Source of the DNA: Pararhizobium sp. YC-54
Lineage (GTDB): Bacteria; Pseudomonadota; Alphaproteobacteria; Rhizobiales; Rhizobiaceae
Length of the DNA stretch: 64,000 bases
Assembly (NCBI RefSeq): GCF_025847205.1
Contig: NZ_JAOYTH010000003.1
Coordinates: 124,001-188,000 of the forward strand
Direction of reading: 5' to 3'
The position numbers were made by a program, and so were the translations under genes. The number at the start of each line of letters is the position of its first letter. The first letter of the stretch is position 1. The notes under the pieces were generated by a model. The model saw only the letters and a program-made list of their open reading frames with translations. It was not told the DNA's origin and ran no database searches. Positions 1 to 64,000 of the stretch are shown here, piece by piece.

Positions 1-639
1 AAAGCGCCAGACCGTGGTCTTCTTGACCTCGCTGTCCTCCAGCGCCCGGGTGACCGGCACCTGATAGGTCGACAGCATTTCCATCAGGTCGCGCGGGCAA
101 TAGGCGCGGCCGGGATCGCCGACGAGGACATCGGCGCCCTTGTCGGCAAGAGCGGTCAACCAGGGAACGATCCTGTCGGCAAATGCCTTGTCATAAAAGA
201 CATCGCCGGCAAGATAGACGTCCGCGTCCCGCCCGGCGCCGATGATATCGACCGCCGCCGATGAGATATCGACGCCGTTGAGCGCAGCGTTCAGCCGGAT
301 GGCGGTTTCGGTCCAGGGGTCGATATCGACGGCCAGTACCGAGGCAGCCCCCGCCTTCATCGCCGCGATCGCCACCAGGCCTGAGCCGGAAGCGAAATCG
401 ATCACCCGCTTGCCGGAAACCAGCCCGGGATGATCGAGAATGTAGCGCGCCAGCCCCTGTCCGCCTGCCCAGGCAAAAGCCCAGAACGGCGGCGGCAAGC
501 CGATTTCCTCCAGCTCCTCCTCCGTCTTCAACCACAGATCATGGGCTTCGCTGGCCAGATGCAGCCGGATTTCCGGCACATGCGGCGGCGTCATGATGTC
601 CGTGTTGGCGCGGATGAAGGTTTCGGGATCGGTTTTCAC
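1..639 (-). CDS. Class I SAM-dependent methyltransferase (ETFB lysine methyltransferase / PrmA-like), 3' end cut by window
   Basis: Read on the minus strand, this frame gives a Rossmann-type methyltransferase. Motif I is visible (VIDFASGSGLVAIAA) followed by the acidic loop AVDIDPW, and a later VGDPGRAY segment. An N-terminal PPFWAFAWAGGQGLARY stretch is typical of the small family of protein methyltransferases related to ETF-beta lysine methyltransferase and ribosomal protein L11 methyltransferase. The C-terminus lies outside the window. The start is uncertain: GTG at 639 gives VKTDPETFIRANT; TTG at 660 is the alternative, and an in-frame stop lies just upstream. The substrate cannot be told from the sequence. 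It is separated from the next gene by a 245-bp repeat-bearing spacer, so it is probably its own unit. Confidence 0.75.
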   Translation of the reverse strand, partial: MKTDPETFIRANTDIMTPPHVPEIRLHLASEAHDLWLKTEEELEEIGLPPPFWAFAWAGGQGLARYILDHPGLVSGKRVIDFASGSGLVAIAAMKAGAASVLAVDIDPWTETAIRLNAALNGVDISSAAVDIIGAGRDADVYLAGDVFYDKAFADRIVPWLTALADKGADVLVGDPGRAYCPRDLMEMLSTYQVPVTRALEDSEVKKTTVWRF

Positions 640-699
640 GAGAATACGGTTTCCGGGCAAACGTCATGCAAGCTGATGGATTTGGGTAGGCGGCGCTCT

Positions 700-815
700 C
701 TATGTCCCATCATCCTCGCCCTTGTGGCGGGGATCCAGCAGCGGCGGGTCTGCGCCGCAAAGACTTTCACGCGACAGACGTCGCGTGGCTGGATCCCTGT
801 GACAAGCACAGGGAT
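700..815. repeat. Intergenic imperfect inverted repeat (palindromic element)
   Basis: Two 19-base arms, 721-739 and 788-806, are inverted copies matching at 16 of 19 positions and both contain GGGATCCAGC or its complement. The interior is also self-complementary in part (GCGGCGGGTC...GCGCCGC). The element fills most of the spacer between the methyltransferase and the EVE gene and holds no credible gene. It resembles the mobile palindromic elements scattered in rhizobial intergenic DNA; family membership is inference. Confidence 0.5.
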
Positions 816-861
816 AACGGAGAATGGGGGTGCGTCAATTCATATCAAACCGAACGCCGCG

Positions 862-883
862 CACACACACACACAAAAAAAAA
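862..883. repeat. CA dinucleotide run followed by A9 homopolymer
   Basis: About six CA units run directly into nine A residues, ending at the base before the EVE gene stop codon (TCA on the plus strand, 884-886). Simple repeats are rare in this otherwise high-complexity GC-rich DNA. On the minus strand it is a T9 tract just after the EVE stop, which could aid termination, although no GC-rich stem precedes it. Confidence 0.7.
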
Positions 884-1321
884 TCACCGCGGCGGATTAT
901 CCAGTCCGCCAAGCCGGCAGATTTCCAGGTATTCTTCCTCGGTAACCGGCTGCACCGACAGCCGCATCGACGTGACCAGGGCCATCGTCTCGAATTTCGG
1001 ATTGGCCTTGATGTCCTTCAGCGACACCGGGTTGGGCAGGTCGCAGACGGCGCGGATATCGACGCAGTCCCAGCGGGCATCGCCATCAGCAGTCGAATCC
1101 GGATGCGACAGTGCGCAGACTTCGGTGATCCCGACAATCTCCAGACCCTCGTTCGAGTGGTAGAAGAAGCCCTTGTCGCCGATCTGCATGGCCCGCATGT
1201 TGTTGCGCGCCAGATAATTGCGTACCCCGGTCCATTCGGTTCCCTTGGCACCCGCATCCTTCTGCATCGCCCAGGACCATTTGAACGGCTCGGACTTGTA
1301 AAGCCAGTAACCCACGCTCAA
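884..1321 (-). CDS. EVE domain-containing protein
   Basis: A 145-residue protein that is a single EVE domain (PUA-like fold, related to human THYN1). Typical features are the N-terminal YWLYKSEP, the central WTGVRNYLARNNMRAMQIGDKGFFYHSNE block, and a C-terminal PKFETMALVTSMRLSVQPV segment. EVE domains are thought to bind modified bases in DNA or RNA; the target of stand-alone bacterial EVE proteins is not established. Its ATG overlaps the stop of the upstream yciI-like gene as ATGA (1318-1321), so the two are translationally coupled at the end of the tsaD-gpsA-yciI-EVE group. An RNA-quality role alongside TsaD would be inference from context only. Confidence 0.85.
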   Translation of the reverse strand: MSVGYWLYKSEPFKWSWAMQKDAGAKGTEWTGVRNYLARNNMRAMQIGDKGFFYHSNEGLEIVGITEVCALSHPDSTADGDARWDCVDIRAVCDLPNPVSLKDIKANPKFETMALVTSMRLSVQPVTEEEYLEICRLGGLDNPPR

Positions 1322-1611
1322 GCCTCCGGCTTGTTGAAGACCCAGTTCCAGGGCTTGATATCGACATTGGCGAACAGGCCGGCCTTGGCATAGGGATCGG
1401 CGCTGGCGATGGTCCGCGCTTCCTCGATCGTTTCCGCCTTGATCACCACCAGGCTGCCGTTCGGCTTGCCTGCATCGTCAAGGAACGGACCGGCAAAGGC
1501 CAATGTGCCCTTGGCATTGAGATCGTTCAGAAACTCGACATGCGCGGGACGGGCATCCATCCGCACCTGCAGGGCATTCGGCTTGTCCGTGCACAGAACC
1601 GCAAACAGCAT
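1318..1611 (-). CDS. YciI family protein
   Basis: A 97-residue protein covering the whole YciI/YCII fold (ferredoxin-like dimeric alpha/beta barrel), from MLFAVLCTDKPNALQVR to FANVDIKPWNWVFN. The conserved His-Asp pair of the family is represented by the RPAHVEFLNDL segment and the later SADPYAKAGLF. Biochemical roles of stand-alone YciI proteins are mostly unknown. It lies 18 bp downstream of gpsA and overlaps the EVE gene by 4 bp, so it is probably co-transcribed with both. Confidence 0.85.
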   Translation of the reverse strand: MLFAVLCTDKPNALQVRMDARPAHVEFLNDLNAKGTLAFAGPFLDDAGKPNGSLVVIKAETIEEARTIASADPYAKAGLFANVDIKPWNWVFNKPEA

Positions 1612-1629
1612 GGTATTCTCCTTGAGTGA

Positions 1630-2631
1630 CTATTCCTGCGTGATCGGGCGCGACATCAGCTGTTCCAGCGCCGTTTTCACATCCATCTTTCCATCGATGA
1701 TCGCAGCCACCGCCTCGGTCACCGGCATATCGACACTGAGTTTTCTGGCAACATCGGCAGCGACCGAGGCTGCAAACGCCCCCTCGACCAGTTCGCCCGA
1801 ATGCCCCTTGGCGCTGCCGCTCTGGCCAAGCGCGATACCGTAACGCAGATTGCGCGACTGATGGCTGGTCGCCGTCAACACCAGATCGCCGAGACCCGAC
1901 AGACCGCGCACCGTATCGGCCTCGCCGCCGCGCGCCGCGACGAAGCGCGACATTTCGGCCAGTCCGCGCGAAATCAGCGCCGCCCGGGCCGAATCGCCAA
2001 GGCCGGCACCCTCGACGATACCGCACGCGATCGCCAGTACATTCTTCAAGGCGCCGCCAAGCTGGACGCCGATGCGGTCGGCGGAGGGATAGAGACGGAA
2101 CGTCGCACCCGACAGCGCCTCGGCAAGAACCGCCGCGCGCTCGATGCTGCCGGCCGCAATCACCATGGCCGTCGGCAGACCCTTGGCAATATCGGCAGCG
2201 AAACCCGGTCCGGACAGCACGGCGACATTCTGCAGATGCAACTCTTCCTCAACGACATCGGTGAGCAGACGGCCACTGGCGCGCTCCATGCCCTTGGCGC
2301 AGATCACCACGTCCGCACCCTTGCCGATGAACCCATTGAGTGATCGCGCCGCTTCGCGCTGCGCCTGCGACGGCATGGCGAAGAGAACGATACCGGCCCC
2401 CTCAAGCACTGCCGGATCGTCGGAAACATCAAGCGCTTCCGGCAGGTCGATGCCCGGCAGGGCGCTGTCGTTGCGGCCGGTTTGCTTGAAATCCTCGACG
2501 ATGCTTTCGCGGCGGGTCAGCAGCGTCACCGGCACCTTGCCGGATGCGGCCGCAACAGCAGCCAGCGCCGTTCCGAACGCGCCGGAACCTACAACGACAA
2601 TACGCTCCGTCCGCACCACGTCTGCCATCAT
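1630..2631 (-). CDS. gpsA: Glycerol-3-phosphate dehydrogenase [NAD(P)+]
   Basis: GpsA reduces dihydroxyacetone phosphate to sn-glycerol 3-phosphate, the backbone precursor for phospholipids, in the cytosol. The 333-residue product starts with the NAD(P)-binding loop [16 protein letters not shown], contains [11 protein letters not shown] and [16 protein letters not shown], the catalytic-region segment [17 protein letters not shown], and the typical [14 protein letters not shown]. Length is normal for the family. Two consecutive ATGs (2631 and 2628) could serve as start; the first overlaps the tsaD stop as ATGA. The order tsaD-gpsA-yciI is common in rhizobia. Confidence 0.95.
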
Positions 2632-3725
2632 GCCTTCGCTCCCCGTTTGCCGAACCCGATCAGGGCTTTCGCATCTTGATCCAGTGGCCAGCGCGAACGC
2701 GGCGCAACATCCAGATCATCCGCAGGCAATCCCGCCGCCATGCGTTCGGCGCCCGCCCAGGCAATCATCGCGGCATTATCCGTGCACAGGTGCAAGGGCG
2801 GCGCGATAAAACGGAAGCCGTTCTTGTCGCAAAGCTCCTGCAGTGTCGCCCGCAGCGTCTGGTTTGCCGCCACACCACCGGCCACGACCAGCGCCGGATG
2901 CTCGACAGTGCCGGAAAATTGCGCCTTGAACCGGGTAAGCCCCCGGCCGATGCGATCCTTCAGCGTGCGCGAAATCGCCTTCTGGAAGGAGGCGCAGATA
3001 TCGGCAATATCCTGCTCGCTCACCGGTGCTATCGACTGGGCTGCCTGGCGAACGGCCGTCTTCAGACCGGAAAATGAAAAATCGAGGCGGGCTTCGCCGA
3101 CCAGCGGACGCGGAAGGGAAAACCGGTCCGGGTTGCCGCTTTTTGCCGCACGTTCGACGGCCGGACCGCCCGGATAGGGAAGGCCCAACAGCTTCGCCGT
3201 CTTGTCGAAGGCTTCGCCCAGTGCATCGTCGATGGTGGTGCCCCAGCGCTCGTAAGCGCCGACATCCTTCACAAGGATCAGCTGCGTGTGGCCGCCGGAA
3301 ACCAGCAGCATCAGGTAGGGAAAGGCGAGCCCGTCAGTCAGCCGCGCCGTCAGCGCATGGCCTTCCAGATGATTGACCGCATAGAGCGGTTTTCCCGAGG
3401 CGCGCGCCAATGCCTTGCCGGTCATCAGGCCGACAAGCAGGCCGCCGATCAAGCCCGGGCCGCTGGTGGCGGCGATCGCGTCGATATCGGCAAGCGTGAC
3501 GCCGGCGCGCAAAAGCGCCTCCTCGATCAGCGTATCGAGCGCCTCGACATGGGCGCGCGCGGCGATCTCGGGCACCACGCCGCCATAGATGCTGTGCTCT
3601 TCCAATTGGCTCAAAACCACATCGCCAAGGATCTCGCCATGACCGTTTTCATCGCGCAAGACGACGGAAGCGGCGGTCTCGTCGCAGCTTGTTTCGATAC
3701 CAAGGATACGCAGGCGGGCGGACAT
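2628..3725 (-). CDS. tsaD: tRNA N6-adenosine threonylcarbamoyltransferase
   Basis: TsaD transfers the threonylcarbamoyl group to A37 of ANN-decoding tRNAs (t6A), with TsaB and TsaE. The start [20 protein letters not shown] at 3725 fits the family; a longer open frame extends upstream but crosses the hemC promoter region and lacks homology. Family signatures are visible: metal-binding HVEAL and NHLEGH segments, ISGPGL-like [22 protein letters not shown], and the ATPase block VAGGVAANQ. Length (365 residues) is normal for alphaproteobacteria. It is divergent from hemC across 75 bp, and its stop overlaps gpsA. Confidence 0.95.
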
Positions 3726-3800
3726 GGGCAGTTTACTCGAATATTGCGGTCGCGGGGAAAGGCGGATACACGGAACTCCGGTAACAACGGATCGCAGTGG

Positions 3801-4730
3801 ATGCAAACAAAACCTTTCCGGATCGGCACACGGGGCAGTCCCCTGGCGCTGGCGCAGGCCCATGAAACACGGGACCGGCTGATGGCGGCCCATGGCCTGC
3901 CGTCCGAAATGTTCGAGATCGTCGTGCTGTCGACCATGGGCGACCGGATCACCGATCGCTCACTGTCAGCGATTGGCGGCAAGGGGCTTTTTACCCAGGA
4001 ACTGGAGGATATGCTTATCTCCGGCGGCCTGGATTTTGCCGTGCATTCCTCCAAGGACATGCCGACCAAGCTGCCGGCCGGCCTGTTCCTCTCCGCCTAC
4101 CTGCCGCGCGAAGACGCCCGCGACGCCTTTATCGGGCGCACCGCCGCGAAACTCATGGACCTGCCACAGGGTGCCACCATCGGCTCCTCATCCTTGCGCC
4201 GTCAGGCCCTGATCAAGCGTCTGCGCCCGGATATCAACGTCATCACTTTTCGCGGCCTGGTCGATACCCGGCTAAGGAAACTCGCTGAGGGCCAGGTCGA
4301 TGCGACGCTGCTCGCCTTCGCCGGCCTCAAGCGATTGGGCAAGGATGATGTTCCGACCGAAATCCTCGATCCCGAAATCTTCCCTCCGGCACCGGCGCAA
4401 GGCGCGATCTGTATCGAAAGCCGCATTGGCGACGACCGGATCAACGGCCTTTTGGAAGCGATCAACGATCCAAGGACGTATGAGGCCGTGACCTGCGAAC
4501 GGGCATTCCTCTCGACCCTTGACGGCTCCTGCCGCACGCCGATTGCCGGTTATGCCGTCTCCGACGGCGACACGATCCGCTTTTCCGGCATGGTCCTGAC
4601 CCCGGACGGCAGCGAGTCTTTTCGCGTGGCGACCGAAGGCAAGGCATCCGATGCCGAACAGCTCGGCGCCAAAGCCGGTGACGATATCCGCATCGATGCG
4701 GGACCGGATTTCTTTTCGAGCTGGACCTGA
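3801..4730 (+). CDS. hemC: Hydroxymethylbilane synthase (porphobilinogen deaminase)
   Basis: HemC polymerises four porphobilinogens into hydroxymethylbilane, the linear tetrapyrrole used for haem and cobalamin. The 309-residue protein begins [20 protein letters not shown]. It contains [27 protein letters not shown] with the cofactor-contacting arginines, and the dipyrromethane-cofactor cysteine in [13 protein letters not shown]. The ATG at 3801 was chosen because the family N-terminus starts there; the open frame to the left is an artefact overlapping tsaD. hemD follows after 4 bp, forming a hemCD unit. Confidence 0.96.
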
Positions 4731-4734
4731 GCCC

Positions 4735-5457
4735 ATGCCTGTCCCCTTGCGCGTTCTTGTCACCCGGCCGCAACCTTCGGCGGCGGCAACGGCGGCAAGG
4801 CTCGAAGCGATGGGGCACGTGGCCGTGCTTCTGCCAGTCATGGAAGCCGTCCATCAGCCGCAGGCCACGTTGGAGGCGCTGGCCCATCCCCACAGCGCCA
4901 TTGCGGTGACCAGCGCCGAGGTTTTTCGCGCCCTTGCATCCGGCAAGGCCAAGCTTGCGCCGCATCTGCAGACACCCGTCTACTGCGTCGGCCCGGCAAC
5001 GGCGCAGGCGGCGCGGCAAATGGGCTTCCGATCGGTTATCTCCGGCAGCGGCACCGGGGTCTCCCTGGCCAGGATTGTCACCGCCGCATCGGCAAACCTC
5101 GCCGGCGGCCTGGTTTATCTTGCCGGCTGGCCGCGCTCTCCCGCTTTCGAGGCCGGTTTGCGGGCAGCGGGCATTGCCTGCCGCACGGCCGAAACCTATC
5201 GGATGTCCGCCATCGCCTATGCGCCCGAAACCGTCGAACGGCTGCTTCGTCCGCCCATCCCGGACGTGGCCCTGCTCTATTCGCACGAAACAGCACGGCA
5301 TTTCTTCGCCCTGCTTTCCCCTAAGGCTGCACGCGCTCTTTCCGGTGTCCGCCTCCTCTGCCTGAGCGAGCATGTCGCAAACGCCATACCCTCGGGCTTC
5401 GGTCCCGTCGCCATTGCCACGGAGCCCTCCGAAGAGGCGCTTCTCGCCCTGCTCTGA
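4735..5457 (+). CDS. hemD: Uroporphyrinogen-III synthase
   Basis: HemD cyclises hydroxymethylbilane with inversion of ring D to uroporphyrinogen III. The family is weakly conserved. The 240-residue product shows the expected start VLVTRPQPSAAATAARLEAMGH, the IAVTSAEVFRAL segment and CVGPATAQAARQMGF. In the second half come AGWPRSPAFEAGL and a VALLYSHETARHFFALL segment. ATG at 4735 follows the hemC stop by 4 bp. Position between hemC and the mic60-hemY pair is the standard alphaproteobacterial order and supports the call strongly. Confidence 0.92.
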   Translation: MPVPLRVLVTRPQPSAAATAARLEAMGHVAVLLPVMEAVHQPQATLEALAHPHSAIAVTSAEVFRALASGKAKLAPHLQTPVYCVGPATAQAARQMGFRSVISGSGTGVSLARIVTAASANLAGGLVYLAGWPRSPAFEAGLRAAGIACRTAETYRMSAIAYAPETVERLLRPPIPDVALLYSHETARHFFALLSPKAARALSGVRLLCLSEHVANAIPSGFGPVAIATEPSEEALLALL

Positions 5458-5557
5458 CAGTTTCGACGACTGGCAACGGCGCTTGCTCACTGCAAGGGCC
5501 TGGACAAGGAATTGTCGCTTGGGGGCTTTCCCTATCCCTGCCGCATGGCTAGGTTTA

Positions 5558-5588
5558 ATACCAAGTCTCGATGAGAGAGACTTGGTAT
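5558..5588. repeat. Perfect 12-bp inverted repeat upstream of mic60
   Basis: Arms ATACCAAGTCTC (5558-5569) and GAGACTTGGTAT (5577-5588) flank a 7-base loop. It lies in the 174-bp spacer between hemD and mic60. No T-run follows on the plus strand, so a simple terminator is unlikely. A regulator-binding palindrome or a small dispersed repeat are the two possibilities; the sequence alone does not decide. Confidence 0.6.
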
Positions 5589-5631
5589 AAGACAGTACGT
5601 CACGTTCATGCGATAACGGAAAGAGATCATC

Positions 5632-6930
5632 ATGGGACCGGAAAAACCTCCGCGCCGCTCGAAATCCGATCAGGAGCCGTTGACGATCGACCTGGATGCC
5701 AACACGGCGGCAGCCGAAGACGCGGACAGAACCGATGCCGCGGCTGAGCGCGAAGCGGTTGTCAACGAGGCGGCGGAAATCCGCGCCGGCGAAGCCGATG
5801 AAACCGTGCGCGCCGACATTCCCGAGCCGGCCGACGTCCCGGAACAGGACAATGATGCACGCGAGGCCGATGAAGAAGACGCGCGCGCCGAGGCCGCAGC
5901 GGCAGCCTTTGCCGAAGAGCCGGCCTCGGCCGCAACAGCGGCGGAACACCCGGCCCGACCGTTCCATACCGAACCGCGCCGCGTGTCCAATTCAGGCGCC
6001 CTTGCCGCCGGCATTCTCGGTGGTTTGATCACGCTTCTCGGCGCAGGCGGCCTGCAATATGCCGGCGTCATGCCCTCGCTTGGTCCGGGCGGTGGCAACA
6101 CGGCCATCGAACAGAGCCTTGCAAGCGATATCGAAGCCCTCAAGGCCCAGCTTGCCGCAGCACCTGTACCGCCGGCGACCGCCGATCTCAGCCCGCTTGA
6201 GGCCCGTATCGCCGAGCTTGAAAAGACGGCCGCTGAAGCCGGAAACGGCGCGGCCGCCGATGTTTCGGGACTCGATGCCCAGATCGCCAACCTGACCGGC
6301 GAGATCGCCACGCTGAAATCGGCGCTGGCCGATGCGCAGCAATCCGCCGCAACGGCGAAATCCGAGCTTTCGACCCGCCTCGATGCCGCAGAAAAGAAGA
6401 TCGACGAACCGGCAAGCGACGTGCAACTGGCCCGCGCCGTGGCCGTCACCGCGCTGAAGACGGCGATTGATCGCGGCGGACCGTTCCTTGCCGAACTGGA
6501 CGCTCTGAAAAGCATCGCCGCTAGCGACCCGGCCGTTACCGGCCTTGCCGAAGATGCCAAGACCGGCATCGCGCCCCGCGCCGATCTGGTGCGCGATTTC
6601 CCGACTGTTGCCGATGCGATGCTGGAGGCAACGCAGCACAGCGATCCCAATCAGGGGGTTTTCTCCCGCCTGATGGACAGCGCCTCCTCAGCCATCCGCA
6701 TCCGTCCCGTCGGCAGCGTCGAGGGCCAAGGCCCCGAAGCCGTCGTCGCCCGCATCGAGGACAAGCTGACCAATGGCGATTTGAAGGGCGCAAGCCTGGA
6801 ATGGGACGCCTTGCCGGAACCGGCAAAGGCAGCCGGTGCCGATTTCAAGGCGAAGCTCGACCAGCGTATCCGCGTCGAAGGCCTGATCGGCGCCACCGTT
6901 GCCGGCGCCATGACGGCCAACCAGGGCTAA
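5632..6930 (+). CDS. mic60: Mic60/mitofilin-like inner membrane protein (COG4223 family)
   Basis: A 432-residue protein with an acidic Ala/Glu-rich N-terminal cytoplasmic region (about 1-120), one membrane span near 122-146 (LAAGILGGLITLLGAGG), a long coiled-coil region (about 160-270, heptad-like LEARIAELEKTAAEAG and later stretches) and a C-terminal mitofilin-like domain (about 290-430). This matches the alphaproteobacterial homologue of mitochondrial Mic60, the MICOS core that shapes crista junctions. The diagnostic context is present: hemD upstream and hemY directly downstream (10 bp). In alphaproteobacteria with intracytoplasmic membranes the protein affects their shape; its role in a rhizobium is not settled. 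Confidence 0.85.
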   Translation: MGPEKPPRRSKSDQEPLTIDLDANTAAAEDADRTDAAAEREAVVNEAAEIRAGEADETVRADIPEPADVPEQDNDAREADEEDARAEAAAAAFAEEPASAATAAEHPARPFHTEPRRVSNSGALAAGILGGLITLLGAGGLQYAGVMPSLGPGGGNTAIEQSLASDIEALKAQLAAAPVPPATADLSPLEARIAELEKTAAEAGNGAAADVSGLDAQIANLTGEIATLKSALADAQQSAATAKSELSTRLDAAEKKIDEPASDVQLARAVAVTALKTAIDRGGPFLAELDALKSIAASDPAVTGLAEDAKTGIAPRADLVRDFPTVADAMLEATQHSDPNQGVFSRLMDSASSAIRIRPVGSVEGQGPEAVVARIEDKLTNGDLKGASLEWDALPEPAKAAGADFKAKLDQRIRVEGLIGATVAGAMTANQG

Positions 6931-6940
6931 GGAAGAGTTC

Positions 6941-8620
6941 ATGATCCGTATTCTGTTCTATGTCCTCATCGTTCTGGCGCTTGGTGCCGGTTTTGCCTGG
7001 CTGGCCGATCGTCCCGGCGAACTATCGCTGATCTGGCAGGGCCAACGCATCGAGATGAGCCTGATGGTGGCGGCAACCCTGCTTGCCTCGCTAATCGCCG
7101 CCGTCCTGATCGTCGTCTGGTTCCTCCGTGTCGTCTGGCTTTCCCCGCATTCGATCTCGCGCTATTTCCGCGCCCGCAAGCGCGACCGGGGCTATCAGGC
7201 GCTCTCCACCGGTCTGATTGCCGCAGGAGCCGGCGACAGTGCGCTTGCCCGCAAGATGACCGCCCGCATCCATGGGCTGCTGAGTTCCGACCAGGAGCCG
7301 CTGATCCACCTGCTCGAAGCGCAGACGGCGCTGATCGAGGGCAAATACGACGACGCCCGCAAGAAATTCGAGCTGATGGCCGACGATCCGGAAACCCGCG
7401 AACTCGGCCTGCGCGGCCTTTATCTCGAAGCCAAGCGGCTGGGCGCCAACGAAGCGGCCCGCCAATATGCCGAGCGTGCCGCCGACAAGGCGCCGCACCT
7501 GCCCTGGGCAACGCTGGCGGCATTGGACTATCGCAGCCAGACCGGCCAATGGGACGAAGCGATCCGCCTCCTCGACCAGAGCCGCGCGTCACATGTCATC
7601 GAGCGCAAGGAAGCCGACCGCAAGAAGGCCGTGCTTCTGACCGCCCGCGCCACTGAGAAGCTGGAGGCCGATCCGAAGGGCGCCCGTGACGATGCGTTGG
7701 CGGCGCTGAAGCTCGCCGAAGACCTGGTACCCGCCGGCCTGGTCGCCGCGAAGGCGCTGTTTCGCGAAGACAATCTGCGCAAGGCGGCTGCCATTCTGGA
7801 AAAGCTCTGGAAGCAGGATCCGCATCCGGAAGTCGCCAGGCTCTATGTCCGCGCCCGCAGCGGCGATTCCGCTACCGACCGACTGAAGCGTGCCAACAAG
7901 CTCGAGGCGTTGCGACCCAACAATCCCGTGGCGCTCGCCGCCGTTGCCGAAAGCGCGCTCGAAGCACGCCAACTGCCGCTTGCCCGCTCCAAGGCGGAGG
8001 CCGCCGCCCGCATCCAGCCGAATGAGGGCATCTTTCTGCTGCTCGCCGATATCGAAGAAGCCGATACCGGTGATGACGGCCGTATCCGCCACTGGATGAA
8101 CCAGGCGCTGAAAAGCCCGCGTGATCCGGCCTGGACGGCGGACGGTGTGACAGCGCCGGAATGGTTGCCGGTCTCGCCGGTCAGCGGCCGCCTCGACGCC
8201 TTCGAATGGAAACAGCCGGTCGCCCAGATCGCCGGACCGGTCGAGGAAGGCACGCTGGATGCCGCAGACGCTGCGATCCGCAGCCTGCCGCCGGTAGCCA
8301 TCGCCCATCAACATCAAGAGCCGCAGCCTGAACGGCCCGCAACACCGTTCAAGACCAGTCCTGTGGTCGAAGCCGGGGACAAGGTGCCGGAGACGGTCAG
8401 GACCATCGCCGTGCCGGCGCCGAGCGAATCGGTGATCGTGCCGCAGACGGTGAAAGTCGAACCCCAGCCGACGACAACCAAGTCGGCCCCAACCAAAACT
8501 GTGGAAGCCAAAACCGAGGAAAAGGTCGTCGAACCATTCTTCGGCCGGCCGCCTGATGATCCCGGCGTTCGCGATGACAATAGCAAGCCATTGGAAAAGA
8601 CTACGTTTCGCCTTTTTTAA
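6941..8620 (+). CDS. hemY: HemY-like membrane-anchored TPR protein
   Basis: The N-terminus carries two membrane spans (about 1-22 and 40-65) and the HemY_N block typical of proteobacterial HemY, followed by tetratricopeptide-like helices (about 90-400). The last 120 residues are Pro/Thr/Val-rich and low-complexity, ending in KTTFRLF. This is the proteobacterial HemY of the hemCDXY cluster and is not protoporphyrinogen oxidase; its role in haem synthesis is still unclear. It starts 10 bp after mic60, so both proteins probably come from one transcript and may share a membrane complex (inference). Confidence 0.85.
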   Translation: MIRILFYVLIVLALGAGFAWLADRPGELSLIWQGQRIEMSLMVAATLLASLIAAVLIVVWFLRVVWLSPHSISRYFRARKRDRGYQALSTGLIAAGAGDSALARKMTARIHGLLSSDQEPLIHLLEAQTALIEGKYDDARKKFELMADDPETRELGLRGLYLEAKRLGANEAARQYAERAADKAPHLPWATLAALDYRSQTGQWDEAIRLLDQSRASHVIERKEADRKKAVLLTARATEKLEADPKGARDDALAALKLAEDLVPAGLVAAKALFREDNLRKAAAILEKLWKQDPHPEVARLYVRARSGDSATDRLKRANKLEALRPNNPVALAAVAESALEARQLPLARSKAEAAARIQPNEGIFLLLADIEEADTGDDGRIRHWMNQALKSPRDPAWTADGVTAPEWLPVSPVSGRLDAFEWKQPVAQIAGPVEEGTLDAADAAIRSLPPVAIAHQHQEPQPERPATPFKTSPVVEAGDKVPETVRTIAVPAPSESVIVPQTVKVEPQPTTTKSAPTKTVEAKTEEKVVEPFFGRPPDDPGVRDDNSKPLEKTTFRLF

Positions 8621-8646
8621 AGAAACCCCGATTTTGACGGAAAAGC

Positions 8647-9132
8647 ATGTTTGACCGATTTCGAACTTTCCTCGACAGCCTGACCGGCAGCGGGCCGTCC
8701 GCGATAGAGCCCGGTGACCGCCGGATCGCCATCATGGCACTGTGCATCCAGGTGATGGAGGCCGACGGTGAGATCCACGAGAAGGAGCGCAAAAAGGTGC
8801 GCTCGATGATCAAGGATCACTACAAGCTCGACGATGCGGCACTCGACGCGCTGATTGCCGCTGGCGAGACCGCCGAAAGCCAGGCCATCGACTTCTTCCG
8901 CTTCACCTCCGACATCAAACGGCATTTTTCCGAGGAGCAGCGGATAGACCTCGTCGGCATGCTATGGGAGATTGTCTATGCCGATGGCAAGCGCAGCGAG
9001 ATGGAAGACCACGTGATCTGGCGGATCGCCGATCTGCTCGGCGTGTCCGGCAGGGACAGGATCATCAAGCGGCAGGAGGTGGCCGCCAAGCTGGACATCG
9101 TGGAGGAGACCACCGCGCAACAGGAAAAGTGA
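8647..9132 (+). CDS. TerB family protein
   Basis: A 161-residue all-helical protein. It shows the TerB fold pattern: GDRRIAIMALCIQVMEADGEIHEKE with acidic metal-binding residues, and a second half DLVGMLWEIVYADGKRSEMEDHVIWRIADLLGVS repeating the same A-DG-E motif. TerB domains bind divalent metals and are associated with membrane stress; a tellurite function is not implied. It starts 26 bp after hemY and ends 1 bp before the amidotransferase gene, so it is part of the mic60-hemY transcription unit. Confidence 0.85.
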   Translation: MFDRFRTFLDSLTGSGPSAIEPGDRRIAIMALCIQVMEADGEIHEKERKKVRSMIKDHYKLDDAALDALIAAGETAESQAIDFFRFTSDIKRHFSEEQRIDLVGMLWEIVYADGKRSEMEDHVIWRIADLLGVSGRDRIIKRQEVAAKLDIVEETTAQQEK

Positions 9133-9133
9133 A

Positions 9134-9877
9134 ATGCTTTTCGACGATCGCACATTCTATATGCGCAATACCGGCAAGCCGGTCCTGATCATCCTGCATC
9201 AGGAACACTCCAGCCCCGGCCGTGTTGGGCATCTGCTGCTGGAAAAGGGGCTGAGCCTCGATATCCGCCGCCCGGTGCTCGGCGACCCGCTGCCTGCCAC
9301 GCTGGAGGAGCATGCCGGCGCCGTCGTCTTCGGCGGACCGATGAGCGCCAATGACGATGAAGAGTATGTCCGCCGCGAAATCGACTGGCTGTCCGTCCCC
9401 CTGACTGAAAACAAGCCTTTCCTCGGCATATGCCTCGGCGCCCAGATGCTGGTCCGCCATCTCGGCGGTGTGGTCGGTCCGCACCACGAGGGACAGGCGG
9501 AAATCGGCTGGTATCCGTTGCACCCCACCGAAAAAGGCCGCGCCCTGATGGAATGGCCGTCGATGGTCTACCAGTTTCACCGCGAAGGTTTTGACCTGCC
9601 TGCGGGCGCCGAACTGCTTGCCTCTGGCAGCACCTATCCCAACCAGGCCTTCCGCTATGGCGAAAATGCCTGGGGCATCCAGTTTCACGGCGAACTGACG
9701 CGGGTGATGATGCATCGCTGGGTCGTACATGGCGCGCACCGGTTCGAACTGCCCGGCGCGCAGCTTGGCCGCGCCCATCTGGAAGGCCGCATGGACCACG
9801 ACGCGCCGCTGCGCGCCTGGATGGACCGGTTTCTCACCCATATCTTCCAATGGCAGGGCGAGACGGTCAGGGTCTGA
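9134..9877 (+). CDS. Class I glutamine amidotransferase
   Basis: A 247-residue stand-alone glutaminase domain. The nucleophile elbow is FLGICLGAQML (Cys), and the His-Glu dyad is in WGIQFHGELT. An oxyanion-region FGGPMSANDD segment is also present. Proteins of this kind are usually annotated as GMP synthase-like or gamma-glutamyl hydrolase-like amidotransferases; the amide acceptor is unknown. ATG at 9134 lies 1 bp after the TerB stop. An internal ATG at 9161 (MRNTGKPVLIILHQ) is an alternative start. Confidence 0.88.
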   Translation: MLFDDRTFYMRNTGKPVLIILHQEHSSPGRVGHLLLEKGLSLDIRRPVLGDPLPATLEEHAGAVVFGGPMSANDDEEYVRREIDWLSVPLTENKPFLGICLGAQMLVRHLGGVVGPHHEGQAEIGWYPLHPTEKGRALMEWPSMVYQFHREGFDLPAGAELLASGSTYPNQAFRYGENAWGIQFHGELTRVMMHRWVVHGAHRFELPGAQLGRAHLEGRMDHDAPLRAWMDRFLTHIFQWQGETVRV

Positions 9878-9884
9878 AGAGACG

Positions 9885-10025
9885 GTCTCCCTCTTCTCCC
9901 CGACGGGGAGAAGTGCCGAGCGCATGCGAGGCGATGAGGGGGCTCTTTTCCGCGATTTCGGAGCCAGCCGTCCCCCTCATCCGGCCCTGCGGGCCACCTT
10001 CTCCCCACAGGGGAGAAGAGGGAGC
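9885..10025. repeat. RIME-like palindromic intergenic repeat, copy 1
   Basis: The element is bounded by inverted CTCTTCTCCCC...GGGGAGAAG blocks and has two internal hairpins (CTTCTCCCCGACGGGGAGAAG at the left; CTTCTCCCCACAGGGGAGAAG at the right, plus GGCCCTGCGGGCC). The same architecture recurs at 20207-20355 and 25880-26013. It matches what is known of Rhizobium-specific intergenic mosaic elements (RIME). It fills the spacer between two converging genes and carries no gene. Confidence 0.75.
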
Positions 10026-10050
10026 CAGCCCCGGCTCCGAATTCAGCCGA

Positions 10051-11298
10051 TCAACCGGACACAGCACGGTCGGGCGCGTCGAGCGAGTCGATCTTGCGTA
10101 GCTGCGGAAAGCCGAGCGCCCAGATAACCGCGACCGCGAGCGTGCCGACACCGCCGATCACCACGGCCGGCACAGCACCAAAGAAATGCGCCATCGTGCC
10201 GGCCCGGAATTCGCCGAGTTCGTTGGACGCACCGACAAACACCATGTTGACGGCATTGACGCGGCCGCGCACGGCGTCCGGCGTCCACAGCGCGATCAGC
10301 GTTTCGCGCACATAGACCGAGATCATATCCGCCCCGCCCATCAGCATCAGCGCCGCAATCGACAGCCAGGCAACCTGCGACAGGCCGAAGATCACCGTGC
10401 CAACACCGAACAGCGCCACACCGGCAAACATCAGCCTGCCGGCATTGTGGCGGATCGGGTAGGCGGCAAGCGACACGGCAACGAAGATGGCGCCGATGCC
10501 GGGTGCGGCGCGCAGCAGGCCAAGGCCGAGTGGACCGAGCACCAGGATTTCGCTGGCAAACACCGGCATCAGCGCCACGGCGCCGCCGAGGAGCACGGCA
10601 AACAGGTCGAGCGAAATCGCCCCGAGCACGATCTTTTCCGTCCGGATGAACTTGAACCCGGCCAGCACCGAGGTCCAGTCGCGCGGCTCGCTGAGGCTGT
10701 GCTGCGCCGGCTTCTCGATCATGAAGATCAGAATGGACGCAAGGACAAGAAAGACGAGCGCGACGGAATAGGCAATAAGGGCGCTGAGACCATAGAGCAG
10801 ACCGCCAGCCACCGGGCCTAAAATGGCGGCCGTCTGCCAGGAGGACGAATTCCAGGCAATCGCATTGGACAGGTCATGGGCCGGAACGAGATTGGGAGCG
10901 AGCGACTGCACCGCCGGCGCCATGAAGGCGCGCTCGATACCGAAGACGATCAGGATGGCAAACACCGGCCAGGGTGAAAAGGCATCGGCGATCGTCAACC
11001 CGAGCAGCGCCGCCGCGCAAAGCGCGCTGATGATCATGCAGATCGAGACGATCAAGCGCCGCGAATGACGGTCGGCCACCGATCCCGTAATGAGGATGAG
11101 CAGCAGCGACGGCAGGAACTGGAAGAGGCCGATCAGGCCGAGATAGAGCGTGTTCTGCGTCTGCGCGTACATCTGCCATCCCACCGAGACGCTGATGATC
11201 TGGATGGCGAAGGACGCGAGAAAACGGGCGAAGAAGAAACGGGCGTAGGAGACATGCCGGAACGCGGCGAACCGGTCAGCACCCTGAAGGACGGACAT
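10051..11298 (-). CDS. MFS transporter (MFS_3/EntS-like exporter family)
   Basis: A 415-residue protein with about 12 hydrophobic spans and the loop-2 signature GSVADRHSRRLIVSICM. The N-terminus ADRFAAFRHVSYARFFFARFLASF is typical of the MFS_3 group that includes the enterobactin exporter EntS. Substrate is unknown and no siderophore genes are nearby. Its promoter would lie in the 130-bp space shared with divergent yggT. Confidence 0.85.
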   Translation of the reverse strand: MSVLQGADRFAAFRHVSYARFFFARFLASFAIQIISVSVGWQMYAQTQNTLYLGLIGLFQFLPSLLLILITGSVADRHSRRLIVSICMIISALCAAALLGLTIADAFSPWPVFAILIVFGIERAFMAPAVQSLAPNLVPAHDLSNAIAWNSSSWQTAAILGPVAGGLLYGLSALIAYSVALVFLVLASILIFMIEKPAQHSLSEPRDWTSVLAGFKFIRTEKIVLGAISLDLFAVLLGGAVALMPVFASEILVLGPLGLGLLRAAPGIGAIFVAVSLAAYPIRHNAGRLMFAGVALFGVGTVIFGLSQVAWLSIAALMLMGGADMISVYVRETLIALWTPDAVRGRVNAVNMVFVGASNELGEFRAGTMAHFFGAVPAVVIGGVGTLAVAVIWALGFPQLRKIDSLDAPDRAVSG

Positions 11299-11428
11299 GC
11301 GGCAATCTTTCCGAACAACGGCAAGCTAGCGCGCCGTATTAAACATGTTTGGCCCATCGCGAAAGCACGGACTTGCCGGTTTAGTCGTCAATGTCTACAT
11401 GTCTGTCAATAACGAATTGGAGACCGGC

Positions 11429-11722
11429 ATGCTTGCTGTCATTGCGACCCTGAATTTCATCATCAACATTGCGTGGTTCCTGGTCATCGCCTCGGCCATT
11501 TTTTCCTGGCTTTACGCTTTCAACGTGATCAACGTGAACAACAACGCCATCAACATGATCGGCCGCTCGCTCTACCAGCTGACCGAGCCGCTCTACCGTC
11601 CGATCCGCCGCATGCTGCCTGATATGGGCGGCGTCGACCTGTCGCCGCTCGTGGTTCTGGTGATCCTCTATTTCGCCTGGTACCTGCTCAACACCACCAT
11701 CGCCGCAGCGCTGCTCGGCTGA
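11429..11722 (+). CDS. YggT family membrane protein
   Basis: A 97-residue integral membrane protein with two hydrophobic hairpins, about residues 2-27 and 62-95. Between them is the conserved linker INMIGRSLYQLTEPLYRPIRRMLP. YggT proteins are implicated in membrane or division-septum organisation and osmotic stress in various bacteria; function here is inference. ATG at 11429 was chosen because a GGAG lies 7 bases upstream and the family N-terminus begins here; the open frame extends further left without homology. Confidence 0.88.
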   Translation: MLAVIATLNFIINIAWFLVIASAIFSWLYAFNVINVNNNAINMIGRSLYQLTEPLYRPIRRMLPDMGGVDLSPLVVLVILYFAWYLLNTTIAAALLG

Positions 11723-11756
11723 TAGCAAGATCGGGCGGACAGTCCCTTCAGACATG

Positions 11757-11792
11757 AAAAAACCTCCGGATCGACCGATCCGGAGGTTTTCT
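11757..11792. terminator. Bidirectional rho-independent terminator between yggT and ppa
   Basis: A long perfect stem AAAACCTCCGGATCG / CGATCCGGAGGTTTT (11759-11773 with 11776-11790) with T-runs on both strands. It lies between the 3' ends of yggT (plus) and ppa (minus) and can serve both. Confidence 0.92.
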
Positions 11793-11824
11793 TTTGAGGT
11801 CTGCAGGCTTCGCAGCCGTTTGGC

Positions 11825-12358
11825 TTACTTCGCAGCCTTGGCGCGCTCGACGGCTTCGACGATCAGCTTTTGGGCGACGGCGGAGTCCTTCCAGCCGTAG
11901 ATCTTCACCCACTTGCCGGGTTCGAGATCCTTGTAGTGCTCGAAGAAATGCTCGATCTGCTGCAGGGTGATTTCCGGCAGGTCGGTGTAGTCCTTCACCT
12001 TGTCGTAACGCTTGGTCAGGTGATAGTTCGGCACGGCAACGATCTTTTCGTCCTTGCCGGAATTGTCTTCCATCATCAGCACGCCGATCGGGCGCACGTT
12101 GATGACGCAGCCGGGAACCAGCGGACGGGTGGAGGCGATCAGAACGTCGATCGGATCGCCGTCTTCCGACAGCGTATGCGGGACGAAGCCGTAATTGCCG
12201 GGATAGGTCATCGGCGTATAAAGGAAACGGTCAACCACCAGCGTGCCGGCTTCCTTGTCCATTTCATACTTGATCGGATGCCCGCCAACCGGAACCTCGA
12301 CGATGACGTTGATATCTTCCGGCGGATTCTTTCCAATCGAAATTGCATCAATACGCAT
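11825..12358 (-). CDS. ppa: Inorganic pyrophosphatase (family I)
   Basis: The 177-residue soluble pyrophosphatase hydrolyses PPi to phosphate and drives biosynthetic reactions. The signature [10 protein letters not shown] holds the metal-binding aspartates; [22 protein letters not shown] and [13 protein letters not shown] are the other active-site blocks. The start [15 protein letters not shown] at 12358 is preceded by AAGGAAAACTC, a good ribosome binding site; an in-frame ATG 36 bases upstream adds residues with no family match. Confidence 0.96.
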
Positions 12359-12510
12359 GAGTTTTCCTTCAAAGACCAGTTTTTCGGATGGCACGTCCGA
12401 TATCGGGAAACATGCCGCGGCGCAACATTACTTTCGTCCGGGACCGAAAAATGCGAGGTTTGGATGAATATTCACGCGCTTCGGGACGTATGTCTTAAGG
12501 AGGAGCACGC

Positions 12511-13125
12511 ATGAGACCGTTCGCCTATGCCATACCGTTTCTGATCCCGTTGTCGATGGCGCCCGGCCACGCCCTTGCCAATGACAGTGCCTATACCGAC
12601 CTCGACACGGATCACTGCAAGTCCCTTTTGCCGGAAGACACGGAAGGCGGCAGCATTTCGCTGCGATGCAAGGGGTTCAAGGATTACGCCGTTTATTTCA
12701 AGGAAGGCGATCTGCGCCAGAGTATCCTCTACGGCCCCGCCAGCGATGCCTATATCGACAACGTTTTCGAAAGCTTCGAGCCGTTCAACACTGCCACGCG
12801 AAAGATCGAATGGCGGCTCGGCGCGAACGGCAAGCCGGTTGCGACTATTCTCCGGTGGTTCCTGGAAAACATCGATCCGGCCACCTACGAACCGTCACCG
12901 AAATTGAAAGGCCAGGTTCTCGTCGTCTCGAAAGTGGCGGATGATGACGGACAAGGCTGCGTGGTCGGCTATGTCGATGCGCTGGCCAATCCCGAACCTA
13001 ACCTATTGGCCCGGCAGGTCGCCGACACCAGAGCCGGGGCCTTCGTCTGCGGCCGGGACCTGGCCGGGTATCACGGCATCCGGGGCTCGACAGCGGCCGA
13101 ACCGACACGCGTTTTTCCCGACTGA
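12511..13125 (+). CDS. Hypothetical secreted protein
   Basis: A 204-residue protein I do not recognise. Residues 1-23 form a signal peptide (RPFAYAIPFLIPLSMAPGHA, cleavage after ALA). The mature part is mixed alpha/beta, with paired cysteines (HCKSLL, LRCKGFK, QGCVVGY, FVCGRDL) that could form disulfides in the periplasm. A strong Shine-Dalgarno AAGGAGGA sits upstream. It is divergent from ppa across about 150 bp and convergent with the GNAT gene that follows. No function is proposed. Confidence 0.8.
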   Translation: MRPFAYAIPFLIPLSMAPGHALANDSAYTDLDTDHCKSLLPEDTEGGSISLRCKGFKDYAVYFKEGDLRQSILYGPASDAYIDNVFESFEPFNTATRKIEWRLGANGKPVATILRWFLENIDPATYEPSPKLKGQVLVVSKVADDDGQGCVVGYVDALANPEPNLLARQVADTRAGAFVCGRDLAGYHGIRGSTAAEPTRVFPD

Positions 13126-13165
13126 ACCATGACATGACGCGCAGACACGGGTCAGTGCGAACGCA

Positions 13166-13672
13166 TCAATCCCAAATATAACCGATCTTCTTCAGGCTCT
13201 TTTCGCCGAAATCTTCCATGCCCTCGCAGAGGTCGCGGCCGCCGGCCATGCGGAAGAAGCGGTCGGCATGGTGGCTGTCTTCCAGGCACCAGACGACGAG
13301 GCCCTGGCAACCGAGCGACTTTAACAGGTTCTTCGCTTCGCCGAACAGGATGCGGCCAAGCCCGATGCCCTGGTATTCCGGGCGCAGATAGATCTCATAG
13401 ACCTCGCCTTCCTGCGGCAGAGACCGGGATCGGTTGAGGCCGAGCGTCGCATAACCGGCAATCACGCCGGCGACTTCGACGACGAGCAGCGTCGAGGGTC
13501 CGCGCGTGGCCTTGCGCCACCACGCATGATCGCGCCGGTGAACCATCTGGGTCAGCGGCTTGTGCGGAATGAGGCCGCCATAGGCCTGCAGCCACGAGAC
13601 ACGGTGCACGTCCGAGATGGACATGGCGTCCCTCGGCTCGCCCGGACGCACCTCGATTGATAGTGTTTTCAT
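13166..13672 (-). CDS. GNAT family N-acetyltransferase
   Basis: A 168-residue GNAT. The acetyl-CoA loop is in YLRPEYQGIGLGRILFGEA (Q-x-x-G-x-G). Preceding strands GVIAGYATLGL and the downstream GLVVWCLEDSHHADRFFRMAGG complete the fold. The substrate is unknown. It shares a long (515-bp) upstream region with divergent rpoH. Confidence 0.88.
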   Translation of the reverse strand: MKTLSIEVRPGEPRDAMSISDVHRVSWLQAYGGLIPHKPLTQMVHRRDHAWWRKATRGPSTLLVVEVAGVIAGYATLGLNRSRSLPQEGEVYEIYLRPEYQGIGLGRILFGEAKNLLKSLGCQGLVVWCLEDSHHADRFFRMAGGRDLCEGMEDFGEKSLKKIGYIWD

Positions 13673-14187
13673 AACGCGACTCTAGACCGGTGCCGAACAA
13701 ACAGGAATCCCGTCCAAGCCCTGTCTTTAACTAACTCACAGGCAACTTATGGGGACAACCATCGAAAGTTAACGCTTTTTTAACTTTTCCGGCAAGCGGC
13801 ATTCATCTCGGCGCACAGGATTTGGGCTCCGCCGCACTTCTAACATGCGGGCAGCCTTCTCTTTTTTGGTCACTGAGGTGATTCGCCCCGGCAGACACCG
13901 GCCTCCGGCGGCCATGTGGACCGCACACAGAGGCGCAAACGCAGAAAAACGCCCGCCGCCGCAAAATACGGCAGCGCAGCATGGAACCTTTTCATGGGTC
14001 GCGCGTTTGAAACCGTCCGGACATGCGCTTTACGCAAATCGGAACGCCGCGGCTCTTCTTTAGCCTCGGCTCTCAACGGGAAGTAGGGCGGTTCGAATTC
14101 TGGTCAAGCTCCAGGGGGCGGAAATCCCGAAACACCCATCGACCTATCGTTCAGCGGCACCCCCTTGTGCCCGTCATGGAGTAGCCG
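13673..14187. other. 515-bp intergenic region between GNAT gene and rpoH
   Basis: No credible gene: the only short plus-strand open frame (13845-14063) has arginine- and proline-rich composition and no ribosome binding site. It contains a TTAA-N7-TTAA site at 13769-13783, a small GC-rich inverted segment near 13896-13915 (CCGGCCTCCGGCGGCC), and presumably the promoters of both flanking genes. A small RNA cannot be excluded. Confidence 0.6.
13769..13783. promoter_or_regulatory. Candidate CtrA binding site upstream of rpoH
   Basis: TTAA (13769-13772), seven bases, TTAAC (13780-13784) matches the full alphaproteobacterial CtrA consensus TTAA-N7-TTAA. It is about 400 bases from the rpoH start and about 100 bases from the GNAT start, so the controlled gene is uncertain. 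Confidence 0.4.
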
Positions 14188-15054
14188 ATGAAAAATCTCT
14201 CAGCAGACAGGCGCATGATCAAGATCGCCATGGCGGCCCCCTATCTCGCACGGGATGAGGAGCATGCCCTGGCACTGGCCTGGAAGGATCATCACGATCA
14301 GGACGCCCGCAACAAGATCGCCATGGCGCATATGCGGCTGGTGATTTCCATGGCCTCCAAGTTCCGTAATTTCGGCCTGCCGATGAGCGATCTTGTCCAG
14401 GAGGGACATATCGGCCTTCTGGAAGCCGCGGCCCGCTTCGAGCCGAGCCGCGAAGTTCGCTTTTCGACCTATGCCAGCTGGTGGATCCGCGCCTCGATGC
14501 AGGATTATGTGCTGCGCAACTGGTCGATCGTGCGCGGCGGCACCTCGTCGGCGCAAAAAGCCTTGTTCTTCAATCTGCGTCGCCTGCGCGCCAAGCTCGC
14601 CCAGGGCGACCGCCAGCTGACGGCCCGCGCCGTGCATGAGGAAATCGCCGTGGCGCTCGGTGTCAGCCTTGCCGACGTCCAGACGATGGATGCGCGGCTG
14701 TCCGGCAACGACGCCTCGCTGCAGGCGCCTATTTCCTCGTCGGGCGAACCGGACGGCGGAGAACGCCTCGATCTTCTCGCCTGCGACACCCCTCTTCCCG
14801 ACGAGCAGGTGTCCGACATGATCGATAGCGAGCGACGGCGCATCTGGCTCAGCCACGCGCTCGACCAGCTCAACGAGCGCGAAATGAAGATCATCCGCGC
14901 CCGCCGCCTCTGCGAAGACACTGCCACGCTCGAAGAACTCGGCGCTGACCTCGGCATCTCCAAGGAACGCGTCCGCCAGATCGAGACCCGCGCACTGGAA
15001 AAGCTCCGGATCGCGCTGGTGGCGGAGGCTCCGGTGTTGGCAATGCGGCATTAA
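14188..15054 (+). CDS. rpoH: RNA polymerase sigma-32 factor (RpoH)
   Basis: The 288-residue protein is a group 3 heat-shock sigma factor. Region 2 is clear (LVQEGHIGLLEAAARF, then FSTYASWWIRASMQDYV), and the RpoH box QKALFFNLRRLRAKL lies just after region 2.4. Region 4 follows (TLEELGADLGISKERVRQIE). Rhizobia usually have two RpoH proteins; whether this is RpoH1 or RpoH2 cannot be settled here, although the divergence from the canonical sequence and an isolated location suggest RpoH2. ATG at 14188 is supported by the GGAG about 9 bases upstream. Confidence 0.93.
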   Translation: MKNLSADRRMIKIAMAAPYLARDEEHALALAWKDHHDQDARNKIAMAHMRLVISMASKFRNFGLPMSDLVQEGHIGLLEAAARFEPSREVRFSTYASWWIRASMQDYVLRNWSIVRGGTSSAQKALFFNLRRLRAKLAQGDRQLTARAVHEEIAVALGVSLADVQTMDARLSGNDASLQAPISSSGEPDGGERLDLLACDTPLPDEQVSDMIDSERRRIWLSHALDQLNEREMKIIRARRLCEDTATLEELGADLGISKERVRQIETRALEKLRIALVAEAPVLAMRH

Positions 15055-15081
15055 GAATGCCGAATACACGATGGCAGCCAA

Positions 15082-15110
15082 CGCAAAGCCCGCTTCACGC
15101 GGGCTTTGCG
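15082..15110 (+). terminator. Stem-loop after rpoH, probable terminator
   Basis: Perfect 12-bp stem CGCAAAGCCCGC / GCGGGCTTTGCG (15082-15093 and 15099-15110) with a 5-base loop, 27 bp after the rpoH stop. There is no strong T-run, so termination efficiency is uncertain. Confidence 0.65.
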
Positions 15111-15214
15111 CTATTGGGAAACGGCTACCGCGCAATGGCTGACGCGCGGCGCTGCGGCGTGCTGCCACCGAGCGGTGGACGGCGTCGGACGTTTGGTTGC
15201 CCATTTTACAGTAT

Positions 15215-15242
15215 TGATATCACCTCATTAAATACGATATCA
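15215..15242. promoter_or_regulatory. Candidate operator of the toxin-antitoxin operon
   Basis: Inverted half-sites TGATATC (15215-15221) and GATATCA (15236-15242), 14 bases apart, lie 30 bp before the antitoxin start in an AT-rich promoter-like stretch. Ribbon-helix-helix antitoxins usually bind such paired sites to autoregulate. Confidence 0.5.
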
Positions 15243-15271
15243 TCCACACAGGAACGCGAGGAGTGCTATCG

Positions 15272-15511
15272 ATGCCGGCCGTCACCATCCGAAACTTGCC
15301 CGAAGCAACGCATCGTGCGCTCAAGGCGCGGGCGGCTCTGCATGGCCGCAGCACGGAAGCAGAGATTCGTGCCATTATCGAAAGCGCGGTGCGACCGCAG
15401 GAGCGGATCAAGCTCGGGTCCGAACTGGCCGCGATCGGGCAGGAATTCGGCGGGGTCGAGCTTGAGATCGAACGCGACAAAACACCGGCTCTGACAGTTG
15501 ATTTTAAATGA
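15272..15511 (+). CDS. FitA/VapB-type ribbon-helix-helix antitoxin
   Basis: A 79-residue protein beginning MPAVTIRNLPEATHRALKAR, the Arc-like ribbon-helix-helix start of FitA/StbC-type antitoxins, followed by GRSTEAEIRAIIESAV. The C-terminal part, likely the toxin-binding tail, is acidic and hydrophobic. ATG at 15272 is preceded by CGAGGAG. Its stop overlaps the toxin start (ATGA, 15508-15511), the usual arrangement of type II toxin-antitoxin pairs. Confidence 0.9.
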   Translation: MPAVTIRNLPEATHRALKARAALHGRSTEAEIRAIIESAVRPQERIKLGSELAAIGQEFGGVELEIERDKTPALTVDFK

Positions 15512-15933
15512 TCCTCCTCGATACCAACGTCATTTCCGAGCCGCTTAGACCGGCCGGCGATCCGATCGTGCTTGCTTGGCTCGACCAGCAGGCGATCGAG
15601 ACGCTTTTTCTCTCGGCCATCAGCCTGGCCGAACTTCGCTACGGCGTGGCAGCATTGCCAGACGGCCGGCGCAAGGAGGGGCTTCGCACTGCCTTGGAAA
15701 ATCGCGTCGTCACATTGTTCGGCTCGCGCGTCCTCGCGTTCGATGCTGCCACCGCAGATTTCTACGCGTCCATTCGCGCTCGCGCAAAAACAGCGGGTCT
15801 GGCCATCGGTGCAGCAGATGGATACATCGCTGCCACGGCAGCGGCTCACGGTTTCATGGTGGCGACGCGCGACACCGGACCGTTCGAGGCAGCGGGCGTG
15901 CCGGTCATCAATCCTTGGATCAACGGCCTCTAG
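15508..15933 (+). CDS. FitB/VapC-type PIN-domain ribonuclease toxin
   Basis: A 141-residue PIN domain. The four acidic residues of the active site are represented by LLDTNVISE (Asp), SLAELRYGV (Glu), IGAADGYIAATA (Asp) and ATRDTGPFE (Asp). All key residues are present, so the nuclease is predicted active. It is translationally coupled to the antitoxin by a 4-bp overlap and ends 4 bp before the convergent M48 peptidase gene. Confidence 0.92.
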   Translation: MILLDTNVISEPLRPAGDPIVLAWLDQQAIETLFLSAISLAELRYGVAALPDGRRKEGLRTALENRVVTLFGSRVLAFDAATADFYASIRARAKTAGLAIGAADGYIAATAAAHGFMVATRDTGPFEAAGVPVINPWINGL

Positions 15934-15937
15934 TTTG

Positions 15938-17449
15938 CTATTCCGAAATGATCTTCACCTTGTCACCGGGCTTCACCGTCGAGGTGATCTGCATGGCGTT
16001 GATCAGACGGAAGAGATCGAGCTTGCGTTCCGTACCCATCATCCTTGCCGAAAGCGTTGCCAGCGTATCGCCGGGCCTGGCGACCACCACGCGAATGCGT
16101 AGCGGCTTCAGGGCCGCTGCTTCCTGCGGCGTCATGCGGCGGAAGGAGGCGCGCAGGATGTCGGCCGTCGGCTCAAGGCTTGGCGCGCCCTTCGGCACGG
16201 CGGTCAGGAAACGGTAGATCTGCGTGTCGATGCGGATCACGGTGACGTCGAAATCCCAGCGTTCGGCCGACGCACGCGCCGTTGCGGCCTCAAGCCCGTT
16301 GACGGTGATGGCGTGGATCGTATCCGGCTGCAGGCCGGTCACCCAGCCGCTGGCGATATAGTCGGTCAGGCTGCGCTTCTGCGCATCGGCCACGCCGTCG
16401 AAGCGGATCGCCGTCTCGTTCGGCCCTGTCGCCAAAACAGCCTCGGCCTTGTTGTCGATCTGGAACCCGGCGGGGACATCGAAGCGGATGCCGAGCTTGC
16501 CATGCAGGAACGTCTGGCCGCGGACATAGCCCTCCTGCGGGCTGTCGCCATAAAGCAGGCCATCGATACCGGCGAGATAATAGTCGCGACCGCGATCGCC
16601 AACGGTTCCTTCCGCACCGAAGGCGCGGGCATGGCGGCGGGCAAGATCGACGCGCTGCGGCGCGCTCGGATGGCTCGACAGGAAGTCCAGGCTCTGGTCG
16701 CTGTCGGGATCGACCGAGGAAAAACGGCTATAGGCCGCCATCGAATCGAGGAAACGCGCCGCCGCATAGGGGTCATAGCCCGCTTCGCCGAGCATGCGCA
16801 CGCCGATCACGTCGGCCTGCAATTCCTGATTGCGGGAGAAGGCCGCCAGGCGCAGTTTTCCGCGTGCCAGCGCCTGCTTGCCGGCAATGTCGCTCGACAG
16901 CACTTCCGAAACGACGCGGCTGGCGATGACCTCCGCCTCTTCGCGCTGCTGCCGCTCGATGCCGTGATTGGCGGTCACGTGCGCCATTTCGTGCGAGAGT
17001 ACCGCCGCGACTTCCGATGCATCGTTGGCGAGCGCCAGAAGGCCGCGCGTTACGTAGAGATAGCCGCCCGGCAACGCGAAGGCGTTGATGGCCGGAGAAT
17101 TGAGGATGGTGATGCGATAGGACTGATTCGGGTTTTCCGAAACAGCCGTCAGCGAACCGGTGATGCGCGCCACCAGCCGTTCGGTCTTTTCATCCTGATA
17201 TTCGCCGCCATAGCTCGCGACGATGCGCGGATGCTCGCGGGCGCCGACCTGCGCGCGCGGGTCGTTCTTCTGGACTTCCTCGACGATCTGCGGATTGGAA
17301 GACGGCGAGACCTTCGGCTCGTAGGTCTGCTCGATCACCGACTGGCAGCCGGACAACAGCATTCCCCCAAGCAGCAGCGTGACAACGCGCCGGGAGACGC
17401 CGGAATTCGTTCCCAAAAACCGCGCATCGATGGCTGTCGTTCTGTTCAT
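15938..17449 (-). CDS. M48 family metallopeptidase lipoprotein with C-terminal LysM-like segment
   Basis: A secreted zinc peptidase related to BepA/LoiP-like M48 enzymes. A lipobox LLSGC places the lipidated cysteine at residue 35 (start MNRTTAID). The zinc-binding motif HEMAH lies near residue 150 in VAAVLSHEMAHVTANHG, with the third ligand in QELQADVIGVRML. The last about 50 residues (VVVARPGDTLATLSARM ... VKPGDKVKI) resemble a LysM peptidoglycan-binding domain. It probably acts in outer-membrane protein or envelope quality control. A longer frame starts at 17512 without a ribosome binding site; the start choice is uncertain. Confidence 0.85.
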   Translation of the reverse strand: MNRTTAIDARFLGTNSGVSRRVVTLLLGGMLLSGCQSVIEQTYEPKVSPSSNPQIVEEVQKNDPRAQVGAREHPRIVASYGGEYQDEKTERLVARITGSLTAVSENPNQSYRITILNSPAINAFALPGGYLYVTRGLLALANDASEVAAVLSHEMAHVTANHGIERQQREEAEVIASRVVSEVLSSDIAGKQALARGKLRLAAFSRNQELQADVIGVRMLGEAGYDPYAAARFLDSMAAYSRFSSVDPDSDQSLDFLSSHPSAPQRVDLARRHARAFGAEGTVGDRGRDYYLAGIDGLLYGDSPQEGYVRGQTFLHGKLGIRFDVPAGFQIDNKAEAVLATGPNETAIRFDGVADAQKRSLTDYIASGWVTGLQPDTIHAITVNGLEAATARASAERWDFDVTVIRIDTQIYRFLTAVPKGAPSLEPTADILRASFRRMTPQEAAALKPLRIRVVVARPGDTLATLSARMMGTERKLDLFRLINAMQITSTVKPGDKVKIISE

Positions 17450-17736
17450 CTGCCTCAGCTCGTTTCCAGTCTTCAGGCCAGCCCTGCAAACCGTGTCCTG
17501 GTCTGCACGCATGCAAATTCAGTATTCTTTACAGCCGTATAAATAGGTCTGGCGGCGGCTACGGCAATGGACCTGCTGTAGCCTATTCAGCCCTTGCGTG
17601 CCTAGCATACACCTATAGAAATAGTTGCCCCGTGTTCTCCCGGCAACGCACACGCGAACGTGATGGAAACGGGACACGCCAAGCGCCGTCGCATAGGCTG
17701 TCGTTCAAATTGTGGCAAAAGCATCGCAGGCGATGC

Positions 17737-18459
17737 TCATCTGCCGAGAAACCGGGCGACGGCAGGAATATCGGTATGATCGAGAAACCGGGCCGCCGGC
17801 TCATGCAGCAGAATGCGGCCCTGGTCGAGAAAGAGCACGCTGTCGGCCATCAACCGGACGTCGTCGGGGTGGTGGGTGATGATCAGGATCGTGTTGCCTT
17901 CCTGCCGGTGCAGATCGATGAGAAGATTGGCCATGCCGGCGCGCAGGCCCGGATCGAGCGCTGCGAACGGCTCGTCGAGAAGCAGGATGGGCTTGCGGCG
18001 CACCAGCGCGCGGGCGAGCGCTACCCGCTGCCGTTCGCCACCCGATAGCGTCGGCGGCAGGCGCTTGCCGAAACCGTCCAGCCCGACGCGCAACAGCGCC
18101 GCTGCGATTTTCGCCTTTTCCTTGACGCCCAGCTTCAGCGCCGGATCGATGCCGAGACCGATATTGGTGCCGGCATCCAGATGCGCGAACAGGTTGTGCT
18201 CCTGAAAAATCACCGAGACCGGCCGTTCGGCGGGATCGCGCCCGGCGGCGTTTTCGCCAAGGATTTCGACCTTGCCCGCATCCGGCGTCTCGAACCCGGC
18301 GATCACATTGAGCAGGGTCGACTTGCCGGAACCGGATGCGCCAGTGACGGCGACGATCTGCCCCCTGCCGATGGTGCAATCGAAACGCAGCTGCGTCTTG
18401 CCGAATTGCACCAGCACGTCGCTAAGGTGAAGGGCAATATCCGTTTCAGGCGGTGACAT
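17737..18459 (-). CDS. thiQ: Thiamine ABC transporter, ATP-binding protein
   Basis: A 240-residue ABC ATPase with Walker A GASGSGKST, signature LSGGERQRVALARALVR, Walker B ILLLDEPFAALDP and switch His in IITHHPDD. It energises ThiP/ThiB import of thiamine and its phosphates. ATG at 18459 follows a strong GAGGAGAAAAG site, so I chose it over the in-frame ATG 18 bases upstream. It overlaps the thiP 3' end by 14 bp. The assignment to thiamine rests on the operon and its TPP riboswitch. Confidence 0.93.
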   Translation of the reverse strand: MSPPETDIALHLSDVLVQFGKTQLRFDCTIGRGQIVAVTGASGSGKSTLLNVIAGFETPDAGKVEILGENAAGRDPAERPVSVIFQEHNLFAHLDAGTNIGLGIDPALKLGVKEKAKIAAALLRVGLDGFGKRLPPTLSGGERQRVALARALVRRKPILLLDEPFAALDPGLRAGMANLLIDLHRQEGNTILIITHHPDDVRLMADSVLFLDQGRILLHEPAARFLDHTDIPAVARFLGR

Positions 18460-20104
18460 CTTTTCTCCTCTGACCATCGGCGCCCGCCCGCGGCGTGCCG
18501 GCGATCGTCAGCACCAGGCAGACGAGGCCGAGAAACAGCGCCAGGCCGGCCGCATCGGTCGAGCGGTAACCGGCCATGCGGCTGTACAGCAGCCACGGCA
18601 GCGTCACCATATCCTGCGAGCCGAACAGCGCGACGGCCCCGAGATCGCCGAGCGACAAAGCGCAGGCAAAGGACAAGGCCATCAGCAGCGGCTTGCACAA
18701 ACCCGGCCAGTCGATCAGCCGCAGGCGATGCCAGCCACCGAGACCGAGGCTGACGGCGAGCCGGGACGTGCGGGCAGTATGGGTGGCCATCGCCGGCTCC
18801 AGCACGCGATAGACGAAGGGCAGCGCCATCAGCATGTTGATCAGGATCACCAGAAGCGGCGCAAAACGGGCGACATCGCCGAGCGGCCGCAAAAGCAGAA
18901 ACCAGCCCGCCCCCAGAACGACCGGCGGCACCAAAAGCACCAGCGATGAACTGGCCGAAATACCGGCCGCCAGCCCGCGATGGATAGCCAGCGGTCGCCT
19001 TGGCGAAAATGCTGCCTGCCGCGCCCGGATCATCAGCGCCGCCGACAGGACACAGAGCAGACCCGAAACCAGCGCGATGACGACACTGGTCACTAAGGCC
19101 CGCTGCACCACCGGGTCGCTGGCAAGCCGGACAAGATCGGAGCGAAGACCGGAGGCGACGACGGAGCCGAGCGGCAGGGCAAGGAACAGAACCGCAAGCG
19201 CAATCACCAGCCAGTCGCCGACCCGGCCAAACCCGTCGCGGCCATCGAAGCGGCGCACCGTGCGCCCGCCGCCGTGGCCCTCGTCGGCCACCGGCGTCAA
19301 GAGCCGGATGGCGATCAGCAGCGCTGATGTCACCGAAATTTGCAGCAGCGACAGCGCGATGGCGCGCGGCGGGTCGAAATCGAAACGCAGCGCCTGGTAG
19401 ATCGCCACCTCGATCGTGCTCGCCGCCGGCCCGCCGCCGAGCGTCAGCACCAGGGTAAAGCTGGTGGCGCAGAGCATGAAGATCAGCCCGGCGATCCCCG
19501 GCAAAAGCCCGCGGATCGACGGCCATTCGATGAAGCGGAAAATCGAAACCGGCCGCATGCCGAGATTGGCGCCGACCAGCCAGTATTCGCCGGGAATGCG
19601 CTCAAGCCCGCCGAGCATCAGCCGTGCTGCCAGCGGCATGTTGAAGAAAACATGGGCAACGAGAATGCCCGACAGCCCATAGATGCTGACCGGCTGATCG
19701 AGACCGATCGCGACAAGCGCTGTATTGAGCACCCCTTGGCGCCCCCAGATGCCGATCAGGCCAAGTGCCGCGACCAGCGCCGGCAGACCGAGCGGCAGCG
19801 CCATCAGCCGGATAATCCAGACGCGGCCGGGAAAGGCCGGCTGCCGCGCCAGCGCCCGGGCGACCGGGATGGCAAGGAGGATGGAGAGGATGGTCGAAAG
19901 CGAGGCCTGCAGCAGGGTGAAACGGGCAACGCGCCAGACATAGGCATCGAAGACATAGGCGTCGAACAGCGCGCCGTCACCGGCAGAGCCCGGCTCGTCG
20001 AAGGCAAGCAGTGCGCCAGCCGCCAGGCAGACGAACAGAACGATGCCGCCAAGGCAGAGCGCCCCGGCGGCAAGCGTCAAACGTCTCTCGATGCGGTCGA
20101 TCAT
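18446..20104 (-). CDS. thiP: Thiamine ABC transporter, permease protein
   Basis: A 552-residue fused double permease with about 12 membrane spans, the two-lobed form typical of ThiP and ferric-iron (FbpB-like) permeases. Each half has an EAA-like loop (LERIPGEYWLVGANLGMRP and a second near the C-terminus, SRLAVSLGLGGWHRL). ATG at 20104 (MIDRIERRLTLAAG) was chosen; the open frame continues upstream only into a palindromic repeat. It is separated from thiB by 264 bp filled mostly by that repeat. Confidence 0.92.
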   Translation of the reverse strand: MIDRIERRLTLAAGALCLGGIVLFVCLAAGALLAFDEPGSAGDGALFDAYVFDAYVWRVARFTLLQASLSTILSILLAIPVARALARQPAFPGRVWIIRLMALPLGLPALVAALGLIGIWGRQGVLNTALVAIGLDQPVSIYGLSGILVAHVFFNMPLAARLMLGGLERIPGEYWLVGANLGMRPVSIFRFIEWPSIRGLLPGIAGLIFMLCATSFTLVLTLGGGPAASTIEVAIYQALRFDFDPPRAIALSLLQISVTSALLIAIRLLTPVADEGHGGGRTVRRFDGRDGFGRVGDWLVIALAVLFLALPLGSVVASGLRSDLVRLASDPVVQRALVTSVVIALVSGLLCVLSAALMIRARQAAFSPRRPLAIHRGLAAGISASSSLVLLVPPVVLGAGWFLLLRPLGDVARFAPLLVILINMLMALPFVYRVLEPAMATHTARTSRLAVSLGLGGWHRLRLIDWPGLCKPLLMALSFACALSLGDLGAVALFGSQDMVTLPWLLYSRMAGYRSTDAAGLALFLGLVCLVLTIAGTPRAGADGQRRKDVTA

Positions 20105-20206
20105 GATGGCCTTGTATCGCTTGCAGTCAGTGGTTTCGCCCATAGCCGTGCCCTGACCTTTACCTTGGCCAACTCTCGACTCACGTAAGCGCTTAGCGGT
20201 ATCGGC

Positions 20207-20355
20207 TCCTCCCCTCTTCTCCCCGCCGGGGAGAAGGTGGCCCGCAGGGCCGGATGAGGGGGGCGAAGCCATGGAGTCCAGAATTTGCCGAACCGCCCCC
20301 TCATCGCCTCGCAGTCGCTCGGCACTTCTCCCCGCTGGGGAGAAGAGGAAACCAT
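20207..20355. repeat. RIME-like palindromic intergenic repeat, copy 2 (inside the thi operon)
   Basis: Same architecture as 9885-10025 in inverted orientation: CTTCTCCCCGCCGGGGAGAAG at the left, GGCCCGCAGGGCC, a variable middle, and CTTCTCCCCGCTGGGGAGAAG at the right. It lies between thiB and thiP, within what should be one transcript, and could form stable RNA hairpins that change relative expression of thiB and thiPQ (inference). Confidence 0.75.
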
Positions 20356-20368
20356 TACCCCGGCCGTT

Positions 20369-21379
20369 TCAGTTCTTGCTCATGGCAACGAGCCACTCGT
20401 CGATCCAGGCCTTGCGGTTGGCGGCAACCTCGTCCGACGACATCAAAAATGTCTTTTCCGGCGTCACCAGCTTGCTGAACGCCTCCGGCAGCGGCTCCTT
20501 GGTGGCGGCGACCGGCATCATCCAGTTGGTCGTCGGGATGATCGATTGGAACTCAGGCCCCGTGACGAAGGCGAGAAATTCCTTTGCCAGCGCCGGGTCC
20601 GTGGCAGCCTTGGTCATGCCGGCCACTTCGATCTGGATGTAATGACCTTCCGAGAAGGTTGCCGCCTGGTAGCGATCGGTGCTTTCGGCGACCATGTGAT
20701 AGGCCGGCGAGGTCGTGTAGGACAGCACCATCGGCGCTTCGCCCTTGGTGAACAGGCCATAGGCTTCCGACCAGCCGGGGGTGACCGTCAAGACACGATC
20801 CTTGAGCTTTGCCCAGGCGGCAGCAGCCTCGTCGCCATAAACCGACTTCACCCACAAAAGCAGGCCGAGGCCCGGCGTCGAGGTACGCGGATCCTCGATG
20901 ACGATCTTCTGGTTCGGATCGCCCTCGACCAGTTCCTTCAGGCTCTTCGGCGGCTCCTTCATCACCTGCGTGTCGTAGATCACGGCAAAATGGCCGTAGT
21001 CATAGGGAACGAACGTATCGTCGACAAAGCCGCCGGGAACCTTGACGGCCGACGTATCGATGCCGTGCGGCGCAAACAAGCCGGTCGCCTTGGCTTCGGA
21101 AACGAGGTTGGTATCGAGGCCAAGCACGATATCGGCCTTGGAGGACGCCCCTTCGAGCTTCAGCCGGGTCAGGAGCTCGACGCCATCGGCGACGCTGACA
21201 TAGGAAACCTTGCAGGCGCAGGTCTTCTCGAACGCTGCAGCGACCTTGGCGCCGGGGCCCCATTCACTGGTGAAGCTTTCATAGGTGTAGACCGTCAGCA
21301 CCTTGTCTTCGGCAGAAGCGGAAAACGGCGTGGCGAGGGCAGCGAATACCGCGATGAATGGAATGATTGCCTTGCGCAT
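20369..21379 (-). CDS. thiB: Thiamine ABC transporter, periplasmic substrate-binding protein
   Basis: A 336-residue periplasmic binding protein with signal peptide [21 protein letters not shown] and a mature start [20 protein letters not shown], which is typical of ThiB (TbpA). Family blocks include [49 protein letters not shown] and [14 protein letters not shown] at 21379 is preceded by AGGAGGCGCGG, an excellent ribosome binding site. It is the first gene after the TPP riboswitch. Confidence 0.95.
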
Positions 21380-21426
21380 CCGCGCCTCCTTTATAAATCC
21401 AAAATTGGGAAGAGGGCGCTCAATTG

Positions 21427-21531
21427 TGCCGTCTAATCCCTCCGCCGGTACAAGCCGGATCAGGTTCTTCGGGTTGGCTTCTGAAAGCCTCTCAGCCGAA
21501 CGTCCCAAGGAACGAACGGCACCCCGTTAGA
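21427..21531 (-). promoter_or_regulatory. TPP riboswitch (THI element) controlling thiBPQ
   Basis: Read on the minus strand, the leader carries the conserved TPP aptamer blocks in order: CGGGGTGCC, GGCTGAGAGG, ACCCG, GAACCTGATCCGG, then TACCGGCGGAGGGA. These are the pyrimidine-sensing (CUGAGA) and pyrophosphate-sensing helices. The aptamer ends about 50 bases before the thiB start, so it probably lowers thiBPQ expression when TPP is abundant, by masking the thiB ribosome binding site or by premature termination. Confidence 0.95.
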
Positions 21532-21760
21532 GCAGGAGGAGATTTAGACCCGGGCGAAATACTTGGCAAGGGGGAAGAACGAAGGGTGCCTTCTGCGCGC
21601 TCGGGCCTTCCCGATCGAAGGGTGATGGGCCTGCTAACGGCCCTAAGCAGCCACTGAACTGCACCTGACTTTTGCACCGAGCAAGCCATCGAATTGGCAG
21701 GGCCGAAAAGTGTGCAAAATTCTTGATTTATGCACCAAGTCGTCGTTCAAACAGACACAT

Positions 21761-21791
21761 ATTGATACGTATAGTCCGTCGACTCATCGTC
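21761..21791 (+). promoter_or_regulatory. C-box (two operators) of the restriction-modification controller
   Basis: The block reads GATACGTATAGTC (21764-21776), spacer CGTC, then GACTCATCGTC (21781-21791). Its core AGTC-CGT-C-GACT is very close to the C-boxes I recall from PvuII-type systems (GACTN3AGTC-CGTG-GACTN3GTC). Two dimers of the C protein would bind the left and right halves, the first activating and the second repressing transcription. A -10-like TCAAAT follows, and the C gene ATG is 23 bases downstream. Confidence 0.75.
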
Positions 21792-21814
21792 ATCAAATGT
21801 CCTAGCTTCGGGGC

Positions 21815-22045
21815 ATGCAAACCGACGATGAGAAAAAAATCATGAAGAACTTCGGTTCAAATGTTCGTCAGCTTCGACGCCAAAAACAACTATCACAAGA
21901 AGCCCTAGCACTATCAAGCGGGTTAGATAGAACCTATATTGGAAGCGTTGAGCGCGGCGAACGAAATATTAGTTTGATAAATATTAAGCGCATTGCGGAT
22001 GGTTTGCACATCCACACTTCAGAACTTTTCTCCTATGAGCAATGA
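21815..22045 (+). CDS. Restriction-modification controller protein (C protein, XRE-type HTH)
   Basis: A 76-residue helix-turn-helix protein: FGSNVRQLRRQKQLSQEALA, then SGLDRTYIGSVERGERNISL and INIKRIADGLHIHTSELF. Size and sequence are typical of C proteins that time expression of restriction genes. It stands directly after a C-box and its 3' end overlaps the endonuclease start by 11 bp. No good ribosome binding site precedes ATG 21815, consistent with the near-leaderless transcripts known for C genes. Base composition is markedly AT-richer than the surroundings. Confidence 0.9.
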   Translation: MQTDDEKKIMKNFGSNVRQLRRQKQLSQEALALSSGLDRTYIGSVERGERNISLINIKRIADGLHIHTSELFSYEQ

Positions 22046-22598
22046 AAGTGACGTACAGAAAGCACTGATCGAAATCATTAGTCGCTACCACGCGTCTTTT
22101 GTCTCAAAGGTCTATTCCGATGAAAACAACGATCATGATGTAATCATGGACTTGTTTGGCGTCACCCCGATTTTAAAGCGAGAAAATCGTCAATACTGGG
22201 GTAGAGAACTCGGCATGTGCTGGCAGATGATTGTTTCATCACTCTGCAAAGTGACTTGTGAAAATTATCACCCGGCAAAGCGCTTCGGCGCAGATGAACC
22301 TTACGACTTGTTAGTTGGGGACGCAGCTATCGATACTAAATATCGCATCGGCTCGGGCGATTCAGGCACACTTAAAAAATTCGAACAGTATGGCCCCCTT
22401 CTAAAAGGGGAGGGATACAATCCTGTACTATTGATTGTCAGATCAGACAATTTGTCCGCCGCCATAACAGCTTGCAAGAGCGGTGGGTGGGATGTGTATC
22501 ACGGCAAAGCTACGTTCGATTATATCGCTGAACTAACCAAATTTGATTTGTACGGGTTCCTCGATTCTCTTCGTGGCCGCTTTGTTGTCGAAAGATAA
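22035..22598 (+). CDS. Type II restriction endonuclease (probable)
   Basis: A 187-residue protein with no family I can name. The segment EPYDLLVGDAAIDTKYRIGSG fits a PD-(D/E)XK nuclease core: Asp on the first strand, then DTK in place of (D/E)XK. The preceding ELGMCWQMIVSSL helix and following LLIVRSDNLSAAITACKSGGWDV are consistent with the fold. Identity rests mainly on context: it is coupled to the C gene (ATG 22035 overlaps the C stop) and convergent with a DNA methyltransferase, the standard C-R / M arrangement. Recognition site unknown. Confidence 0.8.
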   Translation: MSNESDVQKALIEIISRYHASFVSKVYSDENNDHDVIMDLFGVTPILKRENRQYWGRELGMCWQMIVSSLCKVTCENYHPAKRFGADEPYDLLVGDAAIDTKYRIGSGDSGTLKKFEQYGPLLKGEGYNPVLLIVRSDNLSAAITACKSGGWDVYHGKATFDYIAELTKFDLYGFLDSLRGRFVVER

Positions 22599-23507
22599 GA
22601 GATCACTTGGACCCGCAAGCCTCTCATTCGAGATCTCAATACACTTTGGATCGATGTCAATTCCAGTGTAAGAAACACCATGCATTTTCGCAGCCAGAAG
22701 CGTCGTTCCGGAGCCACAAAAAGGGTCAAGTACAATATTGTCTGGGTTCTTGGGCACCAAAAGTTCAACGAGACGCTGCATCAGAGCCAAAGGCTTTTCG
22801 TTCACATGAAGATTTTCATTTTTGCCGCGCCTATTTGAAATTCCCTCAATGATATTTGACGAGAAAGAGGCGTCATCATTGATCGTCCTAAATAACCCGA
22901 CGCCATACTTCTCGACAGTTGTTTCGTAATTTCGATCTAAGGGCTTCTGCACTAGTGCGACGGCTTCCCACTCATTGCGAAAACAACTGTGCCAGCCTTC
23001 CCAATCATCTGCCGATGGGTCGTTCTTTTTTCGCAATTTAGCACTCATGTTTAGACCCTTGGGAATGCCGCTGTGACGGCGATACACCAATATGTCACGA
23101 GCGTAGAAACCAGCACGCTCCAAAGCAATCTGCACATGCGCGACTGTTCTTGTACTGTTAAAAACAGCCACAGGAGCACCGGGGCAACAAGCTTCAAAAA
23201 GTGGTGCAGCCCAGGAAAAACACCAGTCCTGATACGAATTGATATTTTCCTGAATTCGCTGATACCAACGCTTATCGCGCACCCCTCCCGCTAGATGACT
23301 TCCATACGGAATGTTTTTAACTAATGTTTTGCTATCAACAGAAGAAACGCGATTCATTCTTCGATCTATTTCTCCAGAGTCCCACTTATGACCTATAAAT
23401 TCATAGTTATAAGGCGGATCAGTTATGCATGCAGATATAGAAGAAGGTTCTATATTTCGCAAAACAGCGCAAGAGTCTCCTAATACTACGTTATTTTTAA
23501 AAATCAT
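22533..23507 (-). CDS. Type II DNA methyltransferase (beta class)
   Basis: A 324-residue amino-methyltransferase. The catalytic motif IV comes first (ITDPPYNYEFIGHKW), then a long middle section that should hold the target-recognition domain, then the C-terminal SAM-binding motif I (VLDPFCGSGTTLLAA, with GIDIDPKCIE). This IV-TRD-I order defines the beta class; DPPY occurs in both N6-adenine and N4-cytosine enzymes, so the modified base is open. Its 3' end overlaps the endonuclease gene by 66 bp on the opposite strand. The start ATG at 23507 lacks a ribosome binding site and lies close to the predicted transcription start. Confidence 0.92.
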   Translation of the reverse strand: MIFKNNVVLGDSCAVLRNIEPSSISACITDPPYNYEFIGHKWDSGEIDRRMNRVSSVDSKTLVKNIPYGSHLAGGVRDKRWYQRIQENINSYQDWCFSWAAPLFEACCPGAPVAVFNSTRTVAHVQIALERAGFYARDILVYRRHSGIPKGLNMSAKLRKKNDPSADDWEGWHSCFRNEWEAVALVQKPLDRNYETTVEKYGVGLFRTINDDASFSSNIIEGISNRRGKNENLHVNEKPLALMQRLVELLVPKNPDNIVLDPFCGSGTTLLAAKMHGVSYTGIDIDPKCIEISNERLAGPSDLLSFDNKAATKRIEEPVQIKFG

Positions 23508-23520
23508 ATTGTCATCTTTT

Positions 23521-23542
23521 ATTCTAATTGATACGTTTAGTC
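23521..23542 (-). promoter_or_regulatory. Methyltransferase promoter with a single C-protein operator
   Basis: On the minus strand a -10 hexamer TAGAAT (plus 23521-23526) lies about 14 bases before the methyltransferase ATG. Immediately upstream of it, plus 23527-23542 reads ATTGATACGTTTAGTC, which matches the left C-box operator at 21761-21776 in 15 of 16 bases. Only one operator is present. Placed between -10 and -35, it would let C protein repress the methyltransferase. Confidence 0.65.
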
Positions 23543-23706
23543 ATCATAGGTGTGGCAGCCTGCCAGTCAACGCCTTCTGCGGTTTCATCCCGCCTTTTCC
23601 ATTAAAGGTCCGTTGACGGAGCGATTATGCGTAAAACCCTGCAAATGTCCGCTAGTGGCGCAAAGCAAACCCCCATCACTTGTTTTAAGGGAGACGGTCA
23701 AACCCC

Positions 23707-25209
23707 TTACGCCACCAGCTTTTGCGGCAGCCGCACGGCCTTCAGGCTGATGGCCGAGATCAGCGCGATCAGCGAGATGCCGCCGGCCGTCAGAAACAGC
23801 GGCATGAAAGCGGCGGTATAGCTTTGCGCGACCAGCTGGCGCGTCGCTTCCGGCAGCGTCGACAGCACCAGCGGCGTCAGTTTCTCGATATCGGCGATGC
23901 CCGGGATCGCCGTCGTTCCCCGTGCGAGACCTACCGCGATGATGGCGCCGTAAATCGAGATGGCGATCGAGGCGCCGCCCATGCGCGACAGGGTGACGGC
24001 ACCGGTGGCGGCACCGACATCGCCGCGCGACGCGATGTTCTGGACGGCGACGATCGGTACCTGCTGGCCAAAGCCGATGCCGATGCCATGCAGCGCCATG
24101 ATGGCACAGATGACAAAGAGCGGCGTGCCGGGCTGGATTTGCGAGAAGATCGTCAGGGCCAGCACCGTCAGGCTGGCGCTGACGATCGCAAACGGCTTGT
24201 AGCGGCCGCTATGCGAAATCAGCCGCCCCGCCGTCAGCGAACCGCAGACGATGCCGCCGGTCAGCATGATGAACAGCAGCCCGGCGAGCGACGGCATCAG
24301 CCCGGTTGTCGTTTGCAGGAACAGCGCGAAATAATTGACCATGCCGATGCCGACGGCGCCGCTCGCCAGCGAAATCACCAGCATCAGACTGAAAGTCGGA
24401 TTGGCAAACAGCGTCAAGGGCACGATCGGTTCGGGCGCCCGCCGCTCGACAAAGACCCACGCTGCCGCGCAAACCACGCCGAGCGCAACGATCGCCAGGC
24501 TGCCGACCGAAAACAGCGAGCCGAACAGTTCGGCGCCATCGCCCAGAAGCACGGCACAGGTGACGGCGGCGGCCAGAAGCATCGCCCCGGCATAATCGAT
24601 CGCCGGACGCCGTGTCGGGCGGCGATAAGGCAGGAAGATGAACAGGCCCGCAAGCACCGCGATGCCGATCGGAATATTGATGAGAAAGATCGAACGCCAG
24701 CCGAACAGGTCGCTCATCGTGCCGCCGAGCACCGGACCGACAGCGCCGGACGCCATCAGCACGAGGCTCGAATAGCTCTGGTACTTCGCCCGCTCGCGCG
24801 GCTCGAACAGATCGGCATTGATGGAGAAGATCGACACCATGATACCGCCGCCACCGAGCCCCTGCAGCACGCGGGCGGCAATCAGCGTGTTCATCGAGAC
24901 GGCGAGCCCGCAGGCGATCGACCCCAGCGTGAAGATCGTTACAGCCGCGATCATCACATATTTGCGGCCGAACAGGTCGCCGAGCTTGCCGTAGAGCGGC
25001 ATGACGGCGCAGGTGGCAAGCAGATAGGCCGAGCCGATCCAGCCGAAGCGTTCCATCTGGCCGAACTCGCCGACGATGGTCGGCAGCGCGGTCGCAACGA
25101 TCTGGTTGTCGAGCGTCGCCATGAACAGCGCCGTCATCAGGAAGAAGAAAAGGGTCAGGCGGAGCGCGGGGCTCGATACGAGCGGCGCCGGTGTGACATG
25201 CATGTCCAT
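23707..25209 (-). CDS. DHA2-family (14-TMS) MFS multidrug efflux transporter
   Basis: A 500-residue drug:H+ antiporter of the EmrB type. It has motif LDNQIVATALPTIVGEFG in TM1, motif A GKLGDLFGRKYVMI, the GGGGIMVSIFSINADL region of TM4 and PVLGGTMSDLFGWRSIFLIN (motif C to D region). Substrates cannot be inferred. It is divergent from a MarR-family gene with a palindrome between them, which indicates local repression relieved by a ligand. Confidence 0.92.
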   Translation of the reverse strand: MDMHVTPAPLVSSPALRLTLFFFLMTALFMATLDNQIVATALPTIVGEFGQMERFGWIGSAYLLATCAVMPLYGKLGDLFGRKYVMIAAVTIFTLGSIACGLAVSMNTLIAARVLQGLGGGGIMVSIFSINADLFEPRERAKYQSYSSLVLMASGAVGPVLGGTMSDLFGWRSIFLINIPIGIAVLAGLFIFLPYRRPTRRPAIDYAGAMLLAAAVTCAVLLGDGAELFGSLFSVGSLAIVALGVVCAAAWVFVERRAPEPIVPLTLFANPTFSLMLVISLASGAVGIGMVNYFALFLQTTTGLMPSLAGLLFIMLTGGIVCGSLTAGRLISHSGRYKPFAIVSASLTVLALTIFSQIQPGTPLFVICAIMALHGIGIGFGQQVPIVAVQNIASRGDVGAATGAVTLSRMGGASIAISIYGAIIAVGLARGTTAIPGIADIEKLTPLVLSTLPEATRQLVAQSYTAAFMPLFLTAGGISLIALISAISLKAVRLPQKLVA

Positions 25210-25238
25210 CAGAGATATCCGGTTGCTTTCGGCAATTT

Positions 25239-25272
25239 ATGTGCTGTTAGCATATAAATGTCAACAGCACAT
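25239..25272. promoter_or_regulatory. Candidate MarR operator between efflux pump and regulator
   Basis: Perfect 10-bp inverted repeat ATGTGCTGTT (25239-25248) / AACAGCACAT (25263-25272) with a 14-base spacer, in an AT-rich stretch 30 bp before the pump start and 58 bp before the marR start. The position suits repression of both divergent genes. Confidence 0.6.
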
Positions 25273-25329
25273 TTATGCGCAACGCATATTCATGCTTTAT
25301 GAAACCGGCTCGTTTTGCTAGGATGAGGC

Positions 25330-25857
25330 ATGGATCACGCATCTTCCACATTGGACAACACCTCAGAAACCGGGGAACCGGAGGCCAGCCGCGCCTTGAT
25401 CGCTCAATCGATGGGCCGCTGGCGGACGATGGTCGGGCGGCGGGTACTCGCCCGCCTGGCGATCAGCAATGTCGCGCCGAGCCTTGAAATCACCCATCTC
25501 GACGTGCTTGACGCCGTCCGGCGGGCCGAGCCGCAGGGCGAAGTGACGGTCGGCACCATTGCCGAGATGATGCGCATCGACCCCTCGCGCGCCAGCCGCA
25601 TCGTCGGCGAGATGGTGACGCGCGGCGCGCTCAGGCGCGAAGCCTCGCAGGCCGACGCCCGCCGCATCATCGTTGTGATGACCGGGCTTGGCCAGCAGCT
25701 GATGGCCGAGATACAGGCGGTCAAGCGCGGCGTCATCGAAAGCGTGCTCGCCGACTGGCCGGAAGACGACGTGGCCGCCTTTTCCCACCTCTTCGACCGG
25801 TTCGTCACCTCGTTCGAGAGGGTCTGCAGCATCCGCGAAAAGGACAGTTCGGATTGA
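25330..25857 (+). CDS. MarR family transcriptional regulator
   Basis: A 175-residue winged-helix protein. The recognition region reads TVGTIAEMMRIDPSRASRIVGEMVTRGALRREASQADARR, where the DxR wing motif is DARR. The first about 25 residues are an acidic extension absent in most MarR proteins. It probably represses the divergent DHA2 pump and itself. Its ligand is unknown. Confidence 0.9.
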   Translation: MDHASSTLDNTSETGEPEASRALIAQSMGRWRTMVGRRVLARLAISNVAPSLEITHLDVLDAVRRAEPQGEVTVGTIAEMMRIDPSRASRIVGEMVTRGALRREASQADARRIIVVMTGLGQQLMAEIQAVKRGVIESVLADWPEDDVAAFSHLFDRFVTSFERVCSIREKDSSD

Positions 25858-25879
25858 CGAGGTAAACTCCCCGCGCACT

Positions 25880-26013
25880 CCCTCTTCTCCCCAGCGGGGA
25901 GAAGGCGGCCCGCAGGGCCGGATGAGGGAGGCGGCAGGCTCGGAATACGCCGAAATCCCCCTCATCGTCTCGCTTCGCTCGACACTTCCCGCTGCTGGGG
26001 AGAAAAGGAAGCA
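25880..26013. repeat. RIME-like palindromic intergenic repeat, copy 3
   Basis: Begins with CTCTTCTCCCCAGCGGGGAG and GGCCCGCAGGGCCGGATGAG, has a variable middle (25938-25960), and ends with a degenerate right hairpin (CTTCCCGCTGCTGGGGAG). Same orientation as copy 2. It lies between marR and the thiamine pyrophosphokinase gene. Confidence 0.72.
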
Positions 26014-26104
26014 AGCGCAACGGCCCCCAAGCCATAAGCGCATCGCAGCAAATGCACAGCTGCCCCTTCCCCTTGCGCCCCTGTTTACGCTATGGCCTTG
26101 CGCC

Positions 26105-26755
26105 ATGAGCAAACAGGCTTTTGTAATCTTGATGGGCGGCCCGCTGACACCGACGGACAGGCTCGCCACCCAGCTGGCCGGCGCCCGCGTCATTGCGGCC
26201 GATGGCGGCATGCGCCATGCAAAGGCACTTGGCCTCAGGCCGGAACTCTGGGTCGGCGATTTCGATTCCACGCCCGACGCCCTGATCGCCGAATGGCCCG
26301 ATGTCATCCGCGAGCCCTACCCGTCGGCCAAGAACGAGACCGACGGCGAGATTGCCGTTGCCGGCGCCTTGGCACGCGGCGCGCAAAAACTCGTCCTTGC
26401 GGGCGCACTCAGTGGTGAACGCAGCGACCATGCCTTCATGCACCTGCTCTATGCGGCCAGGCTCGCCGAAGACGGTATCGACATGCTGCTCACCTCCGGC
26501 GAGGAGGAAGCCTATCCGCTTCTGCCCGGCAGCTTTAAGATCGACCTGCCGAAGGGCAGCCTGTTTTCCATCCTCGGGCTCGATACACTGACCGGCCTTT
26601 CGATCGAAGGCGCCCGCTATCCGCTCAAGGATTTCCATCTGCCGTTCGGCTCCTCGCGCACCGTTTCCAACGTCGCCGAAGGTACCGTCCGCTTTACCCT
26701 TTCCTCCGGCCGGGCGCTGATCCTTGCCCGTCCGCAAGACTTTTCGGGAGCCTGA
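26105..26755 (+). CDS. Thiamine pyrophosphokinase
   Basis: A 216-residue enzyme that makes TPP directly from thiamine and ATP (eukaryote-like TPK/ThiN type). Signature residues are VIAADGGMRHA, LWVGDFDSTPD and SAKNETDGEIAVAGA, which together bind ATP-Mg and thiamine; the C-terminal half (FGSSRTVSNVAEGTVRFTL) carries the thiamine-binding beta domain. ATG at 26105 was chosen because the family starts with the strand AFVILMGGPL. It is the expected partner of the ThiBPQ importer 5 kb away, for salvage of external thiamine. It is followed by the ABC-F gene after 2 bp. Confidence 0.92.
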   Translation: MSKQAFVILMGGPLTPTDRLATQLAGARVIAADGGMRHAKALGLRPELWVGDFDSTPDALIAEWPDVIREPYPSAKNETDGEIAVAGALARGAQKLVLAGALSGERSDHAFMHLLYAARLAEDGIDMLLTSGEEEAYPLLPGSFKIDLPKGSLFSILGLDTLTGLSIEGARYPLKDFHLPFGSSRTVSNVAEGTVRFTLSSGRALILARPQDFSGA

Positions 26756-26757
26756 CC

Positions 26758-28587
26758 ATGGCGCCACCCATTCTGAAACTCGACGATGTCTTCCTGTCCT
26801 TCGGCGGCACGCCGCTGCTTGCCGGCGCCAACCTGCAGGTGGAGCCCGGCGACCGCATCTGCCTCGTCGGCCGCAACGGTTCGGGCAAATCCACCCTGAT
26901 GAAGATGGCGGCCGGCCTTGCCGAACCGCAGACCGGCGAAATCTTCCGTCACCCCTCCGTCACCATCCGATACCTGCACCAGGCGCCGGATTTCGACGGC
27001 TTCGACAGCGTGCGCGCTTATGCCGAAGCGGGCCTTGGCCCCAGCGACGATCCCTACCGTGTCGCCTATCTTCTGGAACATCTCGGGCTGACCGGCGACG
27101 AGGAGCCGGCGCAGCTTTCCGGCGGCGAAGCCCGTCGCGCAGCGCTTGCCCGCGTCATGGCGCCGGAGCCGGACATCCTTCTGCTCGACGAGCCGACCAA
27201 CCATCTCGACCTTCCCACCATCGAATGGCTGGAAGGCGAGCTGATCAAGAGCCGCTCGGCCCTCGTCGTCATTTCCCATGACCGGCGCTTTCTCGAAAAG
27301 GTCTCCAATTCCACCGTCTGGCTCGATCGCGGCCAGTCGCGCCGCTTGAACCAGGGTTTTGGCTTCTTCGAGGCCTGGCGCGACAAGGTGCTGGAAGAAG
27401 AAGAGATCGAACAGCACAAGCTCGGCAAGGAAATCGAACGCGAGGAACACTGGCTGCGCTATGGCGTGACGGCAAGGCGCAAGCGCAACATGCGCCGCCT
27501 CGGGGCGCTGCAGGACCTGCGCGCCAAACACCGCGGCCATTCCGGCCCGCAAGGCTCGGTCCAGGCGACGGTTTCCGACGCGCGCGAATCCGGCAAGCTG
27601 GTGATCGAGGCAGATCAGATCACCAAGACCTATGGCGGCCGCAGCATCGTCGCGCCTTTCTCGATCCGCGTCCATCGCGGCGATTGCATCGGTCTCGTTG
27701 GCCCGAACGGCGCCGGCAAGACCACCCTCCTGAAGATGCTGACCGGCCAGATCAAGCCCGACAGCGGCTGGGTCAAGCTTGGCACGAACCTCGAAATCGC
27801 CACGCTCGACCAGCGCCGCGAGGACCTGAACCTCGAGGACACGCTGGCGCATTACCTCACCGACGGCCGCGGCGAAAACCTGCTCGTCAACGGCGAACAG
27901 CGCCATGTCACCGGCTATATGAAGGAATTCCTGTTCCAGCCCGAACAGGCGAGAACCCCGATCAAGAACCTGTCAGGCGGCGAGCGCGCAAGGCTGATGC
28001 TCGCCCGCATCCTGGCGCGCCCGACAAACCTGCTCATCCTCGACGAACCGACCAATGACCTCGACATCGAGACGCTGGATCTGTTGCAGGAAATCGTCGC
28101 CGGCTTCTCCGGCACCGTCATCCTCGTCTCCCACGACCGCGACTTTCTCGACCGCACCGTCACCTCGACCATCGCGCCCGCCAATCCGGACGCCCCGGAC
28201 GGCCGCTGGATCGAATATGCCGGCGGCTATTCCGACATGATGGCGCAGCGCAAGGGCGTTGCCGACGACAAGAAGCGCGCGGAAAAAGCCGAAAAAGCCA
28301 AATCCGCCACCGGCAACGGCGCCTCATCCTCTGCGCCAAAGACCGGCAAGGGCAAGCTTTCCTTCAAACAGAAATTCGCACTCGAGAACCTGCCGAAGGA
28401 CATGGAAAAGGCCGAACTTGAAATCGCCAGGCGCGAAAAGGAAATGGCCGACCCGAATCTGTTTTCAAAGAACCCAACCCGGTTCTCGGCGCTCGCCGCC
28501 GAGCTCGAAAAACTTCGCGCTTCGATCACCCGGATGGAAGAGGAATGGCTCGAACTGGAGATGCTGCGGGAAGAGATCGAGGGGTAG
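26758..28587 (+). CDS. ABC-F family ATPase (Uup-like)
   Basis: A 609-residue protein with two ABC domains and no membrane span. First domain: GRNGSGKSTLMK, LSGGEARRAALARVMA, ILLLDEPTNHLDL. Interdomain linker is about residues 190-270. Second domain: GPNGAGKTTLLK, LSGGERARLMLARILA, LLILDEPTNDLDI. A Lys/Ala-rich, coiled-coil C-terminal extension (about 500-609) is typical of Uup. ABC-F proteins act on ribosomes or, for Uup, influence precise excision of transposons and ribosome assembly. Confidence 0.92.
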   Translation: MAPPILKLDDVFLSFGGTPLLAGANLQVEPGDRICLVGRNGSGKSTLMKMAAGLAEPQTGEIFRHPSVTIRYLHQAPDFDGFDSVRAYAEAGLGPSDDPYRVAYLLEHLGLTGDEEPAQLSGGEARRAALARVMAPEPDILLLDEPTNHLDLPTIEWLEGELIKSRSALVVISHDRRFLEKVSNSTVWLDRGQSRRLNQGFGFFEAWRDKVLEEEEIEQHKLGKEIEREEHWLRYGVTARRKRNMRRLGALQDLRAKHRGHSGPQGSVQATVSDARESGKLVIEADQITKTYGGRSIVAPFSIRVHRGDCIGLVGPNGAGKTTLLKMLTGQIKPDSGWVKLGTNLEIATLDQRREDLNLEDTLAHYLTDGRGENLLVNGEQRHVTGYMKEFLFQPEQARTPIKNLSGGERARLMLARILARPTNLLILDEPTNDLDIETLDLLQEIVAGFSGTVILVSHDRDFLDRTVTSTIAPANPDAPDGRWIEYAGGYSDMMAQRKGVADDKKRAEKAEKAKSATGNGASSSAPKTGKGKLSFKQKFALENLPKDMEKAELEIARREKEMADPNLFSKNPTRFSALAAELEKLRASITRMEEEWLELEMLREEIEG

Positions 28588-28616
28588 GACAATCGTCGAC
28601 TGCGGCGCCGGAATTA

Positions 28617-30074
28617 TTAAGCACCCAGACGATCGCGCGCCACGGCAAGCCGTATCGACAGGCCCTCGGGCTTCCACACGCGGACGATCTCGCCGCCCAA
28701 TTGGTTTCGCACCGTCGCCTTGCCAAGCAGCGTGCCGAACCCGTCTCCGTCGGCCTGCCTGTCGACCGGCGGCCCATCGCGCTCGGTCCATGTCAGGATA
28801 AAGCGGTCCGCCTCCTCGCGGCAGGAGATATTGAGCACGCCTTCGGCTACGGACAACGCTCCGTATTTGGCGGCGTTCGTCGCAAATTCATGCAACAGCA
28901 ATGCAAAGCTCGTAACGGCAGCACCGCCGATAGGAATATCCGGACCGGTGACAACGGCACGAGGCTGGGGACTGTCCAAGCCGGTATGATAGGGCGCCAG
29001 GATCGTTTCGATCAATCGATGCAACGTCGTGCTCTGCTCGGTTCTTCCGCTCGCTTCGGAGGTCGATGGAACCGTCAATGCGTGGGCTTGCGCCAGCGCG
29101 TTCAGCCGGTCCCGAACAGTCGAGGCCAGTTCTGCCGGCGTGTCTGCCGAACGGGCGCTAAGGGAGACGAGGCTGCTCGCCAGTGCGAACAGATTTTTGA
29201 CGCGATGATCCATTTCCCGAATGAGAAGGTGCTGCAGCTCCTCTGCGCGCTTGCGCTCGGTGATATCGCGCGCGATCTTCGAAGCGCCGATAACCCTGCC
29301 GTCACGGCTTCTGATCGGAGACACCGACAGGGAAATCTCGACGAGGGTCCCGTCCTTGCGCCGCCGGATGGTCTCGTAGTGGTCGATGCGTTCGCCGCGG
29401 CGAATGCGGGCCAGGATGTCCGGTTCCTCGTTGTGCCGATCCAGTGGAATCAAAATGGTTATAGGCTTGCCGATGATTTCAGCTGCGGTATAGCCGAACA
29501 GACGCTCCGCACCACGATTCCAGCTGATGATCGTGCCCTTGAGATCCTTGGCAATAATCGCATCGTCCGAGGATTCGACGATGGCCGAAAACCGTTGTGC
29601 CGTCTCATCGACGATTGTTCGTTCCGTGAGGTCGACCAGCATATTGACGGCGCCGGTGAGATTGCCGGCTTCGTCAAAGAGCGGTGTTGGAAATGCCAGG
29701 AAAGGAATACGCGTGCCATCGGGGCGTTCGGCAACCGCTTCCAATCCTCTTTTGGCGCGCCCTTCCTTCAGGACTGTGGCCATTGGGCATTCGTCGTGAG
29801 GCAAGGGCGTGCCATCGGGCCAATACAGCTTCCACGATCCGCAGAATTCGCTCCTGCCGATCTCCGGTCGAACACCCCACATTTCGACGGCAGCGCTGTT
29901 GTAGAACGTTATCCGGCCCCTCGCATCCGTCATATAGATCGGCTCGGGAAGGGCCTCGAGAATGCGTTGAACGCTCACATCCACAGCGGAAGACGGCTTC
30001 TGCGCGTTGTAGGAAAGCGGTTTTTCGATGCCTGCGGTATCACCATCCTTTGGTCCAAGCGAAAGGGAACTCAT
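28617..30074 (-). CDS. PAS domain HWE-family sensor histidine kinase
   Basis: A 485-residue cytoplasmic kinase with no membrane span. PAS 1 is about residues 33-150 and PAS 2 about 155-275 (GYTAAEIIGKPITILIP, then PAC segment RRKDGTLVEISLSVSPI). The phosphoacceptor is in REMDHRVKNLFALAS (His near 290). HEFATNAAKYGAL and the WTE of LTWTERDGP are the two marks of the HWE family, common in Rhizobiales. It lacks the LOV cysteine motif, so blue-light sensing is unlikely. No response regulator is adjacent; the partner is unknown. Confidence 0.92.
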   Translation of the reverse strand: MSSLSLGPKDGDTAGIEKPLSYNAQKPSSAVDVSVQRILEALPEPIYMTDARGRITFYNSAAVEMWGVRPEIGRSEFCGSWKLYWPDGTPLPHDECPMATVLKEGRAKRGLEAVAERPDGTRIPFLAFPTPLFDEAGNLTGAVNMLVDLTERTIVDETAQRFSAIVESSDDAIIAKDLKGTIISWNRGAERLFGYTAAEIIGKPITILIPLDRHNEEPDILARIRRGERIDHYETIRRRKDGTLVEISLSVSPIRSRDGRVIGASKIARDITERKRAEELQHLLIREMDHRVKNLFALASSLVSLSARSADTPAELASTVRDRLNALAQAHALTVPSTSEASGRTEQSTTLHRLIETILAPYHTGLDSPQPRAVVTGPDIPIGGAAVTSFALLLHEFATNAAKYGALSVAEGVLNISCREEADRFILTWTERDGPPVDRQADGDGFGTLLGKATVRNQLGGEIVRVWKPEGLSIRLAVARDRLGA

Positions 30075-30353
30075 CCGTCTCTCCGTTAGTGCCGTGACTG
30101 GCTTTGTGCGGCCGGAAATTCATTCACAAAGACATGGAAGGATAATCTTTCCGCAGGCGCATGTATATCGTTAACGTGGTCGCTGGGCACGGACATGCGT
30201 CACTCCCCTTTGCCTGAGGAGGCAGCTTTCAGCGCCCCTGCCAACGTGCTGTTTTTCAACGCCACCGCCTCAGGAAGGCGAGGCACGGCGCCCGTTTCAC
30301 CGAGATGGGCGCCGCATATTGATTCGCGCGCGGACAGGCGCTATTGAATGTTC
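30075..30353. other. Intergenic region between HWE kinase and SAM-II riboswitch
   Basis: No gene is visible in these 279 bases. They should contain the promoters of the kinase (minus) and of metA (plus). Two short complementary GC-rich patches (CCTGAGGAGGCAG near 30213, CCGCCTCAGG near 30267) could pair, but no recognised element was found. Confidence 0.5.
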
Positions 30354-30408
30354 TCGTGGTGATTTGGCCGGCCGGCTTGCAGCCACGTTAAATAAGTCGC
30401 TAAAGGGC
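30354..30408 (+). promoter_or_regulatory. SAM-II riboswitch (metA motif)
   Basis: The leader reads CGTGGTGATTTG, a GC-rich GGCCGGCCGG segment, CTTGCAGCCACG, then TTAAATAAGTCGCTAAAGGG. This is the compact SAM-II layout: a 5' GTGG paired with GCCAC and a 3' strand folding back as a pseudoknot, with the hallmark GATTTG, TTAAA and GCTAAA blocks. SAM-II is largely restricted to alphaproteobacteria and is classically found before metA. It ends about 100 bases before the metA ATG. Confidence 0.92.
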
Positions 30409-30511
30409 CGTGCGTGCGCAAGCAAGCGGGGCCGGTTGCGATTTGTCGTTGCCGGTTTTTTTTGTGCCGGCCAGTCCGAAGCCCGCTTGTTCGTAGACCC
30501 GAGTGTTGCCC

Positions 30512-31438
30512 ATGCCCATCAAGATTCCCGATACGCTGCCCGCCTTCGAAACCCTCGTCAAAGAGGGGGTGCGGGTGATGACCGAAACCGTGGCCATCCG
30601 TCAGGACATCCGGCCGCTGCAGATCGGCCTGCTCAATCTCATGCCGAACAAGATCAAGACCGAGGTGCAGATGGCGCGGCTTGTCGGCGCTTCACCGCTG
30701 CAGGTCGAGTTCTCCCTCATCCGGCTCGGCGGCCACAAGGCCAAGAACACGCCGGAAGAGCATCTGCTGGCTTTCTACGAGACCTGGGAAGAGGTGAAGC
30801 ACCGCAAATTCGACGGCCTGATCATCACCGGCGCACCGGTCGAGACGCTGGACTTTGAAGACGTCACCTACTGGAACGAGATGCAGCAGATTCTCGACTG
30901 GACCCATACCAACGTCCATTCGACGCTGAACATCTGCTGGGGCGCGATGGCGGCGATCTATCATTTCCATGGCGTGCCGAAATATACGCTGAAGGAAAAG
31001 GCCTTCGGCGTCTATCGCCATCACAATCTCAACCCGTCCTCGCCCTATCTCAGCGGCTTCTCGGACGATTTCCAGATCCCGGTGTCGCGCTGGACAGAAG
31101 TGCGCCGCGCCGATATCGAGAAAAGGCCCGCGCTCGAGATCCTGATGGAATCCGACGAAATGGGCGTCTGCTTCGTGCATGAGAAGGCCGGCAACCGGCT
31201 CTATGTCTTCAACCATGTCGAATATGATTCGACCTCGCTGTCGGACGAATATTTCCGCGATGTCGATGCCGGCGTGCCGATCAAGATGCCGCACAACCAT
31301 TTCCCCCACAACGACCCGTCGCTTGCGCCGCAGAACCGCTGGCGCAGCCACGCACACCTGTTGTTCGGCAACTGGATCAACGATATCTACCAGACGACAT
31401 CCTATGATCTCGCCGATATCGGGAAGGACAGACGCTGA
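30512..31438 (+). CDS. metA: Homoserine O-acyltransferase (MetA family; predicted acetyltransferase)
   Basis: The 308-residue MetA activates L-homoserine for methionine synthesis. The catalytic cysteine is Cys142 ([16 protein letters not shown]), and His/Glu of the triad are in CFVHEKAG and NHVEYD-region sequences. Residue 111 is Glu (GAPVE), the position known to set acyl-donor choice: Gly in succinyl-CoA enzymes such as E. coli, Glu in acetyl-CoA enzymes. This predicts homoserine O-acetyltransferase despite the usual succinyltransferase name. ATG 30512 (MPIKIPDTL) is chosen; a GTG 9 bases upstream is in frame. SAM-II riboswitch upstream. Confidence 0.95.
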
Positions 31439-31887
31439 CTGCAACCCTTACCATCCGCCCCGTTGAGCCCGGCGACGAAGAAGACTGGCGCCGGCTGTGG
31501 AAGGCGTATCTCGCCTTCTACGAAACCACCTTGCCGGAAGACATCTACGCGTTGACCTTTTCGCGTCTTTTGAGCGGTGCTGCGAATGAATATGTGGGAT
31601 TTCTTGCCGTTCTCGACGGCAGGCCGGTGGGCCTTGCGCATTTTCTGTTTCACCGGTCCTGCTGGCACAGGAATTCCATCTGCTACCTGCAGGACCTGTT
31701 CGCCGATCCGAATGCGCGCGGCCAGGGCATCGGCCGGGCGCTGATCGAAGCCGTCTATGCCAGGGCGAACGCGGAAAAGGCCGGGGAGGTCTACTGGATG
31801 ACCCAGGACTTCAATGCCAATGCCCGCAAGCTCTACGACCGGATCGCCGAAAAGACACCCTTCATCATCTACCAGAAGACGTTTTGA
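31435..31887 (+). CDS. GNAT family N-acetyltransferase with apparent CTG start
   Basis: The complete GNAT fold requires the segment [18 protein letters not shown], which begins at the very end of metA; acetyl-CoA loop is [18 protein letters not shown]. In this frame an upstream stop lies at 31405, and no ATG, GTG or TTG occurs before the domain. A CTG at 31435 stands 6 bases after a strong GGAAGGA site and overlaps the metA stop as CTGA. I therefore take CTG as start (150 residues). The alternative TTG at 31528-31530 would remove the first third of the domain. Substrate unknown. Confidence 0.75.
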
Positions 31888-32003
31888 AACGAACAGACCC
31901 TATGTTCGCAGCGCAGATGGCACGACATCAGCGCTTGCCAATCGGCCGTGAATTGTATGACTTTTCGGTTGCCGCCATCAGCGAAATAACGCAGTTTGCC
32001 GCC

Positions 32004-32105
32004 TGCAGCGCCGCGCGTCATTCATGACGTGCCAAGGTCGCTGTAGCACTTAAATCTGCTGCATAAGTTTTCCTTAAATCGATTCCGATTCAAGGAATTA
32101 TGCAG
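32004..32105 (+). repeat. ~100-bp palindromic repeat, copy A
   Basis: Starts CTGCAGCGCCGCGCGTCATT, continues CATGACGTGCCAAGGTCGCT and GTAGCACTTAAATCTGCTGC, and ends with the palindrome CCTTAAATCGATTCCGATTC then AAGGAATTATGCAG. It is near-identical to 49851-49954 and to the reverse complement of 56548-56650. Its right end abuts the galM ribosome binding site, so it supplies the promoter-proximal DNA of that gene. Confidence 0.85.
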
Positions 32106-32129
32106 TGGGATACTGGAGGAAGATTGGCC

Positions 32130-33140
32130 GTGCAGACAGAGACTGAAGTGTTCGGCCATATGCCGTCCGGCGAGCCGGTGCATCGCATCACGATCAGAGG
32201 CGGCGGACTAACCGCGCATGTCCTCACCTGGGGCTCCGTCATCCAGGACCTGCGGCTTGCCGGTCACGCAGCGCCCCTGGTGCTCGGCTTTGAAAATTTC
32301 CGGGACTATCTCGATCATTCCCCCTATTTCGGCGCAACACCCGGCCGCAATGCCAACCGCATCGGCAGCGGTCGTTTTGCCATCGACGGGATGTCCTACC
32401 AGCTGGAATGCAACGAAAACGGCGTGACCCACCTGCACGGCGGCAGCGACGGCATTGCCAAGCGTCTCTGGACCCTCGTTGAGGCCGCAGAAAACCGCGT
32501 GGTGCTTCAGATTACCGATCCCGATGGCCGCGCCGGCTATCCCGGCAATTGCACCATCACCTGCACCTATACCGTGAGCGATGGCGGCGTCCTCAACGTC
32601 GTCTATGAGAGCACGACCGACCGCGCGACGATCTGCAACGTCTGCCAGCACAGCTATTTCAATCTCGACGGCACCGCCGATGCGCTCAGTCATGACGTCA
32701 TGATCGCCGCCAATAGCTATCTGCCGACCGATGAACTGCAGATCCCGACCGGCGAGATCCGCGCGGTCGATGGCACCGCCTTCGACCTGCGGACCATGAG
32801 CCCGATGCGGCTGGAGGGCGACGGGATCGGCTACGACCACAATTTCTGCCTGTCGGACATGCGCGGCCAAAAACAGTCCGTCGCCCTGGTGCGCAGCATC
32901 AATTCCGGCGTATCACTGGAAGTCCGCACCACAGAGCCCGGCGTGCAGTTCTATACCGGCTTCAAGATGGACGTTGCCGTGCCCGGCCTCGAAGGCCGCC
33001 ACTATGGCCCGTTCGCCGGATTTTGCCTGGAAACACAGATCTGGCCGGACGCGGTCAATCATGCCAATTTCCCGCAAGCCGTGCTACGCCCCGGCGAAAC
33101 GCTCCGCCAGGAAACCGACTACGTCTTTACCCGAAACTGA
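32130..33140 (+). CDS. Aldose 1-epimerase (galactose mutarotase)
   Basis: The 336-residue mutarotase interconverts alpha and beta anomers of aldoses. Visible blocks: FGATPGRNANRIGSGRFAI, HLHGGSDGIAKRLW (substrate-binding His), the catalytic His in VCQHSYFNLDGT and the C-terminal FCLETQIWPDAVNHANFP with catalytic Glu. GTG at 32130 was chosen because GGAGGA lies 9 bases upstream; an ATG at 32100 is in frame but falls inside a repeat element. Isolated gene with no sugar operon nearby. Confidence 0.92.
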   Translation: MQTETEVFGHMPSGEPVHRITIRGGGLTAHVLTWGSVIQDLRLAGHAAPLVLGFENFRDYLDHSPYFGATPGRNANRIGSGRFAIDGMSYQLECNENGVTHLHGGSDGIAKRLWTLVEAAENRVVLQITDPDGRAGYPGNCTITCTYTVSDGGVLNVVYESTTDRATICNVCQHSYFNLDGTADALSHDVMIAANSYLPTDELQIPTGEIRAVDGTAFDLRTMSPMRLEGDGIGYDHNFCLSDMRGQKQSVALVRSINSGVSLEVRTTEPGVQFYTGFKMDVAVPGLEGRHYGPFAGFCLETQIWPDAVNHANFPQAVLRPGETLRQETDYVFTRN

Positions 33141-33331
33141 GGCACCTGAAGGGTATATCGGGCACGGGACGATCCGCCGCGGTGAATTCCGTTTCGCCGC
33201 TCGCCCGTTGCCACCTTTTGAGGGGTGACGGCACGCAGTCGGCGAATACTCTGGGCTGTCGCGCAGAAACCGGACTTGATGCGGCGCTCAAGGCGCCTAT
33301 CATAGGATGAACCGGGCGAGAGGATTGAACA

Positions 33332-34099
33332 ATGACTGATGCAGGACAAAGGAAGATCGCCCTGGTCACCGGCGGCGGCACCGGCATTGGCCGCGCCATT
33401 GCCGAGGCCCTGTTGAAAAACGGCTATACGGTCGTCCTTTCGGGCCGGCGCTTCGATATTCTCCAGCACGCCGCGAAAGAAATGGCAGATTTGACCGGCG
33501 GCACGGCACGGGCGTTCGCTGCCGATGTCGGTGATTCGCAGGCCGTCGCCACCCTGTTTTCGACCATCCGCCATGATTTCGGCCGTCTCGACCTGCTCGT
33601 CAACAATGCCGGCATGGGCCTGCCGGCCGTGCCGATGGAAGACATCACCTTCGAGCAGTGGAACGCCATCGTTGCCGCCAACCTGACCGGCGCCTTCCTG
33701 TGTACCCAGCAGGCGATGAAGCTGATGAAGGCGCAAACGCCGCGCGGCGGCCGGATCATCAACAACGGCTCGATTTCCGCCTCGACGCCACGCCCGATGT
33801 CGGCGCCCTATACGGCAACCAAGCACGCCATCGCCGGCCTCACCAAGTCGACCGCTCTCGACGGCCGCCCGTTCGACATCGCCTGCGGCCAGATCGATAT
33901 CGGCAATGCCTCAACCGAAATGACATCGAAGATGAGCAGCGGCGTCCTGCAAGCCAATGGCGGGATCGCCAGCGAACCGACCATCCCCGCCAATCTGGTC
34001 GCCGACGCGGTGGTCTATATGGCCGGCCTGCCGCTTACCGCCAACGTGCTGACCATGACGGTGATGGCAACGCAGATGCCCTATGTGGGAAGGGGTTGA
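33332..34099 (+). CDS. Short-chain dehydrogenase/reductase
   Basis: A 255-residue classical SDR. The cofactor motif is [15 protein letters not shown], the NAG motif is LVNNAGMG, and the active site uses Ser in NNGSISAST and the Tyr-Lys pair in [13 protein letters not shown]. The substrate is not predictable. A ribosome binding site GAGAGGA precedes ATG 33332 by 7 bases. It precedes a dioxygenase-like gene by 136 bp. Confidence 0.93.
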
Positions 34100-34235
34100 T
34101 AGCGGGACCTTTTTGACTAGCGAAGATCAAGCAAACACGGCGGCGCAGGATGGCCCAGCAGGAGCAAGTCCCGCCTCACTTCCGCCCTATGGAGCCGCAA
34201 GGATCTCGGTTTCCGTGTTCGGGAGATACAACGCC

Positions 34236-34817
34236 ATGCCCACCAGGCGGCATTTTCTTATCGGCTTCGTTGCCACGCCCATTGTGCTGCCGGGACTTGC
34301 CCACGCAGCCGGTGCTCCGGCACGGCTGTCACTGACACCAACTTGCGGTGACGACGACGATCTGACGCCAGCGCAGACAGAAGGCCCGTATTTTACCCCG
34401 GAAAGCCCTGAAAAACAGGACTTCGCGAGCGATGCACCCGGCGGTGAAAGGATAACGCTCGCTGGGTACGTGCTGACCGAGAACTGCCGGCCCGTCTCAA
34501 AAGCGTTGATTGAGTTATGGCATGCCAACGAAAACGGGCTCTACGACAATAGTGGCTACAAACTCCGCGGACATCAATTCACCGATGGGGAAGGGAAATG
34601 GTGGTTCGATACGATCGTTCCAGGGACATATCCTGGTCGCACCCGGCATTACCACCTGAAAGTCCAACGGCCCGGCGGGAGCGTGCTGACGACGCAGCTC
34701 TATTTTCCAGGTGAGCCGCTCAATGAACGCGACCGAATATTCAACACATCGTTATTGCTCAATGTCAGCCCGACTGACGACGGAAAATTTGGCCGCTACG
34801 ATTTCATCGTCGCGTAA
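34236..34817 (+). CDS. Tat-exported intradiol ring-cleavage dioxygenase-like protein
   Basis: A 193-residue protein with an N-terminal TRRHFLIGFVATPIVLPG Tat-type signal. The mature part has the intradiol dioxygenase (protocatechuate 3,4-dioxygenase) fold: AQTEGPYFTPESP, ALIELWHANENGLYDN, and FDTIVPGTYPGRTRHYHLKV. The non-haem Fe(III) ligands (two Tyr, two His) appear conserved, so an active enzyme is likely. A periplasmic location is unusual for aromatic-ring catabolism, and no pathway genes surround it. ATG at 34236 follows GGGAGATACAACGCC. Confidence 0.88.
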   Translation: MPTRRHFLIGFVATPIVLPGLAHAAGAPARLSLTPTCGDDDDLTPAQTEGPYFTPESPEKQDFASDAPGGERITLAGYVLTENCRPVSKALIELWHANENGLYDNSGYKLRGHQFTDGEGKWWFDTIVPGTYPGRTRHYHLKVQRPGGSVLTTQLYFPGEPLNERDRIFNTSLLLNVSPTDDGKFGRYDFIVA

Positions 34818-34849
34818 CGCAAAGGCTCTGCTGGTCTTTGAAAAGAAAA

Positions 34850-34924
34850 TGGAGCGGGTGAGGCGATTCGAACGCCCGACCCCAACCTTGGCAAGGTTGT
34901 GCTCTACCCCTGAGCTACACCCGC
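34850..34924 (-). tRNA. tRNA-Gly (GCC)
   Basis: Minus-strand cloverleaf: acceptor GCGGGTG / CACCCGC, D-arm GCTCAGGGGTAGAGC, anticodon arm CAACCTTGCCAAGGTTG with anticodon GCC, T-arm GGGCGTTCGAATCGC, discriminator T and encoded CCA. All stems pair. It converges with the dioxygenase gene (33 bp between them) and no integrase or att duplication is seen nearby. Confidence 0.97.
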
Positions 34925-35173
34925 TCATCAACCCCGGTCCGGGGGTAGTCGGTGGACCGTGGCGCCGCCGCTTGTTTGCGGCGACGGGCGGTATATGGCC
35001 CAGCCGTTTTCCAAATGCAACAGGGAAATGACGCATAGGCGAAGAAATTTTCACCGGCATGTCGCAAGGCCCTGAAAACAAGGCGTTTTGCAGCCTGCGT
35101 GATGAGGAATATTGCGATTGTGTCGCCTTCAACGTAAGGCAGGACTGCCATTTTTACCCAAAAGGACCCCGTT

Positions 35174-35683
35174 ATGAGTGATCCACAGCCAAAGACTCAG
35201 GATGATCTGTTCCAGTTTCTGGACAATCTGGGCATCGCACACCGGACCATGCGGCACGAGCCGGTTTTCACCGTTGCCGAATCGGTGGCGCTGCGGGACG
35301 CCATCGCCGGCGGACACACCAAGAACCTGTTCGTAAAGGACAAGAAGGACAATTATTTTCTTCTGACCGTCGAAGAAAACGCCACCGTGGATTTAAAGAC
35401 GGTGCACACGATCATCGGCGGCGCCAGCAAGGTCTCCTTCGGCCGGCCGGAAAAGCTGATGGAATATCTGGGGGTCATCCCCGGCGCCGTCACCGCCTTC
35501 GGCGTGATCAACGATGCCGGACAGAACGTGAAGATCATCATCGATGCGGATCTGATGAAGGACGAGATCGTCAACTGCCATCCGCTGGTGAACGACGCGA
35601 CGACGTCGATTGCCTCAAAAGACCTGCTGCGCTTTATCGAGGCGACGGGACACGAACCACTTGTCTTGAAAGTGACGTCCTGA
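35174..35683 (+). CDS. Prolyl-tRNA-associated deacylase (PrdX/YbaK family)
   Basis: A 169-residue single INS-like/YbaK domain. Blocks characteristic of PrdX are RHEPVFTVAESVALR, GGHTKNLFVKDKKDNYFLL (catalytic Lys region), GASKVSFGRPEKLMEYLGV and GAVTAFGVIND. PrdX proteins deacylate Ala-tRNA(Pro) mischarged by prolyl-tRNA synthetases lacking their own editing insert, as is common in alphaproteobacteria. Single gene between tRNA-Gly and the thioredoxin-like gene. Confidence 0.9.
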   Translation: MSDPQPKTQDDLFQFLDNLGIAHRTMRHEPVFTVAESVALRDAIAGGHTKNLFVKDKKDNYFLLTVEENATVDLKTVHTIIGGASKVSFGRPEKLMEYLGVIPGAVTAFGVINDAGQNVKIIIDADLMKDEIVNCHPLVNDATTSIASKDLLRFIEATGHEPLVLKVTS

Positions 35684-35741
35684 CATACGATCTTTGACGG
35701 GAAGAAAGTCAGACGGACGCGGATGTCCGCGAGGAGACACG

Positions 35742-36728
35742 ATGAGCGGCAACGACAATCCCTATGCAGGATCCTACGGCAACCAGATGACGGCGACGGC
35801 CAGCTACGGGGCCGCCCCGGCACAGGCTCCGGCGGCGACCGCACCGGCCGGCGAGCTGATCAAGGAAACCACAACCGCCAATTTCAGCCGCGACGTGCTC
35901 GAAGCCTCCCGCCAGCAGCCCGTTCTGGTCGATTTCTGGGCGCCCTGGTGCGGCCCCTGCAAGCAACTGACCCCGGTGATCGAAAAGGTCGTGACCGAGG
36001 CACAGGGCCGCGTCAGGCTGGTCAAGATGAATATCGACGATCATCCCTCGATCGCCGGCCAGCTCGGCATCCAGTCCATTCCCGCCGTCATCGCCTTTTC
36101 GGGCGGCAGGCCGGTCGATGGGTTCATGGGTGCCGTGCCCGAACGCCAGATCCGCGAATTCATCGACAAGATCGCCGGTCCCGTGGTCGATGACCAGCAG
36201 GCCGGGATCGATGCGGCGCTGGCCGAGGCAAAGACATTTTTCGAGCAGGGCGACCTGCAGAACGCGGCTGGGCTTTTTGGCGCCGTCCTGCAGGCGGATC
36301 CGGAAAATGCGGCAGCGCTGAGCGGCCTTGCCAATTGCATGATTGCCGCTGGCGAAGCGCAGCAGGCGCGCGATCTTCTGACCGGGCTTTCCGAAGAGCT
36401 TGCCAAGGATGCCGGCATCGCCGCCGTTATGAAAAAACTCGATCAGATCGAGGAAGCCCGCAAGCTCGGCGACCCCGATGCGCTGGAGCAAATTCTCAGC
36501 ACCGATCCCGACGACCACGCGGCCCGCATCAAGCTCGCCAAGATCCGCAATGTCGAAGGTGACCGCGAGGCTGCGGCCGATCATCTGCTCAAGGTGATGA
36601 AACGCGACCGGACGTTCGAGGATGACGGCGCAAGGCGCGAGCTGCTGCAGTTTTTCGATGTCTGGGGACCGATGGATCCGGCAACGTTGTCGGCGCGGCG
36701 CAAACTGTCCTCGATCCTGTTTTCGTAG
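35742..36728 (+). CDS. CnoX/YbbN-like thioredoxin-TPR co-chaperone
   Basis: A 328-residue protein. A Thr/Ala/Pro-rich N-terminal tail (1-40) precedes a thioredoxin domain with active-site WAPWCGPCKQL (near residue 66-70). Residues about 155-325 form tetratricopeptide-like helices (EQGDLQNAAGLFGAVLQADP and following). This is the architecture of CnoX (YbbN), a chaperedoxin that protects oxidised substrates and passes them to chaperones. Here CxxC is intact, so redox activity is likely. ATG 35742 follows GAGGAG. Confidence 0.9.
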   Translation: MSGNDNPYAGSYGNQMTATASYGAAPAQAPAATAPAGELIKETTTANFSRDVLEASRQQPVLVDFWAPWCGPCKQLTPVIEKVVTEAQGRVRLVKMNIDDHPSIAGQLGIQSIPAVIAFSGGRPVDGFMGAVPERQIREFIDKIAGPVVDDQQAGIDAALAEAKTFFEQGDLQNAAGLFGAVLQADPENAAALSGLANCMIAAGEAQQARDLLTGLSEELAKDAGIAAVMKKLDQIEEARKLGDPDALEQILSTDPDDHAARIKLAKIRNVEGDREAAADHLLKVMKRDRTFEDDGARRELLQFFDVWGPMDPATLSARRKLSSILFS

Positions 36729-36829
36729 CGCCAGCACCTCCTATTGCCTGCGCCGCCCTATCCGGTGCACCTTTGTGACACTCTCTCTTGAGATTTAGGA
36801 TTGGTGCCCCATTTCTTGTCGATAGGCCG

Positions 36830-36853
36830 TGTGACGCCACAAAGGGCGTCACA
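36830..36853 (+). other. 9-bp stem-loop before the LON-domain gene
   Basis: TGTGACGCC (36830-36838) pairs with GGCGTCACA (36845-36853) around a 6-base loop, 33 bp upstream of the next start. No T-run follows. It could be a terminator remnant of the thioredoxin gene or a leader hairpin. Confidence 0.45.
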
Positions 36854-36885
36854 GGAACGCTGACAGCGACGGGGTGAATTGAGAC

Positions 36886-37569
36886 ATGCAAGTTGGAAAT
36901 GCACGTTATCTGAGGCCTCAGGACCTACCGGAGACGCTTTCGGTATTCCCGCTGACGGGCGTGCTTTTGCTTCCGGGGTCGCAATTGCCGCTCAACATTT
37001 TCGAGCCGCGCTATCTTTCGATGTTCGACGATGCGCTGGCCGGAAACCGCCTGATCGGCATGATCCAGCCCTCGTTCGGCGAAATTCGCGAGGAACCGGG
37101 CCAGGCGCATGTGCAGGCGCTTTGCCAGGTCGGCTGCGTCGGCAGGATCACGTCGTTCGCGGAGATGGAGGACGGCCGCTACATCGTCTCGCTCACCGGC
37201 ATCTGCCGGTTCCGCCTGTTCGACGAGGTTCCCCTGGCGAAAAAAGGCTACCGCTGTTTCAAGATCGCCCCGTTTGCCACTGACCTGACCGGCCCGGACG
37301 ATGAGGCGCAGGTCGACCGTGACGCGTTGCTGGCAGCCTTCAAGGCCTATCTCGATGCCAACAAGCTGGAAGCGGACTGGGAGAGCGTCGAGCGCGCCAG
37401 CAACCTGACGCTGGTCAATTCGATGGCGATGATGTCACCCTATGGCCCGGCGGAAAAGCAGGCGCTGCTCGAAGCGCCGGATCTGAAGACCCGCGCCGAA
37501 ACGCTGATCGCCATCACCGAGATCGTGCTTGCCCGCAGTTTCGGCGATATCGAAACCATGCTGCAATAG
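36886..37569 (+). CDS. LON substrate-binding (N-terminal) domain protein
   Basis: A 227-residue protein matching only the N-terminal domain of Lon protease: [27 protein letters not shown] at the start, [23 protein letters not shown] in the middle and a helical C-terminus. No ATPase or protease domain is present. Stand-alone LON domains may serve as adaptors, but their function is unproven. It is followed after 10 bp by the Trm112-like gene, with which it forms a unit. Confidence 0.9.
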
Positions 37570-37579
37570 GGCGAAAGCG

Positions 37580-37768
37580 ATGGAAGACAGGACCAGCCGG
37601 GTCGATCCCAAACTGCTCGAACTCCTCGTCTGCCCCCTGACCAAGGGCCGCCTGAGCTACCATGCCGCCGAGAACGAACTGATCTCGGAAAAGGCACGCC
37701 TCGCCTACCCGATCCGCGACGGCATCCCGATCATGCTGATTTCCGAGGCGCGCAAGATCGAGGATTGA
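37580..37768 (+). CDS. Trm112 family small protein
   Basis: A 62-residue protein with the Trm112 core [16 protein letters not shown] and the C-terminal [11 protein letters not shown]. In eukaryotes Trm112 activates several methyltransferases; the bacterial version (formerly UPF0434) has only part of the zinc-binding cysteines, here just CPLT. Start ATG 37580 follows GGGCGAAAGCG and fits the family length. Co-transcribed with the LON-domain gene. Confidence 0.88.
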
Positions 37769-37808
37769 GACGATCTGCCGGCCACTTCCCGGCGGATGAG
37801 ATTGGCGA

Positions 37809-37937
37809 AATTCCCCTCTGTCGGACGCCGCCGGCATCTCCCCTCAAAGGAAGATCACCGTAAGCCCTGCGATTGACAAGGGAAATGAACATCTCCCCCC
37901 TTGAGGGGGAGATGTCACGAAGTGACAGAGGGGGGGG
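37809..37937. repeat. Second-family palindromic repeat (CTCCCCCTTGAGGGGGAG type), copy 1
   Basis: An intergenic element with a central perfect hairpin CATCTCCCCCCTTGAGGGGG followed by AGATGTCACGAAGTGACAG (itself palindromic: TGTCAC/GTGACA) and terminal CCCCTCTGTC / GACAGAGGGG inverted ends (37814-37823 and 37924-37934). It fills the space between two converging genes. A related copy is at 51178-51300. Confidence 0.65.
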
Positions 37938-37985
37938 TAGGCTTCCGCAAGCTTTGGCATTTCGGGAGCGATAAATGGCCTGCGC

Positions 37986-39200
37986 CTAGATCGGCTGCCC
38001 ACCCAGCATCTTCGGCTCGCTCTGCCCGCCAAGCCCGGACGCCTGGCGGATGAAGAACGACTTCACCGACGGCAGGCGGTCAACGATGCCGAGCCCGAAG
38101 TCTCGCAAGGCACGCACCGGCGTGACATCGTTGGAAAACAGCCGGTTCAGTACATCGGTGGTCACACCCATGCGGAACGTGTCGAAGCGCCGCCAGCTCT
38201 GGTAGCGTTCGAGCACGGCCAGCGAGCCGATATCGAGACCGAGGCGATTGGCATCGACGATGGTCTCGGCCAGCGCCGCCACGTCCTTGAAGCCGAGATT
38301 GAGCCCCTGGCCGGAAATCGGATGAATACCGTGGGCGGCGTCACCGGCCAGCGCGAACCGCGGGGCGATGAAATCGCGCGCCAGCGTCAGGCCGAGCGGA
38401 AAGGCGCGGCGTCCGCCGACCACCTTCAGCGTGCCGAGCTTGTGGCCGAAGCGGCGCTCCAGCTCTTCCTCGAACACCAGGTCGTCACTGGCGATCAGCC
38501 GGTCGGCATCGCGCGTCCGCTCCGTCCAGACCAGCGAGGAACGGTTGTTCTTCAAGGGCAACGTCGCAAACGGGCCGGCGGGCAGGAAATGCTCTTCCGC
38601 CGTGCCGTCATGCGGCCGCTCGTGCTCGACGGTGGTGACGATGCCGGACTGGCCGTAATCGAAATCGACGGTCTTGATGCCGGCGGCATCACGCAGTTTC
38701 GAGCGCACGCCGTCGCAGGCGACCAGCAGCCGCGCATCGAGCACCTCGTCACTGGCCAGATTGACGGAAACCGAATGATCGCCGCTCTTGAAATCCTGAG
38801 CCGTCGCCGATTGCCGGATCTCGACACCAAGCTCGTGTGCGGCCTTGCGCAGGGCGCCGACCAGCGCGACATTCGGCACCATGTGGGCAAACGGCCGGCC
38901 TTCGACCTTTTCGTCCTCGAAGGTGAGAAACACCGGCCGGACCGGATCGGCGGTCTTTGAATCGGTGATCACCATGCGCCTGATCGGCTCGGCTTCCGGC
39001 TCGATCTCGCTCCAGATCCCGAGCACGTCGAGCATCTGCGCGGCGGCAGCGATGATCGCCGAGGCGCGCTCGTCCGTCTGCCAGGCGCCGTCCGGCGCGC
39101 CGTCGATCAAGGTCACGGCGAGATGTGGCGCAGCTTGTCTGATGGATACGGCCAGCGACAGTCCGACATAACCGCCGCCGGCAATCAGCACATCGATCAT
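37986..39200 (-). CDS. UbiH/UbiF/COQ6 family FAD-dependent monooxygenase
   Basis: A 404-residue flavoprotein hydroxylase of ubiquinone biosynthesis. The FAD Rossmann loop is VLIAGGGYVGLSLAVSI, the second FAD-binding motif is FALAGDAAHGIHPISGQGLNLG, and the DG motif lies at LLVACDGVRSKLRD. Alphaproteobacteria differ in which ring position each homologue hydroxylates (UbiL/UbiM/UbiH types), so I give no exact symbol. Divergent from tesB. Confidence 0.9.
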   Translation of the reverse strand: MIDVLIAGGGYVGLSLAVSIRQAAPHLAVTLIDGAPDGAWQTDERASAIIAAAAQMLDVLGIWSEIEPEAEPIRRMVITDSKTADPVRPVFLTFEDEKVEGRPFAHMVPNVALVGALRKAAHELGVEIRQSATAQDFKSGDHSVSVNLASDEVLDARLLVACDGVRSKLRDAAGIKTVDFDYGQSGIVTTVEHERPHDGTAEEHFLPAGPFATLPLKNNRSSLVWTERTRDADRLIASDDLVFEEELERRFGHKLGTLKVVGGRRAFPLGLTLARDFIAPRFALAGDAAHGIHPISGQGLNLGFKDVAALAETIVDANRLGLDIGSLAVLERYQSWRRFDTFRMGVTTDVLNRLFSNDVTPVRALRDFGLGIVDRLPSVKSFFIRQASGLGGQSEPKMLGGQPI

Positions 39201-39320
39201 CTCTCATTCTCCCTGTCGCTCTTGAGCCCCATCGCTCTTGAGCATTGCTTGCCTCCTATATAGATCATTGGTGTGCTCCTTCCTACCACCGGGGCCGTTC
39301 TATCTCTGGAGATTGCCGAA

Positions 39321-40199
39321 ATGTCGCGCCCCAACCCCGCCCCGATGGATGTCCTTCTGCAAACGCTGGATCTGGAGAAACTGGAGGAAAACCTGTTTCG
39401 CGGACGCTCGCCGCAGGTCGGCTGGCAGCGCGTCTTCGGCGGCCAGGTGATCGGCCAAGCGCTGGTGGCAGCCCAGCGCACCGTCAGTGAAGGCCGCTAC
39501 GTGCATTCGCTGCACGCCTATTTCATGCGGCCGGGCGATCCTTCCGTGCCGATCATCTACGATGTCGACCGCATCCGCGATGGAGCAAGCTTTGCCACCC
39601 GCCGCGTCGTCGCCATCCAGCACGGCAAGGCGATCTTCTCGCTGTCTGCCTCCTTCCAGTTCGACGAGGAAGGGTTTGACCACCAGATCACCATGCCGGA
39701 TGTCGCAGCTCCCGAAACGCTGATGGGCGAAAAGGACATCAAGGAGAAATTCCTGGTCAACGCGCCCGAAGCCATTCGCCGCTATTGGGAGCGCCCCCGG
39801 CCGATCGAGATCCGTCCGGTTTCGCTCAAGCACTATTTCTCGCGTGACAAGCTGGAACCGTCGCAGGACGTCTGGGTCAAGACGGTGGGCACCGTTCCGG
39901 ACGAGCGCCATATCCAGGCGGCGGTGCTCGCCTATATTTCCGATATGACCCTGCTCGACACCGCGCTCTATGCGCATGGCACCTCGGTGTTCGACCGCGA
40001 CCTGCAGGTGGCGAGCCTCGATCACGCCATGTGGTTCCATCGTCCCTGCCGCATGGACGACTGGCTGCTCTACACGCAGGACAGCCCCAGCGCTTTTGGC
40101 GCCCGCGGTATGACGCGTGGCAGCCTGTTTGACCGCTCCGGCATGCTGATTGCTTCCGTGGCCCAGGAAGGTCTGATCCGGAAAAAGGCATCTGAATAA
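39321..40199 (+). CDS. tesB: Acyl-CoA thioesterase II
   Basis: A 292-residue double hot-dog thioesterase that hydrolyses medium- and long-chain acyl-CoA. Family blocks are FRGRSPQVGWQRVFGGQVIGQAL, VHSLHAYFMRPGDP, LDHAMWFHRP and the C-terminal GRGMTRGSLFDRSG-like ARGMTRGSLFDRSGML. The catalytic triad Asp/Thr/Gln corresponds to conserved positions in the second domain. ATG 39321 (MSRPNPAPMDVLL) is preceded by GGAGATTGCCGAA. Confidence 0.94.
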   Translation: MSRPNPAPMDVLLQTLDLEKLEENLFRGRSPQVGWQRVFGGQVIGQALVAAQRTVSEGRYVHSLHAYFMRPGDPSVPIIYDVDRIRDGASFATRRVVAIQHGKAIFSLSASFQFDEEGFDHQITMPDVAAPETLMGEKDIKEKFLVNAPEAIRRYWERPRPIEIRPVSLKHYFSRDKLEPSQDVWVKTVGTVPDERHIQAAVLAYISDMTLLDTALYAHGTSVFDRDLQVASLDHAMWFHRPCRMDDWLLYTQDSPSAFGARGMTRGSLFDRSGMLIASVAQEGLIRKKASE

Positions 40200-40333
40200 A
40201 TAATAGCCAATTTTTCTATTCTGCTTATTTTTTAATCTTTTAATTCGGCATTTTTTTGGCATTCCACCGTCAGCCTTCGGCGGAATGTATTATTTCCACG
40301 TATTTTCATGGACTTAACCATCAGCTCCCAAAC

Positions 40334-40348
40334 TGGCACGCCCCTTGA
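40334..40348 (+). promoter_or_regulatory. Sigma-54-type promoter of glnK-amtB
   Basis: TGGCACGCCCCTTGA fits the -24/-12 consensus TGGCAC-N5-TTGC except for A instead of C at the last position. It lies 83 bases before the glnK ATG. glnK-amtB operons of proteobacteria are typically NtrC/sigma-54 activated under nitrogen limitation. No clear NtrC palindrome was found by eye. Confidence 0.7.
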
Positions 40349-40412
40349 ATAGCATTGGGCGGTCGTTGGGGGATTGTGCTCGGCGGCAAGGACGGCCCCG
40401 AGCCGAAGATGA

Positions 40413-40769
<357 letters not shown>

Positions 40770-40792
40770 GTCACGGCCGTTCAGGGAGCTAT

Positions 40793-42163
40793 ATGTCAAT
40801 GTCAGCATTTAAACTTTCCGCCTCTCTTGGACGCGTGAGCGCTGCAGCCGCAGCCCTGCTCGCTCCGGCCATCGCGTTTGCGCAGGAGACCGCACCGGCT
40901 GCCGCCGAAGCCGTTGCTGCCGCACCGGTGCCGGACAAGGGTGATACCGCCTTCATGTTCGTCTGCACCATTCTCGTCCTGTTCATGCTCGTTCCCGGCC
41001 TCGGCCTGTTCTACGGCGGTCTCGTCCGCGCCAAGAACATGTTGTCGGTCCTGATGCAGTGCACCGTTGCAGGCTCGGCCGTCATGCTCGTCTGGGTCAT
41101 CTACGGCTACTCCTTCGCCTTCGGCGGCTCGACATCGCCCTATTGGGGCGGCACGGCCAAGATGTTCCTCGCAGGCGTCACCATGGATTCGACCGCCGCT
41201 ACCTTCTCCGATGGCGTCGTCATCCCGGAAATGATCTTCATCATGTTCCAGATGACCTTCGCGGCGATCACCCCGGCCTTGATCGTCGGCGCCTTTGCCG
41301 AGCGCATCAAGTTCTCGGCTGCAGTCCTGTTCTGCATCCTGTGGGCAACCTTCGTCTACTTCCCGATCGCCCACATGGTCTGGGACGCAAACGGCCTGCT
41401 GTTCGGCTGGGGCGCGCTCGACTTCGCTGGCGGCACGGTCGTTCACATCAACGCCGGCGTCGCCGGTCTGATCGGCGCGATCATGGTCGGCAAGCGGACC
41501 GGCTTCGGCAAGGACATGATGGCTCCGCATTCCATGACGCTGACGCTCGTCGGTGCCGCCATGCTGTGGGTCGGCTGGTTCGGTTTCAACGCCGGTTCCA
41601 ACCTTGAAGCCTCGGGCGGTGCAATGCTTGCCACCGTCAACACCTTCATCGCAACGGCAGCCGCCATCATTTCCTGGTCGCTGGTTGAAACCTTCACCCG
41701 CGGCAAGGCCTCCATGCTCGGTGCCGCTTCCGGCATGATCGCCGGCCTCGTTGCCATCACGCCTGCCGCCGGTATCGTCGGGCCGATGGGTGCGATCGTC
41801 ATGGGCCTGATCGTTTCGCCGCTGTGCTACTTCTTCGTCTCCGTGGTGAAGAACAAGTTCGGCTATGACGACACGGCAGACGTGTTCGGCGTCCACGGCG
41901 TCGGCGGTCTGTTCGGCGCTCTTGCCACCGGTATCTTCGCCTCGTCCTCGCTCGGCGGCATCGGTTATGCCGACGGCGTCACCATGGGCGGCCAGTTCAT
42001 GACCCAGGTCTATGCCGTCCTCGTCACGCTCGCCTGGTGCGGCATCGGCTCGGCGATCCTGTACAAGATCGTCGATGTCATCGTCGGTCTGCGCGTTCCG
42101 GTCGAAGCCGAACGGGAAGGTCTCGACCTCTCCTCGCACGGCGAAGCCGCCTACCACTCATAA
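40793..42163 (+). CDS. amtB: Ammonium transporter
   Basis: A 456-residue Amt/Mep/Rh channel with a cleavable-looking N-terminal signal (residues 1-30, ending AIAFAQE) and eleven spans. The signature DFAGGTVVHINAGVAGLIGA contains the first pore His; the twin-His partner lies in DVFGVHGVGGLFGALATG. It imports ammonium at low external concentration and is gated by GlnK from the gene 23 bp upstream. Confidence 0.96.
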   Translation: MSMSAFKLSASLGRVSAAAAALLAPAIAFAQETAPAAAEAVAAAPVPDKGDTAFMFVCTILVLFMLVPGLGLFYGGLVRAKNMLSVLMQCTVAGSAVMLVWVIYGYSFAFGGSTSPYWGGTAKMFLAGVTMDSTAATFSDGVVIPEMIFIMFQMTFAAITPALIVGAFAERIKFSAAVLFCILWATFVYFPIAHMVWDANGLLFGWGALDFAGGTVVHINAGVAGLIGAIMVGKRTGFGKDMMAPHSMTLTLVGAAMLWVGWFGFNAGSNLEASGGAMLATVNTFIATAAAIISWSLVETFTRGKASMLGAASGMIAGLVAITPAAGIVGPMGAIVMGLIVSPLCYFFVSVVKNKFGYDDTADVFGVHGVGGLFGALATGIFASSSLGGIGYADGVTMGGQFMTQVYAVLVTLAWCGIGSAILYKIVDVIVGLRVPVEAEREGLDLSSHGEAAYHS

Positions 42164-42235
42164 GGCATTTGCGGAGCCGGTAAACCGGCTTCGCATCCGC
42201 TCCCGTCGCGGTTCCGTTTCGGCGAGACCGCATTT

Positions 42236-42267
42236 GGCCCGGACATCTCGTCCGGGCCCTTTTTTTG
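42236..42267 (+). terminator. Rho-independent terminator after glnK-amtB
   Basis: GGCCCGGA (42236-42243) pairs with TCCGGGCC (42251-42258) and is followed by CTTTTTTT, 73 bp after the amtB stop. Confidence 0.93.
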
Positions 42268-42358
42268 CGCGCTTGCATGCTTTGGATCGCCGCGACGCGC
42301 GGCTTGGCTGGGGAAAATTGCCTGGGCCGCGCCGTTTCGCGTAAACGAAGCGTCAAGG

Positions 42359-42373
42359 TTAATAGGGCTTTAA
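42359..42373. promoter_or_regulatory. Candidate CtrA binding site upstream of ftsK
   Basis: GGTTAATAGGGCTTTAACC contains TTAA-N7-TTAA (42359-42362 and 42370-42373), the full CtrA consensus, and is itself a near-palindrome. It lies 65 bases before the ftsK ATG, a good distance for cell-cycle control. Confidence 0.6.
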
Positions 42374-42437
42374 CCCTCATCTGCTTACCTTCGAATGCGC
42401 GCATTGCGTTTTTGAGAATAACGGGCAGCAGGTCATC

Positions 42438-45122
42438 ATGAGCAGAAGCAATCAGGCGGTATACGACAGCCGTTCCAACCGGTTTGTGCTTTCCACATTC
42501 GTCTGGAAGCAGATCGCCGCCCTGGTGGGCTTCACGGTGTTCGTCGCCCTCGGCTTTGCGGTCGCCGCATTGTCGAGCTGGAACGTCGCCGATCCGAGTT
42601 TCTCCTATGCGACCGCCGACGCCCCGACCAACTTGCTCGGCTACACGGGTGCCGCCTTCGCCGATATCTTCATGCAATTCTTCGGCATCGCCAGCGTTGT
42701 GGCGCTTCTTCCGGTGGTCGCCTGGGGCCTGGTGCTGATCACCGGCAAACCCTTCGATCATATCGTCAAACGCGCCGGTGCCTGGTTCATCGGCTCGGTG
42801 CTGGCCTCTGCGGCACTCAGCTGCGTTCCCGCACCGGTCACATGGCCGCTGCCCAACGGTCTGGGCGGCGTGTTCGGCGACATGATCCTGCGCTTCCCCG
42901 CTCTGTTCACCGGCACCTACCCGGCCGGCACATTCGGCACGGTGCTCGCCGTTTTGTTTACGCTTCCCGCTGCCTATTTCCTGATCTACAGTGCCGGCCT
43001 CATCGGCGTATCCGATCCAGAGGACGACATCGACGTTCCGGCACCGGCGCCGAGCAAGGCCCGCACCGTCAGCGACGAATCCGAAGACGACGATTCCGAA
43101 GGCATCATCATGGTGATGGCCGGCGCGCTCACCCACATGCGCTTTACGGCACAAGCCCGCATCCGCCGCCTGTTTGGCTTGAGCGGTCGCCGCAAGCCGG
43201 CATCGCGCGACTATGACGAACCCTATGATTTCAATACCGACGAGTTCGGCACGCTGAACGAGCCGGTGCGTCCGAAGGTTGTTGCCCGCTCCGAGCGGGT
43301 CGAGCCGTCGCTTGACCGCAGCGAACGCCGCACTGTGGCGGCACCGTCGATATCGATGGACGACGAGGACGACGATTTCGCTTTCGACAGCCGCCGTGCG
43401 CCGGCAGGCATCCTGCCCGAGGATAACGAGGACGACGATTTCGATCCCGCCGCCGACTGGGCGCCGGTACCGGCACCGCGCAAGCAGGCACCGGCAATGC
43501 CGTCGGCCACGGCACGCGTCGTGCCGGCAGCGCCCCGCCCGAAGTCCGGCCAGCGCAGCGAGCGCGAGGCACAGGCATCGCTCGTTTCCGACGATGACGA
43601 TTTCACCCTGCCGCCCCTGCATTTCCTCGCCGAGCCGAAAAACGTCGTCCGCGACGCGACGTTGTCTGCCGATGCGCTCGAACAGAATGCCCGCATGCTG
43701 GAAGGCGTGCTGGAGGACTTCGGCGTCAAGGGCGAAATCATCCATGTGCGCCCCGGCCCGGTGGTCACCATGTACGAGCTGGAGCCAGCGCCCGGCATCA
43801 AATCATCCCGCGTCATCGGCCTTGCCGACGATATCGCCCGCTCGATGTCGGCGATTGCCGCCCGCGTCGCCGTCGTGCCCGGCCGCAACGCCATCGGCAT
43901 CGAACTGCCCAACCAGCGCCGCGAAACCGTCTACCTGCGCGAACTGATCGGGTCGCGCGATTTCGAGACCAGCAAGACCAGGCTCGCCATGGCGCTCGGC
44001 AAGACCATCGGCGGCGAGCCCGTCATCGTCGATATCGCCAAGATGCCGCATCTGCTGGTCGCGGGCACTACCGGCTCGGGCAAGTCCGTCGCGATCAACA
44101 CGATGATCCTGTCGATCCTCTACCGGCTGAAGCCGGAACAGTGCCGCCTGATCATGATCGATCCGAAGATGCTCGAGCTTTCCGTCTATGACGGCATCCC
44201 GCATCTGCTCTCGCCTGTCGTCACCGATCCGAAGAAGGCCGTCGTCGCGCTGAAATGGACCGTGCGCGAGATGGAAGAGCGCTACAAGAAGATGTCGAAG
44301 ATCGGCGTGCGCAATATCGACGGCTTCAATTCGCGCGTCGAGCAGGCGATGGCCAAGGGCGAACAGATCAGCCGCACCGTCCAGACCGGTTTCGACCGCC
44401 AGACCGGCGAGGCCGTCTACGAGACGGAAGAATTCGACCTGCAGCCGATGCCCTATATCGTCGTCATCATCGACGAAATGGCCGACCTGATGATGGTCGC
44501 CGGCAAGGATATCGAAGGCGCCGTCCAGCGCCTCGCCCAGATGGCGCGTGCCGCCGGCATCCACGTCATCATGGCAACGCAGCGCCCGTCGGTTGACGTC
44601 ATTACCGGCACGATCAAGGCAAACTTCCCGACCCGTATCTCCTTCCAGGTCACCTCGAAGATCGACAGCCGCACCATTCTGGGCGAACAGGGCGCCGAAC
44701 AGCTGCTGGGCATGGGCGACATGCTCTACATGGCCGGCGGCGGCCGCATCCAGCGTGTCCACGGCCCGTTCGTCTCCGACACCGAGGTCGAGGATGTCGT
44801 CAAGTATCTGAAGACCCAGGGCTCGCCGCAATATCTCGATGCCATCACCGAGGACGACGGCGAGGACGGCGAAGACGGCGGCGGTCCGGCCGGCACTTCC
44901 AACCTTGCCGAATCGGACGATCCCTACGATCAGGCGGTCGCCATCGTGCTGCGTGACGGCAAGGCATCGACATCCTATGTCCAGCGCCGTCTCGGCATCG
45001 GCTACAACCGCGCCGCCTCGCTGATCGAGCGCATGGAGCAGGAAGGCATCATTGGTGCTGCCAACCATGCCGGCAAGCGCGAAATCCTGGTGCCGACCGA
45101 AAGCGACATCACCGGCAGGTAA
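42438..45122 (+). CDS. ftsK: DNA translocase FtsK
   Basis: An 894-residue septal DNA pump that clears chromosome termini and activates XerCD recombination. Four N-terminal spans (about 25-195) anchor it; a Pro/Asp/Glu-rich linker spans 195-390; the RecA-like motor has Walker [15 protein letters not shown] (near 548) and Walker [13 protein letters not shown] (near 675). The C-terminal gamma winged helix ([20 protein letters not shown] through about 890) reads KOPS-type DNA signs. The length is standard for rhizobia. A CtrA-like site is upstream. Confidence 0.97.
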
Positions 45123-45270
45123 CCGCCGCAAAACCCGTTCGCGGCAGACCAGGGTTGCGCGGGCAAACACTGCCCGGACGCCCGGACGGGGAATTAACGA
45201 CGCGCGCAGAAAAGGCCTTGAAGGCGCCGCACTTGCGCGCCACATGAGACTGGAAATGAAGGAGATTGCG

Positions 45271-45939
45271 ATGACAGACACCGAAACCGGGCATTTTGAA
45301 CAGGATGCGAAGCTTCCGTCCCTGTCGCGCCGTTCTTTCGTCGGCGGTCTTGCTGTTTTCGCCTCCCTGAGCGTCATCGGCCTGCCCATCGAGCCTGCCC
45401 AGGCACAGACGGCCGTTGCCCAGAAAATCGCCGACCATTTCGCCTCCGTCAAAACCATGAGCGGCGAGTTCGTACAGTTCGGCCCGCGCGGCGAGCAGAC
45501 CGGCGGCAAATTCTACATCAGCCGCCCCGGCAAGATCCGGTTCAACTATGAGGCCCCCTCGCCGATGCGCGTGATCGCCGACGGCAAATCGGTCGTCATC
45601 GGCAACCAGAAAATGAAGACCTGGGATATCTATCCCTTGTCGAAGACGCCGCTCAAGCTGCTTTTGTCCGATAATATCGACCTGACCGGCAAGATGGTGC
45701 GCGACGTTAAGGAAGAGGCTGATCTCACCACCATCGTTTTGGGCGACCGCACCGTCTTCGGCGATGCGACGATCACCCTGATGTTCGACCCGAAGACCTA
45801 CGACCTGCGCCAATGGACAATCACCGACGCGCAGAAGAAAGACACATCGGTGATGATCTTCAACGTCAAGAAGGGCGTGCCGATGGACGACAAGGTCTTC
45901 CGGATTCCCTATGACGACATCAACAATCGCGGCAAATAA
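45271..45939 (+). CDS. lolA: Outer-membrane lipoprotein carrier protein LolA
   Basis: A 222-residue periplasmic chaperone that shuttles lipoproteins to the outer membrane. The N-terminus has SRRSFVGGLAVFASLSVIG, a Tat-like signal ending AQAQ. The mature domain shows SVKTMSGEFVQFGPRGEQ, GKFYISRPGKIRFNYEAP and a C-terminal MIFNVKKGVPMDDKVFRIP, all typical of alphaproteobacterial LolA. ATG 45271 follows AAGGAGATTGCG; the longer open frame upstream overlaps ftsK without homology. It may share the ftsK transcript (148-bp gap). Confidence 0.9.
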   Translation: MTDTETGHFEQDAKLPSLSRRSFVGGLAVFASLSVIGLPIEPAQAQTAVAQKIADHFASVKTMSGEFVQFGPRGEQTGGKFYISRPGKIRFNYEAPSPMRVIADGKSVVIGNQKMKTWDIYPLSKTPLKLLLSDNIDLTGKMVRDVKEEADLTTIVLGDRTVFGDATITLMFDPKTYDLRQWTITDAQKKDTSVMIFNVKKGVPMDDKVFRIPYDDINNRGK

Positions 45940-45972
45940 GATCGCCTGCGGCACCCTTGCTGCCGTTACGCG

Positions 45973-46479
45973 TCACTGCGTTGCCGTTACACCATCGATA
46001 CGGCGCAACATCAGGATTTCCTCGATCTCCCTGCCCTCATGGATCGTGCCGGCGGCGATGCGGCCGGCCTCAGCAAACCCCTCGCGCTGGTAAAAACGGA
46101 TGGCGGCCGGGTTTTCGCCACTGACGGCAAGCTCGAGCTGCCGGATACCGGCCTCCCGGGCATGAGCAATCACCGCGTCGAGCAACGCTTTTGCATGTCC
46201 GCCGCCGCGCCGGCCCTTGCGCACATAGACCATGATGACGGTGGCGCGGTGCGCCATCTTGCTGGCGCCCTGCCGCATCAGAGCCATGATGGCGACCGGC
46301 TCCTCCTCGTGAAAATCGACAAAGACGGCATTGGCGATCAGGCGACGGCGCCATTCCGCGTCCGGCAACGCTTCCCAGTCCTCGGCGCTGCTGGCAAAGG
46401 CGGCAGGCTCAGTGCGCAGGGCTTCGAGCCGGATACGGCGGAAAATATCGAGATCCCCTGGACCGAGATGCCGGATCAT
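45973..46479 (-). CDS. GNAT family N-acetyltransferase
   Basis: A 168-residue GNAT beginning MIRHLGPGDLDIFRRIRLEAL. The acetyl-CoA binding loop is in VYVRKGRRGGGHAKALLDAV, and the C-terminal AIRFYQREGFAEAGR is typical. An ATG 21 bases upstream (46500) is a possible alternative start. Substrate unknown. Confidence 0.88.
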   Translation of the reverse strand: MIRHLGPGDLDIFRRIRLEALRTEPAAFASSAEDWEALPDAEWRRRLIANAVFVDFHEEEPVAIMALMRQGASKMAHRATVIMVYVRKGRRGGGHAKALLDAVIAHAREAGIRQLELAVSGENPAAIRFYQREGFAEAGRIAAGTIHEGREIEEILMLRRIDGVTATQ

Positions 46480-46663
46480 ATGTCGATCTCCCATGAGCAA
46501 CAGAGCTGCAAACCTTCACGACGGCTCCCGAACGGCAAATGATTTTACCGTGCGTGACTATCGATATAGACAGCAAATCCAATGGCCAAGCCCGCAAAAA
46601 GTCCTTATGACATGACGCGCGGACGGGCGGCGTCCGTATCAACCGTCCAAGGAAAAATCCCGC

Positions 46664-47470
46664 ATGGCATTGTCGATCGCGACCTGGAACATCAACTCGG
46701 TGCGCCTGCGCATGCCGCTGGTCGAACATCTTCTGAAAAGCTGGTCGCCTGATATCCTCTGCCTGCAGGAGACCAAGGTTGCAAACGACCTGTTTCCTTT
46801 CTCGCCGCTGAAGGCGCTCGGCTACGAGCACATCGCCATCCACGGCCAGAAGGGCTATCACGGCGTCGCCACCATTTCCCGCCTGCCGCTGCATGAACTC
46901 ACCGACCGGCGCGATTATTGCGGCGTCGGCGATGCCCGCCATCTGTCGGTCGTCTTTGAAAAATCCGGCAAAAAAATCCGCCTGCACAATTTCTATGTTC
47001 CCGCCGGCGGCGACGAGCCGGACCGGACGATCAACCAGAAATTCGGCCACAAGCTGGATTTCATCGACGAGATGAAGCTGCTGCATGCCGAGAGCGAAGC
47101 CGGTATTTCATCCATCCTGGTCGGCGACCTCAATATCGCGCCTCTGGAGCACGACGTCTGGTCGCACAAGCAGCTCCTGAAGATCGTCAGCCATACGCCC
47201 ATCGAGACAGAAGGCCTCACCGCCGTGCTCACCGGCGGCGCCTGGGTGGACCTGATGCGCCAGCACGCACCGTCTCCGGAAAAGCTCTACACCTGGTGGA
47301 GCTATCGCGCCAAGGACTGGGAGGCGGCCGACCGCGGCCGCCGCCTCGATCATGTCTGGTCCTCCGCCGACCTTTCCCCGCTTCTCAGCCGCGTCGATAT
47401 CCTGAAGGAAGCCCGCGGCTGGGAACGCCCGTCCGATCACGTCCCCGTCATCGCCCATTTTGATCTTTAG
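46664..47470 (+). CDS. xthA: Exodeoxyribonuclease III
   Basis: The 268-residue AP endonuclease/3'-5' exonuclease acts in base-excision repair. Active-site blocks: ATWNINSVRLR, CLQETKV (metal Glu), HNFYVPAGGDEPD (Tyr), LVGDLNIAPLEHDVW (Asp-x-Asn), RLDHVWSS and the final PSDHVPVIAHFDL (catalytic Asp-His). Rhizobia have more than one paralogue; this one carries all catalytic residues. Confidence 0.95.
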   Translation: MALSIATWNINSVRLRMPLVEHLLKSWSPDILCLQETKVANDLFPFSPLKALGYEHIAIHGQKGYHGVATISRLPLHELTDRRDYCGVGDARHLSVVFEKSGKKIRLHNFYVPAGGDEPDRTINQKFGHKLDFIDEMKLLHAESEAGISSILVGDLNIAPLEHDVWSHKQLLKIVSHTPIETEGLTAVLTGGAWVDLMRQHAPSPEKLYTWWSYRAKDWEAADRGRRLDHVWSSADLSPLLSRVDILKEARGWERPSDHVPVIAHFDL

Positions 47471-47485
47471 CCAGGATAGCCTGCC

Positions 47486-48505
47486 TCACCGCCAGCCGAG
47501 CGCCGGTGCGACATGCTTGAGGATCGCCTCGATGACATGGGCGTTGTATTCGACGCCCAGCTGGTTCGGGACGGTGAGGAGCAGGGTATCGGCTTCGGCG
47601 ATCGCCTCGTCCGCGGCGAGCTGTTTGACCAGAACATCCGGCTCTGCGGCATAGGAGCGGCCGAAGATCGCCCTTGTCTGGTCGTCGATATAGCCGATCG
47701 TGTCCTGATCCTTGCCGGAGCCGAAATAGGCGCGGTCGCGATCGTCCACCAGCGCGAAAATGCTGCGGCTGACCGACACCCGCGGCGTACGCGTATGGCC
47801 GGCTTCCTTCCATGCGTCCCTGTAGGCGCGGATCTGTGCTGCCTGCTGGACGTGGAAGGGCTCGCCGGTTTCGTCGTTCTTCAGTGTCGAGCTCTGCAGG
47901 TTCATGCCGAGCCTGGCTGCCCATACCGCCGTGGCATTCGAGCTCGCCCCCCACCAGATGCGGTCGCGAAGGCCCTCCGAATGGGGCTCGAGCCGCAGCA
48001 GGCCCGGCGGATTGGGAAACATCGGACGCGGGTTCGGCTGGGCAAAACCCTCGCCTTTGAGAACCTCCAGCAGCACTTCGGCATGCTTTCGGCCCATATC
48101 CGCATCGCTCAAGCCTTCCTGCGGCGCATAACCGAAATGACGCCAGCCATCGATCACCTGTTCGGGCGAGCCGCGGCTGATACCGAGCTGCAGCCGGCCG
48201 TTCGATATCAGGTCGGCGCTGCCGGCATCCTCGGCCATGTAGAGCGGGTTCTCATAGCGCATGTCGATCACCGCCGTACCGATCTCGATCTTTTTGGTCC
48301 TGGCGCCGACGGCGGCCAGGAGGGGGAAAGGCGAGGCGAGCTGCCGGGCAAAATGATGGACGCGGAAATAGGCGCCGTCGGCGCCGAGCTCTTCGGCGGC
48401 CACCGCCAGATCGATCGACTGCAGGAGTGTGTCTCCCGCCGAGCGGGTCTGCGATTGCGGCGAAGGGGTCCAATGCCCGAAGGAAAGGAAGCCGATTTTC
48501 TTCAT
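47486..48505 (-). CDS. LLM class flavin-dependent oxidoreductase
   Basis: A 339-residue luciferase-like monooxygenase. Signature segments are MKKIGFLSFGHWTPSP, LGADGAYFRVHHFARQLASP, KKIEIGTAVIDMRYENPLYMAED and GRLQLGISRGSPEQVIDGW. FMNH2- or F420-dependent chemistry is typical; this bacterium would use FMN. ATG 48505 is chosen; the frame runs 35 codons further without homology. It is convergent with xthA. Substrate unknown. Confidence 0.9.
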   Translation of the reverse strand: MKKIGFLSFGHWTPSPQSQTRSAGDTLLQSIDLAVAAEELGADGAYFRVHHFARQLASPFPLLAAVGARTKKIEIGTAVIDMRYENPLYMAEDAGSADLISNGRLQLGISRGSPEQVIDGWRHFGYAPQEGLSDADMGRKHAEVLLEVLKGEGFAQPNPRPMFPNPPGLLRLEPHSEGLRDRIWWGASSNATAVWAARLGMNLQSSTLKNDETGEPFHVQQAAQIRAYRDAWKEAGHTRTPRVSVSRSIFALVDDRDRAYFGSGKDQDTIGYIDDQTRAIFGRSYAAEPDVLVKQLAADEAIAEADTLLLTVPNQLGVEYNAHVIEAILKHVAPALGWR

Positions 48506-48631
48506 GATGTTGCTACCCTGATGATGACGATGTGTTGCTGGATAGATGGGAACGGAGCGCAACGCAGGAAAGAGCGCAGACCAGCCGCAGACGCAGCAGC
48601 ATCGAAACACACTATCGCTTAGAAGAAACGC

Positions 48632-49087
48632 CTATCCGAACTTCGGCGCCAGCCTCTGCATGGCATTGATCATCGCCTGCAGGTTTGCCTTGATCCGGCC
48701 TTCGACGACGACGGCGACTTCCGGATATTCCTCCAGCATGCGGCGGAAGAGCGGCCGGTTGATCCGGATGACTTCGCTGTCTTCCTCGGCCGTCGCGGTA
48801 AACTTGCGTTCGACGAAGGAGATCATCGCCAGTTCCGAGAGAAGCGTTCCGCGCCCGACGGTATCCACCACCTCGACGCTGCCATCGACAAGGGCACGCG
48901 TCAGGCTGAACGAGCCGCTGGCAACGGCAAAGGCGCAATCGGCCGGCGCGCCTTCGCGAAACAGCTGCTGGCCCCTGTTCAGCCTTCGGCGCTCCGCGCC
49001 AAACGCGATCAGCCGCAGCTTGTCGTCATCGATATCCGCAAACAGCGGCACGAGGGACAGAAGGGCGATATCGTCAGTCAGCGACAA
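48632..49087 (-). CDS. Cyclic nucleotide-binding domain protein without effector domain
   Basis: A 151-residue protein that is a single cNMP-binding fold of the CRP family (SLVPLFADIDDDKLRLIAFG, GQQLFREGAPADCAFAVASG, GRGTLLSELAMISFVERKF). The helix-turn-helix of CRP/FNR proteins is absent. The phosphate-binding cassette normally reads GE(L/I)A-x-x-x-x-x-RxA; here LLSELAMISFVERKFTATA keeps Glu and Arg. It may act through protein contacts. Located 51 bp downstream of the response regulator on the same strand. Confidence 0.88.
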   Translation of the reverse strand: MSLTDDIALLSLVPLFADIDDDKLRLIAFGAERRRLNRGQQLFREGAPADCAFAVASGSFSLTRALVDGSVEVVDTVGRGTLLSELAMISFVERKFTATAEEDSEVIRINRPLFRRMLEEYPEVAVVVEGRIKANLQAMINAMQRLAPKFG

Positions 49088-49138
49088 AGGGATACCTCGA
49101 AGCGGGCATGACGCCGGATGGCATCGCGCCCCATGTCG

Positions 49139-49822
49139 TTAGGGAACTATCTTGTAGCCACCATTCTCTGTCACCAAAATCTCCGCATTGGAAGGGTCGC
49201 GTTCGATTTTCTGGCGCAGCCGGTAGACATGGGTCTCGAGCGTGTGGGTGGTCACACCGGAATTGTAGCCCCAGACCTCTTCCAGAAGCACGTCGCGGGT
49301 GACGACCTTCTGGTCGGCGCGATAGAGGTAGCGGATGATGGCGGCCTCCTTTTCGGTGAGCCGGATTTTCTGGCCGTTTTCCAGCGTCAGAAGCTTCTGG
49401 CCCGGCTTGAAGGTGTAGGGACCGACGGTGAAGGTGGCGTCCTCGCTCTGTTCGTGCTGGCGCAGCTGCGCCCGGATGCGGGCGAGAAGTACGGCGAAAC
49501 GGAAGGGTTTGGTGACATAATCGTTGGCGCCGGCCTCAAGACCGAGGATCGTATCCGAATCGGTATCGTGGCCGGTCAGCATGATGATCGGCGGCTTGAA
49601 ACCGCCCTTGCGCAACAGCTTGACCGCCTCGCGGCCGTCCATGTCGGGCAGGCCCACATCCATCACCAGAAGGGCGATCTGCTGGTTGCGGGCGGTATGG
49701 ATGCCCTTGGCAGCCGTCGCTTCCTGAAGAATGGTGAATTCCTCATAGAGGGCAAGCTGTTCCACCAGCGTTTCACGCAGGTCGTTATCATCATCGACGA
49801 GAAGAATGGTGCGGGCCGACAT
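49139..49822 (-). CDS. OmpR/PhoB-family response regulator
   Basis: A 227-residue two-component regulator. The receiver domain (1-120) has acidic pocket VDDDND, phosphoacceptor Asp55 in LLVMDVGLPDMDG, Thr in IIMLTGHDTDSD and Lys in DYVTKPF. The winged-helix effector (about 130-227) ends GVTTHTLETHVYRLRQKIE. It resembles the alphaproteobacterial CenR group of cell-envelope regulators, but I cannot verify that. No kinase gene is adjacent. ATG 49822 follows GGAGGGAACACC. Confidence 0.9.
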   Translation of the reverse strand: MSARTILLVDDDNDLRETLVEQLALYEEFTILQEATAAKGIHTARNQQIALLVMDVGLPDMDGREAVKLLRKGGFKPPIIMLTGHDTDSDTILGLEAGANDYVTKPFRFAVLLARIRAQLRQHEQSEDATFTVGPYTFKPGQKLLTLENGQKIRLTEKEAAIIRYLYRADQKVVTRDVLLEEVWGYNSGVTTHTLETHVYRLRQKIERDPSNAEILVTENGGYKIVP

Positions 49823-49850
49823 GGTGTTCCCTCCTGCTTCCGGTTTGAAA

Positions 49851-49954
49851 CTACAGCGCCGCGCGTCATTCATGACGCGCAAAGGTCGCTGTAGCACTTT
49901 AAATCTGCTGCATAATTTTTCCTTAAATCGGAACCGATTTAAGGAATTATGCAG
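49851..49954 (+). repeat. ~100-bp palindromic repeat, copy B
   Basis: Runs CTACAGCGCCGCGCGTCATT, CATGACGCGCAAAGGTCGCT, GTAGCACTTTAAATCTGCTG, then the palindrome TTCCTTAAATCGGAACCGAT/TTAAGGAA and ATGCAG. Within it GCGCGTCATTCATGACGCGC and CTACAGCG...CGCTGTAG pair perfectly. It separates the response regulator and the divergent L,D-transpeptidase gene. Confidence 0.88.
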
Positions 49955-50067
49955 TGGCTCAGCCAATGCTTTTGGCAAGCAACGGAAGCCTTCACCCGTT
50001 TGTTACATATTGTGTAGTGCTATGGTTATGTTTCAGATCACGGACAACGCAAAAAACTGTGAGTAAA

Positions 50068-50619
50068 ATGCGACGGAATCTCCGCAAATCCGCAAATCCG
50101 GCCAACACCATCATCGTCAGACCGAAGCCCGGACACCGCACCAAAGCGCTGGTCACCTTTGCAGGACGCACCGAAGAGGCAGCCATCGGCCGTGGCGGCA
50201 TCACCGCGCGCAAACGCGAGGGCGACGGCGCCACCCCGATTGCCGCCATGCGCCTCGTCGGCGGCTACATCCGCCACGACCGCGTCACCCAGCCGCCAAC
50301 CGCACTGCCGCTCCGCTTCACCCCGAAAGACCTGCTGTGGTGCGACGAACCCCGCCACGCCCTCTACAATCGCCCCGTCCACGCCCCGTTCACCCCGAGC
50401 CACGAAAAGATGCGCCGCGACGACGGCCTCTACGACATCTGCCTGGTCATGGACTGGAACCTGCGCAGCCGGAAGCGGTATGGCGGCTCGGCGATCTTTT
50501 TTCATCTCGCCAAGCCCGGCTACAAGCCGACCGAGGGCTGCGTGGCGGTCAGCCTGCCGGCGATGAAAAGACTGCTGCGGTTCATGCAGCGGGGGACTGT
50601 GGTGAGGGTTGTCGCGTGA
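50068..50619 (+). CDS. L,D-transpeptidase family protein (YkuD domain)
   Basis: A 183-residue protein. The YkuD catalytic motif is present as FFHLAKPGYKPTEGCVAVS, with His and the nucleophilic Cys (near 157). No signal peptide is visible at the chosen ATG (RRNLRKSANPANTIIVRP), and no alternative start adds one, which is notable for an enzyme expected to cross-link periplasmic peptidoglycan. A GTG at 50059 (VSKMRR) is another possible start. The wording L,D-transpeptidase/LysM-less catalytic domain is all that can be supported. Confidence 0.85.
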   Translation: MRRNLRKSANPANTIIVRPKPGHRTKALVTFAGRTEEAAIGRGGITARKREGDGATPIAAMRLVGGYIRHDRVTQPPTALPLRFTPKDLLWCDEPRHALYNRPVHAPFTPSHEKMRRDDGLYDICLVMDWNLRSRKRYGGSAIFFHLAKPGYKPTEGCVAVSLPAMKRLLRFMQRGTVVRVVA

Positions 50620-50631
50620 GTGGTTTCGCCG

Positions 50632-51168
50632 TCAGTCGAGAGACCGCGGCGTCACGAATCGCTCCAGATAACCGTTACCCGGTGCAATGTCGCCCCATCC
50701 TTCGACATCGAAGTCGATGACGGCAAGGCCCGCCGTCGGGAACTTCTCCTTCATGCGACCCATGGCATCCGCATCGCCCTCTTTCACGAGCAGCGACGCC
50801 AGGTCCTCCATGCCGGGATTGTGCCCGACCATCAGCAAGGTGCGGATACCGGGCTTGACCGTCCGGATCACCTCCAGAATATTCCCCGCCGCTACCTCAT
50901 AGATATCAGGCGCATCACGCTCCGCGACCTTCTTCGGCAGGGCCTCGCGCACGAGTTCCCACGTCTCCTGCGCCCGACGGGCCGGTGAGACGAGGGCGAG
51001 ATCGGGGATCAGCTTTTCGCGCGCCATATAGGCGCCAATGACGGGTGCCGACTTGCGACCGCGCTCGGCCAGCGGCCGTTCCTCGTCGGCGACACCCTCC
51101 GGCCAGGCAGATTTGGCGTGGCGCAGGAGGATCAGGCGGCGTCTTGGCACTGCGGAATTCTTGGTCAT
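50632..51168 (-). CDS. SixA-like histidine phosphatase
   Basis: A 178-residue single-domain phosphatase of the histidine phosphatase superfamily. The phosphohistidine motif is LILLRHAKSAW (His17), an Arg in SPARRAQETWELV, and the second His in LMVGHNPGMEDLA. SixA of E. coli dephosphorylates phosphohistidine on NPr/ArcB; the target here is unknown. ATG 51168 (MTKNSAVPRRR) follows GGAGGAACCGG. It is convergent with the L,D-transpeptidase gene. Confidence 0.9.
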   Translation of the reverse strand: MTKNSAVPRRRLILLRHAKSAWPEGVADEERPLAERGRKSAPVIGAYMAREKLIPDLALVSPARRAQETWELVREALPKKVAERDAPDIYEVAAGNILEVIRTVKPGIRTLLMVGHNPGMEDLASLLVKEGDADAMGRMKEKFPTAGLAVIDFDVEGWGDIAPGNGYLERFVTPRSLD

Positions 51169-51177
51169 CCGGTTCCT

Positions 51178-51300
51178 CCCACCTCCCCCTTGATGGGGGA
51201 GGTCGCAGCGAAGCTGCGGGTGACGACCGCGAACTCCGGCGCCAACAGCGTCACCCCACCCCGGCACAGCGTGCCGACCCTCCCCCTCAAGGGGAGGGCA
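51178..51300. repeat. Second-family palindromic repeat, copy 2
   Basis: Inverted repeats CCTCCCCCTTGATGGGGGAG at the left and CCTCCCCCTCAAGGGGAGG near the right, with GCAGCGAAGCTGC and CCGGCACAGCGTGCCG hairpins between. Similar in plan to 37809-37937. It fills the space between leuC (minus) and sixA (minus). Confidence 0.65.
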
Positions 51301-51306
51301 AAGACA

Positions 51307-52716
51307 TTATTTCCAATCGCGGATATCGACGAAGTGCCCCGAGACTGCCGCAGCAGCTGCCATGGCTGGCGACACCAGATGCGTGCGGCCTTTAAAACCC
51401 TGGCGGCCTTCGAAGTTGCGGTTGGAGGTCGAGGCGCAGCGTTCGCCCGGCTTCAGGCGGTCGTCGTTCATCGCCAGGCACATCGAGCAGCCAGGCTCGC
51501 GCCAGTCGAAGCCGGCCGCCTTGAAGATCACGTCGAGGCCTTCGGCTTCCGCCTGTTCCTTGACGAGGCCGGAGCCCGGAACGATCATGGCCGAAACCGT
51601 CGGGGCAACCGTCTTGCCTTCGACGACCTTGGCGACTTCGCGCAGGTCTTCGATGCGGCCGTTGGTGCAGGAACCGATGAAGACCCGGTCGATATTGATA
51701 TCGGTGATCTTCGTGCCCGGCTTCAGGCCCATATAGTCGAGCGCGCGCCACTTGGAGCTGCGCTTGTTCTCGTCCTGGATTTCGTCCGGATTGGGAACGA
51801 TGCCCTGAACGGAAATGACGTCTTCGGGCGACGACCCCCAGGATACGATCGGCGGCAGGTCGGCGGCGTTGAGGACGACGACGCGGTCATAATGCGCGCC
51901 TTCGTCGGTCTGCAGCGTCTTCCAGTAGGCGATCGCCTGTTCCAGCTCTTCGCCCTTCGGCGCGCGCGGCTTGCCCTTGATATATTCGAAGGTCTTTTCA
52001 TCAGGCGCGATCAGGCCGGCGCGGGCGCCGCCTTCGATCGTCATGTTGCAGACGGTCATGCGGCCTTCCATCGACAGCGCGCGGATGGCTTCGCCGGCAA
52101 ACTCGATGACATGGCCGGTGCCGCCGGCGGTGCCGATCTCGCCGATGATGGCAAGGATGATGTCCTTGGCGGTGACGTGATCGGGCAGGACGCCGTCGAC
52201 CCGCACCAGCATGTTCTTGGCCTTCTTCTGGATCAGCGTCTGGGTGGCGAGCACATGCTCGACCTCGGACGTGCCGATACCATGCGCAAGCGCGCCGAAC
52301 GCACCGTGCGTCGAGGTGTGGCTGTCGCCGCAGACGATGGTCATGCCCGGCAGGGTAAAGCCCTGCTCAGGACCGACGATATGGACGATACCCTGGCGCT
52401 TGTCGCTGGCCGAATAATATTCGACGCCGAAATCGGCGGCGTTCTGGGCGAGCGCCTCCACCTGGATGCGGCTTTCCTCGTTCTTGATGCCGAGATGGCG
52501 ATCCGGCGAGGTCGGCACGTTGTGATCGACGACGGCAAGGGTCTTTTGCGGCGCCCGCACCTGACGGTTCGTCATGCGAAGGCCTTCGAACGCCTGCGGG
52601 CTCGTCACTTCGTGAACGAGATGGCGATCGATGTAGAGAAGACAGGTTCCGTCGTCCTGTTGATCGACCAGATGGTCGTCCCAGATTTTATCGTAGAGAG
52701 TACGCGGTGCGCTCAT
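51307..52716 (-). CDS. leuC: 3-Isopropylmalate dehydratase large subunit
   Basis: A 469-residue aconitase-family enzyme that, with LeuD, isomerises 2- to 3-isopropylmalate in leucine synthesis. The [4Fe-4S] ligands are in [13 protein letters not shown] and [10 protein letters not shown]. Other blocks: [23 protein letters not shown] at the start, [34 protein letters not shown]. Length is normal. LeuD is not in this window. A 309-bp spacer lies upstream. Confidence 0.96.
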
Positions 52717-53025
52717 GGCTGTGCATCCATAGTGAAGAAGAAGGTCAGGAAAAATATCCGGCCATAAGGCGCCGGCGCCACATCGGGGATCAGGTCCCGG
52801 ATATCACGGAAGTCGGCTGTTGAGCGCGCCGGAAACGCACGCAAAAAAGCGTGCCGGCAAACGCTTGCGGTCCTGCAGCACGACGATTTTCTGCGTAAAA
52901 CATCCGAATTTGGATTCCATGGGGCGGATATATCAATTTTTTGACGGTTCGGCAATTGTCGAGATGGGGCGATCGTGAAGCCGCTATCTTCCTCTTCTAC
53001 CCGATGGGAGAGGGGGAGAGCGCAT
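52717..53025. other. 309-bp spacer upstream of leuC
   Basis: Should contain the leuC promoter and leader (minus). A perfect hairpin GCACGC-A6-GCGTGC (52837-52854) sits in the leader, extended by flanking CCGG/CCGG. A five-codon minus-strand reading frame ATG GAT GCA CAG CCA TGA ends exactly on the leuC ATG as ATGA; it holds no leucine codons. Near 52986-53020 a fragment of a CTCTTCTACCCGATGGGAGAGG-type palindrome is present. No protein gene is credible. Confidence 0.5.
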
Positions 53026-53847
53026 TCAGTTCGTCTCCCTCTGCCCCCGCCGCAGCCTCTGCTCCAGCCGCCTCAAGCCCAGCGACAGCCCGACAGTCAG
53101 GATCAGATAGATATACGCCACGATCGAATAGGTCTCAAAGAACCGGAACGAGCCGGACGCATAGATCTTGCCCGCCTGGGTGATATCGGCGACGCCGAGC
53201 ACCGAGACCAGGGAACTGTCCTTCACCATCGCCACGAAATCGTTGCCGAGCGGCGGCAGGATGACGCGGATCGCCTGCGGGAAGACCACCAGCCGGAAAC
53301 GTTGCGTGCGCGACAGGCCGAGCGCCTTGGCCGCCTCGACCTGCCCCTTGTCGACGGAAAGAATGCCGGCGCGAAACACCTCGGCGATGAAGGCGGAATA
53401 GCCGATCGACAGCGCAATGATCGCCCGCCACATCAAGGACAGGTCGCGCACCACCATCGGCTCCATGACATCAGCCGAAATCAGCGGCGACAGGAGGAAA
53501 TTGATCAGCACCACCAGCCCCGGAGCCCCGGCAAAAGCGATGTAGAACAACAGAACCAGGATCGGAATGCCGCGGATCACCTCGGTATAGAACCTTGCGA
53601 TCTGGCGCAGCACGGCGCGATCCGACAGCGCCATCAGCGCAATGGCGAGCCCCAGGGCCGTGGCGAAGAAGAAGCCGGCCAGGGTGACGAAAATGGTGAT
53701 GCCGATACCGGCCGAAACGATGGTGAAGACCTGGCGGTAAACACCGTTGGAGATGATCACCGCAGCCAGCGCCACGGCGGTCACGGCAAGGGCGACCAGC
53801 CACCAGGGATAGTCGCCCTTCTGGGAATTGTCGTGCGCAGGCGTCAT
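53026..53847 (-). CDS. Amino-acid ABC transporter permease (HisM/GltK type)
   Basis: A 273-residue permease with about five to six spans. The EAA motif loop reads GQVEAAKALGLSRTQRFRLV, and the family start LAGFFFATALGLAIALMALS matches polar amino-acid permeases. It lies 10 bp after the binding-protein gene. No ATPase gene follows, so it must borrow one encoded elsewhere or be incomplete. Confidence 0.93.
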   Translation of the reverse strand: MTPAHDNSQKGDYPWWLVALAVTAVALAAVIISNGVYRQVFTIVSAGIGITIFVTLAGFFFATALGLAIALMALSDRAVLRQIARFYTEVIRGIPILVLLFYIAFAGAPGLVVLINFLLSPLISADVMEPMVVRDLSLMWRAIIALSIGYSAFIAEVFRAGILSVDKGQVEAAKALGLSRTQRFRLVVFPQAIRVILPPLGNDFVAMVKDSSLVSVLGVADITQAGKIYASGSFRFFETYSIVAYIYLILTVGLSLGLRRLEQRLRRGQRETN

Positions 53848-53857
53848 CGGCTGGCGA

Positions 53858-54655
53858 TCATTCGCCCATCTTGTAATCGACGAACCATTTCTGGTTCAGC
53901 TTGTCGAGGGTGCCATCCGCCTTCAGCACTGCAATGGCAGCATTGACCGGGGCGACCAGATCCGAGCCCTTCTTGAAGATGAAGCCGAAATCCTCGGTGC
54001 CGAGCGGCCCGCCGACCACCTTCAGGCCACCGGCCGACGCATCGACATACCCCTTCGCGGCAACGCTGTCGGTCAGGACGACATCGACATCGCCAGCCTT
54101 GAGCGCCTGTACCGTCGCACCGAATGTCTCGAACAGTTTTACACGCGGGTTCTGCTCGTTGCCGTCGAGCATTTCGTAAACGGCGGTGTAGAACGGCGAG
54201 GTTCCCGGCTGGGCCCCGACCAGACCATCGGCAAATGCACCAAACGTCTTGGCGTCGGTGAAACGGCTCTCGTCGCCGCGCACCAGCATGAACTGCTGCG
54301 AGCGCATGTAGGGGTCGGAGAAATCCACCTTGGCCTTGCGCTCGTCCTTGATGGTGATGCCGGTCATGCCGATATCGTACTGGCCGTCGGAAACGGACTG
54401 GATCATCGCATCCCAGGAAGTGTTCTGGATTTCCAGCTTGAAGTTCAGCCGCTTGGCGATTTCTTCCATCGCGTCATATTCCCAGCCGATCGCCTTGCCG
54501 CTCTTCGGATCGACGAACTGCAGCGGCGGATAGGCATTCTCGGTGACCACAACGACCGTGCGTCCGGCCAGATCCGGCAGGTCGGCGGCGGCAGCGCTCA
54601 AGGGGGAAAGAACAAGGGCGGTCAAGCCGGCGAGAATGGTGCGGCGGGAAAACAT
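53858..54655 (-). CDS. Amino-acid ABC transporter substrate-binding protein
   Basis: A 265-residue periplasmic binding protein (SBP family 3). Signal [20 protein letters not shown] with twin-Arg character ends at AAAA. The mature protein has [55 protein letters not shown] and a C-terminal [13 protein letters not shown]. The substrate is probably an amino acid; Asp and Arg ligand positions (TITDERK-like, DFSDPY) are present. First gene of a two-gene unit. Confidence 0.93.
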
Positions 54656-54810
54656 CGGTGGCTCCTGAATTGTGGCGAAGGGAACCTGTCACAGAAGCCA
54701 ACGGGCTGGCAAGGGTCACATCCCGGCCCTTGATAGCAAATATTGAAAAGGCTCAGCGTATCCAAGCGATTCCACGAAAAATCCTACCCGGCACTTTGCC
54801 CGCCAGTAAC

Positions 54811-55635
54811 TTACCCCGCCTTCGTCGCCCCGATCGAAAACGACAGCGGAATGCGCGGCAGGCCAGGGGCCTGCTCGAACTGGTCCTCGCCGGTCTCGAT
54901 CATGCCCGGATAATGCCGCCAGGTGAGGATTTCGTGCTCGTTGAGGAAATCGAGCCTCATCCCGGCCTTCAAGAGCGCGTTGACGGTGTCGCTGAGCGGA
55001 TGCAGCCATTCGTACATGCGCTGGTGGGTCAGCGGCCGTTCGTCGCCGGTATAGGTGTGGGATTCCTCAAACAAGAGCGGCGCATCGACGGGCGTGCGCC
55101 AGCCATAGGTGAGCGACAGGCGGCCATCCCCGGCGCCTTCGTATTGATACATCTGCGGATGGCCGTCCAGCAGGTAGAGCCGGCCGCCGGGACGTAAGAG
55201 GCTGGCAACGACTTCAGCCCACTTAAAGATATCCGGCAGCCAGTGGATGGCGCCCCAGGTGACGAAGACGATGTCATAGGTGCGGTTTTCCAGTGCCGTC
55301 ACGGCGTCATAGACCGAAGCCTCGACAAAGGTCGCTTCGGTTCCGGCTCTGGTCGCAAAATCCCGCGCGGCGGCGATGGCGACGGGCGAAAAATCGAGCC
55401 CGGTCACCGAGCGCGCACCCAGATGCTTGAGGCTCAGCGTATCCAACCCGATATGGCATTGCAGGTGGACGATATCCTTGTCTGCGATATCGCCGATTTC
55501 GCCGGCCTCCAGCGCATGCAGCGACGAGCCGCCGGCAAGCACGCGGCCGATCCGGTAGCTGCCTGTCGTGTCGGTGGCGTGCAACCCCGCCCGGTCGTCC
55601 CAGTTCAACCGGTTGGTCCTGAGATAGTCGTCCAT
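54811..55635 (-). CDS. Class I SAM-dependent methyltransferase
   Basis: A 274-residue methyltransferase: SAM motif I LQCHIGLDTLSLKHLGARSVTGLDFSPVAI, motif II-III VFVTWGAIHWLPDIFKWAEVVASLLRPGG. The N-terminus RTNRLNWDDRAGLHATD is typical of a bacterial family annotated only as class I methyltransferase. Substrate unknown. It lies downstream of rplS on the same strand, but a terminator separates them. Confidence 0.88.
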   Translation of the reverse strand: MDDYLRTNRLNWDDRAGLHATDTTGSYRIGRVLAGGSSLHALEAGEIGDIADKDIVHLQCHIGLDTLSLKHLGARSVTGLDFSPVAIAAARDFATRAGTEATFVEASVYDAVTALENRTYDIVFVTWGAIHWLPDIFKWAEVVASLLRPGGRLYLLDGHPQMYQYEGAGDGRLSLTYGWRTPVDAPLLFEESHTYTGDERPLTHQRMYEWLHPLSDTVNALLKAGMRLDFLNEHEILTWRHYPGMIETGEDQFEQAPGLPRIPLSFSIGATKAG

Positions 55636-55668
55636 TCCTGTCCCCCGAAAGAATTCCTGCCCCCAAAG

Positions 55669-55696
55669 AAAAAGGCGGCCCGAAGACCGCCTTTTT
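55669..55696 (-). terminator. Rho-independent terminator after rplS
   Basis: On the minus strand AAAAAGGCGG pairs with CCGCCTTTTT (55687-55696 with 55669-55678) followed by further T, 34 bp after the rplS stop. Confidence 0.92.
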
Positions 55697-55730
55697 CAAT
55701 AAATGTCCAACAATCCCGAGGGATTGAAAC

Positions 55731-56273
55731 TTATTCTGCTGCCGGCTCGGCTGCTGCTGCAGCGGCTGCTTCTTCAGCGGCCTTGGCTGCTGCGGCTTCG
55801 GCTGCTGCCTTTTCGGCGGCCAGAGCCTGTGCTGCTGCGACCTTTTCAGCTTCCAGACGTGCCTTTTCTTCGGCAACGGCGGCGCGCTCGGCGTCGTTCA
55901 GCTTGCGGGCGCGAACGCCGGTGTCTTCAACGATACGGGCCGACTTGCCGCGACGATCGCGCAGGTAGTAGAGCTTGGCGCGACGGACCTTACCGCGGCG
56001 AACGATCTCGACGCCCTCGACCATCGGCGAATAAACCGGGAACACGCGCTCGACGCCTTCGCCGTAGGAAATCTTGCGGACCGTGAAGCTTTCGTTGATG
56101 CCGCCGCCGGAACGGGCAATGCAAACGCCTTCATAGGCCTGGATACGGGTACGGGTGCCTTCCGTGACGCGAACGTTGACGCGGACGGTGTCGCCTGCCG
56201 AAAATTCCGGAAGCGTGCGCTTGGCGGCAATCTTGGCGGCCTGTTCGGCTTCCAGCTGCTGGATAATGTTCAT
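55731..56273 (-). CDS. rplS: 50S ribosomal protein L19 with long Ala/Glu tail
   Basis: The core (residues 1-120) is canonical L19: [65 protein letters not shown] and [18 protein letters not shown]. The last about 60 residues are an alanine/glutamate-rich helix ([14 protein letters not shown] type). Similar tails occur in rhizobial L19. ATG at 56273 was chosen since the family begins MNIIQQLE; the longer open frame upstream is the leader. It normally follows trmD, but here about 4.7 kb of other genes intervenes. Confidence 0.96.
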
Positions 56274-56547
56274 GGGTCTAACCTTCTCAAGTTCTTCTGC
56301 AACAGCCAGAGCGCTCGATTGAACCTGTTGGACCTGGCCTCGATGAGGTGCCTCAAGGTTTTGCTTCTCAGAAAGAAACAGGAGCGAATTCACCATTCTT
56401 TGTTTTCGGCTGACGGGATTTTTCCCGAACCGGTCGGGCGAATACATCAAAGCGCAGCGTTTGTCATCCCCAGAGGGCAAAAATTCTCCCTGCCGCAAGC
56501 CTGCACAGGATGATTTCCGCGTCTTGCGGCCGGTTGACCTGCAGGCT
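56274..56547. other. Leader and spacer upstream of rplS
   Basis: These 274 bases contain the rplS 5' leader and promoter (minus). I see no gene and no clear ribosomal-protein autoregulatory structure by eye. A dispersed repeat follows at 56548. Confidence 0.5.
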
Positions 56548-56650
56548 ACTGCATAATTCCTTCGATCGGAATCGATTCAGGGAAGAATTATGTAGCAGAT
56601 TTAAAGTGCTACAGCGACCTTTTGCGCGTCTTCAATGACGCGCCCGCTGT
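56548..56650 (-). repeat. ~100-bp palindromic repeat, copy C (inverted)
   Basis: Reverse complement of the elements at 32004-32105 and 49851-49954: ACTGCATAATTCCTTCGATC, GGAATCGATTCAGGGAAG, AATTATGTAGCAGATTTAAA, GTGCTACAGCGACCTTTTGC and GCGTCTTCAATGACGCGC. It lies between rplS and the divergent TauE/SafE gene, ending 30 bp before the latter's start. Confidence 0.85.
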
Positions 56651-56679
56651 GGACCGGATTCTACCGCTGGAGGAGCGTC

Positions 56680-57426
56680 ATGTCCATATCCACTGCCATC
56701 ATGCTGTTTGTCGCAGGTTTCCTGTCGAGCGCCGTCAATGCGGTCGCCGGGGGCGGTACCTTCCTGACCTTCGGCGCCATGACGCTGGCCGGCCTGCCGC
56801 CGATCGTCGCCAATGCCACCTCCTCCATCGTCCAGTTCCCGGGCTACGTCACCTCGGCACTTGCCTATCGCAGGGAAATCCGGGCAGATCGCCGCGAGGC
56901 GGCGATGCTCGGCATCCTCTCGCTTATCGGCGGGCTGGCCGGCGCGTTGATCCTTCTCTCGTTGTCGAACCCTTCCTTCCGCGCGATGGTTCCCTGGCTG
57001 CTGATCGCCGCCACCGCGATCTTCGCGCTCGGACCGCTGTTTCGTCCCAACCCGTCGGAGAGCGGTACGCCCGTCGGTCCGCTCGGGCTCATCGGCCAGT
57101 TCGTTACCGCCGTCTATGGCGGCTTCTTCGGCGCCGGCATGGGCATCATGATGCTTGCGGTGCTGGGCCTTTCCACCGGCGGCGACTATCACCGCGTCAA
57201 TGCGCTGAAGAATTTCCTCGCCATGGTCATCGCCGCCGTCGCCATCGTCGTCTTTGCCGGCGGCAATGTCGTCGGCTGGCTCCATGCCGCTGTCATGATC
57301 CCCGGCGGCGCGCTCGGCGGCTATGCCGGCGTCTGGCTCGCCCGACGCGTGCCGCAGGCGCTGATCCGCGGCCTGGTCGTGGCCGTGGGCCTGTTGCTGG
57401 CGGTCTATTATTTCGTCACGGGCTAA
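56680..57426 (+). CDS. TauE/SafE (TSUP) family anion permease
   Basis: A 248-residue integral membrane protein with about eight spans. TSUP repeats are visible twice: VNAVAGGGTFLTFGAMTLAGLPP and VTAVYGGFFGAGMGIMMLAVLG. Members export sulfite, sulfonates or related organosulfur anions; substrate is unknown here. ATG 56680 (MSISTAIMLFVAGF) follows GGAGGAGCGTC, so the slightly longer open frame is not used. Confidence 0.9.
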   Translation: MSISTAIMLFVAGFLSSAVNAVAGGGTFLTFGAMTLAGLPPIVANATSSIVQFPGYVTSALAYRREIRADRREAAMLGILSLIGGLAGALILLSLSNPSFRAMVPWLLIAATAIFALGPLFRPNPSESGTPVGPLGLIGQFVTAVYGGFFGAGMGIMMLAVLGLSTGGDYHRVNALKNFLAMVIAAVAIVVFAGGNVVGWLHAAVMIPGGALGGYAGVWLARRVPQALIRGLVVAVGLLLAVYYFVTG

Positions 57427-57501
57427 AGAGAAGGCCCGCCCAATCAGGCAGGTTTCACTCTCAACCCTTCGAGCAAGCTGCGAAAACCCTTTACCGGAAG
57501 A

Positions 57502-57951
57502 TCAGCGCTCATTGCCCGTGCGGACCAGACCGTCCCTCAGCGATTGAACCTTCACGTTCAGATCGATCATCTCAGGGACGGTGAATCCGGAGCGGCGCAG
57601 CAGCGCATCGGTGAGACATCCGGTCTTGGGCTGGAGCTCCGTGCCTTTCTCCGTCAGGAACACCTCGACCAGGCGCTCGTCCGCCGTGCTTCGCCGCCGC
57701 GACAGGAAGCCGGCGGCCTCGAGCCGTTTCACCGCCGGAGTGATCGTGCTCGGTTCAAGCCCGAGCCGGTCGGCAATGGCGGATATGCTCAAGCCATCCC
57801 GTTCCCAAAGGGCACTGAGCGCAAGGTACTGGGTGTAGGTGACGCCGAGATCGTCGAGCATCGGCTTGTAGGCGCGGTTGATCGCAATCGCGGCGGAATA
57901 GATCGAAAAGCACAGTTGGCTGTCGAGCGGCAGGGTCGGGGCGTCGGTCAC
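57502..57951 (-). CDS. MarR-family regulator of the OhrR type (redox-sensing cysteine)
   Basis: A 149-residue winged-helix protein. Its N-terminus LDSQLCFSIYSAAIAI matches the OhrR family, in which the equivalent cysteine (here Cys14) senses organic hydroperoxides, with partner tyrosines in YKPMLDDLGVTYTQY. A second cysteine at 112 (KTGCLTDAL) is consistent with 2-Cys OhrR proteins that form an intersubunit disulfide. The recognition region is SISAIADRLGLEPSTITPAVKRLE. It is divergent from an alpha/beta hydrolase rather than from ohr. Confidence 0.88.
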   Translation of the reverse strand: MTDAPTLPLDSQLCFSIYSAAIAINRAYKPMLDDLGVTYTQYLALSALWERDGLSISAIADRLGLEPSTITPAVKRLEAAGFLSRRRSTADERLVEVFLTEKGTELQPKTGCLTDALLRRSGFTVPEMIDLNVKVQSLRDGLVRTGNER

Positions 57952-57989
57952 ATCTGGTCTCCAAAATTTTCTGTGAGCGTTTTCAGCAT

Positions 57990-58086
57990 ATTATCACAAC
58001 AATCATTATTGCGATAATAAAAATGTGGACAAATGGAAAGCCAAGCCGTACAAGATGATTATCGCAATAATGATTATCGCGAAATA
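57990..58086. promoter_or_regulatory. Cluster of four ATTATCGCAATAAT-type sites between ohrR-like and hydrolase genes
   Basis: A perfect 14-mer ATTATTGCGATAAT occurs at 58005-58018 and its reverse complement at 58058-58071. Degenerate copies are ATTATCACAACAAT at 57990-58003 (12 of 14) and ATTATCGCGAAATA at 58073-58086. The 14-mer is itself nearly palindromic. The sites cover both divergent promoters and are the obvious operators for the OhrR-like regulator. Confidence 0.75.
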
Positions 58087-58104
58087 AACAAAGGAGTTAC
58101 GCAC

Positions 58105-58875
58105 ATGCTCAAGAATGCCCTGCTTGCTGCCGCCGCCTCCGTCGTTCTGGCCGCCACCGGCACCACCATCGCCTCGGCGCAGAATACCGCTGCCGTCAAG
58201 AACATCGTCCTCGTCCACGGCGGCTTCGTCGATGGCGCCGGCTGGAAGGGCGTCTACGATATCCTGAAGAAGGACGGCTACACCGTCAGCATCGTCCAGA
58301 ACCCGACCACCTCGCTTGCCGATGACGTTGCCGTCACCAAGCGCGCCATCGACCAGCTGGACGGCCCGGTCGTGCTCGTCGGTCATTCCTACGGTGGCGT
58401 TGTCATCAGCGAAGCCGGCACCGATGAGAAGGTCAAGTCGGTCGTCTATATCGCCGCTTTTGCGCCCGACAAGGGCGAGTCGGTCTCCTCGCTGATCGCC
58501 AATCCGCCGGAAGGTGCCTCGGTTCCGCCGATCCTGCCCCCGGTCGATGGCTTCCTGTTCCTCGACAAGACGAAATTCGCCGCAGCCTTCGCCGCTGACG
58601 TCGAACCCGAAACTGCCGCCTTCATGGCCGACTCCCAGGTTCCGTGGGGCGTTGAGGCCCTGACCGGTGCCGTGACCGAGCCGGCCTGGAAGGTGAAGCC
58701 GAGCTTCTACCTGGTCGCTTCCGACGATCACATGATCCCTCCGGCCGCACAAAGGCTGATGGCCAAGCGCGCCGGCGCCACTGTCACGGAAGTCCAAGGC
58801 AGCCACGCGATCTATGTATCCAACCCGAAGGCTGTCGCCGACGTGATCGAGCAGGCAGCGGCGGCAACAAACTGA
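58105..58875 (+). CDS. Secreted alpha/beta hydrolase
   Basis: A 256-residue esterase-like protein with signal peptide (LLAAAASVVLAATGTTIASA, then QNTA). The oxyanion-hole strand is IVLVHGGFVDGAGW, the nucleophile elbow VLVGHSYGGVVIS (Ser), acid Asp in YLVASDDHMIPP and His in VQGSHAIYVSNP. It resembles the salicylate esterase/hydroxynitrile-lyase-like subgroup. ATG 58105 follows AAGGAGTTACGCAC. Regulated, by position, by the divergent OhrR-like protein. Confidence 0.9.
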   Translation: MLKNALLAAAASVVLAATGTTIASAQNTAAVKNIVLVHGGFVDGAGWKGVYDILKKDGYTVSIVQNPTTSLADDVAVTKRAIDQLDGPVVLVGHSYGGVVISEAGTDEKVKSVVYIAAFAPDKGESVSSLIANPPEGASVPPILPPVDGFLFLDKTKFAAAFAADVEPETAAFMADSQVPWGVEALTGAVTEPAWKVKPSFYLVASDDHMIPPAAQRLMAKRAGATVTEVQGSHAIYVSNPKAVADVIEQAAAATN

Positions 58876-58906
58876 GCGGCGCTTTTCAAATTTTCGTAGA
58901 AGACAA

Positions 58907-58935
58907 TGGCTGGGGGATGGCCGATCCCCCAGCCA
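58907..58935 (+). terminator. Stem-loop after the alpha/beta hydrolase
   Basis: Perfect 12-bp stem TGGCTGGGGGAT / ATCCCCCAGCCA (58907-58918 and 58924-58935), 31 bp after the stop. It has no T-run on the plus strand, so it may be a weak terminator or an RNA-stabilising hairpin. Confidence 0.6.
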
Positions 58936-59067
58936 AAATGCTTGAGATACCGAAATGCCGAAAACCGGCCGCAGTCACGGTTGATGCGCTATAAAACAAC
59001 AAAAGCATTCTCGTATTTCAGCGAAGGACGTTATCGCCTGAAGGAACAGGCTTTCGAGCTGAGGACG

Positions 59068-60840
59068 TCAGAACGTTAGTCCCGCCTTGCGGAGTCCTTC
59101 AACGCGGCGTTCAAAGTCCTCGGGGTTCCGGAAAGGAAGGACGCGGCGGCGACGTTCGACGGAGAAGTCGGGATTTATTTCAAGCGCGCGCTTCCAGGCC
59201 TGCTCGCTCTCCTTCGGCTGGCCGAGGTGGCCATAACACGACGCAAGCAGAGCATAGGCAGTCTCCGATTGAGGGTTTCGTGCGAGCCGCTGCTTAATAG
59301 CGGCGATCGTTTGTGCGTATTCGCCAAGGGAAAAGCGCGCATCGGCGAGAAATTGCAGCAAGATCTCTGGATAGAGCGGGTCCAGCCGCATCGAAACATC
59401 AAGCGTCTCAAGGGCGGCTGCCGGATCTCCGGAGAATATCTGCACGTGCGCCTTGGCCATCAGCAGTTCCACGGAGTTGGGCGATAGCGCAAGGCCCCGT
59501 TGAACTTCCGTCCACGCACGGTCGAGTGCTCGGGCCCACATGCAGGCCACGCCGAGCGCGAAATGACCGTTGGGCTGGTCTTCATCCATTCTCACCGCCT
59601 GCTCTGCGAGTTCCAGCCCGACCTGCAGCGAGTGCTCAGGATCATCACTCCAGGCGTTGACGTAGTCGAGCACATGGGTGAAAGCGACGAGTGCGTGGGC
59701 CGCGACATATCCCGGATCGAGAGCGATGGCAGCGGTTGCGAGCTTGCGCCCCTCGGTATTTCCGATCCGGGTGTGCACGTAGGCGCGCTCGCGGCCACGC
59801 AGGAACAATTCATACGCCTCGACATTGACCGCGCGTGCCCGTGCCAACTGCTCCCGGTCGCCAATCGTAAGCTTGAGCTTGAGCGCGGCAACGATCTCTT
59901 GTGTGAGTTCGTCCTGAACCGCGAAAATATCGGTGAGGTCGCGATCGAAACGACTGGCCCATACGTGCCCGCCGCTGCTTGAGTCGATCAATTGCGCGGT
60001 CACCCGCACCCGGTTGCCCGCCTTGCGTACACTTCCCTCAAGCACATAGCGAACGCCAAGCGCTCTGGCCACCTCAGGCACGGACACCGCCCCCTTCTTG
60101 TAGACAAAAGACGAGTTGCGCGCGATTACGTGCAGTTCGGACAGCCTTGAGAGATCCGTAATAATGTCTTCGCTTATGCCGTCGGAGAAATATTCCTGTT
60201 CGGCATCTCCGCTCATGTTGTTGAACGCAAGCACGGCGATGGAGGGCTTGTCAGGAACGGCAAGCGGCGCCGAAGCGCGAACCTCCGCCGGCATTGCCGG
60301 GGTCGCCCGTGGATCGACGCCGACCTGAAGCGAATAGACCCGGATCGGCTCTGCAATGTTCTTCAGTTGAGTTGCGCCCAGGTCTGTCGAAGGGAAATCA
60401 AGCCGTGCTTTTACCTGCCGGTAGGCGTCTTCCGAAAGACAGATCGAACCGGGCTTGGCGATACCTTCCAGTCGCGCGGCGATGTTGACGCCATCTCCCA
60501 TGAGGTCGCCGTCGCTCTCCTCGACAACGTCGCCCAGATGAATACCGATGCGGAACTCTATACGGCGATCCTCTGGGACGCCGGCATTGCGTTCGATCAT
60601 CGCGCTCTGAACCTCGATCGCGCACCGAACGGCATCAACGACGCTGCGGAACTCGATGAGGCTTCCATCTCCGGTGCGCTTGACGACACGGCCATTGTAC
60701 ACGGCGATCGTCGGGTCGATCAGATCACTGCGCAAGGCCCGCAATCGCGCCAGGATGCGATCCTCGTCGGAACCTGCGAGACGGCTGTAGCCGACCACAT
60801 CCGCAACCAGGATCGCCGCAATTTTCCTTGTCTCGTTCAT
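59068..60840 (-). CDS. Class III adenylate/guanylate cyclase with TPR C-terminus
   Basis: A 590-residue cytoplasmic protein. The cyclase domain (1-175) keeps both metal aspartates (Asp14 in ILVADVVGYSRL, Asp58 in VKRTGDGSLIEF) and the transition-state block MGDGVNIAARLEGIA (Asn and Arg). Residues about 205-330 form the domain starting PSIAVLAFNNMSGDAEQEYFS that is common in rhizobial multi-domain cyclases; the rest is TPR-like. No membrane span is seen. Rhizobia carry many such cyclases; the stimulus is unknown. A cNMP-binding protein lies 10 kb away, without evidence of a link. Confidence 0.93.
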   Translation of the reverse strand: MNETRKIAAILVADVVGYSRLAGSDEDRILARLRALRSDLIDPTIAVYNGRVVKRTGDGSLIEFRSVVDAVRCAIEVQSAMIERNAGVPEDRRIEFRIGIHLGDVVEESDGDLMGDGVNIAARLEGIAKPGSICLSEDAYRQVKARLDFPSTDLGATQLKNIAEPIRVYSLQVGVDPRATPAMPAEVRASAPLAVPDKPSIAVLAFNNMSGDAEQEYFSDGISEDIITDLSRLSELHVIARNSSFVYKKGAVSVPEVARALGVRYVLEGSVRKAGNRVRVTAQLIDSSSGGHVWASRFDRDLTDIFAVQDELTQEIVAALKLKLTIGDREQLARARAVNVEAYELFLRGRERAYVHTRIGNTEGRKLATAAIALDPGYVAAHALVAFTHVLDYVNAWSDDPEHSLQVGLELAEQAVRMDEDQPNGHFALGVACMWARALDRAWTEVQRGLALSPNSVELLMAKAHVQIFSGDPAAALETLDVSMRLDPLYPEILLQFLADARFSLGEYAQTIAAIKQRLARNPQSETAYALLASCYGHLGQPKESEQAWKRALEINPDFSVERRRRVLPFRNPEDFERRVEGLRKAGLTF

Positions 60841-60964
60841 GCGCCAGCTCCTCGTCGCTCAAATTAGCACAGAGTGGCTGTCAACGCTGCCCAATCTCGA
60901 TTTGGTGGTAGCTGTTCCCGAGAAGCGCACAAACATGAGCGGCTTTGGGATAACCGACAGGAGC

Positions 60965-61645
60965 CTATTTCCGCAGCAGATCCGGGCGCCGTTCCGCCGT
61001 CAGCCGGCGCGCTTCCGCCTCGCGCCATTTGGCGATATCGCCGTGATGGCCGGACGTCAGCACGGCGGGAATCTCCTGTCCTTCGAACACCTGCGGCCGC
61101 GTATAGTGCGGATGCTCCAAAAGCCCGCCTTCGAAACTTTCATGCACGCCGGAGAGATCGTTGCCCATCACGCCGGGCAGGATGCGCACGATGGCGTCGA
61201 GCAGGATCAGCGCGGCCGGTTCGCCGCCCGAGAGAATATAGTCGCCGATCGAAACCTCTTCGAGATTGCGCCCGTCGATCACCCGCTGGTCGACCCCTTC
61301 GAACCGTCCGCAGACGATGATGGCGCCGGGACCGCCGGCGAGTTCGCGCACCCGCTCCTGCGTCAGCGGTTTGCCGCGCGGGCTCATCAAAAGCCGGGGG
61401 CGATCATCGCCAGCCGAGGCGTGATCGATGGCTTTTGCCAGAATATCGGCCCGAAGCACCATGCCGGCGCCGCCGCCGGCCGGTGTGTCATCGACGGTGC
61501 GGTGCTTGTCTTCGGCAAAATCGCGGATCTGCAGGGTATCAAGTGACCACTGGCCGCGCTCCAGCGCCTTGCCGGACAAGGATTGACCGAGATGCCCCGG
61601 AAACATGTCCGGGTAGAGCGTCAGGATGGTGGCGCGGAAGGGCAA
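60965..61645 (-). CDS. trmD: tRNA (guanine37-N1)-methyltransferase
   Basis: A 226-residue SPOUT methyltransferase that methylates G37 to prevent frameshifting. Signature blocks: [51 protein letters not shown] and [17 protein letters not shown] forming the trefoil-knot SAM site. It lies 3 bp after rimM. Confidence 0.97.
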
Positions 61646-61648
61646 GGC

Positions 61649-62212
61649 TTACTTCGCCTTCGGCTTGAATTGCTTGGTTGGATCCTCATCCTTGTCGTCG
61701 GTGAGACCGGCTGCGAGGGCGTCCACCAGCATCGTCCCGGCTTCAAGGTCGATTTCCAGCACCGACCATTCGGTAAACGGGATCAGCACCGGCCGCTTGC
61801 CGGGGCCTTTCAGCTCCAAAAGATCGCCCGCGCCAAAATCGAACACGCCGGTGACTGTGCCATAGCTCTTGCCGTCGGCATCCAGCGCTTCGAGGCCCTC
61901 GAGATCGGCATAGAAGAACTCGTCCTCGTCGAGATCGTCATCCGGCAGGTTGTCACGCTCGACATAGAGTTCCAGCCCGTTCAGCGCTTCGGCAGCGTTG
62001 CGGTCGTTGACGCCGCGAAACCGCACGACGACGACATTCTTCGCCTCGCGCACTTCCAGCACCTCGAACGAACGGCCGTCTTCGGAGTGAAGGTGGCCAT
62101 AATCGCCGATCGCGGTCGGCTCCTCGGCAAACGACTTGACGCGCACTTCGCCGCGCAAGCCCTGAGCGCCGCCGACCGTTCCCATCAGCACAGGATTTTT
62201 GAGTTTGCTCAT
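61649..62212 (-). CDS. rimM: Ribosome maturation factor RimM
   Basis: A 187-residue 30S-assembly factor with an N-terminal RimM beta-barrel (VLMGTVGGAQGLRGEVRVKS, with GLELYVERDNLPD) and a PRC-barrel domain (EFFYADLEGLEALDADGKSYGTVTGVF). The acidic-basic tail DKDEDPTKQFKPKAK is typical of rhizobia. It lies between rpsP (with a terminator in between) and trmD (3-bp gap). Confidence 0.96.
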   Translation of the reverse strand: MSKLKNPVLMGTVGGAQGLRGEVRVKSFAEEPTAIGDYGHLHSEDGRSFEVLEVREAKNVVVVRFRGVNDRNAAEALNGLELYVERDNLPDDDLDEDEFFYADLEGLEALDADGKSYGTVTGVFDFGAGDLLELKGPGKRPVLIPFTEWSVLEIDLEAGTMLVDALAAGLTDDKDEDPTKQFKPKAK

Positions 62213-62250
62213 TGCCGGGTCACTCTCCAGATCATGCCACTCGCATAAAC

Positions 62251-62279
62251 GAAAACGGGCGGCATGAAAACGCCGCCCG
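62251..62279 (-). terminator. Stem-loop terminator/attenuator between rpsP and rimM
   Basis: Minus-strand CGGGCGGC (62272-62279) pairs with GCCGCCCG (62256-62263) and is followed by TTTTCGTTT, 25 bp after the rpsP stop. It would reduce rimM-trmD transcription relative to rpsP. Confidence 0.8.
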
Positions 62280-62304
62280 CTTCAAAAATAGGCTATCGCC
62301 AGGC

Positions 62305-62667
62305 TTATTCGGCAGCAGCGGCGGCTGCGTCTTCAGCCTTCTGCTTGGCTTCGGCGATGCGCTCGAGAGCCTTCTTGCCCGGCAGGCCCTTGGTCGGGTT
62401 GTTGCGGGTTTCGCGGGTTGCAACGCCGGCTTCGTTGAGGAAGCGCAGGACGCGGTCGGTCGGCAGCGCGCCGTTCGACAGCCAATGCTGGATGCGCTCG
62501 ATGTTCAGCTCAACGCGCTTTGCGTCGTCCTTCTTGAGCATCGGGTTCCACGAACCGACCTTTTCCAGGAAACGGCCGTCGCGCGGCGAACGCACGTCGG
62601 CGATAACGATCTGGTAGAACGGGCGCTTCTTGGAACCACCGCGGGCGAGACGAATTTTCAGTGCCAT
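62305..62667 (-). CDS. rpsP: 30S ribosomal protein S16
   Basis: A 120-residue protein with canonical S16 sequence ([57 protein letters not shown]). An Ala/Glu-rich tail ([14 protein letters not shown]) is added, paralleling the tail on L19. ATG 62667 follows AAGGAGTACATG. Confidence 0.97.
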
Positions 62668-62779
62668 GTCATGTACTCCTTGAGATATTCAACCGCCTGC
62701 GGCGGCCTTTTTGTGTATTTTTAAAGCTGATTTCCTTGGGGATCGATCTGGTCCGAAAACCGGTTTCCACTTTTCGGGA

Positions 62780-63082
62780 TCAATCCTTGAGATCGGCAGC
62801 GATGGCTTCATGATGCCGGATGACTTCGTGGATGATGAAGTTCAGGAACTTCTCCGCGAAATCCGGATCCAGATTGGCATCCCGCGCCAGATGGCGCAGG
62901 CGTTCGATCTGGTATTCCTCGCGCGCCGGGTCCGCCGGCGGCAAATTGTACTTGGCCTTCAGCACGCCCACCGCCTTGGTGCAGCGAAACCGTTCGGCCA
63001 GCATGTGCACGAGCGCCGCGTCGATATTGTCGATCGATTGGCGATAGCTCGAGAGTTCCTGTTTGACTGCCGGATCAATCAT
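62780..63082 (-). CDS. Chorismate mutase (AroQ class)
   Basis: A 100-residue helical AroQ mutase that converts chorismate to prephenate. Typical residues: SIDNIDAALVHMLAERF, RCTKAVGVLKAKYNLPPADPAREEYQIERL and a C-terminal FLNFIIHEVIRHHEAIA (active-site Arg, Lys, Glu and Gln-like positions visible). ATG 63082 (MIDPAVKQELSSYRQ) was chosen; the longer frame reads into ffh. Its place between ffh and rpsP is usual in rhizobia. Confidence 0.92.
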   Translation of the reverse strand: MIDPAVKQELSSYRQSIDNIDAALVHMLAERFRCTKAVGVLKAKYNLPPADPAREEYQIERLRHLARDANLDPDFAEKFLNFIIHEVIRHHEAIAADLKD

Positions 63083-63095
63083 ACCTGTCCAGTCC

Positions 63096-64000
63096 TCACT
63101 TCTTCTTCGGCAGGCCGGGAAGCCCCGGGAAGCCGCCACCGAGACCCGGCAGCTTCATACCGCCGCCGCCCAAACCGGGCAGACCGCCGCCGCCGGGCAT
63201 TCCCTTGCCGAGGCCGGCCGCTTCCGCCTGCTTCTGCAGGGCTTCGAGCTGCTTGGGGTCCATCTTCGACAGGTCGGGCATGCCACCCATGCCGCCGCCC
63301 ATGCCACCAAGGCCCATCTTGCCGGCAAGGCCGCCCATCATCTGCTTCATCATGCCGCCCTTGCCCTTGCCGCCCATCATTTTCATCATGTCGGCCATGG
63401 AACGGTGCATTTTCAGAAGCTTGTTGATTTCGGCCGCATCCGTGCCAGAACCGGCAGCGATGCGCTTCTTGCGGGAATGCTTGAGCAGATCCGGATTGGC
63501 GCGCTCCGCCTTGGTCATCGAGGAGATGATGGCGAGTTGGCGGCCGAACATGCGGTCATCGAGACCGGCAGACGCCATCTTGTCCTTCATGCCGGCCATA
63601 CCGGGCATCATGCCCATGATACCGCCCATGCCGCCCATCTTCTGCATCTGGCCGAGCTGGTCGGCGAGATCGTTGAGATCGAACTTGCCGGTCTTCATCT
63701 TGGCGGCCATCGCCGCTGCCTTCTCGGCATCGATGTTTTCGGCGGCTTTTTCGACCAGCGAGACGATATCGCCCATGCCGAGGATGCGGTCGGCGACGCG
63801 GCGCGGGTGGAACTCTTCCAGCTCCGACATCTTTTCGCCGACACCGATCAGCTTGATCGGCTTGCCGGTGACGGCGCGCATCGAAAGGGCTGCACCGCCG
63901 CGGCCATCGCCGTCCATGCGGGTCAGAACAAGGCCGGTAATGCCGACGCGCTCGTCGAAATTGCGGGCGAGATTGACGGCGTCCTGACCGGTCAGCGCGT
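63096..64000 (-). CDS. ffh: Signal recognition particle protein Ffh, 5' end cut by window
   Basis: The 3' part of ffh. Continuing to the window edge the frame reads LVLTRMDGDGRGGAALSMRA (G4 and DGDGRGGAALS motif of SRP GTPases), then GVGEKMSELEEFHPRRVADRILGMGD (G5/closing loop), then the M domain, rich in methionine and glycine (MGGMGGIMGMMPG and GKGGMMKQMMGGLAGKMG), ending in a Pro/Gly-rich tail LPGLGGGFPGLPGLPKKK. It targets nascent membrane proteins with 4.5S RNA and FtsY. The N and part of the G domain lie beyond the window. Confidence 0.95.
   Translation of the reverse strand, partial: ALTGQDAVNLARNFDERVGITGLVLTRMDGDGRGGAALSMRAVTGKPIKLIGVGEKMSELEEFHPRRVADRILGMGDIVSLVEKAAENIDAEKAAAMAAKMKTGKFDLNDLADQLGQMQKMGGMGGIMGMMPGMAGMKDKMASAGLDDRMFGRQLAIISSMTKAERANPDLLKHSRKKRIAAGSGTDAAEINKLLKMHRSMADMMKMMGGKGKGGMMKQMMGGLAGKMGLGGMGGGMGGMPDLSKMDPKQLEALQKQAEAAGLGKGMPGGGGLPGLGGGGMKLPGLGGGFPGLPGLPKKK

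Follow-up and report, generated by a model that had tools for sequence, protein, structure and literature searches.

A restriction-modification island of Pararhizobium sp. YC-54 with probable Esp1396I-like control: predicted operators before the controller gene and in the methyltransferase promoter

The stretch of DNA analysed here, hereafter the window, comprises 64,000 nucleotides of Pararhizobium sp. YC-54 and is part of a 498-kb contig in a genome of 6,236,573 bases. Between positions 21764 and 23570 it holds three intact genes, C, R and M, whose reading frames are all open (Table 1). The first of these is a small helix-turn-helix controller gene that lies just 5′ of R and in the same orientation, the last 11 bp of C being also the first 11 of R, as is characteristic of a Type II restriction-modification (R-M) system under the control of a C protein. 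M converges on R from the other strand, and the two genes overlap by 66 bp at the end of R (22533-22598); the M protein carries the motifs DPPY and, late in the chain, FCGSGTT, both recognized by eye. This gene order agrees with what an earlier note, made from the letters of this DNA, had described, namely C and R coupled on one strand and M converging from the other, and the sequence and coordinates given in that note match the DNA.

Table 1. Genes and predicted control elements of the island, with positions in the window.
Feature	Position	Strand	Evidence
O_L, predicted distal C operator (GATACGTATAGTC)	21764..21776	+	matrix from other genomes, 14.3 bits
O_R, predicted proximal, weaker C operator (TCGACTCATCGTC)	21779..21791	+	8.5 bits, 15 bp after O_L
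Possible -10 of the C/R promoter (TAGCTT), uncertain	21803..21808	+	by eye
C gene, 76-aa controller protein	21815..22045	+	PADLOC Control_protein, E 1.6e-25
R gene, predicted 187-aa endonuclease with D91...D100-x-K102	22035..22598	+	1527 homologues, alignment, model, fold
M gene, 324-aa N6/N4 DNA methyltransferase	22533..23507	-	PF01555, E 3.5e-26
O_M, predicted single C operator in the M promoter	23530..23542	-	11.4 bits; p 0.01 with resampled upstream sequence as background
Predicted -10 of the M promoter (TATGAT), abutting O_M	23543..23548	-	promoter-pair scan, relatives
Predicted -35 of the M promoter (TTGACT), 16-bp spacer	23565..23570	-	promoter-pair scan

The three genes are carried by a low-GC insert that sits between thiB and an MFS gene, with a GC content of 0.457 in the 1-kb bin from 22001 and of 0.508 in that from 23001, the preceding bin having 0.542 and the sequence elsewhere around about 0.6. 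The distance between thiB and the MFS gene, measured from the matched end near the TPP riboswitch to the MFS match (which in L119 covers only 61 bases), is 25-853 bp in 13 of 18 same-genus loci, no MFS match being found in the available flank of thiB in the other five, whereas here it is about 2130 bp, and for this reason the island reads as an insertion between these two genes. Among 151 genomes, its own included, R is present only in its own. The direct repeats of at least 14 nt in 21520-23740 are limited to the operator pair (16-mer, 94%) and one 16-nt pair at 81%, without any pair flanking the island. R was not found in phage records, and a relative of it occurs in 3 of 72,556 plasmid records, each with less than 60% identity; relatives of C, with at most 48% identity, are found at 20 loci on viral contigs. 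Beside the island, before thiB, lies the TPP riboswitch (21420-21536, minus strand), and elsewhere in the window there is a SAM_alpha riboswitch (30346-30423, plus strand).

With respect to solved structures, the C protein is nearer to C.AhdI (1y7y, E 5.6e-18) and C.BclI (2b5a, E 2.8e-15) than to C.Esp1396I (E 8.3e-9), and it retains the SQE motif of the first two. When it is aligned to C.Esp1396I, the RTY stretches correspond, as do GERN and NSRN, and of four DNA-contact residues of C.Esp1396I, matched by eye, T36, Y37 and R46 are identical in the protein of the window and S52 is replaced by N; the first three are residues whose part in DNA binding was tested, according to the available text of PMC4041747.

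The endonuclease, which the earlier note could not place, can be placed, as a predicted enzyme of the PD-(D/E)xK type and a distant relative of ApaLI. This position comes from a profile-profile match, in which the profile of R and that of the ApaLI-like family (PF09499) were aligned by hhalign over 174 columns, the catalytic core included (probability 95.8, E 8.2e-9), and in the alignment of R with its own relatives D91, D100, T101 and K102 are invariant across 34 sequences. At the level of single-sequence searches, Pfam, NCBIfam and the solved structures gave for R nothing, or chance matches with E of at least 0.12; R did not reach the curated Pfam cut-off for RE_ApaLI (PF09499), its own genome also being without a PF09499 match, and in PADLOC it matched REase_II in part (E 2.9e-6). 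Foldseek returned no match for the model of R at E ≤0.001, and the fold call was made via re-alignment of the Foldseek candidates, by which the fold of the EcoO109I endonuclease would be among the closest known to the modelled R. In the three ApaLI-like (PF09499) loci that were examined R and M are in tandem, whereas in the window they converge. The specificity of ApaLI is GTGCAC. A literature search found no paper on this R-M family, which is not a claim of its absence from print.

Before C there lies the two-operator C-box that had been proposed from the letters, with GATACGTATAGTC (21764-21776), CGTC and GACTCATCGTC (21781-21791) contiguous and gapless, and the 3′ ends of O_L and O_R standing 38 and 23 bp, respectively, before the ATG; the 15-bp step from one operator to the other is also found in Esp1396I. 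The 16-mer of 21761-21776 is repeated at 23527-23542 with one mismatch (94%), likewise as had been claimed. The operators were scored with a matrix built from 12 distinct sites upstream of C in other genomes, the window being left out, and in the scan of both strands of the 64 kb, a check of the kind that the earlier note had suggested, at least 11 bits (a line chosen after the value of 11.4 was known, in a scan without shuffle control) were reached only at 21764 (14.3) and 23530 (11.4), that is, in the promoters of C and M. Because this line is post hoc, and because the same matrix gave, among 16 other loci, three stray matches of 11.0-12.5 bits off the C and M promoters, in L034, L037 and L044, the case rests on the position of the second site and not on its score alone. 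The exact core GATACGTWTAGTC has two copies in the whole genome, both at this island, and three further places carry it with one mismatch; with up to two mismatches it is not commoner in the genome than its reversed control. The 16-mer pattern, itself defined post hoc, gave 2 matches with up to three mismatches, versus a mean of 0.22 in shuffles, of which 2 in 100 reached 2. Operator cores of the TATAGTC type are shared by the window and Esp1396I, as the latter appears in the available text of PMC3758141.

As regards transcription of M, the pair TTGACT-16-TATGAT (23570-23543), with 10/12, is the best promoter-like pair in 21600-23750, a region in which six pairs of at least 9/12 were found, versus 2.9 in shuffles. 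It is likely that this pair is the M promoter, with TATGAT rather than TAGAAT as its -10, and the operator would therefore abut the -10 and cover the predicted start of transcription, since O_M begins at the base right after TATGAT. For C/R the promoter is uncertain: by eye, and from the pattern of some relatives, it might be TCGACT-18-TAGCTT, with a possible weak -35 (TCGACT, 21779-21784) within O_R and a -10 that would put the transcript start at or near the ATG of C. TCGACT was the script's best -35 in five relatives (L042, L063, L067, L068 and L075), and in the window the script gave TTGATA-17-CATCGT in one scan and TTCAAA-18-TATAGT in another.

Relatives of R were confirmed 94 times in genome contigs, and the best 80 of these 94, together with 7 loci on viral contigs and the window, make up the 88 loci compared here; R and M converge in 64, are in tandem in 8, and in 16 no adjacent M was found. 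The tail-to-tail overlap of R and M, present in 59 of the 64 convergent loci with a median of 38 bp, could permit an antisense coupling of both mRNAs. C adjoins R in 37 loci (the window included), all of them convergent, and in none of the 8 tandem loci, a distribution that would fit a need for C restricted to loci in which R and M have separate transcripts; the tandem loci without an adjacent C are L046, L082, L084, L085, L088, L090, L091 and L096. A search for remnants of C in nine loci without a detected C gave nothing convincing in L030, L041, L052, L053, L059, L066 and L079. In the other two, L048 and L065 (Hormoscilla), two short C-like pieces lie in different frames just before R (E 0.001 each), and these may be a decayed C gene.

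The sequence upstream of M was read in 72 loci, over the 110 bp before the called M start. With the matrix derived from the C upstream regions, and with first-order resampled sequence as the background, an M operator at p ≤0.01 was found in 21 of the 37 loci with C and in 4 of the 35 without, although the C of one of the latter, L107, cannot be judged because that locus begins inside R; L059, L066 and L079 carry an M operator site with no C found adjoining R. To avoid counting near-copies, M was clustered at 80% identity; this gave 41 clusters when all loci were kept, and L036 and L107, whose R lies at the contig end, and L092, whose M upstream region is truncated, were left out of the count. 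Under a threshold of p ≤0.015 together with 10 bits, the operator was present in 10 of 17 with C versus 3 of 23 without (Fisher p 0.005), one mixed cyanobacterial cluster being entered in both columns, by majority without operator in each. The orientation relative to M is the same in all 26 loci whose M site has at least 10 bits. In 21 of these 26 a predicted -10 starts at most 6 bp from the start of the operator (the exceptions being L038, L043, L066, L079 and L107), a proximity for which there is no chance control and which the operator's own TACTAT favours; in many relatives the M operator itself contains the -10. Each O_M was also compared with the O_L of its own locus, and 145 identities were counted versus 137.3 for shuffled partners (p 0.0055, a value that comes from 13 distinct pairs in 18 loci and ignores kinship). 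C and O_M occur together in, among others, loci of Acetobacter (L029), Cyanobacteria (L081), Chloroflexi (L028) and Acidobacteria (L032), and in the Acetobacter locus, whose M is the most similar (70%), TTGACA-16-TATGAT is followed by GACTATAAGTATC, in the same layout as in the window. In L035 and L040 the M operator abuts the called start codon of M, and the M mRNA would be nearly leaderless.

On the side of C, 14 relatives have a pair of operators 15 bp apart, with O_L placed 37-41 bp before the ATG in 11 of them and 20-22 bp in L032, L035 and L064. Only one box of at least 6 bits precedes C in L028, L058, L089 and L095, and in 3 of the 37 loci (L040, L081 and L087) none was found up to 110 bp from the C start as called, despite the presence of O_M. 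Conversely, 16 of the 37 loci with C have no significant O_M in the 110 bp next to the M start as called. Two of these (L037 and L069) have a strong site further upstream, and 10 of the 16, L037 included, are Microcoleus-type cyanobacteria whose C promoter bears two strong boxes 17 bp apart. An extra C operator was recognized in 14 cyanobacterial loci (L031, L033, L034, L037, L038, L044, L045, L047, L049, L050, L054, L055, L057 and L060), in which two boxes are 17 bp apart and a third follows 15 bp on, with a score of at least 6 bits in L050 and L055 and recognized by eye in the other 12; in 10 of the 14 no M site within 110 bp reaches 10 bits, L037 having one further upstream. An extra upstream C-box is also described for cyanobacterial C-REase fusions, in the available text of PMC3850674.

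Among R-M systems, Esp1396I is the one in which the timing of both enzymes by a single C protein has been studied. In our view it is highly probable that the island is a horizontally acquired, intact Type II R-M module under a dual control of this kind; the gene order, the operator sites and the recurrence of the M operator in relatives of several phyla all support the Esp1396I-like wiring that had been claimed for it. The best reading of the sequence is that the module would work like Esp1396I, while its kinship would be nearer to AhdI and BclI in C and, distantly, to ApaLI in R. C.AhdI itself is not known to act outside C/R, and in AhdI the methyltransferase M.AhdI keeps its own gene in check. 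In Esp1396I the C/R genes and M are convergent, with the M operator at the transcription start, and its C protein, unusually, also represses M by binding at the M start site (available text of PMC4041747). The convergence of C/R and M, the double operator before C and the single operator at the start of M, predicted in the window, are common to both systems; by contrast, Esp1396I is plasmid-borne, according to the accessible part of PMC3758141, and the module of the window is on the 498-kb contig.

If we accept this reading, C would first activate and then limit C/R, and it would repress M. On entry of the module, M would be made immediately from the constitutive promoter TTGACT-16-TATGAT, and C would initially be produced in very small amounts. 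Once a C dimer sat on O_L, it would recruit RNA polymerase to the weak C/R promoter, with the SQE motif touching sigma, and R would therefore rise only after M. As C accumulated, a second dimer would occupy O_R and shut C/R down, and a dimer on O_M, just past the -10 and over the predicted start, would block the transcription of M. To our knowledge, R-M modules spread only if protection precedes cutting. The binding of C, the activation, the repression and their timing, as well as the activity and the specificity of the enzymes, are predictions made here from the DNA.

It is unlikely that C controls the C/R operon only, the copy before M being a relic or too weak in this strain. Such a reading would agree with the O_M of the window being the weakest (11.4 bits) of the 25 sites with p ≤0.01, with the existence of the Microcoleus-type group, which has C but no O_M, and with Csp231I, in whose M promoter a weak C-box-like sequence was not bound by C, as far as the available text of PMC4824078 goes; however, O_M abuts the -10 of the M promoter, it shares with its own O_L a G (GATACG) that the 12 training sites all lack, and the two operators of L029, O_L and O_M, have one and the same sequence.

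A different arrangement of the same control, with the operator between the -35 and the -10 and C still repressing M, follows from the earlier note, in which TAGAAT (23521-23526, minus strand) was taken as the -10 of M. This hexamer does abut the 16-mer, as was said, and it has 5/6 positions of TATAAT, but its role as -10 did not hold up: by eye no acceptable -35 is seen 16-18 bp from it, and the promoter scan lists no such pair. As TTGACT-16-TATGAT scores best in the region, and as its layout recurs in L029, TAGAAT is probably not the -10, and we consider this arrangement quite improbable. That the module is non-functional, with R or M inactive and the operators left over from a decaying island, is very improbable indeed, for although decay of R happens in the family, as five relatives with a stop inside R indicate, no such stop was seen in the window, where the C, R and M frames are all open and the residues of R that are invariant in the alignment are present.

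The dual control that we prefer for this module extends beyond it, in that the wiring called unusual for Esp1396I recurs, as judged from predicted operators, across a widespread R-M family, and it is this family-wide recurrence of the M operator that constitutes the added value of the analysis. We would propose, tentatively and with the balance falling slightly against it, that the control of M by C is ancestral and common in this large, mostly undescribed family, with the operator on the -10 of M, and that the cyanobacterial branch has been rewired. If this were true, the family with such control would span Pseudomonadota, Cyanobacteriota, Chloroflexota and Acidobacteriota, and the cyanobacterial branch would have gained a further C/R operator and mostly lost the M operator, in other words, the circuit would have been rewired in nature. 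The relatives, with an M operator that is retained, shifted, multiplied or lost, would be natural variants with which its contribution could be tested, and as such they would bear on its role in establishment and in the balance between M and R.
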